Shown here: piece after piece, positions 1 to 44,897 of the stretch | How positions within the stretch are numbered: position 1 is the stretch's first letter | Layout: each line of letters opens with the position of its first letter | DNA from: a bacterium | Lineage (GTDB): Bacteria; Bacillota; Bacilli; Lactobacillales; Streptococcaceae | Length of the DNA: 44,897 nt | Assembly: GCA_905221505.1 (NCBI GenBank) | Contig: CAJNDL010000012.1 | Coordinates: 1 to 44,897 of the forward strand | Direction: 5' to 3' | The notes under the pieces: generated by a model | Seen by the model: the letters and a program-made list of their open reading frames with translations, nothing else | Databases searched by the model: none | What the model was told of the DNA's origin: nothing | Position numbers and translations under genes: made by a program

Positions 1-387
1 GAAGGACACATGGCTGTTCGCAAAGCAAGGACAGGGAAAAAATATCAAAATAAGAATCAAGTTGTCACTCATTACTTTGACATTGAGAAGTGCAAGAGTT
101 GTCTTTCCAAGGAAGGATGTTATAAGGAGGGGGCAAAGTCTAAAACTTATTCAATAGCCATTAAGAGTGACGACCATCTTTTCCAGAAGAAATTTCAGGA
201 AACACCTTATTTTAAAGAAATGGCCAGACATCGCTATAAAATCGAAGCAAAGAATGCCGAACTAAAACAGAGACATGGCTTTGATGTCGCGAGAGCATCG
301 GGTCTTTTCAGCATGGAGTTACAGGCAGCCACAACCATCTTCGTGGTCAATATGAAACGAATTATGACCTTAATAAATACAAAATAA
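1..387 (+). CDS. IS1182-type transposase, C-terminal part
   Basis: The frame is open from the window edge (codons before the first internal ATG at 10 are readable), so this is the 3' part of a longer gene cut by the window. The protein has a Cys-rich stretch (CKSCLSKEGC) followed by a basic segment with RHRYKIEAKNAELKQRHG and a C-terminal MKRIM. This is the layout of the end of IS1182/DDE-type transposases, in which the conserved Y-K/R-x-R-x-x-x-E-x-x-N-A motif carries the last catalytic acid. It is followed at once by a strong terminator. I could not find the terminal inverted repeat, so I cannot say whether the element is intact to the left. Confidence 0.75.
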   Translation, partial: EGHMAVRKARTGKKYQNKNQVVTHYFDIEKCKSCLSKEGCYKEGAKSKTYSIAIKSDDHLFQKKFQETPYFKEMARHRYKIEAKNAELKQRHGFDVARASGLFSMELQAATTIFVVNMKRIMTLINTK

Positions 388-429
388 CCGAGGAATTCGC
401 TCAAATTGACGAGAGATTCCTCGGTTTTC
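387..429 (+). terminator. Rho-independent terminator after the transposase
   Basis: ACCGAGGAAT at 387-396 pairs perfectly with ATTCCTCGGT at 416-425, and a TTTTCATTT tract follows. It overlaps the stop codon of the transposase fragment. Confidence 0.8.
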
Positions 430-498
430 ATTTCATTAAAAGTAAGAGACCTATTTTTTCAGTGGACTCCTCCACCTCTGGTATTTCTTTTTGTCCAG

Positions 499-633
499 TT
501 ACATTAAAACTAAACTCAGGTTATATTTTTTGTCGCGCTTATCTAGCCACTTTCTGACTATCCACTCAGAAATGACATTACCGGTAATAGTAATCAGTAA
601 TGGTGCTAGAATAACTGTAACGAAGATTAGCAA
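499..633 (-). CDS. Fst/PepA1-like type I toxin peptide
   Basis: A 44-residue ORF on the minus strand that starts with TTG at 633-631, seven bases after a GGAGG ribosome site (646-642). The peptide begins MLIFVTVILAPLLI and continues through a hydrophobic helix to WIVRKWLDKRDKK. This is the signature of the Fst/PepA1 family of type I toxins: a short N-terminus, an APxx motif in the membrane helix, then WL-x-x-R and a charged tail. Such peptides insert in the membrane and are silenced by an antisense RNA. The motif GCGACAAA occurs near both ends of the gene (529-536 on the minus strand, 669-676 on the plus strand), as expected for the repeats that let toxin and antitoxin RNAs pair, but I did not locate an antitoxin promoter. 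It lies next to an IS end, a common setting for such modules. Confidence 0.6.
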   Translation of the reverse strand: MLIFVTVILAPLLITITGNVISEWIVRKWLDKRDKKYNLSLVLM

Positions 634-729
634 AAACTCACCTCCAAACTAAGTTCATTAGTGGAGTTGCGACAAATTCATTTTAACATACTTCAATTTG
701 TTATGCTAGCGTTATTCTATCATGTATTT

Positions 730-758
730 TTGCGGTCGGGGGGCTTTTGTAGTATAAT
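730..758 (+). promoter_or_regulatory. Sigma-A promoter of araT-recO-plsX-acpP
   Basis: -35 TTGCGG at 730-735 and -10 TATAAT at 753-758 with a 17-bp spacer. A strong AGGAGG ribosome site follows at 778-783, just before the araT ATG at 789. Confidence 0.75.
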
Positions 759-788
759 AGAGATACGTTTTGAAAGTAGGAGGTATCT

Positions 789-1958
789 ATGGACTTAACT
801 AAGCGCTTTAATAAACAGCTAGATAAGATTCAAGTTTCGTTGATTCGTCAGTTTGACCAGGCTATTTCGGAGATTCCTGGGGTCTTGCGTTTGACCTTGG
901 GGGAACCTGATTTTACAACGCCGGATCATGTCAAGGAGGCGGCCAAGCGGGCGATTGACCAGAACCAATCCTACTATACAGGGATGAGTGGCCTGCTGAC
1001 TTTACGTCAGGCAGCCAGTGATTTTGTTAAGGAAAAGTACCAACTGAACTATGCTCCTGAAAATGAAATCTTGGTTACAATTGGGGCGACAGAGGCTTTA
1101 TCTGCGACTTTGACGGCTATTTTGGAAGAGGGCGACAAGGTGCTTTTGCCAGCTCCTGCCTATCCAGGTTATGAACCGATTGTCAATCTAGTTGGGGCAG
1201 AGGTTGTCGAGATTGATACGACTGAAAATGGTTTTGTCTTGACTCCAGAGATGTTGGAAAAGGCCATTTTGGAGCAGGGAGATAAGCTCAAGGCGGTTAT
1301 TCTCAACTATCCAGCCAACCCGACAGGCATTACCTATAGTCGGGAGCAGTTGGAAGCCTTGGCAGCTGTTTTACGCAAGTATGAGATTTTCGTTGTCTGT
1401 GATGAGGTTTACTCAGAATTGACCTACACAGGCGAAGCCCATGTGTCTCTAGGAACTATGTTGAGAGATCAGGCTATTATTATCAATGGTTTGTCGAAAT
1501 CGCATGCTATGACAGGTTGGCGTTTGGGGCTGATTTTCTCTCCTGCTGTCTTCACAGCCCAGTTGATCAAGAGTCACCAGTACTTGGTTACTGCCGCAAA
1601 TACCATGGCGCAACATGCTGCGGTGGAAGCCTTGACGGCTGGTAAAAACGATGCAGAACCTATGAAGAAGGAATACATTCAGCGTCGGGATTATATTATC
1701 GAGAAGATGACTGCTCTTGGTTTTGAGATTATCAAACCAGACGGTGCCTTCTATATCTTTGCTAAGATTCCAGCGGGCTACAATCAAGATTCCTTTGCTT
1801 TTCTGAAGGATTTTGCTCAGAAGAAGGCCGTTGCCTTTATCCCTGGTGCCGCCTTTGGTCGTTACGGGGAAGGCTATGTTCGCCTATCTTATGCAGCCAG
1901 CATGGAGACTATCACAGAAGCCATGAAACGGCTTGAGGAGTACATGAGAGAAGCATGA
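789..1958 (+). CDS. araT: Aromatic/branched-chain aminotransferase, PLP class I
   Basis: A 389-residue fold-type I aminotransferase. It shows the class I landmarks in order: NPTG at 177-180, CDEVYS with the PLP-ring Asp205, the Schiff-base lysine K237 in GLSKS, and WRLG with the phosphate/substrate arginine R245. It transfers amino groups between amino acids (aromatic or branched) and 2-oxoglutarate in the cytoplasm. In streptococci the gene just before recO is annotated araT; exact substrate preference cannot be read from the sequence. Its stop overlaps the recO start by 4 bp, so the two are translationally coupled. Confidence 0.85.
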
Positions 1959-2725
1959 TTCAGTCTATCACGAGTCAAGGCTTGGTGCTCTACAATCGCA
2001 ACTTTCGTGAGGATGATAAGCTAGTCAAGATTTTTACAGAGCAGGCTGGGAAGCGCATGTTTTTCGTCAAACACGCTGGTCAATCCAAACTGGCGCCTGT
2101 TATTCAGCCCTTGGTGCTGGCACGATTTCTCTTGCGAATCAATGATGACGGGCTCAGCTACATCGAGGACTATCATGAGGTCATGACCTTTCCCAAGATT
2201 AATAGTGATCTCTTTGTCATGGCCTATGCGACCTATGTGGCAGCTCTTGCAGATGCTAGTTTGCAGGACAATCAGCAGGATGCTCCCTTATTTGCTTTTT
2301 TGCAAAAGACTTTGGAGTTGATGGAAGCGGGCTTGGATTATCAGGTTTTAACCAATATTTTTGAAATTCAAATCTTGACTCGATTTGGGATCAGCCTCAA
2401 TTTTAATGAGTGTGTCTTTTGTCATCGGGTTGGTCAGGCTTTTGACTTTTCTTTCAAATATGGAGCCTGTCTCTGTGCAGAGCATTATCATGAGGATGAG
2501 AGACGTTGCCATCTCAATCCTAACATCCCTTATCTGCTCAATCAATTTCAAGCCATTGATTTTGAGACCTTGGAGACCATTTCGCTCAAACCTGAAATCA
2601 AGCAAGACTTGCGAAAGTTTATGGATCAACTCTACGAAGAGTACGTTGGGATTCACCTAAAATCAAAGAAATTTATTGATTCCCTAGCAGACTGGGGTCA
2701 ATTACTAAAAGAGGAAAACAAATGA
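1955..2725 (+). CDS. recO: DNA repair protein RecO
   Basis: A 256-residue protein with an N-terminal OB-fold region (about 1-80) and a helical domain holding a zinc site of the form CxxC...CxC (C153, C156, C172, C174, with H177 next to it). RecO acts with RecR to load RecA on SSB-coated single strands in the RecFOR pathway. In competent streptococci it also helps process incoming plasmid strands. Length is typical. It overlaps araT and plsX by 4 bp on each side. Confidence 0.92.
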
Positions 2726-3714
2726 AAAAAATCGCAGTAGATGCCATGGGGGGCGATTATGCACCTCAGGCCATCGTTGAGGGGGTCAATCAAGCTCTTG
2801 CTGACTTTTCAGATATTGAGGTTCAACTCTACGGAGATGAAAGCAAAATCAAGCAATATCTGACAGCGACAGAGCGCGTCAGCATTATTCATACGGATGA
2901 GAAGATTGATTCAGACGATGAACCTACGAGAGCTATTCGGAAGAAGAAAAATGCCAGTATGGTATTGGCAGCCAAGGCTGTCAAAGAGGGTGAAGCAGAC
3001 GCTGTCCTCTCGGCTGGGAATACAGGTGCTTTGTTGGCGGCTGGATTCTTCATCGTGGGTCGTATCAAGAATATCGACCGTCCTGGGCTTATGTCGACCT
3101 TGCCGACTGTAGATGGGAAGGGTTTTGATATGCTGGACCTCGGTGCCAATGCGGAGAATACAGCCCAGCACCTCCATCAATACGCTGTCCTCGGTTCCTT
3201 CTATGCTAAAAATGTCCGCGGTATTGCGCAACCACGTGTTGGCTTGCTTAACAATGGAACAGAAAGCAGTAAGGGCGACCCGCTTCGTAAGGAAACCTAC
3301 GAATTACTAGTGGCTGATGAAAGTTTGAACTTTATCGGAAACGTGGAAGCGCGTGATTTGATGAATGGCGTTGCAGATGTTGTCGTGGCAGATGGTTTCA
3401 CGGGAAACGCTGTGCTCAAATCCATTGAAGGGACAGCTATGGGAATCATGGGTTTGCTCAAGACAGCTATTACAGGTGGTGGTCTTCGAGCGAAACTAGG
3501 CGCCCTTCTTCTCAAGGATAGCCTCAGAGGTTTGAAAAAACAGCTCAACTATTCAGATGTTGGTGGAGCGGTCTTGTTTGGTGTCAAGGCACCGGTTGTC
3601 AAGACTCATGGCTCAAGCGATGCCAAGGCTGTTTATAGTACAATCCGCCAGATTCGTACCATGCTAGAAACAGACGTAGTTGCCCAGACTGCGCGTGAAT
3701 TTTCAGGAGAATAA
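2722..3714 (+). CDS. plsX: Phosphate acyltransferase PlsX
   Basis: A 330-residue protein starting with the family hallmark [11 protein letters not shown]. It also has [10 protein letters not shown] and LLNNGTE segments that build the active site of the PlsX family (Rossmann-like, related to phosphotransacetylases). PlsX converts acyl-ACP to acyl-phosphate, the first step of Gram-positive phospholipid synthesis, which PlsY then uses. The acyl carrier protein gene lies 5 bp downstream, giving enzyme and carrier in one operon. Full length, no anomalies. Confidence 0.95.
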
Positions 3715-3719
3715 AAGAG

Positions 3720-3956
3720 ATGACAGAAAAAGAAATTTTTGACCGTATTGTGACCATTATCCAAGAGCGACAGGGAGAGGACTTTGTCGTGACAGAATCC
3801 TTGAGTCTGAAAGACGATTTGGATGCTGACTCAGTTGACTTGATGGAGTTTATCTTGACACTGGAAGATGAATTTAGTATCGAAATCAGTGATGAGGAAA
3901 TTGACCAACTGCAAAGTGTAGGCGATGTGGTAGAAGTCGTCAAAAGTAAAGAATAG
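3720..3956 (+). CDS. acpP: Acyl carrier protein (second copy type, plsX-linked)
   Basis: A 78-residue acidic four-helix carrier protein. Ser38 in DADSVDLMEF is the 4'-phosphopantetheine attachment site (the usual DSL motif is DSV here). In streptococci this plsX-linked ACP is distinct from the ACP of the fab cluster and is thought to serve phospholipid acylation or uptake of exogenous fatty acids; that role is knowledge of the family, not visible here. It is the last gene of the operon and is followed by a terminator. Confidence 0.9.
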   Translation: MTEKEIFDRIVTIIQERQGEDFVVTESLSLKDDLDADSVDLMEFILTLEDEFSIEISDEEIDQLQSVGDVVEVVKSKE

Positions 3957-3960
3957 TAAG

Positions 3961-3990
3961 AAGCAACATGCAAGTCGTGTTGCTTTTTTA
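3961..3990 (+). terminator. Terminator after acpP
   Basis: AAGCAACA (3961-3968) pairs with TGTTGCTT (3978-3985), followed by TTTTTA. It separates the plsX operon from the peptide array. Confidence 0.85.
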
Positions 3991-4031
3991 TTGTCAGGAA
4001 AAATAAAAAATTTAGAACTTTTAGTGGGAAT

Positions 4032-4039
4032 TACGAATA
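4032..4039 (+). promoter_or_regulatory. Com-box (SigX late-competence promoter), array unit 1
   Basis: TACGAATA is an exact match to the streptococcal com-box/cin-box, the -10-like element read by RNA polymerase with the competence sigma factor SigX (ComX). It lies 35 bp before the ATG of the first array peptide. The box match is seen; SigX use is inferred. Confidence 0.7.
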
Positions 4040-4066
4040 GATAAGGAAGAAAAAGGAGGAATATTT

Positions 4067-4117
4067 ATGTATCTACCAATCTTGTATCCGTGGTTCATTA
4101 AATTATTTTTGAAATAA
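4067..4117 (+). CDS. Array peptide, copy 1 (16 aa)
   Basis: Encodes MYLPILYPWFIKLFLK. A strong AAAAGGAGG ribosome site (4052-4060) lies six bases before the ATG. The peptide is hydrophobic and aromatic with two lysines (net +2) and no leader or double-glycine site. I do not recognise the family. Candidates are a leaderless toxin or bacteriocin, or a signalling peptide. Confidence 0.65.
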   Translation: MYLPILYPWFIKLFLK

Positions 4118-4192
4118 AATTTAATTTAGTTGTACATTTTCGAATTGTTTTTCGAATAGATAAGTAAGAGGAAACAGAAAGGAGCCTAGTTT

Positions 4193-4243
4193 ATGTATCT
4201 ACCAATCTTGTATCCGTGGTTCATTAAATTATTTTTGAAATAA
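4193..4243 (+). CDS. Array peptide, copy 2 (16 aa)
   Basis: Encodes MYLPILYPWFIKLFLK, identical to copies 1 and 3. AAAGGAG ribosome site at 4178-4184. The spacer upstream is the same as that of copies 3 and 4, so this part of the array expanded recently. Confidence 0.65.
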   Translation: MYLPILYPWFIKLFLK

Positions 4244-4318
4244 AATTTAATTTAGTTGTACATTTTCGAATTGTTTTTCGAATAGATAAGTAAGAGGAAA
4301 CAGAAAGGAGCCTAGTTT

Positions 4319-4369
4319 ATGTATCTACCAATCTTGTATCCGTGGTTCATTAAATTATTTTTGAAATAA
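4319..4369 (+). CDS. Array peptide, copy 3 (16 aa)
   Basis: Encodes MYLPILYPWFIKLFLK, identical to copies 1 and 2, with the same AAAGGAG ribosome site and spacing. Unknown family. Confidence 0.65.
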   Translation: MYLPILYPWFIKLFLK

Positions 4370-4444
4370 AATTTAATTTAGTTGTACATTTTCGAATTGT
4401 TTTTCGAATAGATAAGTAAGAGGAAACAGAAAGGATTCTGGTTT

Positions 4445-4495
4445 ATGTATCTACCAATCTTGTATCCGTGGTTTACTAAATTATTTTTCAAATAA
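4445..4495 (+). CDS. Array peptide, copy 4 (16 aa)
   Basis: Encodes MYLPILYPWFTKLFFK: Ile11 becomes Thr and Leu15 becomes Phe. The ribosome site is slightly weaker (AAAGGATT). The reading frame and the YPWF core are kept. Confidence 0.62.
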   Translation: MYLPILYPWFTKLFFK

Positions 4496-4568
4496 ATTTA
4501 ATTAGTTGTACATTTTCGAAATTTTTTTCGAATAGATAAGTAAGAGGAAACAGAAAGGAGCCTGGTTT

Positions 4569-4619
4569 ATGTATCTACCAATCTTGTATCCGTGGTTTAC
4601 TAAATTATTTTTGAAATAA
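4569..4619 (+). CDS. Array peptide, copy 5 (16 aa)
   Basis: Encodes MYLPILYPWFTKLFLK. AAAGGAG ribosome site. It shares its upstream spacer type with copy 7, showing the higher-order dimer duplication. Confidence 0.65.
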   Translation: MYLPILYPWFTKLFLK

Positions 4620-4694
4620 AATTTAATTTAGTTGTACATTTTCGAAAATTTTTTCGAATAGATAGGTAAGAGGGAAAAGAAAGGAGCCTAGTTC

Positions 4695-4745
4695 ATGTAT
4701 CTACCAATTTTTTATCCGTGGTTTACTAAATTATTTTTCAAATAA
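4695..4745 (+). CDS. Array peptide, copy 6 (16 aa)
   Basis: Encodes MYLPIFYPWFTKLFFK, the same peptide as copy 8 although the codons for Phe6 and Pro8 differ (silent changes). AAAGGAG ribosome site. Confidence 0.65.
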   Translation: MYLPIFYPWFTKLFFK

Positions 4746-4818
4746 ATTTAATTAGTTGTACATTTTCGAAATTTTTTTCGAATAGATAGGTAAGAGGAAA
4801 CAGAAAGGAGTCTGGTTT

Positions 4819-4869
4819 ATGTATCTACCAATCTTGTATCCGTGGTTTTTTAAATTATTTTTTAAATAA
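4819..4869 (+). CDS. Array peptide, copy 7 (16 aa)
   Basis: Encodes MYLPILYPWFFKLFFK, with Phe at the variable position 11. AAAGGAG ribosome site. Confidence 0.65.
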   Translation: MYLPILYPWFFKLFFK

Positions 4870-4945
4870 AATTTAATTTAGTTGTACATTTTCGAAAATT
4901 TTTTTCGAATAGATAAGTAAGAGGAAACAGAAAGGAGTTTGCTTC

Positions 4946-4996
4946 ATGTATCTACCAATTTTCTATCCATGGTTTACTAAATTATTTTTCAAATAA
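4946..4996 (+). CDS. Array peptide, copy 8 (16 aa)
   Basis: Encodes MYLPIFYPWFTKLFFK. AAAGGAG ribosome site. It is the last of the canonical copies before the divergent ninth unit. Confidence 0.65.
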   Translation: MYLPIFYPWFTKLFFK

Positions 4997-5068
4997 ATTT
5001 AATTTAGTTGTACATTTTCGAATTCTTTTTCGAATAAATAAGTAAGAAGAAAAGGAAGGAGATTAGAA

Positions 5069-5122
5069 ATGATTATTGCAGTTATTTATCCAATCTGGCT
5101 ATTTAAGTGGCTTAGAGGATAA
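5069..5122 (+). CDS. Array peptide, divergent copy 9 (17 aa)
   Basis: Encodes MIIAVIYPIWLFKWLRG. It keeps the YP pair at residues 7-8, a Trp and a Lys just after it and a basic C-terminus, but is otherwise different. It has the same promoter-box and ribosome-site (AAGGAGA) layout. The sequence looks like a distant paralogue or a partner peptide of the other eight. It lies 43 bp before the first bacteriocin gene, so transcription probably runs on into that gene. Confidence 0.62.
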   Translation: MIIAVIYPIWLFKWLRG

Positions 5123-5165
5123 ACATTAAACATATAAAAACATATACAAATTGAGGAGAAAAAAG

Positions 5166-5342
5166 ATGACAAATTTTGACAAAATGGAACAGAACTTTGT
5201 AGCTCTTACAGAAGAAGAGTTGGTGAATGTAGATGGGGGGATTGCTTGGGAGGTAGTCTCTGTGGGTATTGCAATTGGTTGGGGGATTTACCAAGTTGGT
5301 GAAGCTGCTGGTAAAACGTTCTACTATATTACTCATCCGTAG
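5166..5342 (+). CDS. Double-glycine bacteriocin-like precursor (BlpU-like)
   Basis: 58 residues. Start chosen at the ATG after GAGGAG (5153-5158), not the TTG at 5151, which lies inside the ribosome site. The leader ends LTEEELVNVDGG at residues 24-25, the classic double-glycine cleavage signal read by C39 peptidase ABC exporters such as ComA/BlpA. The mature part of 33 residues is hydrophobic with two GxxxG motifs (GIAIG and GEAAG), typical of class IIb two-peptide bacteriocins. In pneumococcus the gene near comAB is called blpU; I regard this as that or a close relative. The putative partner is at 5574 and the exporter comAB lies downstream. Confidence 0.8.
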   Translation: MTNFDKMEQNFVALTEEELVNVDGGIAWEVVSVGIAIGWGIYQVGEAAGKTFYYITHP

Positions 5343-5354
5343 TTTTTGATAAAT

Positions 5355-5546
5355 ATGAGCAAGAAAACATTTTGGATTATATTACTCGTTATTACAATTG
5401 TGGTGACTGCCGTTGGTTTAGGATTATCTGCATATAATTATTATGTTTTTGATAGACCTTTTTTCAATAGTACTACTAAAGGATTGTTGTCTGCGTTTGT
5501 TATGAGTGTATTGATGATTATTATTGGTGTATTAAAAGAAAACTAA
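5355..5546 (+). CDS. Small two-TM protein, candidate bacteriocin immunity
   Basis: 63 residues from the ATG at 5355 (a TTG at 5346 is less likely). Two membrane segments, about 5-28 and 45-60, with basic ends (MSKK, KEN). It begins 12 bp after the bacteriocin stop and has no clear ribosome site, so it probably depends on coupling. Position between two bacteriocin genes and its small hydrophobic form fit an immunity protein, but there is no motif that proves it. Confidence 0.6.
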   Translation: MSKKTFWIILLVITIVVTAVGLGLSAYNYYVFDRPFFNSTTKGLLSAFVMSVLMIIIGVLKEN

Positions 5547-5573
5547 TTTTTATTATTAAAATGGAGGATAAAT

Positions 5574-5744
5574 ATGTCAAATTTACAAACTATTGAACAA
5601 AATTATACTACGTTAAGTGATATTGAATTGCAAGAAGTTGATGGTGGAGGAGTGTTACTTTTGGTTGGTGGTGGTATTTTGGCTGTCGGACTGTTAGCTT
5701 GGGGTGCGTATAATGGTTATCAGTCGGCATCACGAGGTGGATAA
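5574..5744 (+). CDS. Second double-glycine bacteriocin-like precursor
   Basis: 56 residues, preceded by TGGAGGA (5562-5568). The leader begins MSNLQTIEQNYTTL and ends LQEVDGG at residues 24-25. It matches the leader of the first precursor in length and pattern, so both should be cut and exported by the same C39 transporter. The 31-residue mature part is Gly-rich and hydrophobic, with GAYNG as a GxxxG motif, so together the two could form a two-peptide bacteriocin. The final residues SASRGG are unusual but are at the C-terminus. Confidence 0.78.
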   Translation: MSNLQTIEQNYTTLSDIELQEVDGGGVLLLVGGGILAVGLLAWGAYNGYQSASRGG

Positions 5745-5783
5745 AAGATGGTAGAATGTTTTTTAGTAAAATAGGAGTCTAGC

Positions 5784-5963
5784 ATGAAAACATTTTTATT
5801 AGGATTCGCTGAGGGATATTTTACCGTATCATTCATTATCTACATCGCAGCGTATTTGATGTTGAAAAATCCGATCAATACCCTATTTTATCCAGAAATT
5901 TACCCCGTTTTATTTGGGCTCTTTTATCTAGGATATAAGGCCAATAAAAAGCAAGTAGAGTGA
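5784..5963 (+). CDS. Small two-TM protein, candidate immunity (59 aa)
   Basis: Begins MKTFLLGFAEGYFTVSF and has two membrane helices (about 12-27 and 41-51) and a basic tail ending KANKKQVE. An AGGAG ribosome site lies at 5773-5777. It directly follows the second bacteriocin precursor and probably belongs to the same transcript. Its function is inferred from position only. Confidence 0.6.
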   Translation: MKTFLLGFAEGYFTVSFIIYIAAYLMLKNPINTLFYPEIYPVLFGLFYLGYKANKKQVE

Positions 5964-6039
5964 GCAGTTAAGAATGACTTGTTAGTCTTCGCTGAAAATA
6001 GTTAGGAATGCATCACATTGGAGTTTAAAAGGAGTAACT

Positions 6040-6153
6040 ATGAATCGTAATTTAGAACGGTGTTATCTATTCTGACTGTGAATAGATCATACCAGAGGTG
6101 GCTTAGAAATAGCAGGGACATTAGTAATTGAAGTAATAAATAGGATGTCGTAA
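6040..6153 (+). pseudogene. Decayed peptide/bacteriocin gene
   Basis: After a good AAAGGAG ribosome site (6028-6034), an ATG opens MNRNLERCYLF. Two in-frame stops follow, and then the same frame continues as IDHTRGG-LEIAGTLVIEVINRMS to TAA at 6151. A start, a Gly-Gly near residue 21 and a hydrophobic continuation in one frame are what a double-glycine peptide gene with two nonsense mutations would leave. Alternatively the 11-codon ORF is chance. Confidence 0.4.
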
Positions 6154-6232
6154 GTGTTACTATCAATGATTTATTTGTTTCAAGCTTGCCTAGGGTGTCA
6201 GTAAAACATCACTTTCCTTTCATATCATATTT

Positions 6233-6263
6233 TAGGCATGACGTTTGTTCTGCCTATTTTTTT
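6233..6263 (+). terminator. Terminator of the bacteriocin block
   Basis: TAGGCA (6233-6238) pairs with TGCCTA (6251-6256) and seven T follow. It insulates the block from the comAB promoter. Confidence 0.75.
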
Positions 6264-6274
6264 ATCCCAAAAGT

Positions 6275-6304
6275 GCATTTGGGAGGTAGATAGGCGCATT
6301 TGGG
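6275..6304 (+). promoter_or_regulatory. ComE-binding site of comAB
   Basis: Two identical 9-bp direct repeats, GCATTTGGG at 6275-6283 and at 6296-6304, separated by exactly 12 bp. This 9-12-9 direct-repeat geometry is the known binding site for phosphorylated ComE at early competence promoters of pneumococcus. A -10 hexamer lies 32 bp downstream. Confidence 0.85.
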
Positions 6305-6336
6305 GAAGAAGTCCAGTTTTTGTTTGGGGATTGGGG

Positions 6337-6342
6337 TAAGAT
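6337..6342 (+). promoter_or_regulatory. -10 element of the comAB promoter
   Basis: TAAGAT at 6337-6342 with no good -35, as expected for a promoter that needs ComE bound upstream. Confidence 0.6.
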
Positions 6343-6363
6343 AGGTATTATCAGATGAGTTTA

Positions 6364-6512
6364 TACTCTTCGAAAATCAAATTCAAACCACGTCAACGTC
6401 GCCTTGCCGTGTAGATGTTACTGACTTCGTCAGTTCTATCTACAACCTCAAAGCAGGATTTTGAGCAACCTGCGGCTAGTTTCCTAGTTTGCTCTTTGAT
6501 TTTCATTGAGTA
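6364..6512 (+). mobile_element. RUP-like miniature inverted-repeat element, copy 1
   Basis: 149 bp from TACTC to GAGTA, with ends TACTCTTCGAAAATCAAA and TTTGATTTTCATTGAGTA forming an imperfect 18-bp inverted repeat, flanked by TA. This fits RUP, a non-coding pneumococcal repeat mobilised by an IS630-type transposase that duplicates TA; the name is from memory. The element sits between the comAB promoter and the comA start, so it lies in the 5' leader of the mRNA. Confidence 0.75.
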
Positions 6513-6537
6513 TAAGTTTAGGAAAAAGGAGATGAAT

Positions 6538-8691
6538 ATGAAATTTGGGAAACGTCACTATCGTCCGCAGGTGGATCAGATGGACTGCGGTGTAGCTTCA
6601 TTAGCCATGGTTTTTGGCTACTATGGTAGTTACTATTCTTTGGCTCACTTGCGCGAATTGGCTAAGACGACTATGGATGGGACGACGGCTTTGGGCTTGG
6701 TCAAGGTGGCAGAGGAGATTGGCTTTGAGACGCGAGCAATTAAGGCGGATATGACGCTCTTTGACTTGCCGGATTTGACTTTTCCTTTTGTTGCCCATGT
6801 GCTTAAGGAAGGAAAATTGCTCCACTACTATGTGGTGACTGGGCAGGATAAGGATAGCATTCATATTGCCGATCCAGATCCTGGGGTGAAATTGACCAAA
6901 CTGCCACGTGAGCGTTTTGCGGAAGAATGGACGGGAGTGACTTTGTTTATGGCACCTAGTCCAGACTACAAGCCTCATAAGGATCAAAATAATGGTCTGC
7001 TCTCTTTTATCCCTATATTAGTGAAACAGCGTGGTTTGATTGCCAATATCGTTTTGGCAACACTCTTGGTAACTTTGATTAATATTGTGGGTTCTTATTA
7101 TTTACAGTCTATCATTGATACCTATGTGCCAGATCAGATGCGTTCGACACTGGGGATTATTTCTATTGGGCTGGTTATCGTTTATATTCTCCAGCAGATC
7201 TTGTCTTATGCTCAGGAGTATCTCTTACTTGTTTTGGGGCAACGCTTGTCGATTGATGTGATTTTGTCCTATATCAAGCATGTTTTTCACCTGCCTATGT
7301 CCTTTTTTGCGACACGTCGTACAGGGGAAATCGTGTCTCGTTTTACGGATGCTAACAGTATCATTGATGCGCTGGCTTCGACCATTCTTTCGATTTTCCT
7401 AGATGTGTCAACGGTTGTCATTATTTCTCTTGTTTTATTTTCACAAAATACCAATCTCTTTTTCATGACCTTATTGGCACTTCCTATCTACACAGTGATT
7501 ATCTTTGCTTTTATGAAGCCGTTTGAAAAGATGAATCGGGATACCATGGAAGCCAATGCGGTTCTGTCTTCTTCTATCATCGAGGACATCAACGGTATTG
7601 AGACTATCAAGTCATTGACCAGTGAAAGTCAGCGTTACCAAAAGATTGACAAGGAATTTGTGGATTATCTGAAAAAATCCTTTACCTATAGTCGGGCAGA
7701 GAGTCAGCAAAAGGCTCTGAAAAAGGTTGCCCATCTCTTGCTCAATGTCGGTATTCTCTGGATGGGGGCTGTTCTGGTCATGGATGGCAAGATGAGTTTG
7801 GGACAGTTGATTACTTATAATACCTTGCTTGTTTACTTTACCAATCCTTTGGAAAATATCATCAATCTGCAAACCAAGCTTCAGACAGCGCAGGTTGCCA
7901 ATAACCGTCTAAATGAGGTTTATCTGGTAGCTTCTGAGTTTGAGGAGAAGAAAACGGTTGAGGATTTGAGCTTGATGAAGGGAGATATGGACTTTAAGCA
8001 GGTTTCCTACAAGTATGGCTATGGTCGAGACGTCTTGTCGGATATCAATTTGACTATTCCTCAAGGCTCTAAGGTGGCTTTTGTGGGAATTTCAGGGTCG
8101 GGTAAGACGACATTGGCCAAGATGATGGTTAATTTTTATGATCCAAGTCAGGGAGAGATTAGTCTGGGTGGTGTCAATCTCAATCAGATTGATAAAAAGG
8201 CTTTGCGCCAGTATATCAACTATCTGCCTCAACAGCCCTATGTCTTTAATGGAACGATTTTGGAGAATCTTCTTTTGGGAGCCAAGGAGGGGACGACTCA
8301 GGAGGATATCTTACGGGCGGTTGAATTGGCAGAGATTCGAGAGGATATCGAGCGTATGCCACTGAATTACCAGACAGAATTGACTTCGGATGGGGCAGGG
8401 ATTTCAGGTGGACAACGTCAAAGAATCGCTCTGGCGCGTGCGCTCTTGACAGATGCGCCTGTCTTGATTTTGGATGAAGCGACCAGTAGTTTGGATATTT
8501 TGACAGAGAAGCGAATTGTCGATAATCTTATGGCTTTAGACAAGACCTTGATTTTCATTGCCCACCGTTTGACTATTGCTGAGCGGACAGAGCAGGTTGT
8601 TGTCTTGAATCAGGGCAAGATTGTTGAAGAAGGAAAGCATGCTGATTTGCTTGCACAAGGTGGCTTTTACGCCCATTTGGTGAATAGCTAG
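6538..8691 (+). CDS. comA: Competence peptide exporter ComA (C39 peptidase-ABC)
   Basis: 717 residues from the ATG at 6538, placed six bases after AAAGGAG (6526-6531... region) and matching the pneumococcal ComA start MKFGKRHY; an upstream ATG run-in lies inside the RUP element and is not used. The N-terminal C39 peptidase has Cys17, His96 and Asp112; it cuts double-glycine leaders. Membrane helices occupy about 160-440. The ABC domain has Walker A GISGSGKTT (about 517), signature ISGGQRQR (622) and Walker B LILDEA (643). With ComB it processes and exports the competence peptide CSP, and in pneumococcus also Blp peptides, so the bacteriocins just upstream are likely clients. Confidence 0.95.
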   Translation: MKFGKRHYRPQVDQMDCGVASLAMVFGYYGSYYSLAHLRELAKTTMDGTTALGLVKVAEEIGFETRAIKADMTLFDLPDLTFPFVAHVLKEGKLLHYYVVTGQDKDSIHIADPDPGVKLTKLPRERFAEEWTGVTLFMAPSPDYKPHKDQNNGLLSFIPILVKQRGLIANIVLATLLVTLINIVGSYYLQSIIDTYVPDQMRSTLGIISIGLVIVYILQQILSYAQEYLLLVLGQRLSIDVILSYIKHVFHLPMSFFATRRTGEIVSRFTDANSIIDALASTILSIFLDVSTVVIISLVLFSQNTNLFFMTLLALPIYTVIIFAFMKPFEKMNRDTMEANAVLSSSIIEDINGIETIKSLTSESQRYQKIDKEFVDYLKKSFTYSRAESQQKALKKVAHLLLNVGILWMGAVLVMDGKMSLGQLITYNTLLVYFTNPLENIINLQTKLQTAQVANNRLNEVYLVASEFEEKKTVEDLSLMKGDMDFKQVSYKYGYGRDVLSDINLTIPQGSKVAFVGISGSGKTTLAKMMVNFYDPSQGEISLGGVNLNQIDKKALRQYINYLPQQPYVFNGTILENLLLGAKEGTTQEDILRAVELAEIREDIERMPLNYQTELTSDGAGISGGQRQRIALARALLTDAPVLILDEATSSLDILTEKRIVDNLMALDKTLIFIAHRLTIAERTEQVVVLNQGKIVEEGKHADLLAQGGFYAHLVNS

Positions 8692-8703
8692 AAAGAGGAG
8701 AGG

Positions 8704-10053
8704 ATGAAACCAGAATTTTTAGAAAGTGCGGAGTTTTATAATCGTCGTTACCATAATTTTTCCAGTCGGGTGATTGTACCCATGTCCCTTCTGCTCGTAT
8801 TTTTGCTTGGCTTTGCAACTTTGGCAGAGAAGGAGATGAGTTTGTCAACTAGAGCTACTGTTGAGCCTAGTCGCATCCTTGCAAATATCCAGTCAACTAG
8901 CAACAATCGTATTCTTGTCAATCATTTGGAAGAAAATAAGCTGGTTAAGAAGGGGGAGCTTCTGGTTCAATATCAGGAAGGGGCAGAGGGTGTTCAAGCG
9001 GAGTCTTATGCCAGTCAGTTGGACATGCTTAAGGATCAAAAAAAGCAATTGGAGTATTTGCAAAAGAGCCTGCAAGAAGGGACGGATTACTTTCCAGAGG
9101 AGGATAAGTTTGGCTACCAAGCCACCTTTCGCGACTACATCAGCCAAGCAGGCAGTCTTAGGGCTAGTACATCGCAACAAAACGAGACTATCGCGTCCCA
9201 GAATGCAGCAGCTAGCCAAACCCAAGCCGAAATCGGCAACCTCATCAGCCAAACAGAGGCTAAAATTCACGATTACCAGACAGCTAAGTCAGCTATTGAA
9301 ACAGGCGCTTCCTTGGCCAGTCAGAATCTAGCTTACTCTCTCTACCAGTCCTATAAGTCTCAGGGGGAGGAAAATCCGCAAGCTAAGGCTCAGGCTGTTG
9401 CGCAGGTTGAAGCGCAGCTTTCTCAGTTAGAATCTAGTCTTGCTACTTACCGTGTTCAGTATGCAGGTTCAGGTAGCCAGCAAGGCTATGCGTCAGGTTT
9501 AAGTAGTCAATTGGAATCTCTCAAATCACAACACTTGGCTAAGGTTGGTCAGGAATTGACCCTTCTAGACCAGAAAATCTTGGAGGTGGAGTCAGGTAAG
9601 AAGGTTCAAGGAAATCTTTTAGACAAGGGGAAAATTACGGCCAGTGAGGATGGGGTGCTTCATCTTAATCCTGAGACTAGTGATTCTACCATGGTCGCAG
9701 AGGGAACCCTGCTAGCCCAACTCTATCCGTCCTTGGAAAAAGAAGGGAAAGCCAAACTCACAGCCTATCTCAGTTCCAAAGATGTAGCAAGAATCAAGAT
9801 TGGTGATTCTGTTCGCTATACGACGACTCATGATACCAAGAATCAAATTTTCCTAGATTCTACTATTACCAGTATAGATGCGACAGCTACCAAGACTGAA
9901 AAAGGGAATTTCTTTAAAATCGAGGCGGAGACTAATCTAACTTCTGAGCAGGCAGAAAAACTTCGGTACGGGGTGGAAGGTCGTCTGCAGATGATTACAG
10001 GCAAGAAAAGTTATCTGCGCTATTATTTGGATCAGTTTTTGAATAAAGAGTAA
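8704..10053 (+). CDS. comB: Competence exporter accessory protein ComB
   Basis: 449 residues. It has one N-terminal membrane helix (about 20-42), a long Gln/Ala/Ser-rich coiled-coil region (about 95-290) and a C-terminal beta domain, as in HlyD/membrane-fusion family accessory proteins. It partners ComA. The ATG at 8704 follows AGAGGAG and lies 12 bp after comA, so the two are co-transcribed from the ComE promoter. Full length for the family. Confidence 0.93.
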
Positions 10054-10064
10054 TGTTCGTATTT
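10052..10064 (-). promoter_or_regulatory. PurR-box-like operator upstream of purC
   Basis: Read on the minus strand, AAATACGAACATT. It fits the Lactococcus/Bacillus PurBox pattern AWWWCCGAACWWT at 12 of 13 positions. The core AATACGAAC also stands in the purD promoter at 20180-20188. It overlaps the comB stop and is about 100 bp upstream of the purC -35, which is far. Confidence 0.4.
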
Positions 10065-10082
10065 TTAGAGTTAAATGATTTT

Positions 10083-10117
10083 AAAACTGTGAGAAAGATA
10101 CTTCTTGCAGTTTTTTT
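10083..10117 (+). terminator. Probable terminator of comAB
   Basis: AAAACTG (10083-10089) pairs with CAGTTTT (10108-10114), continuing into a run of T. The loop is long (18 nt), so read-through is possible. Confidence 0.5.
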
Positions 10118-10162
10118 CTTCACGATTCTTTCTCTGTGGTTGTTATTTATTCGGTTAAATTC

Positions 10163-10191
10163 TTGTAATTTTGATTTTTTTGTGGTAGAAT
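10163..10191 (+). promoter_or_regulatory. purC promoter
   Basis: -35 TTGTAA at 10163-10168 and -10 TAGAAT at 10186-10191 with a 17-bp spacer, 32 bp before the purC ATG. It also rules out the longer in-frame start at 10053 for purC. Confidence 0.65.
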
Positions 10192-10223
10192 GTGCTCAAG
10201 TAATACGAAAGGCGAACTTTAAA

Positions 10224-10931
10224 ATGTCAAAACAATTGATCTATTCGGGAAAAGCTAAAGATATCTATACAACAGAGGATGAAAATCTTATTATTTCAAC
10301 TTACAAGGATCAGGCGACTGCTTTCAATGGTGTCAAGAAGGAGCAGATTGCGGGTAAGGGAGTCTTGAATAATCAGATTTCATCTTTTATTTTTGAGAAA
10401 TTAAATGCGGCTGGTGTAGCGACTCACTTTGTGGAGAAACTTTCGGACACGGAACAACTCAATAAAAAGGTTAAGATTATTCCTTTGGAAGTCGTGCTCC
10501 GCAACTATACTGCTGGTTCCTTTTCAAAACGTTTTGGTGTGGATGAAGGGATCGCATTTGAGACTCCGATTGTCGAATTTTACTATAAAAATGATGATTT
10601 GGATGACCCATTTATCAATGACGAGCATGTGAAATTCCTACAGATTGCGGATGAGCAGCAGATTGCCTACTTGAAGGAAGAGACGCGTCGTATCAATGAA
10701 CTCTTGAAAGTCTGGTTTGCTGAGATTGGGCTTAAATTGATTGACTTTAAGCTAGAGTTCGGTTTTGACAAGGATGGCAAGATTATCTTGGCAGACGAAT
10801 TTTCACCAGATAACTGCCGTTTGTGGGATGCAGATGGCAACCACATGGACAAGGATGTTTTCCGTAGAGGTCTCGGAGAATTGACAGATGTTTACGAGAT
10901 TGTCTGGGAAAAGTTGCAGGAGTTGAAATAA
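10224..10931 (+). CDS. purC: SAICAR synthetase PurC
   Basis: 235 residues starting [15 protein letters not shown], the normal start of the family; the frame is open upstream to 10053 but that stretch holds the promoter. It makes SAICAR from CAIR, aspartate and ATP (step 7 of IMP synthesis, 8 in some counts). Signature motifs: GKAKDIY at the ATP site, [12 protein letters not shown], and DFKLEFG near the C-terminus. First gene of the purine block. Confidence 0.95.
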
Positions 10932-10973
10932 CAACCTCAAGGTCGTTTGGGAACATTGCAAGAGCTGAAATAA
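10902..10973 (+). repeat. Imperfect duplication of the purC 3' end
   Basis: The last 30 bases of purC (10902-10931, ending TTGCAGGAGTTGAAATAA) recur at 10945-10973 (ending TTGCAAGAGCTGAAATAA) with a few changes. The copies stand about 42 bp apart and lie just before purL. It looks like a local tandem duplication. Confidence 0.65.
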
Positions 10974-10987
10974 AGGAATAAGAATTG

Positions 10988-13900
10988 ATGGATAAACGTA
11001 TTTTTGTTGAAAAAAAGGCTGATTTTCAGGTCAAGTCAGAGAGTTTGGTAAGAGAGCTCCAACATAACTTGGGACTGTCAAGCTTGAAAAGTATTCGCAT
11101 TGTGCAGGTTTATGATGTCTTTGATTTGGCGGAGGACTTGTTTGCACCTGCAGAGAAGCACATCTTCTCTGAGCAGGTAACAGACCATGTCTTGGACGAA
11201 GCAGCTGTGCAGGCGGATCTTGCTAACTATGCTTTCTTTGCCATTGAAAGTCTGCCAGGGCAGTTTGACCAGCGTGCAGCTTCTTCACAGGAAGCTTTGC
11301 TTTTGCTGGGAAGTTCGAGTGATGTGACGGTTAATACCGCTCAACTTTACTTAGTCAATAAAGATATTGATGCGACTGAGTTGGAAGCGGTCAAGAACTA
11401 TTTGCTCAACCCAGTTGATTCTCGTTTCAAGGATATCACGCCTGGGATTGCCAAGCAGGAATTTTCAGAGTCGGACAAGACCATTCCGAAATTGACTTTC
11501 TTTGAAAGCTATACGGCAGAAGATTTTGCCCACTACAAGGCCGAGCAAGGAATGGCTATGGAAGTGGATGATTTGCTCTTTATCCAAGACTACTTTAAGT
11601 CAATCGGGCGCGTGCCGACGGAAACAGAGCTCAAGGTTTTGGACACTTACTGGTCTGACCACTGCCGTCATACGACTTTTGAAACAGAGTTGAAACAGAT
11701 TGATTTCTCAGCATCGAAATTCCAAAAGCAATTGCAGGCGACTTATGACAAGTATATTGCCATGCGTGAGGAGTTAGGGCGTTCTGAAAAACCACAAACC
11801 TTGATGGATATGGCCACTATTTTCGGTCGTTATGAGCGTGCCAATGGACGTTTGAATGACATGGAAGTGTCAGACGAAATCAATGCCTGCTCGGTTGAAA
11901 TCGAAGTGGACGTTGATGGTGTCAAGGAACCTTGGCTCCTCATGTTTAAAAACGAAACCCACAACCACCCAACGGAAATTGAGCCATTTGGTGGAGCGGC
12001 TACTTGTATCGGTGGAGCCATTCGTGACCCGTTGTCAGGCCGTTCCTACGTTTACCAAGCCATGCGTATCTCTGGTGCGGGTGACATTACAGCACCAATT
12101 TCGGAAACTCGCGCTGGGAAATTGCCACAACAGGTCATTTCTAAGACAGCTGCTCATGGTTATTCTTCATATGGTAACCAAATTGGGCTTGCGACGACTT
12201 ATGTCCGTGAATATTTCCACCCAGGCTTTGTAGCTAAACGTATGGAACTTGGTGCAGTTGTTGGTGCTGCTCCCAAGAGTAATGTAGTCCGTGAAAAACC
12301 GGAAGCGGGCGATGTGATTATCTTGCTCGGTGGTAAGACCGGACGTGATGGTGTCGGGGGTGCAACGGGATCTTCTAAGGTTCAAACAGTTGAGTCTGTA
12401 GAGACTGCTGGTGCTGAGGTTCAAAAAGGGAATGCCATCGAAGAACGTAAGATTCAACGTCTTTTCCGTAATGGTGACGTGACACGTCTTATCAAGAAAT
12501 CAAATGACTTTGGCGCTGGTGGTGTCTGTGTGGCTATTGGTGAATTGGCAGATGGTCTTGAAATCGACCTTAATAAAGTGCCTCTTAAATACCAAGGTTT
12601 GAATGGTACAGAAATTGCCATCTCTGAATCACAAGAACGGATGGCGGTCGTGGTTCGTCCTAAGGACGTAGATGCCTTCGTTGTCGAATGTAACCAAGAA
12701 AATATTGATGCTGTTGTCGTTGCGACAGTTACTGAAAAACCAAATCTTGTCATGCACTGGAATGGTGAAACCATCGTCGACTTGGAACGTCGTTTCCTTG
12801 ATACCAATGGTGTGCGCGTGATCGTTGATGCCAAGGTTGTCGATAAGGATGTCAAACTCCCAGAAGAACGCACAACAAATGCTGACACACTTGAAGCAGA
12901 TACCCTTGCGGTTCTGTCTGATCTCAACCATGCGAGTCAAAAAGGATTGCAAACCATCTTTGACTGCTCGGTCGGTCGTTCAACGGTCAATCACCCACTT
13001 GGTGGTCGTTACCAACTCACACCAACTGAGGCTTCTGTGCAAAAATTGCCAGTTCAGCATGGTGTAACTCATACCGCGTCTGTCATGGCGCAAGGATTCA
13101 ATCCTTATGTAGCAGAATGGTCTCCATACCACGGTGCTGCCTATGCGGTTATCGAAGCAACTGCTCGTTTGGTTGCTGCTGGCGCAAACTGGTCTAAGGC
13201 TCGTTTCTCTTACCAAGAGTATTTCGAGCGGATGGATAAACAGGCAGAGCGTTTTGGTCAGCCAGTAGCAGCTCTTCTTGGATCTATTGAAGCACAAATC
13301 CAACTTGGTTTGCCATCTATCGGTGGTAAGGACTCCATGTCTGGTACCTTTGAAGAATTAACTGTGCCACCAACTTTGGTAGCCTTTGGGGTGACGACGG
13401 CAGATAGCCGTAAGGTGCTTTCTCCAGAGTTCAAGACTGCTGGCGAAAATATCTACTACATTCCAGGTAAAGCCCTCTCTGCAGAGATTGATTTTGACTT
13501 GATTAAGTCTAACTTTGCTCAATTTGAAGCCCTTCAAAAGGCTCACAAAGTAACATCTGCATCAGCTATCAAATATGGTGGTGTGGTTGAAAGCTTGGCT
13601 CTTGCTACCTTTGGGAACCATATCGGTGCAGAGGTAACCTTGCCTGAACTTGAGACAGCTTTGACAGCTCAATTGGGTGGATTTGTCTTCACATCTCCTG
13701 AAGAAATTGCTGAAGTAGAGAAAATCGGTCAAACGAAAGCAGACTTTACACTCATTGTCAACGGTGTGAAGCTAGATGGACACAAGCTTGACAGTGCCTT
13801 CCAAGGAAAACTAGAAGAAGTTTACCCAACAGAATTTGCCCAAGCCAAAGAACTGGACGAAGTTCCAGCTGTGGCATCAGATGTTGTGATTAAAGCCAAA

Positions 13901-14713
13901 GAAAAGGTTGAAAAACCTGTGGTTTACATCCCAGTCTTCCCAGGAACCAACTCAGAATATGATTCAGCTAAGGCTTTTGAAAAAGAAGGTGCAGAGGTCA
14001 ACTTGGTGCCATTCGTGACCTTGCATGAAGAAGCTATTGTCAAGTCAGTTGAAACTATGGTTGACAATATCGACAAGGCCAACATTCTCTTCTTTGCCGG
14101 TGGTTTCTCAGCTGCGGATGAACCAGATGGCTCAGCTAAGTTTATCGTCAACATTTTGCTCAATGAAAAAGTGCGTGTGGCTATTGATAGCTTTATCTCT
14201 CGTGGTGGCTTAATTATCGGTATCTGTAATGGATTCCAGGCCTTGGTCAAATCAGGTCTTCTTCCATACGGAAACTTTGAAGATGCCAGCAGTACTAGTC
14301 CAACCCTCTTCTACAATGATGCCAACCAACACGTGGCTAAGATGGTGGAAACTCGGATTGCCAATACCAACTCACCATGGTTGGTTGGAGTGCAGGTGGG
14401 TGATATCCACGCTATTCCTGTTTCACATGGTGAAGGGAAATTTGTCGTGACGGCTGAGGAATTCGCTGAGCTCCGTGACAATGGTCAAATTTTCAGTCAA
14501 TACGTTGACTTTGACGGCAAACCAAGTATGGATTCTAAGTACAATCCGAATGGTTCGGTAAATGCCATCGAAGGAATTACCAGTAAGAACGGCCAAATCA
14601 TCGGTAAGATGGGCCATTCAGAACGTTATGAAGACGGTCTTTTCCAAAACATCCCAGGAAATAAAGACCAGCACCTGTTTGCGTCGGCTGTGCGTTATTT
14701 CACAGGGAAATAA
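10988..14713 (+). CDS. purL: FGAM synthase PurL (single-chain, large form)
   Basis: 1241 residues from the ATG at 10988 (TTG at 10985 is the alternative; AAAGG is 12 bases upstream). This is the large single-chain type: an N-terminal domain, two AIR-synthase-like ATP domains (motifs HNHPTEIEPFGGAATCIGG and SIGGKDSMSGTF), and a C-terminal class I glutamine amidotransferase with nucleophile Cys in IGICNGFQ and HGEGKF. It converts FGAR to FGAM with glutamine and ATP. Most Gram-positives use a separate PurS/Q/L, so the fused form is a streptococcal trait. Confidence 0.95.
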   Translation: MDKRIFVEKKADFQVKSESLVRELQHNLGLSSLKSIRIVQVYDVFDLAEDLFAPAEKHIFSEQVTDHVLDEAAVQADLANYAFFAIESLPGQFDQRAASSQEALLLLGSSSDVTVNTAQLYLVNKDIDATELEAVKNYLLNPVDSRFKDITPGIAKQEFSESDKTIPKLTFFESYTAEDFAHYKAEQGMAMEVDDLLFIQDYFKSIGRVPTETELKVLDTYWSDHCRHTTFETELKQIDFSASKFQKQLQATYDKYIAMREELGRSEKPQTLMDMATIFGRYERANGRLNDMEVSDEINACSVEIEVDVDGVKEPWLLMFKNETHNHPTEIEPFGGAATCIGGAIRDPLSGRSYVYQAMRISGAGDITAPISETRAGKLPQQVISKTAAHGYSSYGNQIGLATTYVREYFHPGFVAKRMELGAVVGAAPKSNVVREKPEAGDVIILLGGKTGRDGVGGATGSSKVQTVESVETAGAEVQKGNAIEERKIQRLFRNGDVTRLIKKSNDFGAGGVCVAIGELADGLEIDLNKVPLKYQGLNGTEIAISESQERMAVVVRPKDVDAFVVECNQENIDAVVVATVTEKPNLVMHWNGETIVDLERRFLDTNGVRVIVDAKVVDKDVKLPEERTTNADTLEADTLAVLSDLNHASQKGLQTIFDCSVGRSTVNHPLGGRYQLTPTEASVQKLPVQHGVTHTASVMAQGFNPYVAEWSPYHGAAYAVIEATARLVAAGANWSKARFSYQEYFERMDKQAERFGQPVAALLGSIEAQIQLGLPSIGGKDSMSGTFEELTVPPTLVAFGVTTADSRKVLSPEFKTAGENIYYIPGKALSAEIDFDLIKSNFAQFEALQKAHKVTSASAIKYGGVVESLALATFGNHIGAEVTLPELETALTAQLGGFVFTSPEEIAEVEKIGQTKADFTLIVNGVKLDGHKLDSAFQGKLEEVYPTEFAQAKELDEVPAVASDVVIKAKEKVEKPVVYIPVFPGTNSEYDSAKAFEKEGAEVNLVPFVTLHEEAIVKSVETMVDNIDKANILFFAGGFSAADEPDGSAKFIVNILLNEKVRVAIDSFISRGGLIIGICNGFQALVKSGLLPYGNFEDASSTSPTLFYNDANQHVAKMVETRIANTNSPWLVGVQVGDIHAIPVSHGEGKFVVTAEEFAELRDNGQIFSQYVDFDGKPSMDSKYNPNGSVNAIEGITSKNGQIIGKMGHSERYEDGLFQNIPGNKDQHLFASAVRYFTGK

Positions 14714-14725
14714 AAGGTATATAAA

Positions 14726-16168
14726 ATGACATACGAAGTAAAATCTCTTAATGAAGAATGTGGTGTTTTCGGTATCTGGGGGCATCCAGATGCTGCCAAA
14801 TTGACCTATTTTGGGCTCCACAGTCTTCAGCACCGTGGTCAGGAGGGGGCAGGAATCCTCTCCAATGACCAAGGGAAACTAAAGCGCCATCGTGATATGG
14901 GGCTTTTATCAGAAGTATTCAGAAATCCTGCTAATTTGGATAAATTGACAGGAACTGGTGCGATTGGGCATGTTCGTTACGCGACTGCTGGCGAAGCTTC
15001 TGTAGATAATATCCAGCCCTTCCTCTTCCGTTTTCACGATATGCAGTTTGGCTTGGCTCATAATGGGAATCTGACCAATGCAGCCTCTCTCAAGAAAGAA
15101 TTGGAAGATAGAGGAGCGATTTTCAGTGCGACTTCGGATTCGGAAATCTTGGCTCATCTCATTCGTCGCAGTCATAATCCGAACTTGATGGGCAAAATCA
15201 AGGAGGCGCTCAGCCTAGTTAAAGGTGGTTTTGCTTATATCTTGCTATTTGAAGACAAGTTAATTGCGGCTCTTGACCCCAATGGTTTCCGTCCGCTTTC
15301 TATCGGGAAAATGGCTAATGGAGCGGTGGTTGTTTCCTCTGAAACCTGCGCTTTTGAAGTCATTGGTGCTGAATGGATTCGTGATTTGAAGCCAGGTGAG
15401 ATTGTGATCATTGATGACAAGGGAATCCAGTATGATAGCTATACAGATGATACTCAGTTAGCAATCTGTTCTATGGAGTATATCTATTTTGCTCGCCCTG
15501 ATTCTAATATCCACGGTGTCAATGTCCATACGGCACGGAAACGTATGGGTGCTCAATTAGCGCGTGAATTCAAGCATGAGGCGGATATCGTGGTCGGTGT
15601 GCCAAATTCCTCGCTCAGCGCAGCTATGGGATTTGCAGAAGAATCTGGTCTACCAAATGAAATGGGTCTGATTAAGAACCAATACACCCAACGTACCTTT
15701 ATCCAACCGACTCAAGAATTGCGGGAGCAAGGGGTGCGGATGAAACTATCTGCTGTTTCGGGTGTTGTTAAAGGCAAGCGTGTGGTTATGATTGATGACT
15801 CTATTGTACGTGGAACAACCTCTCGTCGTATCGTTCAGCTCTTGAAAGAAGCGGGTGCAACTGAGGTTCACGTTGCTATTGGCAGTCCAGCGCTAGCTTA
15901 TCCGTGCTTTTACGGGATTGATATCCAGACCCGTCAGGAGCTGATTGCGGCCAATCATACGGTCGAAGAAACTCGTCAAATCATTGGGGCGGATAGCCTG
16001 ACCTATCTTTCTGTTGAGGGGTTGATTGAGTCAATTGGTATTGAAACGGATGCGCCAAATGGTGGTCTCTGTGTCGCTTACTTTGACGGTGATTACCCAA
16101 CGCCTCTCTACGACTATGAAGAAGACTATCGTAGAAGTTTGGAAGAAAAGACCAGTTTTTACAAGTAG
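14726..16168 (+). CDS. purF: Amidophosphoribosyltransferase PurF
   Basis: 480 residues. The N-terminal propeptide MTYEVKSLNEE is cut to expose Cys12 (ECGVFGIWG), the glutaminase nucleophile. The phosphoribosyltransferase domain carries the PRPP motif VVMIDDSIVRGTTS around residue 352-365. It commits PRPP to purine synthesis and is feedback-inhibited by nucleotides. The gene lies 12 bp after purL. Cys pairs of the kind used for a 4Fe-4S cluster in Bacillus PurF were not checked. Confidence 0.95.
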   Translation: MTYEVKSLNEECGVFGIWGHPDAAKLTYFGLHSLQHRGQEGAGILSNDQGKLKRHRDMGLLSEVFRNPANLDKLTGTGAIGHVRYATAGEASVDNIQPFLFRFHDMQFGLAHNGNLTNAASLKKELEDRGAIFSATSDSEILAHLIRRSHNPNLMGKIKEALSLVKGGFAYILLFEDKLIAALDPNGFRPLSIGKMANGAVVVSSETCAFEVIGAEWIRDLKPGEIVIIDDKGIQYDSYTDDTQLAICSMEYIYFARPDSNIHGVNVHTARKRMGAQLAREFKHEADIVVGVPNSSLSAAMGFAEESGLPNEMGLIKNQYTQRTFIQPTQELREQGVRMKLSAVSGVVKGKRVVMIDDSIVRGTTSRRIVQLLKEAGATEVHVAIGSPALAYPCFYGIDIQTRQELIAANHTVEETRQIIGADSLTYLSVEGLIESIGIETDAPNGGLCVAYFDGDYPTPLYDYEEDYRRSLEEKTSFYK

Positions 16169-16207
16169 GCGACAGATTCTCCATTAAAGAAAAGGAAGAG
16201 GAAAAAG

Positions 16208-16252
16208 ATGACAAATAAAAATGCTTATGCTTCACGTCTCACTACTGACTAA
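16208..16252 (+). pseudogene. Truncated copy of the purM start (14 aa ORF)
   Basis: Encodes [14 protein letters not shown] and then TAA. The first eight residues equal those of PurM (MTNKNAYA), after which the sequence departs. It has its own AGGAAGAGG ribosome site. It may be a duplication scar or may act as a short upstream ORF affecting purM translation. Confidence 0.6.
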
Positions 16253-16350
16253 AAGCTAAAGCATTTGTCAGTAGACGCTTTCTCCTATGGGACCAAAGCT
16301 AGAGACCTGACTAGTATTTTTAGATAAAATAATTGTTTATCTAAAAATAC
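16235..16350 (+). promoter_or_regulatory. Hairpin region between purF and purM
   Basis: Two stems. CTACTGAC (16242-16249) pairs with GTCAGTAG (16267-16274), with CGT/ACG outside it. Then GTATTTTTAGATAAA (16314-16328) pairs perfectly over 15 bp with 16336-16350 around a 7-nt loop. Neither ends in a T run, so these are not ordinary terminators; they may process or stabilise the pur mRNA, or be the ends of a small inserted element. Confidence 0.5.
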
Positions 16351-16384
16351 GTCGCAATCTTTCTCAAAGAAAAGGAACATAAAA

Positions 16385-17407
16385 ATGACAAATAAAAATG
16401 CATATGCCCAGTCGGGTGTGGATGTTGAAGCGGGTTATGAAGTTGTTGAACGGATCAAAAAGCACGTGGCTCGTACGGAGCGTGCAGGTGTCATGGGAAC
16501 TCTTGGTGGTTTTGGTGGTATGTTTGACCTTTCAAAAACAGGTGTCAAAGAACCCGTCTTGATTTCAGGGACTGATGGTGTCGGAACCAAGCTCATGCTG
16601 GCTATCAAGTACGATAAGCACGATACCATTGGTCAGGACTGTGTTGCCATGTGTGTCAATGACATCATTGCTGCAGGTGCGGAGCCTCTCTATTTTCTGG
16701 ACTATGTGGCGACAGGGAAGAATGAACCAGCTAAACTAGAACAAGTAGTCGCTGGTGTTGCAGAAGGCTGTGTGCAGGCAGGCGCTGCCCTCATTGGTGG
16801 GGAAACGGCTGAAATGCCTGGCATGTACGGCGAAGATGACTATGATTTGGCTGGTTTTGCGGTCGGTGTGGCTGAAAAATCTCAAATCATTGACGGTTCA
16901 AAGGTGGCAGAGGGAGATGTTCTTCTCGGACTTGCTTCAAGTGGGATTCATTCCAATGGTTACTCACTCGTGCGTCGTGTCTTTGCGGACTACACGGGTG
17001 AGGAAGTCTTGCCAGAATTGGAAGGCAAGAAACTCAAGGAAGTTCTTCTTGAGCCGACTCGTATCTATGTCAAGGCTGTTTTGCCCCTCATCAAAGAAGA
17101 GTTGGTCAACGGTATTGCCCACATCACTGGTGGAGGCTTTATCGAAAATGTCCCTCGTATGTTTGCAGATGACCTGGCTGCAGAGATTGAGGAAAGCAAG
17201 GTTCCAGTGCTTCCGATTTTCAAAGCCCTTGAAAAATATGGTAAAATCAAACATGAAGAAATGTTTGAAATCTTCAATATGGGTGTGGGGCTCATGCTGG
17301 CAGTTAGCCCTGAAAATGTAGGTCGTGTTAAGGAATTGCTGGATGAACCAGTCTATGAAATTGGTCGCATCGTCAAGAAAGAAAACGAAAGTGTCATCAT
17401 CAAATGA
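16385..17407 (+). CDS. purM: AIR synthase PurM
   Basis: 340 residues, starting [19 protein letters not shown]. Family motifs are [19 protein letters not shown] and [11 protein letters not shown], which bind ATP and FGAM. It closes the imidazole ring to give AIR. It overlaps purN by 4 bp. Its start region is duplicated upstream (see the repeat entry). Confidence 0.95.
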
Positions 17408-17949
17408 AAAAAATAGCGGTTTTTGCCTCTGGTAATGGCTCAAATTTTCAGGTGATTGCTGAAGAATTTCCAGTGGAGTTTGTCTTCTCAGACCATCGTG
17501 ATGCCTATGTGCTTGAGCGTGCAGACAAGCTCGGCGTTCTGTCCTATGCTTTTGAACTCAAGGAGTTTGAGAGCAAAGCAGACTACGAAGCAGCCCTTGT
17601 CGAACTCTTGGATGAGCACCAGATTGACTTAGTTTGCCTAGCAGGCTACATGAAAATCGTTGGGCCAACCTTATTGGCAGCCTATGAAGGTCGGGTTATC
17701 AACATTCACCCAGCTTATCTGCCAGAATTTCCAGGAGCTCATGGGATTGAGGATGCTTGGAATGCTGGCGTTGCTGAGAGTGGTGTGACCATTCACTGGG
17801 TAGACTCCGGAGTGGATACAGGCAAGATCATCAAGCAAGTCCGTGTGCCACGGCTGACTGATGATACGATTGACAGCTTTGAAGCTCGGATTCATGAGGC
17901 GGAGTACAAGTTGTATCCGGAAGTAGTGAAGGCTCTATTTACAGATTGA
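17404..17949 (+). CDS. purN: GAR transformylase PurN
   Basis: 181 residues. Catalytic motif [16 protein letters not shown] supplies the Asn and His, and the Asp lies in [10 protein letters not shown]. Transfers a formyl group from 10-formyl-THF to GAR. Overlaps purM by 4 bp, so the two are coupled. Length is a little shorter than the E. coli enzyme but complete. Confidence 0.93.
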
Positions 17950-18032
17950 CTTTTTGTTGATTCATATGATATCTTTGATTTAAAATTGGAGTCAGTGATT
18001 GTTGAAGACGGCTTCAAACGGAGGTATTTGTA

Positions 18033-18542
18033 ATGTTAGAATCTAAAAAAACAACTCGATATGTATTTTATGTCTATCTGATTTTATTAACTTGGGGAAT
18101 CTTATTTAAGTTTGAAACAAATCCTGAATTTATAGCATTTTTCTTAGCTCCAAGGTACATCAATTGGATTCCATTTTCAGAGCCACTAATAGTAGATGGA
18201 AAAATTGTTTTTGCTGAAATGTTATTTAATCTGATTTCCTTTATTCCATTAGGTATTTGTTTCCCTCTGATAAAAACTAATTTATCTAGTTTAAGAATAG
18301 TCGGGACAGGTTTCTTGATTAGTTTATTGTTTGAGTGCTTACAGTATATTTTAGCAATAGGTATAACAGACGTAACGGATTTGACTTTAAATACGCTAGG
18401 TGTTTGTGTAGGCTTGCTGATTTATCAAATTTTTATAAGAGTGTTCAAATCACAGACTAGAAAATGGGTCAATATCTTAGGTATGCTTAGCCTTGGTTTT
18501 GCTTATCTTGTTTTACTGTTACTGGATTTAATTGGTGTTTAA
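18033..18542 (+). CDS. VanZ-like integral membrane protein
   Basis: 169 residues with four or five membrane helices and the family's NxxxFIPLG pattern (FNLISFIPLGICFPL), plus a conserved Glu in LLFECLQYIL and DVTDLTLNTLGVCVG. VanZ-like proteins are linked with low-level teicoplanin resistance in enterococci, but their biochemical role is unknown. The gene is AT-richer than the pur genes around it and breaks the purN-purH series; CGGAGG ribosome site at 18019-18024. Upstream, TTGAAG-ACGG-CTTCAA makes a small hairpin. Confidence 0.75.
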   Translation: MLESKKTTRYVFYVYLILLTWGILFKFETNPEFIAFFLAPRYINWIPFSEPLIVDGKIVFAEMLFNLISFIPLGICFPLIKTNLSSLRIVGTGFLISLLFECLQYILAIGITDVTDLTLNTLGVCVGLLIYQIFIRVFKSQTRKWVNILGMLSLGFAYLVLLLLDLIGV

Positions 18543-18566
18543 CTAATGATTAAAAAGGAGAATAGA

Positions 18567-20114
18567 ATGACTAAACGCGCCTTAATCAGCGTCTCAGACA
18601 AAGCGGGCATTGTCGAATTTGCCCAAGAACTCAAAAAACTTGGTTGGGATATCATCTCGACAGGTGGTACCAAGGTTGCCCTTGATACAGCTGGTGTGGA
18701 AACCATTGCAATCGATGATGTGACTGGTTTTCCAGAGATGATGGATGGTCGTGTCAAGACCCTACACCCAAATATCCACGGTGGATTACTCGCTCGTCGG
18801 GATTTGGCTAGTCATTTGGAAGCAGCCAAGAACAATCAAATCGAGCTTATCGACCTTGTGGTAGTTAACCTCTACCCATTCAAGGAAACGATTCTCAAAC
18901 CAGATGTGACTTATGCGGATGCTGTGGAGAACATCGATATCGGTGGGCCATCTATGCTTCGCTCAGCAGCTAAAAATCATGCCAGCGTGACAGTTGTGGT
19001 AGACCCTGCCGACTATGCTGTGGTTTTGGACGAATTGTCAGCAAATGGTGAAACGACTTACGGAACGCGTCAACGTTTGGCAGCCAAGGTTTTCCGTCAT
19101 ACAGCAGCTTATGATGCCTTGATTGCAGAATACTTCACAGCTCAAGTGGGTGAAACAAAACCTGAAAAGCTCACTTTGACTTATGACCTTAAGCAACCAA
19201 TGCGTTATGGGGAAAATCCTCAGCAGGATGCGGACTTCTACCAAAAAGCTTTGCCAACGGATTACTCAATTGCGTCAGCGAAACAGCTCAACGGGAAAGA
19301 ATTGTCATTTAACAATATCCGTGACGCTGATGCGGCCATTCGTATTATTCGTGATTTCAAAGACCGTCCAACCGTTGTAGCATTGAAACATATGAATCCA
19401 TGTGGAATTGGTCAGGCAGATGACATCGAAACTGCTTGGGATTACGCTTATGAGTCTGACCCAGTGTCTATCTTTGGTGGCATTGTCGTCCTTAACCGTG
19501 AGGTGGACGTTGCGACAGCTGAGAAGATGCACGGTGTTTTTCTTGAAATCATCATCGCACCGAGCTATACGGATGAAGCGCTAGCCATTTTGACCAACAA
19601 AAAGAAAAACTTGCGTATCCTTGCCTTGCCATTTGACGCTCAAGATGCTAGTGAAGTGGAAGCAGAGTACACAGGTGTTGTCGGTGGACTTCTTGTGCAA
19701 AACCAAGACGTGGTTAAGGAAAGCCCGGCTGACTGGCAAGTGGTGACCAAACGCCAACCAACGGAGACAGAGGCGACTGCCCTTGAGTTTGCATGGAAGG
19801 CTATCAAGTATGTCAAATCAAACGGCATCATCGTGACCAATGACCACATGACACTTGGTGTTGGCCCAGGTCAAACCAACCGTGTGGCTTCAGTCCGTAT
19901 TGCCATCGAACAAGCTAAAGACCGCCTTGACGGCGCTGTTCTTGCTTCTGATGCCTTCTTCCCATTTGCGGATAACGTGGAAGAAATTGCCAAAGCAGGA
20001 ATCAAGGCCATCATCCAGCCAGGTGGGTCCGTCCGTGACCAAGAGTCAATCGAAGCGGCTGATAAATACGGCTTAACCATGGTCTTCACAGGTGTGAGAC
20101 ATTTTAGACATTAA
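18567..20114 (+). CDS. purH: Bifunctional AICAR transformylase/IMP cyclohydrolase PurH
   Basis: 515 residues from the ATG at 18567, six bases after AAGGAG. The N-terminal MGS-like cyclohydrolase domain (about 1-195, starting [13 protein letters not shown]) is followed by the transformylase domain with KHMNPCG carrying the Lys-His pair. It performs the last two steps to IMP. Terminated just after the stop. Confidence 0.95.
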
Positions 20115-20119
20115 AAACG

Positions 20120-20152
20120 AAAGGGAAGAAAACAGTTTCTTTCCTTTTTTTG
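20120..20152 (+). terminator. Terminator after purH
   Basis: AAAGGGAAGAAA (20120-20131) pairs with TTTCTTTCCTTT (20136-20147) with one G-T pair, followed by T. It splits the pur series into a purC-H and a purD-B transcript. Confidence 0.8.
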
Positions 20153-20178
20153 GCTTAAAATGCTAAGTGAAAGAAGAT

Positions 20179-20191
20179 TAATACGAACGTT
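20179..20191 (+). promoter_or_regulatory. PurR-box-like operator at purD
   Basis: TAATACGAACGTT, sharing AATACGAAC-x-TT with the purC site. It lies right upstream of the -10, where a bound regulator would act on the promoter. Confidence 0.45.
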
Positions 20192-20193
20192 TG

Positions 20194-20202
20194 TGATATA
20201 AT
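20194..20202 (+). promoter_or_regulatory. purD promoter (extended -10)
   Basis: TGA-TATAAT, an extended -10 with TATAAT at 20197-20202. The -35 region is poor. AAAGAGG follows before the ATG at 20236. Confidence 0.65.
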
Positions 20203-20235
20203 GTTATTAAATAATTCGCAAAAAGAGGTTAAAAG

Positions 20236-21495
20236 ATGAAGCTGTTAGTTGTCGGTTCGGGTGGTCGTGAACATGCGATTGCTAAGAAATTGCTTGAATC
20301 AAAAGACGTTGAACAAGTCTTTGTAGCTCCTGGGAATGACGGGATGACTCTGGATGGTCTGGAATTGGTGAATATCTCTATTTACGAACATTCTAAGTTA
20401 ATTGACTTTGCAAAGGCCAATGATATTGCTTGGACCTTTATCGGTCCAGATGACGCACTGGCCGCTGGAATCGTGGATGATTTTAACCAAGCTGGGCTCA
20501 AGGCTTTTGGCCCGACTAGGGCTACAGCGGAGCTGGAGTGGTCCAAGGATTTTGCCAAGGAAATTATGGTCAAATACGGCGTTCCGACGGCAACCTATGG
20601 CACATTCTCAGACTTTGAGGAAGCCAAGGCCTATATCGAAAAGCATGGTGCGCCTATCGTAGTCAAGGCGGATGGCTTGGCGCTTGGGAAGGGTGTCGTC
20701 GTTGCTGAGACGGTTGAGCAAGCGGTCGAAGCCGCTCATGAGATGCTTTTGGACAATAAATTTGGTGACTCGGGTGCACGTGTAGTTATTGAGGAATTCC
20801 TTGAAGGAGAGGAATTTTCACTCTTTGCCTTTGTCAATGGCGACAAGTTCTACATCATGCCAACAGCTCAGGACCACAAACGTGCCTATGATGGCGACAA
20901 GGGGCCTAACACTGGTGGGATGGGTGCCTATGCGCCAGTTCCTCACTTGCCACAGAGCGTGGTTGACACAGCGGTTGAGACTATTGTCAAGCCAGTTCTA
21001 GAGGGGATGATTAAGGAAGGTCGCCCTTATCTTGGTATCCTTTACGCTGGTCTTATCTTGACAGCGGACGGTCCTAAGGTCATCGAGTTCAACTCTCGGT
21101 TCGGAGATCCTGAAACTCAGATTATCTTGCCTCGTTTGACATCTGACTTTGCACAAAATATTACTGACATTTTGGATGGCAAAGAGCCGAATATCACGTG
21201 GACGGATAAGGGTGTGACTCTGGGTGTGGTTGTCGCATCCAAGGGCTACCCGCTAGACTATGAAAAAGGTGTCAAGTTGCCAGCCAAGACAGAAGGCGAT
21301 ATTATTACCTACTATGCAGGGGCTAAGTTTGCGGACAATAGCAGAGCACTGCTCTCAAACGGAGGCCGTGTTTATATGCTCGTCACCACGGCAGAGACCG
21401 TTAAAGAAACCCAAAATGCCATCTACCAAGAACTCGCTCAACAAAAAACAGAAGGTCTCTTTTACCGAACAGATATCGGAAGTAAGGGAATATGA
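20236..21495 (+). CDS. purD: GAR synthetase PurD
   Basis: 419 residues with an N-terminal Rossmann part (VVGSGGREHAIAKK), an ATP-grasp domain and the C-terminal segment MPTAQDHKRAYDGDKGPNTGG that binds substrate. Joins glycine to phosphoribosylamine (second step). First gene of the second pur transcript. Confidence 0.95.
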   Translation: MKLLVVGSGGREHAIAKKLLESKDVEQVFVAPGNDGMTLDGLELVNISIYEHSKLIDFAKANDIAWTFIGPDDALAAGIVDDFNQAGLKAFGPTRATAELEWSKDFAKEIMVKYGVPTATYGTFSDFEEAKAYIEKHGAPIVVKADGLALGKGVVVAETVEQAVEAAHEMLLDNKFGDSGARVVIEEFLEGEEFSLFAFVNGDKFYIMPTAQDHKRAYDGDKGPNTGGMGAYAPVPHLPQSVVDTAVETIVKPVLEGMIKEGRPYLGILYAGLILTADGPKVIEFNSRFGDPETQIILPRLTSDFAQNITDILDGKEPNITWTDKGVTLGVVVASKGYPLDYEKGVKLPAKTEGDIITYYAGAKFADNSRALLSNGGRVYMLVTTAETVKETQNAIYQELAQQKTEGLFYRTDIGSKGI

Positions 21496-21956
21496 ATATG
21501 ATTGAAAAATTAAGTATTATAATATCGTTGCTAACAGCCTTAGTTGCTGTATGGAACAGTTGGTTCACAATAAAATCATTTAATGAGACACGTAAATACG
21601 ATGTAAAAAAAATGAGATATGAAAAATTATACTACTATTATATGGAGTATATCTCAAGAAAAGAAAAATTAAATTATTTGTCTCCGACAGATACAATCAA
21701 CACATTGAACTATATATTTAGTGTTTATGAGAATATTAAATTTTTAATGGATAAAGAAATTTCAGATAAACTCAATATTCTTCAAAATAATCTTGAAAAA
21801 GAGAGGAATAAATTTTTATCAGATTTTGATAGAATGAATTTGGACGAAAGAAATAGAAGCTTGGAAGAGTTGATACAGGCTTCTAAAAGTTTTAATGGGG
21901 AATTTAAGAAATATTATCAGCTTCAACTGTCAAAAGATTATAATAAATTAGTTTAA
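21492..21956 (+). CDS. Unknown protein with one N-terminal membrane helix
   Basis: 154 residues (or 152 from the second ATG at 21498). The ATG overlaps the purD stop by 4 bp. One membrane helix (about 5-26) precedes a highly charged, helical, Lys/Glu-rich cytoplasmic part that is likely coiled coil (about 30-150). I do not recognise it. Composition is clearly more AT-rich than purD and purE, so it is probably foreign cargo inserted without breaking the operon. Confidence 0.75.
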   Translation: MNMIEKLSIIISLLTALVAVWNSWFTIKSFNETRKYDVKKMRYEKLYYYYMEYISRKEKLNYLSPTDTINTLNYIFSVYENIKFLMDKEISDKLNILQNNLEKERNKFLSDFDRMNLDERNRSLEELIQASKSFNGEFKKYYQLQLSKDYNKLV

Positions 21957-21977
21957 AAAGAAAGAAGTTAAGAAAAT

Positions 21978-22466
21978 ATGAAACCAGTAATTTCCATCAT
22001 CATGGGCTCAAAATCCGACTGGGCAACCATGCAAAAAACCGCCGAAGTCCTAGACCGCTTCGGTGTAGCCTACGAAAAGAAAGTTGTCTCTGCCCACCGC
22101 ACACCTGATCTCATGTTCAAACATGCCGAGGAAGCACGGAGTCGCGGTATCAAGGTCATTATTGCAGGTGCGGGTGGCGCTGCTCACTTGCCAGGTATGG
22201 TAGCTGCCAAAACAACCCTTCCGGTCATCGGTGTACCAGTCAAATCACGTGCTCTTAGTGGCGTGGACTCGCTCTACTCTATCGTACAGATGCCGGGCGG
22301 TGTGCCTGTAGCGACAATGGCTATCGGTGAAGCAGGGGCGACTAACGCTGCTCTCTTTGCCCTCCGTCTTCTGTCAGTAGAGGATCAGGCTATCGTGACA
22401 GCATTGGCAGATTTCGCAGAAGAACAGGGAAAAATCGCAGAGGAGTCTAGCAATGAGCTCATCTAA
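21978..22466 (+). CDS. purE: N5-CAIR mutase PurE
   Basis: 162 residues. Signature GSKSDWATM near the N-terminus and SAHRTPD with the catalytic His; [11 protein letters not shown] follows. With PurK it makes CAIR from AIR. Its end overlaps purK by 14 bp. Confidence 0.95.
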
Positions 22467-23532
22467 AACAATCGGGATTATCGGTGGTGGGCAACTAGGT
22501 CAGATGATGGCCATTTCTGCTATCTACATGGGGCACAAGGTTATCGCTTTGGACCCAGTAGCGGATTGCCCGGCCTCTCGTGTAGCGGAAATCATAGTGG
22601 CTCCTTATAACGATGTGGATGCCCTCCGTCAGTTGACTGAGCGTTGCGATGTCCTCACCTATGAGTTTGAAAATGTCGATGCTGACGGTTTGGATGCTGT
22701 CATCAAGGATGGGCAACTCCCTCAAGGAACGGACCTGCTCCGCATTTCACAAAATCGCATTTTTGAAAAGGACTTTCTCTCAAACAAGGCCAAAGTCGCT
22801 GTGGCACCCTATAAGGTTATGAAATCTAGCCAAGATTTGGCAGATATCGACCTGTCGAAAAACTATGTCCTCAAGACTGCGACCGGTGGTTACGATGGCC
22901 ATGGTCAAAAGGTTATTCGTTCAGAAGCAGACTTGGTAGAAGCCTATGCGCTAGCAGACTCAGCAGACTGCGTTTTGGAAGAATTCGTCAACTTTGACCT
23001 GGAGATTTCTGTCATCGTGTCAGGAAATGGTAAGGACGTCACTGTTTTCCCAGTTCAGGAAAATATCCACTGCAACAACATTCTTTCAAAAACCATTGTG
23101 CCCGCTCGCATTTCAGAAAGTCTAGCTGAAAAAGCAAAAGCTATGGCCGTGCGAATCGCTGAGCAACTCAACTTGTCTGGCACTCTCTGCGTGGAAATGT
23201 TTGCGACCGCTGACGATATTATCGTCAACGAAATTGCCCCACGGCCACATAACTCAGGACACTATTCAATCGAAGCCTGCGACTTCTCTCAGTTTGACAC
23301 CCATATCTTGGGTGTTCTCGGAGCACCATTACCAGCTATCCATCTACATGCGCCTGCTGTCATGCTCAATGTCCTTGGCCAGCATGTCAAGGCTGCTGAA
23401 AAATATGTCACAGAAAATCCAAGCGCCCACCTCCACATGTATGGTAAAATAGAAGCAAAGCACAACCGCAAGATGGGACATGTCACTTTGTTTAGTGATG
23501 TGCCGGATGGTGTGGAAGAGTTTGATTATTAA
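22453..23532 (+). CDS. purK: N5-CAIR synthetase PurK
   Basis: 359 residues starting [19 protein letters not shown], with ATP-grasp segments [12 protein letters not shown] and [12 protein letters not shown]. Uses ATP and bicarbonate on AIR. The ATG at 22453 lies inside purE, which implies coupling. Confidence 0.95.
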
Positions 23533-23550
23533 GGAGAAAGTATAAGTTAT

Positions 23551-23961
23551 ATGCAAATTAATATTGATGATAATTTGTTACAAGATTACTCGGAAGATGC
23601 TAAATCAGGGATACAGGAATCAATTGAAGAATTTTCAAAGGCATTAATTTCTGAGACAGATAAAATTGAGAAAAAATATAGGTTAAATCCGAATTCCAAT
23701 CATAAAGATGTAACAGGAAGTCATGTTATAAGAGCTCAGATGAAAATGAATGATGAATATTTATTTTCAGGTAAAGATAAAAAAATATTAGCATCCCTCC
23801 AAATTGCTAGTACAATTTTATCCGTACTAATAGGTTTTTTATGGACCGATAAAATTTCAGAACATCCATGGCGTTTAGGCTTTTTTATCTTTGATTTAAT
23901 TCTGATTGTTTTTGTTGCTGCAGTACAATTTTATTATTCTGTATTACGGACAGGAGTGTAG
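23551..23961 (+). CDS. Unknown small two-TM protein, partner of a HEPN-like protein
   Basis: 136 residues: an acidic helical N-terminal region (about 1-75) and two membrane helices (about 82-99 and 110-131). AT-rich, with a GGAG ribosome site rather far upstream. Ends 1 bp before the next gene's start region, so the two are one unit. The layout (soluble helical part plus two helices, next to a nuclease-like partner) resembles SLATT-type and other membrane effectors of defence systems, but I see no decisive motif. Confidence 0.65.
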   Translation: MQINIDDNLLQDYSEDAKSGIQESIEEFSKALISETDKIEKKYRLNPNSNHKDVTGSHVIRAQMKMNDEYLFSGKDKKILASLQIASTILSVLIGFLWTDKISEHPWRLGFFIFDLILIVFVAAVQFYYSVLRTGV

Positions 23962-23962
23962 T

Positions 23963-24646
23963 ATGCTAAGTAGAGATAAATTAGACTTATATTTAGATGC
24001 ACTAGCAGATGAATATAAAGATTTGTTACGAGCCAGAGTTTTACAGGGTTCTAGAAATGGTGAGTTTTCGTTTAATGAACTGTTAAAATTGGATGCAGCT
24101 GTAAAGAATAACTTAAGGTCGGATTCAAGAATTCGAAAATATAAAAGAATTCAATTATTAGGATTGATATATATTCTATTAGGATTGGTACTTGCATTGT
24201 TTGCACTTATTCAACAGTATTTTCTATATAGTGATAATGATTTTTTTGTACTACTATCTATGATAATGATAATTTTTGGGGTGTATGTAGCTGTATTGTC
24301 GGCAATATTGCAATTACTACCAAGAAATATAAAAAGTAAAGTGAAAAAATTAGGATATACTAGATTGGAAGATGATATTTTGAGTTTATATAGTCGCTTA
24401 GAGTCTATTGTTCAAGTAAAATTGACAAATTCTGAACAGAAAACAATGAGGGAGTCAATTAGTACTTTACGTAATAAAAGAATAATTAGTGAGTCAGAAG
24501 CAAATATTTTATACTCGTTCTTAGAATTACGTAATAGAGCAATCCATTACTCCATGGAGAATGATTATGCGAATAGTGAATCTTATGAAATATTAAGAAA
24601 AGTAAGTATGCTATTAAATAAATTATATAAAACGGAAAGGGCTTAA
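23963..24646 (+). CDS. Membrane-anchored HEPN-like protein, unknown
   Basis: 227 residues from the ATG at 23963, after CAGGAG; the longer frame from 23906 overlaps the previous gene's end and is not preferred. N-terminal helical part (1-60), two membrane helices (about 64-90 and 94-118), and a C-terminal helical domain ending with [11 protein letters not shown]190-N191 to H195 fits the R(N/D)x3H form of the HEPN RNase motif Rx4-6H, followed by an amphipathic helix as in HEPN domains. HEPN proteins are common effectors in toxin-antitoxin and antiphage systems. Nuclease activity is inference from one motif. Confidence 0.6.
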
Positions 24647-24650
24647 TATC

Positions 24651-25946
24651 ATGATCAACCGTTACTCTCGCCCTGAGATGGCGAACATTTGGAGTGAAGA
24701 AAATAAATACCGTGCTTGGCTTGAGGTGGAAATCTTGGCTGACGAGGCATGGGCTGAGTTGGGGGAGATACCTAAGGGAGATGTGGCTTTGATTCGCGAA
24801 AAGGCGGACTTTGACATCGACCGTATTTTGGAGATTGAGCAGGAGACGCGTCACGATGTGGTGGCTTTCACGCGTGCGGTTTCTGAGACTCTGGGTGAAG
24901 AGCGCAAGTGGGTCCACTATGGTTTGACTTCTACCGACGTGGTGGATACTGCCTACGGCTACCTCTACAAGCAGGCCAACGACATCATCCGTCGTGACCT
25001 TGAAAATTTCACCAACATCATCGCTGATAAGGCTAAGGAGCACAAGTTTACCATCATGATGGGTCGTACCCACGGTGTGCACGCTGAGCCTACAACTTTT
25101 GGTCTTAAATTGGCGACTTGGTACAGCGAAATGAAACGTAACATCGAGCGTTTCGAGCATGCGGCTGCTGGTGTGGAAGCTGGTAAGATTTCTGGTGCGG
25201 TTGGGAACTTTGCCAATATCCCACCGTTCGTAGAGCAATACGTCTGCGATAAGCTGGGTATTCGTGCCCAAGAAATCTCTACACAAGTCCTTCCTCGTGA
25301 CCTTCACGCTGAGTACTTTGCGGTTCTTGCTAGTATCGCGACTTCCATCGAGCGTATGGCGACTGAGATTCGCGGTCTTCAAAAATCTGAGCAACGCGAG
25401 GTCGAAGAATTCTTTGCCAAAGGGCAAAAAGGTTCATCTGCTATGCCTCACAAACGTAACCCTATTGGTTCTGAAAACATGACAGGTCTTGCGCGTGTTA
25501 TCCGTGGTCACATGATTACGGCCTATGAGAACGTTGCTCTCTGGCACGAACGCGACATTTCCCACTCATCAGCTGAGCGTATCATCACACCAGATACGAC
25601 TATTTTGATTGACTACATGCTCAACCGTTTCGGAAACATCGTTAAGAACTTGACAGTCTTCCCAGAAAATATGATCCGCAACATGAACTCGACATTTGGT
25701 TTGATTTTCAGCCAACGCGCTATGTTGACCTTGATTGAAAAAGGAATGACTCGTGAGCAAGCCTATGATTTGGTACAACCAAAAACAGCCTACTCTTGGG
25801 ACAATCAAGTAGATTTTAAACCACTTCTTGAAGCAGATCCAGAAGTAACATCACGCCTCACACAAGAGGAAATCGACGAAATTTTCAATCCTCTTTACTA
25901 CACTAAACGAGTGGATGATATCTTTGAACGTCTTGGTTTAGGATAA
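24651..25946 (+). CDS. purB: Adenylosuccinate lyase PurB
   Basis: 431 residues of the fumarase/aspartase superfamily: [25 protein letters not shown] and the signature [16 protein letters not shown] with the catalytic Ser. It acts twice, in IMP synthesis and in AMP formation. Last pur gene, 4 bp after the AT-rich cargo. Confidence 0.96.
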
Positions 25947-25958
25947 TTAAAATAAAAT

Positions 25959-26005
25959 CGAAGTTCTATTACTTTATTTACTGGAGTAGAAGAACTTCGG
26001 TTTTT
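25959..26005 (+). terminator. Terminator after purB
   Basis: CGAAGTTCT (25959-25967) pairs with AGAACTTCG (25991-25999), then GTTTTT. Confidence 0.85.
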
Positions 26006-26125
26006 CTTGTTTATTAAAGCTTTTTTGATAAAAAGATTCCCAATATTTTAGTAAAATTTAAACAAATTTAATCAATCTTCATTGACATATAGAAAATACA
26101 GTTTTGATGGGATATAATAAGCATA

Positions 26126-26155
26126 GAAAAAGCCCAAGCGATGAGGCTCAGGCTT
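26126..26155 (-). terminator. Terminator of the GntR regulator gene
   Basis: On the minus strand AAGCCTGAGC and GCTTGGGCTT pair (with two G-T pairs) and TTTTCT follows. It lies 6 bp beyond the regulator's stop. Between this and the purB terminator I see only AT-rich DNA. Confidence 0.8.
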
Positions 26156-26160
26156 TCTTC

Positions 26161-26877
26161 TTAGTGATCACGGTCACATGAGATGAATTTAATCTTGTAG
26201 TAATCAGATCGTTTGTAGGTTTCACTATATTCCAAAACTTGACCAGTAGATTCGAGTTTCGTAATCTTGGTCTGAAGGACAGTAGGGAATTGATCATTGA
26301 TTCCTAGAATGGAAACCACGTGTTCTGGAGTTGGAAATGCTATTTCATTGATTTCTTCAAAGTGTTCATCATTCATGTGAATGTGGTAATCCAATTTGAA
26401 ACGGCTATAGATAGAGCTATAGTATTCAAGGTTTGGATAATTTGCGTTGATGTATTGTTCTGGAATGTAAGATGTATGGTAGATGTATACAACACCGTTT
26501 GATTTACGTACGCGCTCAATCTTATAGTAGAACTGGTCACCACGTAATCCAAGTTTTTCTAAGTAGCTTAGTTTATTTCCGCGTTCAATAGAAAGGACGG
26601 TCACTTTATCATCTTTAGTTTCAAAAACTTCTACATCTGAAAACTCCACGAGTTTGTGTTTGCGTGCGCGTGAAACGAATGTACCCTTTCCTTGTTGGCG
26701 GACAATATAGCCATCTTTGGCAAGGTCGTTTAAGGCGCGGACAACTGTGATAGAACTCACATCATACATTGAAATCAATTCAGCTTCAGTGTAAAATTTA
26801 TCTCCACTGGCGAATTGACCAGAGATGATTTTGTTCTTTAATTCGTCTTTTATATATTGATATTTAGGAATTGCCAT
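26161..26877 (-). CDS. GntR/HutC-family (UTRA) regulator of the bgaC locus
   Basis: 238 residues from the ATG at 26877, after GAGGTGA; the in-frame start at 26919 lies upstream of the probable promoter. N-terminal winged helix (about 5-70, with MYDVSSITVVRALNDLAKDGYIVRQ as the recognition part, RQQGKGTFV as the wing) and a C-terminal UTRA sensor domain (about 90-238) that binds small sugars or sugar phosphates. Divergent from bgaC, so most likely its repressor (called BgaR in pneumococcus, from memory). Confidence 0.85.
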   Translation of the reverse strand: MAIPKYQYIKDELKNKIISGQFASGDKFYTEAELISMYDVSSITVVRALNDLAKDGYIVRQQGKGTFVSRARKHKLVEFSDVEVFETKDDKVTVLSIERGNKLSYLEKLGLRGDQFYYKIERVRKSNGVVYIYHTSYIPEQYINANYPNLEYYSSIYSRFKLDYHIHMNDEHFEEINEIAFPTPEHVVSILGINDQFPTVLQTKITKLESTGQVLEYSETYKRSDYYKIKFISCDRDH

Positions 26878-26909
26878 ATTTTCACCTCGATTTTCCTTTT
26901 CCATAAAAG

Positions 26910-26918
26910 ATTTTACCA
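26910..26918 (-). promoter_or_regulatory. Promoter (-10) of the GntR regulator
   Basis: Minus-strand TGG-TAAAAT, an extended -10 at 26918-26910. The -35 is weak. It places the transcript start near 26903, which supports the start codon at 26877. Confidence 0.5.
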
Positions 26919-27001
26919 TAAAAAAGAAAAGAATAGTAGTCTTTTGAATAAAAAATTAAAATAATAGGCTAAAAGGTTAATTTACATCTAAATAATCAGG
27001 G

Positions 27002-27073
27002 TTTTATACATTTTTATACAAGGTTTTTTGGCGAAAAAGAGCGAAGTGCCAGGACTTATACGATTTTATAAGT
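27002..27073. promoter_or_regulatory. Candidate operators in the regulator-bgaC gap
   Basis: ACTTATA-CGATTT-TATAAGT at 27054-27073 is a perfect 7-bp inverted repeat. Upstream, TTTTATACA and TTTTTATACA stand as direct repeats (27002-27020). GntR-family dimers bind such short AT-rich palindromes. The rest of this 334-bp gap, apart from the promoters, shows nothing I recognise. Confidence 0.45.
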
Positions 27074-27131
27074 ATTTTGCCTAAAAGTTAGTAAAAAAAT
27101 AGAAAAATTTTAAATAATCTAGTTAAGACTA

Positions 27132-27160
27132 TTGACAAACATGAATGATTGCGCTATATT
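27132..27160 (+). promoter_or_regulatory. bgaC operon promoter
   Basis: -35 TTGACA at 27132-27137 and -10 TATATT at 27155-27160 with a 17-bp spacer. Confidence 0.8.
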
Positions 27161-27188
27161 TAATATAACAATAAATGAAAGCGCGAAC
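27146..27188 (+). promoter_or_regulatory. Two cre-like sites for CcpA
   Basis: On the minus strand AATATAGCGCAATCA (27160-27146) fits the cre pattern WTGNNARCGNWWWCA at 13 of 15 positions and lies over the -35/-10 spacer. ATGAAAGCGCGAAC (27175-27188) fits with two mismatches near +10. Both would mediate glucose repression of the locus. Confidence 0.45.
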
Positions 27189-27211
27189 TTTTGCAATCAA
27201 AAGGTAGTTTT

Positions 27212-28999
27212 ATGACACGATTTGAGATACGGGATGATTTTTATCTAGATGGAAAATCATTTAAGATTTTATCTGGCGCCATTCATTATTTTAGGGTTCC
27301 TCCAGAAGATTGGTATCATTCGCTCTATAATTTGAAGGCTCTTGGTTTTAATACAGTAGAGACTTATGTAGCCTGGAATTTACACGAGCCTCGTGAGGGC
27401 GGGTTTCACTTTGAAGGGGCTCTGGATTTGGAGCGGTTTCTACAGACAGCACAAGATCTGGGTCTCTATGCGATCGTTCGTCCGTCACCTTTCATCTGTG
27501 CAGAGTGGGAATTCGGTGGCTTACCAGCCTGGCTCTTGACCAAGGATATGAGGATTCGTTCCTCAGATCCTGCTTATATTGAAGCTGTCGGTCGCTATTA
27601 TGACCAACTCTTGTCACGGTTGGTTCCACATTTGTTGGACAAGGGTGGCAATATTCTCATGATGCAGGTTGAGAACGAGTATGGTTCTTATGGAGAAGAT
27701 AAGGCTTATCTGAGAGCCATTCGACAGTTGATGGAAGAGCGTGGCGTAACCTGTCCCCTCTTTACATCAGATGGTCCATGGAGAGCTACTCTGAAAGCTG
27801 GAACCTTAATCGAAGATGACCTCTTCGTAACAGGGAACTTTGGTTCCAAGGCACCTTATAACTTTTCACAGATGCAGGAATTCTTTGATGAGCATGGCAA
27901 GAAATGGCCTCTCATGTGTATGGAGTTCTGGGATGGCTGGTTCAATCGCTGGAAAGAACCGATTATCACACGGGATCCCAAAGAATTGGCAGATGCAGTT
28001 CGAGAGGTTTTGGAACAAGGCTCCATCAATCTTTACATGTTCCATGGTGGTACAAACTTTGGTTTCATGAATGGTTGCTCGGCTCGAGGGACTTTGGACC
28101 TGCCACAAGTTACATCTTATGATTACGATGCCCTTCTGGATGAAGAAGGAAATCCAACTGCCAAATACTTGGCAGTCAAGAAGATGATGGCAACACATTT
28201 TCCAGAGTATCCGCAGTTGGAACCACTCTACAAAGAGAGTATGGAGTTGGATGCTATTCCACTGGTTAAAAAAGTTTCCTTGTTTGAAACTCTGGATAGT
28301 TTATCTAGTCCGGTGGAAAGCCTCTATCCTAAAAAGATGGAGGAGTTGGGACAAAGTTATGGCTACCTACTCTATCGAACAGAAACAAACTGGGATGCAG
28401 AAGAAGAAAGACTTCGTATCATTGATGGTCGAGATAGGGCTCAGCTTTATGTCGATGGTCAGTGGGTCGAAACCCAATATCAGACAGAGATTGGGGAAGA
28501 TATTTTTTATCAAGGTGAAAAGAAAGCGCTGTCTCGATTAGATATCTTGGTAGAAAATATGGGACGTGTCAACTATGGACACAAGTTCTTAGCAGATACG
28601 CAACGTAAGGGAATTCGGACAGGGGTTTGTAAGGATTTGCACTTCTTACTAAACTGGAAACACTATCCACTCCCACTGGATAATCCTGAGAAAATTGATT
28701 TTTCAAAAGGATGGGCAGAAGGACAACCAGCCTTTTACGCTTATGACTTTACAGTCCAAGAGCCAAAAGATACTTACCTAGACTTGTCTGAGTTTGGTAA
28801 GGGAGTTGCCTTTGTCAATGGGCAGAATCTAGGACGTTTTTGGAACGTCGGCCCGACCCTCTCGCTTTATATCCCTCATAGCTATCTTAAGGAAGGTGAC
28901 AATCGCATCATTATCTTTGAGACAGAGGGCGAATATAAAGAAGAGATTCATTTAACTCGTAAACCTACACTAAAACACATAAAGGGGGAAAACTTATGA
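27212..28999 (+). CDS. bgaC: Beta-1,3-galactosidase BgaC (GH35)
   Basis: 595 residues from the ATG at 27212 (after AAAGGT). GH35 TIM barrel in the N-terminal half with VENEYGSYG (E156 as acid/base) and CMEFWDGW (E238 as nucleophile); C-terminal beta-sandwich domains. Releases galactose from Gal-beta-1,3-GlcNAc ends of host glycans. It has no signal peptide and no anchor, yet the pneumococcal enzyme is reported on the cell surface. Overlaps the PTS IIB gene by 4 bp, so it heads the PTS operon. Confidence 0.93.
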   Translation: MTRFEIRDDFYLDGKSFKILSGAIHYFRVPPEDWYHSLYNLKALGFNTVETYVAWNLHEPREGGFHFEGALDLERFLQTAQDLGLYAIVRPSPFICAEWEFGGLPAWLLTKDMRIRSSDPAYIEAVGRYYDQLLSRLVPHLLDKGGNILMMQVENEYGSYGEDKAYLRAIRQLMEERGVTCPLFTSDGPWRATLKAGTLIEDDLFVTGNFGSKAPYNFSQMQEFFDEHGKKWPLMCMEFWDGWFNRWKEPIITRDPKELADAVREVLEQGSINLYMFHGGTNFGFMNGCSARGTLDLPQVTSYDYDALLDEEGNPTAKYLAVKKMMATHFPEYPQLEPLYKESMELDAIPLVKKVSLFETLDSLSSPVESLYPKKMEELGQSYGYLLYRTETNWDAEEERLRIIDGRDRAQLYVDGQWVETQYQTEIGEDIFYQGEKKALSRLDILVENMGRVNYGHKFLADTQRKGIRTGVCKDLHFLLNWKHYPLPLDNPEKIDFSKGWAEGQPAFYAYDFTVQEPKDTYLDLSEFGKGVAFVNGQNLGRFWNVGPTLSLYIPHSYLKEGDNRIIIFETEGEYKEEIHLTRKPTLKHIKGENL

Positions 29000-29472
29000 C
29001 AATTGTAGGATGCCGTATCGATGGACGTTTGATCCACGGACAAGTAGCCAATCTTTGGGCTGGAAAACTAAATGTTTCACGTATTATGGTTGTAGATGAC
29101 GAAGTTGTCAACAATGACGTTGAAAAGAGTGGTTTGAAACTTGCGACACCACCAGGTGTAAAATTGAGTATTTTGCCAATTGAAAAAGCGGCAGCCAATA
29201 TTCTTGCTGGAAAATACGATAGCCAACGTCTCTTTATCGTGGCTCGTAAACCAGACCGCTTCCTTGGTTTGGTAGAAGCAGGTGTACCACTTGAAACCCT
29301 TAATGTTGGGAATATGTCTCAAACACCAGAAACTCGCGCCATCACACGTTCTATCAACGTAGTGGATAAGGATGTGGAAGATTTCCACAAATTGGCAGAA
29401 AAAGGTGTTAAACTTACTGCTCAAATGGTTCCAAATGATCCAATTTCAGACTTTTTGAGCTTATTAAAATAG
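28996..29472 (+). CDS. PTS IIB component, mannose family
   Basis: 158 residues. CRIDGRLIHGQVANLW holds the phosphorylated His14 of the mannose/sorbose IIB family. Takes phosphate from IIA and passes it to the sugar taken up by IIC/IID. Cytoplasmic; the sugar is probably galactose, N-acetylgalactosamine or lacto-N-biose-derived, judged by the neighbours. Confidence 0.93.
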   Translation: MTIVGCRIDGRLIHGQVANLWAGKLNVSRIMVVDDEVVNNDVEKSGLKLATPPGVKLSILPIEKAAANILAGKYDSQRLFIVARKPDRFLGLVEAGVPLETLNVGNMSQTPETRAITRSINVVDKDVEDFHKLAEKGVKLTAQMVPNDPISDFLSLLK

Positions 29473-29498
29473 GAAAAAATTTTTAGGAGGTCATTGTT

Positions 29499-30404
29499 AT
29501 GATACAATGGTGGCAAATTTTACTTCTCACTTTGTACTCAGCTTATCAAATCTGTGATGAGTTGACGATCGTTTCATCTGCAGGTTCCCCTGTATTTGCT
29601 GGTTTCATTACTGGTTTAATCATGGGAGATTTGACTACTGGTCTGCTTATCGGTGGTAACTTGCAACTGTTCGTTCTTGGGGTTGGTACCTTCGGTGGTG
29701 CTTCTCGTATCGACGCAACTTCTGGTGCGGTTCTTGCGACAGCCTTCTCTGTTTCACAAGGAATTGATACAGCACTTGCGATTACAACAATCGCTGTGCC
29801 AGTAGCAACTCTCTTGACATACTTCGACGTTCTTGGACGTATGACAACTACTTTCTTTGCTCACCGTGTGGATGCTGCAATCGAACGCTTTGACTATAAA
29901 GGTATTGAACGCAACTACCTACTTGGTGCGATTCCTTGGGCTTTATCTCGTGCCCTTCCAGTTTTCTTTGCCCTTGCCTTTGGTGGTGCCTTTGTACAAT
30001 CAGTTGTAGACTTCGTTGAAGCATACAAATGGGTTGCAGCTGGTTTGACACTTGCAGGACGTATGCTTCCAGGTCTTGGATTTGCAATCTTGCTTCGTTA
30101 CCTTCCAGTTAAACGTAACCTTCACTACCTTGCAATGGGATTTGGTTTGACAGCTATGTTGACTGTTCTTTACTCATATGTAACAGGTCTTGGTGGCGCT
30201 GTTGCAGGTGTTATAGGTACTCTACCTAAAGATATTGCTGAAAAAATTGGTTTCGTGAACAACTTCAAAGGATTGTCTATGATTGGTATCTCTATCGTAG
30301 GTATCTTCCTAGCAGTGCTTCACTTCAAAAATAGCCAAAAAGTAGCTGTAGCAGCACCTTCTACACCATCAGAAAGTGGGGAAATCGAAGATGACGAATT
30401 CTAA
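29499..30404 (+). CDS. PTS IIC component, mannose family
   Basis: 301 residues with about seven membrane helices and the family motif GGNLQLFVLGVGTFGGASRIDA near residue 60. Forms the sugar channel with IID. TAGGAGG ribosome site at 29484-29490. It overlaps IID by 14 bp. Confidence 0.93.
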   Translation: MIQWWQILLLTLYSAYQICDELTIVSSAGSPVFAGFITGLIMGDLTTGLLIGGNLQLFVLGVGTFGGASRIDATSGAVLATAFSVSQGIDTALAITTIAVPVATLLTYFDVLGRMTTTFFAHRVDAAIERFDYKGIERNYLLGAIPWALSRALPVFFALAFGGAFVQSVVDFVEAYKWVAAGLTLAGRMLPGLGFAILLRYLPVKRNLHYLAMGFGLTAMLTVLYSYVTGLGGAVAGVIGTLPKDIAEKIGFVNNFKGLSMIGISIVGIFLAVLHFKNSQKVAVAAPSTPSESGEIEDDEF

Positions 30405-31212
30405 TTACAAACTTACAAAAGAAGATTTTAATCAAATCAACAAACGTAGCTTGTTTACTTTCCAATTGGGTTGGAACTACGAACGTATGCAAGCTTCTGG
30501 TTACCTTTACATGATCCTGCCTCAGTTGCGTAAAATGTATGGGGATGGCACTCCTGAATTGAAAGAAATGATGAAAGTTCATACTCAATTCTTCAATACT
30601 TCACCATTCTTCCACACCATTATCGCTGGTTTTGACCTTGCCATGGAAGAAAAAGATGGTGTAGGTTCAAAAGATGCCGTTAACGGTATCAAGACAGGTT
30701 TGATGGGACCATTTGCTCCTCTTGGAGATACAATCTTTGGTTCACTTGTACCTGCTATCATGGGATCTATCGCAGCAACTATGGCTATCGGTGGTCAACC
30801 TTGGGGTATCTTCCTTTGGATTGCAGTTGCAGTAGCGTATGATATCTTCCGTTGGAAACAGTTGGAATTTGCCTACAAAGAAGGGGTTAACCTTATCAAC
30901 AACATGCAAAGTACCTTGACAGCTTTGATTGACGCTGCATCTGTACTTGGTGTCTTCATGATGGGTGCTCTTGTAGCAACAATGATCAACTTTGAAATTT
31001 CTTACAAATGGGCAATCGGTGAGAAGATGATTGACTTCCAAGACATCTTGAACCAAATCTTCCCACGCTTGCTTCCAGCAATCTTTACTGCCTTTATCTT
31101 CTGGTTGCTTGGTAAGAAAGGTATGAACTCTACTAAAGCTATCGGTATTATTATCGTACTTGCTTTGGCTCTTTCTGCCTTTGGTAAATTTGTACTTGGA
31201 ATGGGCGCATAA
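30391..31212 (+). CDS. PTS IID component, mannose family
   Basis: 273 residues from the ATG at 30391 (an ATG at 30376 gives five more). Motifs FQLGWNYERMQ and GLMGPFAPLGDTIFGSLVPAI are typical of IID. Membrane-bound partner of IIC. Confidence 0.93.
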   Translation: MTNSNYKLTKEDFNQINKRSLFTFQLGWNYERMQASGYLYMILPQLRKMYGDGTPELKEMMKVHTQFFNTSPFFHTIIAGFDLAMEEKDGVGSKDAVNGIKTGLMGPFAPLGDTIFGSLVPAIMGSIAATMAIGGQPWGIFLWIAVAVAYDIFRWKQLEFAYKEGVNLINNMQSTLTALIDAASVLGVFMMGALVATMINFEISYKWAIGEKMIDFQDILNQIFPRLLPAIFTAFIFWLLGKKGMNSTKAIGIIIVLALALSAFGKFVLGMGA

Positions 31213-31215
31213 TTT

Positions 31216-31620
31216 ATGGCTAAATCATTAATTTTGGTGAGTCATGGTCGCTTCTGTGAAGAACTTAAAGGTAGCACTGAAATGATTATGGGTCCACAAG
31301 ACAATATTCATGCGGTAGCTCTTCTTCCAGAAGATGGACCAGAAGACTTTACTGCAAAATTTGAAGCTGCTATTGAAGGATTGGATGATTTCCTAGTCTT
31401 TGCGGATCTTCTCGGTGGAACACCATGTAACGTGGTAAGCCGTTTGATCATGGAAGGTCGTGATATTGACCTTTACGCAGGGATGAATCTTCCAATGGTG
31501 ATTGAATTTATCAATGCGAGCCTTACAGGTGGAGATGCGGACTATAAGAGCCGTGCTACAGAAAGCATTGTGAAAGTCAATGACCTGTTAGCGGGCTTCG
31601 ATGATGACGAAGATGAATAA
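31216..31620 (+). CDS. PTS IIA component, mannose family
   Basis: 134 residues. His10 in LILVSHGRF accepts phosphate from HPr. DLLGGTPCNV is the family signature. The TAA stop is followed directly by the left end of the second RUP-like element. Confidence 0.92.
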   Translation: MAKSLILVSHGRFCEELKGSTEMIMGPQDNIHAVALLPEDGPEDFTAKFEAAIEGLDDFLVFADLLGGTPCNVVSRLIMEGRDIDLYAGMNLPMVIEFINASLTGGDADYKSRATESIVKVNDLLAGFDDDEDE

Positions 31621-31723
31621 TACTCTTCGAAAATCAAATTCAAACCGCGTCAACGTTGCCTTGCCGTACTCAAGTACAGCCTGCGGCTAGTTTCCTAGTT
31701 TGCTCTTTGATTTTCATTGAGTA
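31621..31723 (+). mobile_element. RUP-like element, copy 2 (short form)
   Basis: 103 bp, TACTCTTCGAAAATCAAA to TTTGATTTTCATTGAGTA, same orientation as copy 1 but lacking about 46 bp of its middle. It adjoins the IIA stop codon and separates the PTS genes from agaS, without a visible promoter after it. Confidence 0.75.
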
Positions 31724-31772
31724 TACGATGTGACAACGTGAAAATCGTTAGAGCATTTTATATAGAATATAC

Positions 31773-31801
31773 ATGGGAATGGGGCTTACTCCCATTCCCA
31801 T
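31773..31801 (+). terminator. Strong hairpin before agaS
   Basis: ATGGGAATGGG (31773-31783) pairs perfectly over 11 bp with CCCATTCCCAT (31791-31801). The sequence after it is TATTTAATAG, a poor T run, so it may attenuate rather than fully stop transcription, lowering agaS-galM relative to the PTS genes. Confidence 0.55.
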
Positions 31802-31825
31802 ATTTAATAGAAAAAGAGGAACTCA

Positions 31826-32992
31826 ATGCTACATTATACAAAAGAAGACTTGCTCGAATTGGGTGCAGAAATCACGACTCGTGAAATCTACCAACAGCCT
31901 GATGTATGGAAAGAAGCTTTTGAATCTTATCAAGCAAAACGTGAAGAGATTGCAGCCTTCCTGCAAGGGATTACTGATAAACATGATTATATCAAGGTTA
32001 TCTTGACGGGTGCTGGTACTTCTGCTTATGTGGGAGATACCTTGGTACCTTACTTTGAGGAAGTCTACGATGAACGCAAATGGAATTTCAATGCCATTGC
32101 GACAACAGATATCGTTGCCAATCCAGAAATTTATTTGAAAAAAGATGTGGCGACTGTCCTTGTATCTTTTGCTCGTAGTGGAAATTCGCCTGAAAGTGTC
32201 GCAACTGTTGATTTGGCTAAAGCCTTGGTGGATGAGCTTTATCAAGTGACCATTACTTGTGCAGCGGACGGGAAATTGGCTCTTCAAGCACATGGCGATG
32301 ACCGCAATCTTTTGCTCTTGCAACCAGTTGCTTCCAATGACGCTGGATTTGCCATGACTTCTAGCTTTACGTCCATGATGCTAACAGCTCTCTTGGTCTT
32401 TGATCCTACAGAATTTGCTGTGAAAGCTGAACGTTTTGAAGTGGTGTCTAGTCTTGCCAGTAAAGTTCTAGACAAGGCAGAAGATGTTAAAGAGCTTGTT
32501 GACCTAGACTTTAACCGTGTTATCTATCTAGGTGCGGGTCCATTCTTCGGACTTGCTCATGAAGCTCAGCTCAAGATTTTGGAATTAACAGCTGGCCAAG
32601 TGGCGACCATGTATGAAAGTCCAGTCGGCTTCCGTCACGGTCCAAAATCTCTTATCAACGAAAATACAGTTGTTTTGGTCTTTGGTACAACGACAGACTA
32701 CACTCGCAAGTACGACTTGGACTTGGTTCGTGAAGTTGCTGGTGACCGTATTGCTCGTCGTGTTGTGCTTTTGAGTGATCAAGCCTTTGGTCTTGAAAAT
32801 GTCAAAGAAGTGGCCCTTGGTTGTGGCGGTGTTTTGAATGATATTTACCGTGTCTTCCCTTACATCGTTTATGCCCAACTCTTTGCCTTATTGACTTCGC
32901 TCAAGGTAGAAAATAAACCAGATACACCGTCTCCTACAGGTACCGTAAACCGTGTGGTACAAGGTGTTATCATTCACGAATATCAAAAGTAA
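31826..32992 (+). CDS. agaS: SIS-domain sugar-phosphate deaminase/isomerase AgaS
   Basis: 388 residues with two SIS domains: LTGAGTSAYVGDTL and SFARSGNSPESVATV in the first, LGAGPFFGLAHEAQLKILELTAG and SPVGFRHGPKS in the second. AgaS-type enzymes convert galactosamine-6-phosphate to tagatose-6-phosphate and ammonia. That fits a locus that frees and imports amino sugars or galactose from glycans. GAGGAA ribosome site. Confidence 0.88.
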   Translation: MLHYTKEDLLELGAEITTREIYQQPDVWKEAFESYQAKREEIAAFLQGITDKHDYIKVILTGAGTSAYVGDTLVPYFEEVYDERKWNFNAIATTDIVANPEIYLKKDVATVLVSFARSGNSPESVATVDLAKALVDELYQVTITCAADGKLALQAHGDDRNLLLLQPVASNDAGFAMTSSFTSMMLTALLVFDPTEFAVKAERFEVVSSLASKVLDKAEDVKELVDLDFNRVIYLGAGPFFGLAHEAQLKILELTAGQVATMYESPVGFRHGPKSLINENTVVLVFGTTTDYTRKYDLDLVREVAGDRIARRVVLLSDQAFGLENVKEVALGCGGVLNDIYRVFPYIVYAQLFALLTSLKVENKPDTPSPTGTVNRVVQGVIIHEYQK

Positions 32993-33040
32993 TACTGCGT
33001 TTATAGATTCTTGATAAAGGAGTTTGTAAATCATACAAGT

Positions 33041-33079
33041 AAACCATAGATTGTCAGTAGGCTTTCTATGGTTTGTTTG
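33041..33079 (+). terminator. Terminator-like hairpin between agaS and galM
   Basis: AAACCATAGA (33041-33050) pairs with TCTATGGTTT (33065-33074), followed by GTTTGC. Partial terminator. Confidence 0.6.
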
Positions 33080-33108
33080 CTTGAGAGAAATAGTAAAAGG
33101 AGAACAGA

Positions 33109-34146
33109 ATGAAAGCATACACAGAGCGTGTATTTGGAAATCATGAGGGACAAGATGTCTTAGCCTATCGTTTTGAGACGGACGGTGGTTACCAACTTGA
33201 GGTCATGACTTATGGTGCGACCATTTTGCGCTATGTCACACCTGACAAGGCTGGAAATTTTGCCAACGTTATCTTGGGATTTGATGATTTTGATAGCTAT
33301 GTAGGCAATAGTCCTAAGCATGGAGCTAGTGTGGGTCCCGTGGCAGGCCGTATTGCAGGTGCGACCTTTGAGCTCAATGGCCAGACCTATGATCTTGAAG
33401 TCAACAATGCTAGCAACTGTAACCACAGTGGTTCAACTGGCTGGGATTCAAGCTTGTTTGAACTAGTTGAAGTGAGCGACCATGGCTTGACTCTCTATAC
33501 AGAGCGTACAGATGGCACAGGAGGGTTCCCTGGTAACCTCAAGATATGGATTAGTTACCACTTGGAAGAAACTGGTGCCTATGAAATCAGCTATAAGGTA
33601 ACGACAGATCAGGATACGCTGGTCAATCCAACCAACCACAGCTATTTCAACTTGTCTGGTGATTTCACGCAGACCATTGACCGCCATGTCTTCCAACTGA
33701 ATACAGAGGGGATTTACCCAATCGCTCCTGACGGTGTTCCTGCCAAAACTCCAGATGCAAATCGTGATGTAGTCAAACACATCTACAATGGTGCCTTGTT
33801 GAAAGACATCTTTGCAGAAGAAGATGAGCAAATCCAGCTGGTATCTGGCTTGGACCATCCATTTGCCCTTCCTGCAGGTCATGACAATGCTGGATTCCTT
33901 TATGACCAAAACTCAGGTCGCTTCTTGCTTTTCAAGACAGAGGCTCCTTGTTTTGTTGTCTACACAGCAAACTTTGTGGATGAGAGTGTACTTGTGGCTG
34001 GTCAGCCAATGGTACAGCACAATGGAATTGCCCTTGAAGCGCAAGCTTTACCAGATGCCATCCACAGTGACCTCAAAGACCAAGTCATTCTTAAAGCAGG
34101 TCAAACTTTTACGAGTAAGACACGTTATGAGCTTGTTGTGAAGTAA
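33109..34146 (+). CDS. galM: Aldose 1-epimerase GalM
   Basis: 345 residues. Landmarks are NHSGSTGWDSS, NPTNHSYFNLSG (substrate His) and GIALEAQALPDAIH with the catalytic Glu. Interconverts the alpha and beta anomers of galactose and related sugars, easing entry into the Leloir or tagatose path. AAAGGAG ribosome site at 33096-33102. Confidence 0.92.
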   Translation: MKAYTERVFGNHEGQDVLAYRFETDGGYQLEVMTYGATILRYVTPDKAGNFANVILGFDDFDSYVGNSPKHGASVGPVAGRIAGATFELNGQTYDLEVNNASNCNHSGSTGWDSSLFELVEVSDHGLTLYTERTDGTGGFPGNLKIWISYHLEETGAYEISYKVTTDQDTLVNPTNHSYFNLSGDFTQTIDRHVFQLNTEGIYPIAPDGVPAKTPDANRDVVKHIYNGALLKDIFAEEDEQIQLVSGLDHPFALPAGHDNAGFLYDQNSGRFLLFKTEAPCFVVYTANFVDESVLVAGQPMVQHNGIALEAQALPDAIHSDLKDQVILKAGQTFTSKTRYELVVK

Positions 34147-34180
34147 AAAAAGCTGGTCAAAAAGTCTTTAAAATTAAAAT

Positions 34181-34227
34181 AACGCATATTGTCAGGTGCT
34201 GAAAAGTTTGATAATATGCGTTTTATT
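34181..34227 (+). terminator. Terminator after galM
   Basis: AACGCATATT (34181-34190) pairs with AATATGCGTT (34213-34222), then TTATT. Confidence 0.8.
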
Positions 34228-34351
34228 ATGGAAAGATTTACTTTATCTTATCCTGAAATGGTGCTATTTTCAAGTTGTCTGGCTTGACTTTCTTGATGGA
34301 AATTACATAATAGTTGTAATAATTAAAATTACAATAAAAGAGGAAATATTT

Positions 34352-35209
34352 ATGACCTATGAATACAAGAGCTACATTTATTTAGCAGAGGTAGTTTTAA
34401 ATGTAAAGGATTTGGCAAGTCAAATAGCCTTTTATCAGCAGATTATTGGTTTAGAAATCTTATCTCAAACGGATACAGAGGCCGTTCTAGGAATTGGTGG
34501 AAAAGCCTTGGTACACTTGATTCAAGCACAAGAGAGCGGTGAAGTAAGGGAACATTATGGCCTTTACCATCTGGCTATTCTTCTGCCTACACGAAAGGCT
34601 TTGGCGGATGTCTTGAAACACCTGACAGATTTACAGATTCCTCTTGTCGGCGGTGCAGATCACGGTTACAGTGAGGCCCTTTATTTGGAGGATTTAGAGG
34701 GAAATGGCATTGAACTCTATCGAGATAAGCCGATTTCCACATGGGATATTCGAGAAGATGGACGCATTATCGGGGTGACTGAGGCCCTTGCGGCGCAGGA
34801 TATCTATGAGTTGGGGGACAGAGTAGAGCCTTTTATCCTAGCCGATGGTACGAGAATGGGGCATATCCATCTTTCTGTCAAGGACAGTCGAAAGTCCAGC
34901 CAGTTTTATCAAAAGGTGTTAGGGCTAGAGGATAAATTCAGTGTGCCTAGTGCTAGTTGGATTGCAGCTGGGGACTATCATCATCATTTGGCAGTCAACG
35001 AATGGGGAGGAAAAGGTCTGGCTCCGCGTAAGCAAGGATTGCCAGGTTTGGCCTATTATGTCATCGAAGTCGCACATAAAGAAGAACTGTTAACGATTGC
35101 CCAGCGAGCACAGGCAGTTGATGCACCAGTTAAGTGGCTGACATCTAGCCAGCTGGAAGTCACAGACCCAGATGGAATCGTGACTCGTATTCGCTTAGAC
35201 AGGATGTGA
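34352..35209 (+). CDS. VOC/glyoxalase-family dioxygenase-like protein
   Basis: 285 residues from the ATG at 34352, after AGAGGAAA; upstream frame is only terminator and leader. Two VOC modules (about 8-125 and 165-285). First has VVLNVKDLASQIAFYQQIIGLE, HLAILL and EDLEGNGIELY; second has GHIHLSVKDSRKSSQFYQKVLGLED. This resembles CatE-type catechol-2,3-dioxygenases; the true substrate is unknown. Single gene between two terminators. Confidence 0.8.
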   Translation: MTYEYKSYIYLAEVVLNVKDLASQIAFYQQIIGLEILSQTDTEAVLGIGGKALVHLIQAQESGEVREHYGLYHLAILLPTRKALADVLKHLTDLQIPLVGGADHGYSEALYLEDLEGNGIELYRDKPISTWDIREDGRIIGVTEALAAQDIYELGDRVEPFILADGTRMGHIHLSVKDSRKSSQFYQKVLGLEDKFSVPSASWIAAGDYHHHLAVNEWGGKGLAPRKQGLPGLAYYVIEVAHKEELLTIAQRAQAVDAPVKWLTSSQLEVTDPDGIVTRIRLDRM

Positions 35210-35303
35210 TGACAATCAGAACATCAATTCTATAAAGTGCTCCTTATCCTAGTCAGATACGTAGAAAATTGATATGATAGTAGGGAATAAGGAGAAGAAT
35301 ACA

Positions 35304-35861
35304 ATGACTAGTGAATACCAGAAAATGATAGCAGGCGAGTTTTACCGTCCATCAGACCCAGAACTAAGAGCCTTAGCTCAGGCTTCTCGCCAAAAACAGG
35401 TTGCCTTTAACAAGGAAGAAGATCCCTTAAAAGGAGCCGAAATCATCAAGACTTGGTTTGGCTCAACCGGGAAAAATCTTTATATCAATACACGCTTGAT
35501 GGTGGACTACGGTGTCAACATCCATCTAGGGGAAAATTTTTACTCTAACTGGAACTTGACCATGCTGGACATCTGTCCCATTCGTATCGGGGACAATGCT
35601 ATGATCGGCCCCAACTGTCAGTTTTTGACTCCCCTCCATCCACTAGATCCACAGGATCGCAATTCAGGTATCGAGTACGGAAAGCCTATCACAATCGGAG
35701 ATAATTTCTGGGCTGGTGGTGGCGTCATTGTCCTTCCTGGAGTGACACTGGGAAATAATGTCGTTGCAGGAGCAGGGTCCGTAATTACCAAGTCCTTCGG
35801 TGACAATGTTGTCCTAGCGGGTAATCCTGCGCGCGTGATTAAGGAAATACCTGTGAAATAA
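35304..35861 (+). CDS. Galactoside/maltose O-acetyltransferase (left-handed beta-helix)
   Basis: 185 residues from the ATG at 35304 after AAGGAGAA. N-terminal MTSEYQKMIAGEFYRPSDPEL is the Mac domain of sugar acetyltransferases. It is followed by hexapeptide repeats and the catalytic His in LTPLHPLDP. Uses acetyl-CoA to acetylate sugars, perhaps for detoxification. Confidence 0.88.
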   Translation: MTSEYQKMIAGEFYRPSDPELRALAQASRQKQVAFNKEEDPLKGAEIIKTWFGSTGKNLYINTRLMVDYGVNIHLGENFYSNWNLTMLDICPIRIGDNAMIGPNCQFLTPLHPLDPQDRNSGIEYGKPITIGDNFWAGGGVIVLPGVTLGNNVVAGAGSVITKSFGDNVVLAGNPARVIKEIPVK

Positions 35862-35867
35862 AAGTAG

Positions 35868-35896
35868 AAAGAAACAGCGGAAGTTGTTTCTTTTTT
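35868..35896 (+). terminator. Terminator after the acetyltransferase
   Basis: AAAGAAACA (35868-35876) pairs with TGTTTCTTT (35885-35893), then TTT. Confidence 0.8.
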
Positions 35897-36023
35897 GTAG
35901 GTTTCATCATTTTTACCCAGCTCACATTTACCTACTCTATCTCTTAGCAAGTCTGTTTCATTAAGCAAGTTCAAAGTATCTCGTAAGTGGGATGTTTTTC
36001 TCCTCAGTTCATCAGTTCCCTCC

Positions 36024-36051
36024 TTGACACTCTGCCAGCTTTTGATACAAT
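36024..36051 (+). promoter_or_regulatory. Promoter of the nucleoside phosphorylase gene
   Basis: -35 TTGACA at 36024-36029 and -10 TACAAT at 36046-36051 with a 16-bp spacer. Confidence 0.8.
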
Positions 36052-36076
36052 AGTACAAAATCAGAGGAGGTGGGCT

Positions 36077-36841
36077 ATGATTCAGAAACATGTGATTCCC
36101 ATTTTAGAGTTTGATGATAATCCTCAGGCGGTCATCATGCCTAATCACGAGAGGTTGGATTTGCACTTGCCCAAGAAGTGTGTCTATGCATTTTTAGGTG
36201 AAGAGATTGACCGTTATGCGAAGGAAGTAGGGGCGGACTGTGTCGGCGAATTCGTTTCTGCCACCAAGACATATCCGGTATATGTTATCGACTACAAGGG
36301 TGAGGAAATTTGTCTGGCTCAGGCTCCTGTTGGTTCTGCCCCAGCAGCCCAGTTTATGGATTGGTTGATTGGCTATGGTGTGGAGCAAATCATTTCCACT
36401 GGTACCTGTGGTGTGCTAGCTGATATAGAAGAAAATGCCTTTCTCGTCCCTGTTCGGGCTTTACGAGATGAGGGGGCCAGTTACCACTATATGGCACCTT
36501 CTCGTTATATGGAAATTCAGCCAGAGGCTATTGCTGCCATTGAGCGAGTTTTGGAAGACAGAGAGATTCCCTATGAAGAAGTCATGACCTGGACGACAGA
36601 TGGTTTTTACCGAGAAACGGCTGAAAAGGTGGCTTATCGCAAGGAGGAAGGCTGTGCTGTTGTGGAGATGGAGTGTGCTGCACTTGCGGCAGTAGCTCAA
36701 CTGCGCGGGGTTCTCTGGGGAGAGTTGTTGTTTACAGCGGACTCTCTAGCCGACTTGGACCAGTACGACAGTCGTGACTGGGGTTCAGAAGCTTTCGAGA
36801 AGGCCTTGGAACTCTGCCTTGAGATAGCCTTTCATATCTAA
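36077..36841 (+). CDS. Nucleoside (uridine-type) phosphorylase
   Basis: 254 residues from the ATG at 36077, after AGAGGAGG. PNP/UDP family motifs: QAPVGSAPAAQFMDWLIGYG, STGTCGVL and VVEMECAALAAVA, where Glu-Met-Glu binds ribose. Splits nucleosides to base and ribose-1-phosphate. The longer frame from 35987 runs through the promoter and is rejected. Confidence 0.85.
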   Translation: MIQKHVIPILEFDDNPQAVIMPNHERLDLHLPKKCVYAFLGEEIDRYAKEVGADCVGEFVSATKTYPVYVIDYKGEEICLAQAPVGSAPAAQFMDWLIGYGVEQIISTGTCGVLADIEENAFLVPVRALRDEGASYHYMAPSRYMEIQPEAIAAIERVLEDREIPYEEVMTWTTDGFYRETAEKVAYRKEEGCAVVEMECAALAAVAQLRGVLWGELLFTADSLADLDQYDSRDWGSEAFEKALELCLEIAFHI

Positions 36842-36859
36842 CTCCTATCCTTCTTTTTA

Positions 36860-36868
36860 TGGTACAAT
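36860..36868 (+). promoter_or_regulatory. Extended -10 promoter at trkH, possibly leaderless
   Basis: TGG-TACAAT with TACAAT at 36863-36868. The trkH ATG is at 36875, about where transcription would start, and there is no ribosome site before it. Confidence 0.45.
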
Positions 36869-36874
36869 GGATGT

Positions 36875-38254
36875 ATGTTATTCAAATTATTTGTGAAAAA
36901 ACTTGAAAGGGTCTTTGGCGGACTTTCGCCAGCTCGTCGGATTTTTTTAAGTTTCGCTGGAGTTATTTTTATAGGTTCTCTCCTTTTGAGTTTGCCTTTT
37001 GTTCAGGTAAGTGGTTCGCAGGCTACTTATTTTGACCATCTCTTTACGACGGTTTCTATGGTCTGTGTGACTGGGCTTTTTACGCAACCAGTGGCTACCA
37101 CCTATAATGTCTGGGGGCAGCTGATTTGTATGCTCTTGATCCAGATTGGTGGTCTGGGGCTCATGACCTTTATCGGGGTCTTTTATATTCAGGGGAAGCA
37201 AAAGCTCAGTCTTCGCAGTCGTGAAACTATTCAGGAGAGTTTTAGTTATGGGGAGACTCGGTCACTGAAGGCCTTTATGCGGTCCATCTTTTTGACGACT
37301 TTTCTGGTGGAGGGCTTGGGTGCCTTCCTGCTAAGTTTCCGTTTTATTCCTGAGTTCGGCTGGGGAAGGGGCATTTTTACCTCTATCTTTTTAGCCATTT
37401 CAGCCTTTTGTAATGCTGGTTTTGATAATTTTGGCAGTAGCAGTTTAGTGAATTATCAGACGGATCCTTTAATCAATCTGGTCATTGCTGGCTTGATTAT
37501 CACGGGTGGTCTGGGTTTTATGGTCTGGTTTGACTTGGCAACCCAGCTAGGCAAGAAGAAAAAACGTCGACTACGTTTCCACACCAAGTTGGTCCTCTTC
37601 TTGACCGCAGGAATTTTGCTGTTTGGGACAGTATCCACACTCTTTACAGAGTGGCACAATCCTGGGACCATTGGCAATCTCAGTGTCCCAGAGAAAGTGC
37701 TGGTTAGCTTTTTCCAAACCGTCAGCATGAGAACAGCTGGCTTTGCTTCTATTGACTACACCCAAGCTCGACCTGTGACCCTGTTTATCTATATCCTACA
37801 GATGTTTCTGGGTGGAGCACCTGGAGGAACGGCTGGGGGGCTCAAGATTACGACCTTCTTTGTCTTGTTGGTCTTTGCTCGTAGTGAGTTGCTGGGCTTA
37901 CCTCATGCCAATGTTGCGCAGAGAACTATTGAGGCTCGAACAGTCCAAAAATCCTTTAGTGTCTTCATTATCTTTTTGATGACCTTCTTGTTGGGCTTGA
38001 TGTTGCTGGGAATTACGGCAGAAGGAACGCCGCGATTTATCTACCTCATGTTTGAGACCATTTCAGCTCTTGCGACAGTTGGGGTAACGGCAAATCTGAC
38101 ACCAGAATTGGGCAAGCTAGCTCTTAGCATTGTCATGGTGCTCATGTTTATTGGCCGTATCGGTCCCTTGACCTTGCTGGTTAGTCTAGCTGACTACCAG
38201 CCTGATAAGAAAGATTTGATTCAGTATATGAAAGCAGATATTAGTATTGGATAA
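36875..38254 (+). CDS. trkH: Potassium uptake membrane subunit TrkH/KtrB
   Basis: 459 residues of the TrkH/KtrB family with four pore-loop glycine motifs in order: VCVTGLF, AFCNAGF, MRTAGF and ATVGVTAN. About eight to ten membrane helices. It passes K+ (or Na+) with the gating subunit encoded 13 bp downstream. It is the TrkH partner of CabP in pneumococcus. Translation start has no ribosome site. Confidence 0.92.
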   Translation: MLFKLFVKKLERVFGGLSPARRIFLSFAGVIFIGSLLLSLPFVQVSGSQATYFDHLFTTVSMVCVTGLFTQPVATTYNVWGQLICMLLIQIGGLGLMTFIGVFYIQGKQKLSLRSRETIQESFSYGETRSLKAFMRSIFLTTFLVEGLGAFLLSFRFIPEFGWGRGIFTSIFLAISAFCNAGFDNFGSSSLVNYQTDPLINLVIAGLIITGGLGFMVWFDLATQLGKKKKRRLRFHTKLVLFLTAGILLFGTVSTLFTEWHNPGTIGNLSVPEKVLVSFFQTVSMRTAGFASIDYTQARPVTLFIYILQMFLGGAPGGTAGGLKITTFFVLLVFARSELLGLPHANVAQRTIEARTVQKSFSVFIIFLMTFLLGLMLLGITAEGTPRFIYLMFETISALATVGVTANLTPELGKLALSIVMVLMFIGRIGPLTLLVSLADYQPDKKDLIQYMKADISIG

Positions 38255-38267
38255 GAAAGGAAGAACG

Positions 38268-38933
38268 ATGTCAGATCGTACGATTGGAATTTTAGGTTTG
38301 GGGATTTTCGGGAGTAGTGTCCTGACGGCCCTCGCCAAGCAAGATATGAATATTATTGCCATTGACGACCACGCCGAGCGCATCAATCAATTTGAGCCAG
38401 TTTTGGCGCGTGGAGTTGTTGGTGATATTACAGACGAAGAACTCCTCAGAACTGCGGGGATTGATACCTGTGATACGGTTGTAGTGGCAACAGGGGAAAA
38501 TCTGGAATCGAGTGTTCTTGCAGTGATGCATTGTAAGAGCTTGGGTGTGCCGAGGGTTATTGCCAAGGTCAAAAGCCAGACAGCCAAGAAGGTGCTGGAA
38601 AAAATCGGTGCTGACTCGGTAATCTCGCCTGAGTATGAAATGGGGCAGTCTCTAGCGCAGACCATTCTCTTTCATAACAATGTTGATGTCTTTCAGTTGG
38701 ATAAAAATGTGTCTATCGTGGAGATGAAAATTCCTAGTGTTTGGGCTGGTCAAAGCCTGAGTCAGCTAGATCTACGTGGCAAATACAACCTCAATGTCCT
38801 AGGATTTCGTGAACAAGAAAATTCACCACTGGATGTCCAGTTTGGGCCTAATGACCTCTTGAAGTCAGATGCCTATATCTTAGCAGTCATTAACAACCAG
38901 TATCTAGATGACTTAGCAGAATTAAATTCGTAA
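38268..38933 (+). CDS. trkA: K+ uptake regulator TrkA/KtrA (c-di-AMP-binding CabP type)
   Basis: 221 residues from the ATG at 38268 after GAAAGGAAG. N-terminal RCK_N Rossmann domain (GILGLGIFGSS at 7-17, VGDITDEELL) and C-terminal RCK_C domain (about 140-221). It gates TrkH by nucleotide binding. The pneumococcal homologue CabP binds c-di-AMP through RCK_C and then stops K+ uptake (established). Confidence 0.92.
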   Translation: MSDRTIGILGLGIFGSSVLTALAKQDMNIIAIDDHAERINQFEPVLARGVVGDITDEELLRTAGIDTCDTVVVATGENLESSVLAVMHCKSLGVPRVIAKVKSQTAKKVLEKIGADSVISPEYEMGQSLAQTILFHNNVDVFQLDKNVSIVEMKIPSVWAGQSLSQLDLRGKYNLNVLGFREQENSPLDVQFGPNDLLKSDAYILAVINNQYLDDLAELNS

Positions 38934-38934
38934 G

Positions 38935-38955
38935 GAGGGGAATCCCCTCTTTTTT
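38935..38955 (+). terminator. Terminator after trkA
   Basis: GAGGGG (38935-38940) pairs with CCCCTC (38944-38949), with TTTTTT following. Compact GC stem with a 3-nt loop. Confidence 0.8.
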
Positions 38956-39049
38956 GATGTCCAAGATAGCAAATAGAGAGAAATCTGTATTCCAATTGAG
39001 ACTAGAACCCCTTGTATTCTAGTAAAAGTCCTTCAGAAGCTGGACTTTA

Positions 39050-39058
39050 TGGTAGAAT
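39050..39058 (+). promoter_or_regulatory. Promoter upstream of the glycosyltransferase
   Basis: TGG-TAGAAT, extended -10 at 39053-39058. The RUP-like element follows and so lies in the leader. The 330-bp gap from trkA holds only this, the terminator and that element. Confidence 0.5.
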
Positions 39059-39081
39059 AGAAAGAAGTGACAAGAGAGTAA

Positions 39082-39230
39082 TACTCAATGAAAATCAAAG
39101 ATCAAACTAGGAAACTAGCCGCAAGCTGCTCAAAACACTGTTTTGAGGTTGTGGATAGAACTGACGAAGTCAGTAACCATATCTACGGCAAGGCGACGTT
39201 GACGCGATTTGAAGAGATTTTCGAAGAGTA
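39082..39230 (-). mobile_element. RUP-like element, copy 3 (inverted)
   Basis: 149 bp, the same length as copy 1, in the reverse orientation: TACTCAATGAAAATCAAA to GAGATTTTCGAAGAGTA, flanked by A-TA and TA. It has the same central part (GACTTCGTCAGTTC read on the other strand) as copy 1. Confidence 0.75.
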
Positions 39231-39263
39231 TAAGAAAAAATCAGTCCCCTAAAGGAGTAGATC

Positions 39264-40280
39264 ATGAAGTTATTGTCTATCGCCATTCCTAGCTATAATG
39301 CCGCGGCTTATCTTCATTACTGTGTGGAGTCGCTAGTGATTGGTGGTGAGCAAGTTGAGATTTTGATTATCAATGATGGATCTCAGGACCAGACTCAGGA
39401 AATCGCTGAGCGTTTAACCAGCAAGTATCCTAACATCGTTAGAGCCATCTATCAGGAAAATAAGGGTCATGGCGGTGCTGTCAATCGTGGCTTGGCAGAG
39501 GCTTCTGGGCGTTATTTTAAAGTGGTTGATAGTGATGACTGGGTGGATCCCCGTGCCTATTTGAAAATTTTGGAGACCTTGCAGGAACTAGAGAGTGAAT
39601 GTCAAGAGGTGGATGCTTTTGTGACCAATTTTGTCTATGAAAAGGAAGGCCAGTCTCGTAAGAAGAGTATGAGTTATGAGTCAGTTTTGCCTGTCCAGCA
39701 GATTTTTGGCTGGGACCAGGTCGGAAATTTCTCAAAAGGCCAGTATATCATGATGCACTCGCTGATTTACCGGACAGATTTGTTGCGAGCGAGCCAGTTC
39801 CAACTGCCTGAGCATACTTTTTATGTCGATAATCTCTTTGTTTTTACCCCCCTTCAGCAGGTCAAGACCATGTACTATCTGCCTGTCGATTTCTATCGTT
39901 ATTTGATTGGGCGTGAGGACCAGTCTGTCAATGAGCAAGTGATGATTAAACGCATTGACCAGCAACTCAAGGTCAATCGACTCTTGGTAGACCAGCTTGA
40001 TTTGTCTAAAGTAAGCCACCCCAAAATGAGAGAATATCTGTTGAATCATATTGAGATTACGACAGTTATTTCTAGCGCCTTGCTCAATCGAGCAGGAACA
40101 GCGGAGCATCTAGCTAAAAAGCGGGAGCTGTGGACCTATATTCAGCAGGAAAATCCAGAGGTCTTTCAAGCTATTCGTAAGACTATGTTGAGCCGTTTGA
40201 CCAAACATTCCGTCTTGCCAGCTCGCAAACTGTCCAATGTCGTCTATCAAATCACCAAATCTGTTTATGGATTTAATTAA
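39264..40280 (+). CDS. Family 2 glycosyltransferase
   Basis: 338 residues. GT-A fold: SIAIPSYNAAAYL, the first acidic motif IINDGSQDQT, and VVDSDDWVD as the metal-binding DxD. No membrane helix, so probably a cytoplasmic enzyme of surface glycan or adhesin glycosylation. The acceptor is unknown; it precedes the pavB gene but is separated from it by a terminator. AAAGGAG ribosome site at 39251-39257. Confidence 0.85.
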   Translation: MKLLSIAIPSYNAAAYLHYCVESLVIGGEQVEILIINDGSQDQTQEIAERLTSKYPNIVRAIYQENKGHGGAVNRGLAEASGRYFKVVDSDDWVDPRAYLKILETLQELESECQEVDAFVTNFVYEKEGQSRKKSMSYESVLPVQQIFGWDQVGNFSKGQYIMMHSLIYRTDLLRASQFQLPEHTFYVDNLFVFTPLQQVKTMYYLPVDFYRYLIGREDQSVNEQVMIKRIDQQLKVNRLLVDQLDLSKVSHPKMREYLLNHIEITTVISSALLNRAGTAEHLAKKRELWTYIQQENPEVFQAIRKTMLSRLTKHSVLPARKLSNVVYQITKSVYGFN

Positions 40281-40298
40281 TATAAGTATTTTATAAGA

Positions 40299-40344
40299 GG
40301 GATTTAAGAAAAATTTTAACTTTTTCTTAATCCTTTTTAATTTT
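40299..40344 (+). terminator. AT-rich terminator between glycosyltransferase and pavB
   Basis: GGATTTAAGAAAAA (40300-40313) pairs with TTTTTCTTAATCC (40321-40333) with one bulge, then TTTTTAATTTT. The TTAAGAAAAA arms could also look like a TTTAAG-type regulator site, but the hairpin explains them better. Confidence 0.65.
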
Positions 40345-40351
40345 AGGAGAT

Positions 40352-40357
40352 TATACT
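40352..40357 (+). promoter_or_regulatory. -10 of the pavB promoter
   Basis: TATACT at 40352-40357 with no good -35, compatible with activation by a regulator (TCS08 is known to affect PavB). CTAAGGAGAA follows before the ATG. Confidence 0.5.
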
Positions 40358-40395
40358 AGAGTCATCAAATAAAGAAAAACTCTAAGGAGAATCCT

Positions 40396-42660
40396 ATGAA
40401 ATTCAATCCAAATCAAAGATATACTCGTTGGTCTATTCGCCGTCTTAGTGTCGGTGTTGCCTCAGTTGTTGTGGCTAGTGGCTTCTTTGTCCTAGTTGGT
40501 CAACCAAGTTCGGTACGTGCCGATGTAGTCAATCCGACCCCTGCTCAAGTCGTGCCAGACGCTGCTTCGGTTAGTGAAAAGAGCGACTTACCAGCAGAAC
40601 TTCTCAAAGAAGCAGTCGATACAGCTCTTCCTTCAGAACAGGCAGACTCAGCACCTAAAGCAAGCTTGGATACTACAAGCTCTCCAGAGAAAGCGGATGT
40701 GGCTGCTAAAGACCAAGTAGTAGCACCAAAAGAAGAAGTGCAAGCAAAACCAGAATCTAAGAAAGAAACAGAAGATGCGGTTAAACCTGCGACAAATCCT
40801 GTTCCTGCAGTTACTGGACAAGACCGTGAAGCAAATGAAGCGCAACCAGCAACTACACCAGCTGAAGTACAAAAAGGCGTAGCCGACAATACCAAAGACA
40901 CAGTAGACGTTCCAGCCACTTACTTGGACAAGGCCAATTTCCCTGGTCCATTCACAGCCGGTGTCAACCAAGTCATTCCATACGAATTCTTCGCAGGTGA
41001 CGGCATGTTGACACGCCTTATCTTGAAAGCATCAGACAAGGCCCCATGGTCAGACAATGGCTCAGCTAAAAATCCCGCCCTTCCACCAGTAGAGAAATTG
41101 GGCAAAGGCCTTTACTTCTATGAAGTAGATTTGGCAGGCACTCAAGATAAATCAGATAAAGAGCTTCTTGACTTGTTGAAACAAAACGGTACGCAAAGCT
41201 ATAAAGCTACCATCAAAGTGTACGGTGCGAAGGACGGCAAGGCAGACTTGAGCAACCTTGTAGCAACTAAAAATTTGGATGTCAACTTGAACGGCTTGAC
41301 TACTCCAGCTGAAGTTCAAAAAGGTGTGGCCGATAATACTAAAGACACAGTAGATGTTCCAGCAACATACTTGGACAAAGCTAACTTCCCTGGCCCATTC
41401 ACAGCTGGCGTCAACCAAGTCATCCCATACGAGTTCTTCGCTGGTGACGGCATGTTAACACGCCTTATCTTGAAATCATCAGACAAGGCCCCATGGTCAG
41501 ACAACGGCTCTGCTAAAAATCCTGCTCTTCCACCAGTAGAAAAATTGGGCAAAGGCCTTTACTTCTATGAAGTGGACTTGGCCGGCACCCAAGGTAAATC
41601 TGACAAAGATCTTCTTGACCTCTTAAAACAAAACGGTACGCAAAGTTATAAAGCTACTATCAAAGTGTACGGCGCAAAAGACGGCAAGGCCGACTTGAGC
41701 AACCTTGTAGCGACTAAAGATTTGGATATCAACTTGAATGGCTTAACTACACCAGCTGAAGTTCAAAAAGGCGTAGCCGACAATACCAAAGACACAGTAG
41801 ATGTTCCAGCAACATACTTGGACAAAGCTAACTTCCCTGGTCCATTTACAGCTGGTGTCAACCAAGTTATTCCATACGAATTCTTCGCTGGTGACGGCAT
41901 GTTGACTCGCCTTATCTTGAAAGCTTCTGACAAGGCTCCATGGTCAGACAATGGCTCAGCTAAAAATCCAGCTCTCCCACCAGTAGAAAAATTGGGCAAA
42001 GGCCTCTACTTCTATGAAGTAGATTTGGCAGGAACTCAAGGTAAATCTGACAAAGAACTGCTTGACCTCTTGAAACAAAACGGCACTCAAAGCTATAAAG
42101 CTACCATCAAAGTGTACGGTGCGAAAGATGGCAAGGCAGACTTGACTAACCTCGTAGCAACTAAAGATTTGGATGTCAACTTGAATGGATATCAGTCTCT
42201 TATTCCGATGCAATCAGGCTTCGTCCCATCTTCTAATGGTTCAGCTATGCCGGCTCCAATGATGAATAGTCATCAAGATGCATCTAATATGAACGCTCAA
42301 ATGCCAAGTGTCAATCAAGATGAGATGAAATCTCAAATGCCAGCTACTAGCCAGGATAAGATGATGCCTAACAAAGAGCAGGATAAAACCATGAATGCTA
42401 GCCAATCAATGGCAACTCCAAGCATGAAACAAGACCAAACTCCAGCAGCCTCAAGCAAAATGTCTGATGAAGGCAAGATGGCGTCTAATAACAAGGTGTC
42501 AAGTCCAATGATGGCTGATCAAATGAAAGAGCAAAAAGACATGCTTCCATATACTGGTGAAGCTCAAACATCAATGGCTACTATTGGATTCTTTGGACTC
42601 GCCTTGGCTGGACTGCTAGGTGGCCTCGGTTTGAAAGCTAAAAAAGAGGAAAATGACTAG
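40396..42660 (+). CDS. pavB: Sortase-anchored fibronectin-binding adhesin PavB
   Basis: 754 residues. Long signal peptide of the YSIRK-like kind (RWSIRRLSVGVASVVVASG, cleavage near VRAD at 43), a Pro/Ala/Lys-rich stalk, three SSURE repeats of 149 residues each (bases 40861, 41308, 41755) and a Met-rich region. The sortase site LPYTG, a membrane helix and the tail KAKKEEND end the protein. SSURE repeats bind fibronectin and plasminogen in pneumococcal PavB. Repeat number varies among strains; three is low. The Met-rich region (19 Met in about 118 residues) is unusual for a wall-spanning part. Confidence 0.92.
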   Translation: MKFNPNQRYTRWSIRRLSVGVASVVVASGFFVLVGQPSSVRADVVNPTPAQVVPDAASVSEKSDLPAELLKEAVDTALPSEQADSAPKASLDTTSSPEKADVAAKDQVVAPKEEVQAKPESKKETEDAVKPATNPVPAVTGQDREANEAQPATTPAEVQKGVADNTKDTVDVPATYLDKANFPGPFTAGVNQVIPYEFFAGDGMLTRLILKASDKAPWSDNGSAKNPALPPVEKLGKGLYFYEVDLAGTQDKSDKELLDLLKQNGTQSYKATIKVYGAKDGKADLSNLVATKNLDVNLNGLTTPAEVQKGVADNTKDTVDVPATYLDKANFPGPFTAGVNQVIPYEFFAGDGMLTRLILKSSDKAPWSDNGSAKNPALPPVEKLGKGLYFYEVDLAGTQGKSDKDLLDLLKQNGTQSYKATIKVYGAKDGKADLSNLVATKDLDINLNGLTTPAEVQKGVADNTKDTVDVPATYLDKANFPGPFTAGVNQVIPYEFFAGDGMLTRLILKASDKAPWSDNGSAKNPALPPVEKLGKGLYFYEVDLAGTQGKSDKELLDLLKQNGTQSYKATIKVYGAKDGKADLTNLVATKDLDVNLNGYQSLIPMQSGFVPSSNGSAMPAPMMNSHQDASNMNAQMPSVNQDEMKSQMPATSQDKMMPNKEQDKTMNASQSMATPSMKQDQTPAASSKMSDEGKMASNNKVSSPMMADQMKEQKDMLPYTGEAQTSMATIGFFGLALAGLLGGLGLKAKKEEND
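40861..42190 (+). repeat. Three SSURE repeats, 447-bp period
   Basis: Repeats begin at 40861, 41308 and 41755, each opening AEVQKGVADNTKDTVDVPATY. Protein copies differ at very few residues (for example Ala/Ser in the LILK-xSDK segment), but the bases differ at many silent sites, so selection holds the protein. Confidence 0.9.
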
Positions 42661-42734
42661 TCTAGATACAGACTTTCTATCTAGGATTTGAAAAATCCAG
42701 ATATCGTTTAGAATGTTCGTAAAGAGATTAAAAT

Positions 42735-42769
42735 AGTGTTATACTATTGTGGTATAGCACTGTTTTTTT
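42735..42769 (+). terminator. Terminator of pavB in the leader of the regulator gene
   Basis: AGTGTTATAC (42735-42744) pairs with GTATAGCACT (42752-42761), then GTTTTTTT. The TATACT at 42740-42745 in the left arm could be the -10 for the regulator gene, whose ribosome site follows at once. Confidence 0.7.
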
Positions 42770-42783
42770 CAAAGGAGAGACAG

Positions 42784-43482
42784 ATGGGAAAGACAATTTT
42801 ACTCGTTGACGACGAGGTAGAAATCACAGATATTCATCAACGCTATCTGGTTCAGGCGGGATATCAGGTTTTGGTGGCTCATGATGGAGTAGAGGCCTTG
42901 GAAATCTTCAAGCGAAAAGCGATTGATTTGATTATTACAGATATCATGATGCCTCGGATGGATGGTTATGATTTGATTAGCGAAGTTCAGTATCAATCTC
43001 CGGATCAGCCTTTTCTCTTTATCACGGCTAAGACCAGTGAGCAGGACAAGATTTATGGCCTGAGCTTAGGGGCAGATGACTTTATTGCCAAGCCCTTTAG
43101 CCCGCGTGAGCTGGTTTTGCGTGTCCACAATATCTTGCGTCGCCTTCATCGTGGAGGTGAGACAGAGGTTGTCAGTCTCGGGGATTTACGGATGAATCAC
43201 GGTAGCCATGAGGTCCAAGTTGGAGATGTAGCGCTTGATTTGACAGTCAAATCCTTCGAACTTCTATGGCTTTTAACCAGCAATCCAGAGCGGGTTTTCT
43301 CTAAGACAGACCTCTATGAAAAGGTCTGGCAAGAAGATTATGTGGATGATACCAATACCTTGAATGTTCATATTCATGCTCTTCGACAGGAGTTGGCTAA
43401 ACATGCCAGTGCAGAAACGCCTACCATCAAGACCGTCTGGGGCTTGGGCTACAAAATTGAGAAAGCACGAGGTAGTCAATGA
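42784..43482 (+). CDS. rr08: Response regulator, OmpR family (RR08/SaeR type)
   Basis: 232 residues from the ATG at 42784 after AAAGGAGAG. Receiver domain with acidic DD at 9-10, phospho-acceptor Asp53 (IITDIMMPRMDG) and K in FIAKPFSPREL; C-terminal winged-helix DNA-binding domain (about 135-232). It pairs with the kinase that overlaps it by 4 bp. In pneumococcus TCS08 affects pavB and pilus expression. Confidence 0.9.
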   Translation: MGKTILLVDDEVEITDIHQRYLVQAGYQVLVAHDGVEALEIFKRKAIDLIITDIMMPRMDGYDLISEVQYQSPDQPFLFITAKTSEQDKIYGLSLGADDFIAKPFSPRELVLRVHNILRRLHRGGETEVVSLGDLRMNHGSHEVQVGDVALDLTVKSFELLWLLTSNPERVFSKTDLYEKVWQEDYVDDTNTLNVHIHALRQELAKHASAETPTIKTVWGLGYKIEKARGSQ

Positions 43483-44522
43483 AATTAAAAAGTTATATTT
43501 TAGTGGGGTATATCATTTCAACACTTCTAACGATTATCGTGGTTTTTTGGGCTATCCAGCGCATGTTAATTGAGCAAAGAGAAATTTATTTCCTGATTGG
43601 CATGACTTTAATCGCAAGTTTTGTCGGTGCTGGGATTAGTCTCTTTCTCCTGTCGCCAGTCTTTACATCATTGGCCAAACTTAAGGAACATGCCAAGCGG
43701 GTAGCGGACAAGGATTTTCCTTTAAATCTGGAGGTTCAAGGGCCTGCAGAATTTCAGCAGTTAGGGCAAGCCTTCAATGAAATGTCCCATGATTTGCAGG
43801 CAACCTTTGATTCCTTAGAAGAAAGCGAACGAGAAAAGGGCTTGATGATTGCCCAGCTGTCGCATGATATCAAGACCCCCATCACTTCGATCCAAGCGAC
43901 GGTAGAAGGGATTTTGGACGGGGTTATCAAGGAAGGAGAACAGGAGCACTATCTAGCAACCATTGGGCGTCAGACGGAAAGACTCAATAAACTGGTTGAA
44001 GAGTTGAATTTTTTGACCCTAAACACAGCTAGAAATCAGGCGGAGAAGACTAGTAAAGACAGCATTTTTCTGGATCAGCTTTTGATTGAGTGTATGAGTG
44101 AATTTCAGTTCTTGATTGAGCAGGAGGAGCGAGATGTCCACTTGCAGGTAATCCCAGAGTCTGCCTGGGTTGAAGGAGATTATGCCAAACTTTCTCGTAT
44201 CTTGGTAAATCTGGTCAATAACGCTTTTAAATACTCGGCTCCAGGAACCAAGCTGGAGGTGGTGGCTAAGCTGGAGAAGAACCGGCTTTCAATCAGTGTG
44301 ACCGATGAGGGACAGGGCATTGCACCAGAGGACTTGGAGAATATTTTCAAACGCCTTTATCGTGTAGAAACTTCGCGTAACATGAAAACAGGTGGTCATG
44401 GCTTAGGGCTTGCGATCGCGCGTGAATTGGCCCATCAACTAGGTGGAGAAATCACAGTTACCAGCCAGTACGGCCTCGGAAGCACCTTTACCCTCCTTCT
44501 TAACGGTAAATTCCCAAACTAA
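43479..44522 (+). CDS. hk08: Sensor histidine kinase (HK08/SaeS type)
   Basis: 347 residues: two membrane helices (about 7-27 and 37-60) with a very short external loop, a HAMP domain (about 60-112), HisKA with His129 in AQLSHDIKTP, and HATPase with NLVNNAFKYS, DEGQGIAPEDL and GGHGLGLAIA. The short outer loop puts it among intramembrane-sensing kinases like SaeS. Confidence 0.9.
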   Translation: MKLKSYILVGYIISTLLTIIVVFWAIQRMLIEQREIYFLIGMTLIASFVGAGISLFLLSPVFTSLAKLKEHAKRVADKDFPLNLEVQGPAEFQQLGQAFNEMSHDLQATFDSLEESEREKGLMIAQLSHDIKTPITSIQATVEGILDGVIKEGEQEHYLATIGRQTERLNKLVEELNFLTLNTARNQAEKTSKDSIFLDQLLIECMSEFQFLIEQEERDVHLQVIPESAWVEGDYAKLSRILVNLVNNAFKYSAPGTKLEVVAKLEKNRLSISVTDEGQGIAPEDLENIFKRLYRVETSRNMKTGGHGLGLAIARELAHQLGGEITVTSQYGLGSTFTLLLNGKFPN

Positions 44523-44727
44523 GTTCCACTGCTAATCCAAGTGGAAGTTAGTCTGATAAAAATCGTAAAAACCAGTGGAAATCCGTGTCAGGGTAAGTTC
44601 CACTGGTTTTACTAATGCTTGATTTCATCGCTTTTGTAGCCAAAATGAATCGAAAAAAAGAGCGCACAAAATCCCCTTATCTGAAAGCGTTTCAGATTAA
44701 GTTCCGCTATGGTGGAAGTTAGTGTGA
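44521..44727 (+). repeat. Repeated TTCCACT / AGTGGAA motifs between hk08 and a transposase
   Basis: GTGGAAGTTAGTcTGA at 44541 and GTGGAAGTTAGTgTGA at 44712 are near-identical 16-mers. AGTTCC(A/G)CT stands at 44522, 44596 and 44700. Each block forms a small inverted repeat. They look like decayed ends of an insertion element. No gene is visible in this 234-bp gap. Confidence 0.5.
44565..44612 (+). terminator. Large hairpin after the kinase gene
   Basis: GTAAAAACCAGTGGAA (44565-44580) pairs with TTCCACTGGTTTTAC (44598-44612), with one bulge. No T run follows beyond the stem's own TTTT, so its role as a terminator is probable only. Confidence 0.55.
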
Positions 44728-44756
44728 GACGTTTGAATGCGGTTAAAGATTAGTTT

Positions 44757-44897
44757 TTAGAACTTATGTTGGAGTAATTTAGAAGACTGACAGACGTCTT
44801 CTGCAGGTATTTTAGAAATACCGAGAAGCTTAGGAATCTCTTCTCCATAGGTAAAGGCAAAGCGCTCATAGGCTGACTTTCCATTCAAAGCAGCACG
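44757..44897 (-). pseudogene. C-terminal part of a transposase (family uncertain)
   Basis: Minus strand, open to the window edge, 46 residues ending at TAA 44759-44757. The segment LNGKSAYERF resembles the end of IS30- or IS3-type integrase-core transposases (LNxKxPxExF). The following part contains IPAEDVCQSSKLL. It may be complete or a remnant; it runs out of the window. Confidence 0.5.

Follow-up and report, generated by a model that had tools for sequence, protein, structure and literature searches.

A family of conserved micro-ORFs behind the tandem SigX-type promoters of a streptococcal competence-associated bacteriocin locus

In the stretch of DNA analysed here (44,897 bases from a mitis-group Streptococcus, hereafter the window), the head of the cab (competence-associated bacteriocin) locus is formed by a nine-unit tandem array in which every unit has a CGAATA box followed by a ribosome site and an unbroken ORF opening with ATG, the boxes lying at 4032-5036. 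What has no mention in the papers searched is the gene behind each promoter, a conserved ORF of 16-17 codons that varies among relatives in the manner of a coding sequence. Comparison with these relatives also brings out what is not visible from the window alone, namely that the peptides come in three types and that the window holds an amplified version of this set. The cab locus has been described as a system that lets competent commensal streptococci lyse their neighbours and take up their DNA, and its repeated promoters have been explained, in the text accessible for that study, as recombination remnants that raise expression (PMC13059744). If every promoter also has a conserved peptide gene behind it, part of the system has been overlooked, a part steadier than its bacteriocins, and constructs that trim boxes delete peptide genes too.

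The array and its surroundings

The gene order of the window is plsX, acpP, the array, a double-glycine bacteriocin block, comA, comB, purC and purL (Table 1). The location between plsX-acpP and comAB, the presence of double-glycine bacteriocin genes and the occurrence of at least two SigX boxes (here nine) make this a member of the cab group, and the placement of the array beside a bacteriocin block and comAB in an earlier note on this DNA agrees with the locus map. No terminator separates the units from the bacteriocin genes, a terminator scan of 3700-6600 listing none, and the window had no match to Rfam at the gathering score.

All nine ORFs are intact, eight of them encoding 16 residues and the ninth a diverged 17-mer. 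The first box is TACGAATA and the other eight are TTCGAATA; elsewhere in the window T[N]CGAATA is found at 24568 on the forward strand and at 40179, 11099 and 2941 on the reverse strand. Successive start codons are 123-127 bases apart, corresponding to a unit of ~126 bp, and units 1 and 2, compared from one start codon to the following one, do not differ at all. Judged against relatives, unit 1 has a promoter half like that of type-1 units (the types are defined below) and an ORF of the array type.

Table 1. Coordinates of the array units and of the flanking features in the window
Feature	Position	Strand	Details
acpP	3720..3956	+	upstream flank; anchor for relatives
Inverted repeat with T-run after acpP	3958..3988	+	probable acpP terminator; absent from the terminator scan list
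Unit 1	4032..4117	+	box TACGAATA 4032-4039, SD 4053, ORF 4067-4117 MYLPILYPWFIKLFLK
Unit 2	4151..4243	+	box TTCGAATA 4151-4158, ORF 4193-4243 MYLPILYPWFIKLFLK
Unit 3	4277..4369	+	box 4277-4284, ORF 4319-4369 MYLPILYPWFIKLFLK
Unit 4	4403..4495	+	box 4403-4410, ORF 4445-4495 MYLPILYPWFTKLFFK
Unit 5	4527..4619	+	box 4527-4534, ORF 4569-4619 MYLPILYPWFTKLFLK
Unit 6	4653..4745	+	box 4653-4660, ORF 4695-4745 MYLPIFYPWFTKLFFK
Unit 7	4777..4869	+	box 4777-4784, ORF 4819-4869 MYLPILYPWFFKLFFK
Unit 8	4904..4996	+	box 4904-4911, ORF 4946-4996 MYLPIFYPWFTKLFFK
Unit 9	5029..5122	+	box 5029-5036, ORF 5069-5122 MIIAVIYPIWLFKWLRG, type 3
Double-glycine bacteriocin precursor MTNFDKMEQNF..VDGG..	5166..5342	+	GG leader by eye; PF10439 E 4.3e-4, under the curated cut-off
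Small hydrophobic ORF	5355..5546	+	perhaps immunity
Second double-glycine peptide precursor	5574..5744	+	GG leader by eye; no Pfam match
Small hydrophobic ORF	5784..5963	+	perhaps immunity
comA, peptidase C39 ABC transporter	6532..8691	+	Pfam
comB	8704..10053	+	named from place and relatives

The earlier description of nine tandem tiny genes, each with its own CGAATA box, is borne out by the nine boxes and nine intact ORFs, and three of its details need amending. The note gives a constant distance from box to ribosome site; measured from box to ATG, the gap is 34 bases in units 2-8, 27 in unit 1 and 32 in unit 9. The single consensus peptide describes units 1-8 (MYLPI[LF]YPWF[ITF]KLF[LF]K), whereas unit 9 encodes MIIAVIYPIWLFKWLRG, a peptide of another type. 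Finally, changes between copies are not confined to silent or hydrophobic swaps, residue 11 being I, T or F.

Three further elements of the window may be recorded: an inverted repeat at 6410-6444 with 16-nt arms and a 3-nt gap, immediately upstream of comA (a BOX element has been reported upstream of comAB); a piece of a DDE transposase at the window edge (10-387; PF13751, E 5.8e-13); and, at 40396-42660, a gene for a surface protein that has a YSIRK signal as well as SSURE domains, three in number, which show up as a 447-bp tandem repeat present three times.

SigX promoters and the published cab loci

The pneumococcal ComX consensus consists of a T-rich stretch and TMCGAATA and extends to the start site (PMC6560143). 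Of the 24 informative positions in this extended consensus, 21-22 are shared by the eight TTCGAATA boxes and 20 by box 1. The score is not decisive by itself, since 21 is also attained at two unrelated places in the window. The TTCGAATA variant has been reported at the S. mitis cab locus, where the link to SigX was made by RT-PCR in a sigX1 sigX2 double deletion (PMC6001120), and the SigX dependence of the homologous S. mitis operon has been shown experimentally (PMC6001120, PMC13059744). The reading of the boxes as SigX-type promoters is thus upheld by the published homologue, and it is very likely that SigX drives the micro-ORFs.

According to the accessible text of PMC13059744, every cab locus in an S. 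mitis collection has at least two SigX boxes, one strain having 38, and cab expression falls once four of five boxes are removed; the proposal there is that the boxes accumulated by recombination and may persist since expression rises. Tandem boxes at this locus, their dependence on SigX and the gain in expression from having several of them are thus on record for S. mitis. The array of promoters, which the earlier note did not know from the literature, is therefore no novelty.

The micro-ORFs stand differently. At 51-54 nt they are too short for the bacteriocin screen of PMC13059744, which was limited to ORFs of 100-300 nt and required a GG motif; PMC11921387 searched for small ORFs that annotation had overlooked. 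There is no mention of the micro-ORFs in the accessible main text of PMC13059744, PMC6001120, PMC11921387, PMC2828477, PMC5729180, PMC6328492 and PMC9426450. A search of the literature text for six peptide strings turned up one unrelated chemistry paper.

Peptide types and distribution among relatives

Relatives were collected with acpP as the anchor, which has matches in 214 of 284 Streptococcus genomes at E <= 1e-15; the best 99 places (>=117 bits) were examined, comprising 80 loci (L063-L142) and 19 added regions, almost all of the latter without a unit match and 16 of them full-length. Together with the window, the first 80 loci make up the 81 in which the micro-ORFs were typed. A scan for the box T[N]CGAATA misses units with CTCGAATA-like boxes; the ORF counts come from a box-independent scan, with chance ORFs excluded through 12 peptide prefixes listed by hand. 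It yielded 219 family ORFs: the array type contributes 90, type 1 (MYVTGFYPWFIKWFLK-like) 45, type 2 (MYLPILLPWFIKWYLK-like) 38 and type 3 (MISVIYPIWFLKWFKA-like) 46. Units follow each other most often in the order 1-2-3 (18 loci), then 1-3 (13) and 1-2 (7), and in all 24 cases compared the type-3 ORF ends 32-57 bases before the start of a GG bacteriocin gene. The basic set probably consists of three paralogues in one copy each, and in the window, which with eight array-type copies followed by one type 3 has the longest run of the 81 loci, the array type has been amplified to eight, probably by recombination between units.

The family is present in 80 of the 99 acpP relatives. At least one family ORF occurs in 76 of the first 80 loci, or 77 of 81 with the window, the exceptions being L080 (where the contig ends), L086, L093 and L097. 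Among the 16 full-length regions of the 19 added, all three types occur in L204, and the other 15 regions are without the family. In the remaining three of the 19 acpP lies near a contig end: the first unit is found there in G234 (L210), and the units of G230 (L212) and G235 are on another contig. G001 was scored as lacking the family yet has a partial match on another contig. In seven of the 15 family-less full-length regions comA and comB are in place, so that competence and ComAB do without the family in these loci. L097 contains a transposase piece and a GG peptide, the latter resembling pneumococcal BlpU. Such a finding is in line with the statement that pneumococci carry blpU at the cab position (PMC6001120).

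A DNA search with the last units had matches in 151 of the 284 Streptococcus genomes at E <= 1e-3, many of them short, and a profile built from 26 typed family peptides matched at least 85 of these genomes at E <= 0.1 among the matches listed, those in G054, G105, G113 and G139 (E 0.03-0.09) being probably due to chance. Among 148 genomes drawn across the order, the profile had three matches, all in Streptococcus. Among the named records, units occur for example in S. mitis SK564, SK579, SK608, SK642 and SK667 and in several S. oralis, and 35 of 40 named records have at least one micro-ORF under a stricter ending rule. Since 80 of the 99 acpP relatives carry the family and the more distant ones are without it, the family marks the mitis/oralis branch.

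L106 and L112 (~505-921) have lost comA and comB, with purC directly following the micro-ORFs, and these are intact although the second box reads CGAATG. In L063 (676-1964) one group of units precedes the bacteriocin genes and a second follows them, as if cassettes entered or left the array via recombination between units. In 16 cases (L066, L073, L077, L084, L087 and others) a different GG peptide gene, MKEH..YEF/YGFVELTSEEL..GG, directly follows a SigX box with no intervening micro-ORF, and an ORF beginning MFLKKEVILLG.. follows a CGAATA box 11 times.

Evidence for coding selection

A frame-blind nucleotide search of the 81 loci, with intact ORFs as queries, found 246 places, of which 219 were the known ORFs, three were further intact copies missed by the patterns (two in L076 and one in L119), one ran into undetermined bases and 23 were broken, 27 outliers having been judged by eye. 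An intact ORF is accordingly found in 222 of 246 nucleotide-similar places. The broken copies comprise 20 of type 3, two of type 1, one of the array type and none of type 2, and it follows from those of type 3 that the time span covered is long enough for copies to decay. In 12 loci (L065, L070, L072, L081, L085, L088, L089, L096, L098, L101, L102 and L108) the last intact micro-ORF is separated from the bacteriocin gene by a type-3 unit without start codon, probably as the result of one event, since the same sequence is common to all 12.

Parsimony changes at codon positions 1, 2 and 3 number 25, 15 and 78 in type 1 (45 sequences), 2, 2 and 14 in type 2 (38), 10, 17 and 74 in the array type (90), and 25, 40 and 69 in type 3 (45), this last series including changes at start and stop columns because the 16- and 17-residue forms align imperfectly. 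Since the units recombine, such counts are non-independent and the codon-phase chi-square values indicative only. Gap columns are absent from the codons but occur in the 5' flank of every type and in the 3' flank of three of the four. In-frame pN/pS is 0.22 for type 1, 0.29 for type 2 and 0.29 for the array type (the missed and broken copies of type 1 and the array type having been added back), as against 1.02, 0.63 and 1.27 for the 3' flank in the same phase, and therefore the peptide sequence of these three types has been selected. Shifted frames of the same types gave 0.76-2.28, with one value undefined for want of a silent change. For type 3 the ratio is 0.50 in the 17-residue form (9 sequences) and 0.25 in the 16-residue form (8 sequences). 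The codon tests cover the first 81 loci, L204, L210 and L212 being outside this set.

This phase-specific pattern is not easily accounted for unless the ORFs are translated and their peptides selected, and the ORFs are almost certainly translated genes. The suggestion in the earlier note that the peptide is under selection, for which the six distinct window copies give a pN/pS of 0.34 that is weak taken alone, becomes strong once relatives are added. Random frameshifts in relatives, which that note regarded as telling against the idea, are not what is found in types 1, 2 and the array type (three broken copies); type 3 is broken in 20.

Properties of the peptides

The peptides are leaderless and rich in Trp, Tyr, Phe and Pro, with a common core P-(x)-W-x-x-[KRE] in which S or T replaces P in a few. 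Their site of action is most likely the membrane, in view of this composition and the lack of a double-glycine leader. Wimley-White interfacial energies of nine peptides range from -5.8 to -7.5 kcal/mol, which fits membrane binding. Hydrophobic moments were not above those of shuffled sequences (p 0.13-0.79), and an amphipathic helix was rejected on this ground. Glu occupies residue 12 in 15 of 90 array-type copies, and the example tested has no net side-chain charge. Both the moments and this Glu speak against an antimicrobial peptide of the classical kind. We recognised no dedicated exporter of leaderless peptides.

A proposed role and its alternatives

We propose that each ~126 bp unit is a complete small gene, made up of a SigX promoter, a ribosome site and a micropeptide ORF of 16-17 codons. 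With the onset of competence, SigX would fire the nine promoters, and transcripts, for which no terminator was found, would read through to the bacteriocin genes, whose output would rise in the way published for five boxes in a row. Each unit would also yield its own peptide, so that the copies multiply the dose, and the peptides would assist competence-linked killing, most likely through an action on the membrane. This chain as a whole, from SigX array to membrane-active accessory, is given a little less than an even chance of being right. A more specific version is held tentatively: leaderless membrane peptides of 16-17 residues, in three types with their own SigX promoters and amplifiable to at least nine genes, might be late-competence products of the mitis/oralis branch that attack or condition membranes so that the competence-linked bacteriocins work. 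If so, the tandem SigX boxes now seen as recombination remnants would be the gene array of the system.

A role as effector is preferred only modestly to one as producer-side helper, owing to the unremarkable moments and the Glu at residue 12. As helpers, the micropeptides would stay in the membrane of the producer and serve a shared step of Cab action such as ComAB export, surface retention or self-protection, which we regard as less likely, yet as the main rival. The micropeptides are conserved while the mature bacteriocins downstream vary between loci, they have no leader for export, the codon tests and pN/pS reveal no sign of an arms race, and Cab is contact-dependent, acting from the surface of the producer (PMC13059744). 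The cab-luc reporter and the SigX data have no bearing on this alternative, however, and amplification of the array suits a bulk product at least equally. Moreover, L106 and L112 keep intact ORFs in the absence of comAB, although this may reflect just a recent loss.

It has also to be asked whether the boxes were kept and piled up for bacteriocin expression alone, with the ORFs as passengers homogenised by gene conversion. Such a reading is near the published view; the drop in cab expression on removal of four of five boxes (PMC13059744), the recombination between units, two of which are identical in the window, and the decay of type 3 in several lineages all speak for it. Nevertheless, it is improbable and insufficient in the face of codon-phase selection with flank and shifted-frame controls and of 222 intact ORFs in 246 similar places. 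The same controls leave chance ORFs sustained by gene conversion unsupported.

A signal peptide, raised in the earlier note alongside a leaderless toxin or fratricin and here conceived as a ComS- or SHP-like pheromone precursor in many copies, would account for a short, hydrophobic and competence-induced ORF with an aromatic C-terminal half. The ComS of S. mutans likewise has 17 residues and contains Trp. We consider this very improbable, as three different peptides lie side by side in up to nine copies; it is made less likely because Pfam recognised no regulator domain in comA and four small ORFs between acpP and comB, the other neighbours being acpP, comB and purC.

Slightly less probable again is a leader peptide acting in cis, whose translation would tune the bacteriocin downstream. 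The distance of 32-57 bases from the type-3 ORF to the bacteriocin start is suggestive, but units 1-8 precede another promoter rather than a gene, and there is no terminator in 3700-6600. Fold z-scores are -0.41 for unit 9 and -0.76, -0.76, -2.05 and -2.09 for four other units, so some may have weak structure; an attenuator was rejected from the terminator scan and the unit-9 value. A type I toxin seems unlikely as well, sigma-70-like sites being not above chance (13 against 12.3 expected), with one on the reverse strand of the array at 5101-5072.

Comparison with known systems

The closest counterpart of the array is the S. mitis cab locus (PMC13059744, PMC6001120, PMC11921387), which has the same place, GG bacteriocins and multiple SigX boxes; unlike the array here, it is described in the accessible text of these papers with no mention of 51-54 nt ORFs. 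The peptides of the array have neither leader nor signal peptide, their 16-17 codons containing no GG and leaving no room for a signal sequence. In this they recall leaderless bacteriocins and phenol-soluble modulins, which are also leaderless, small and hydrophobic and encoded by several adjacent genes. Leaderless bacteriocins usually have at least 30 residues, however, and the array peptides are shorter at 16-17 residues, not clearly amphipathic and without a recognised dedicated exporter. The ComS and SHP pheromone precursors of streptococci are small and hydrophobic, and the array peptides are alike in both respects, but no adjacent Rgg or ComR gene is seen at the array, which moreover holds three types in many copies. 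In its layout the array is reminiscent of the Ldr and Ibs type I toxins of E. coli, where tandem repeats each comprise a tiny hydrophobic ORF with its own promoter; in contrast to these, its units give no sign of an antisense promoter apiece and are predicted to be controlled by the sigma factor of competence.
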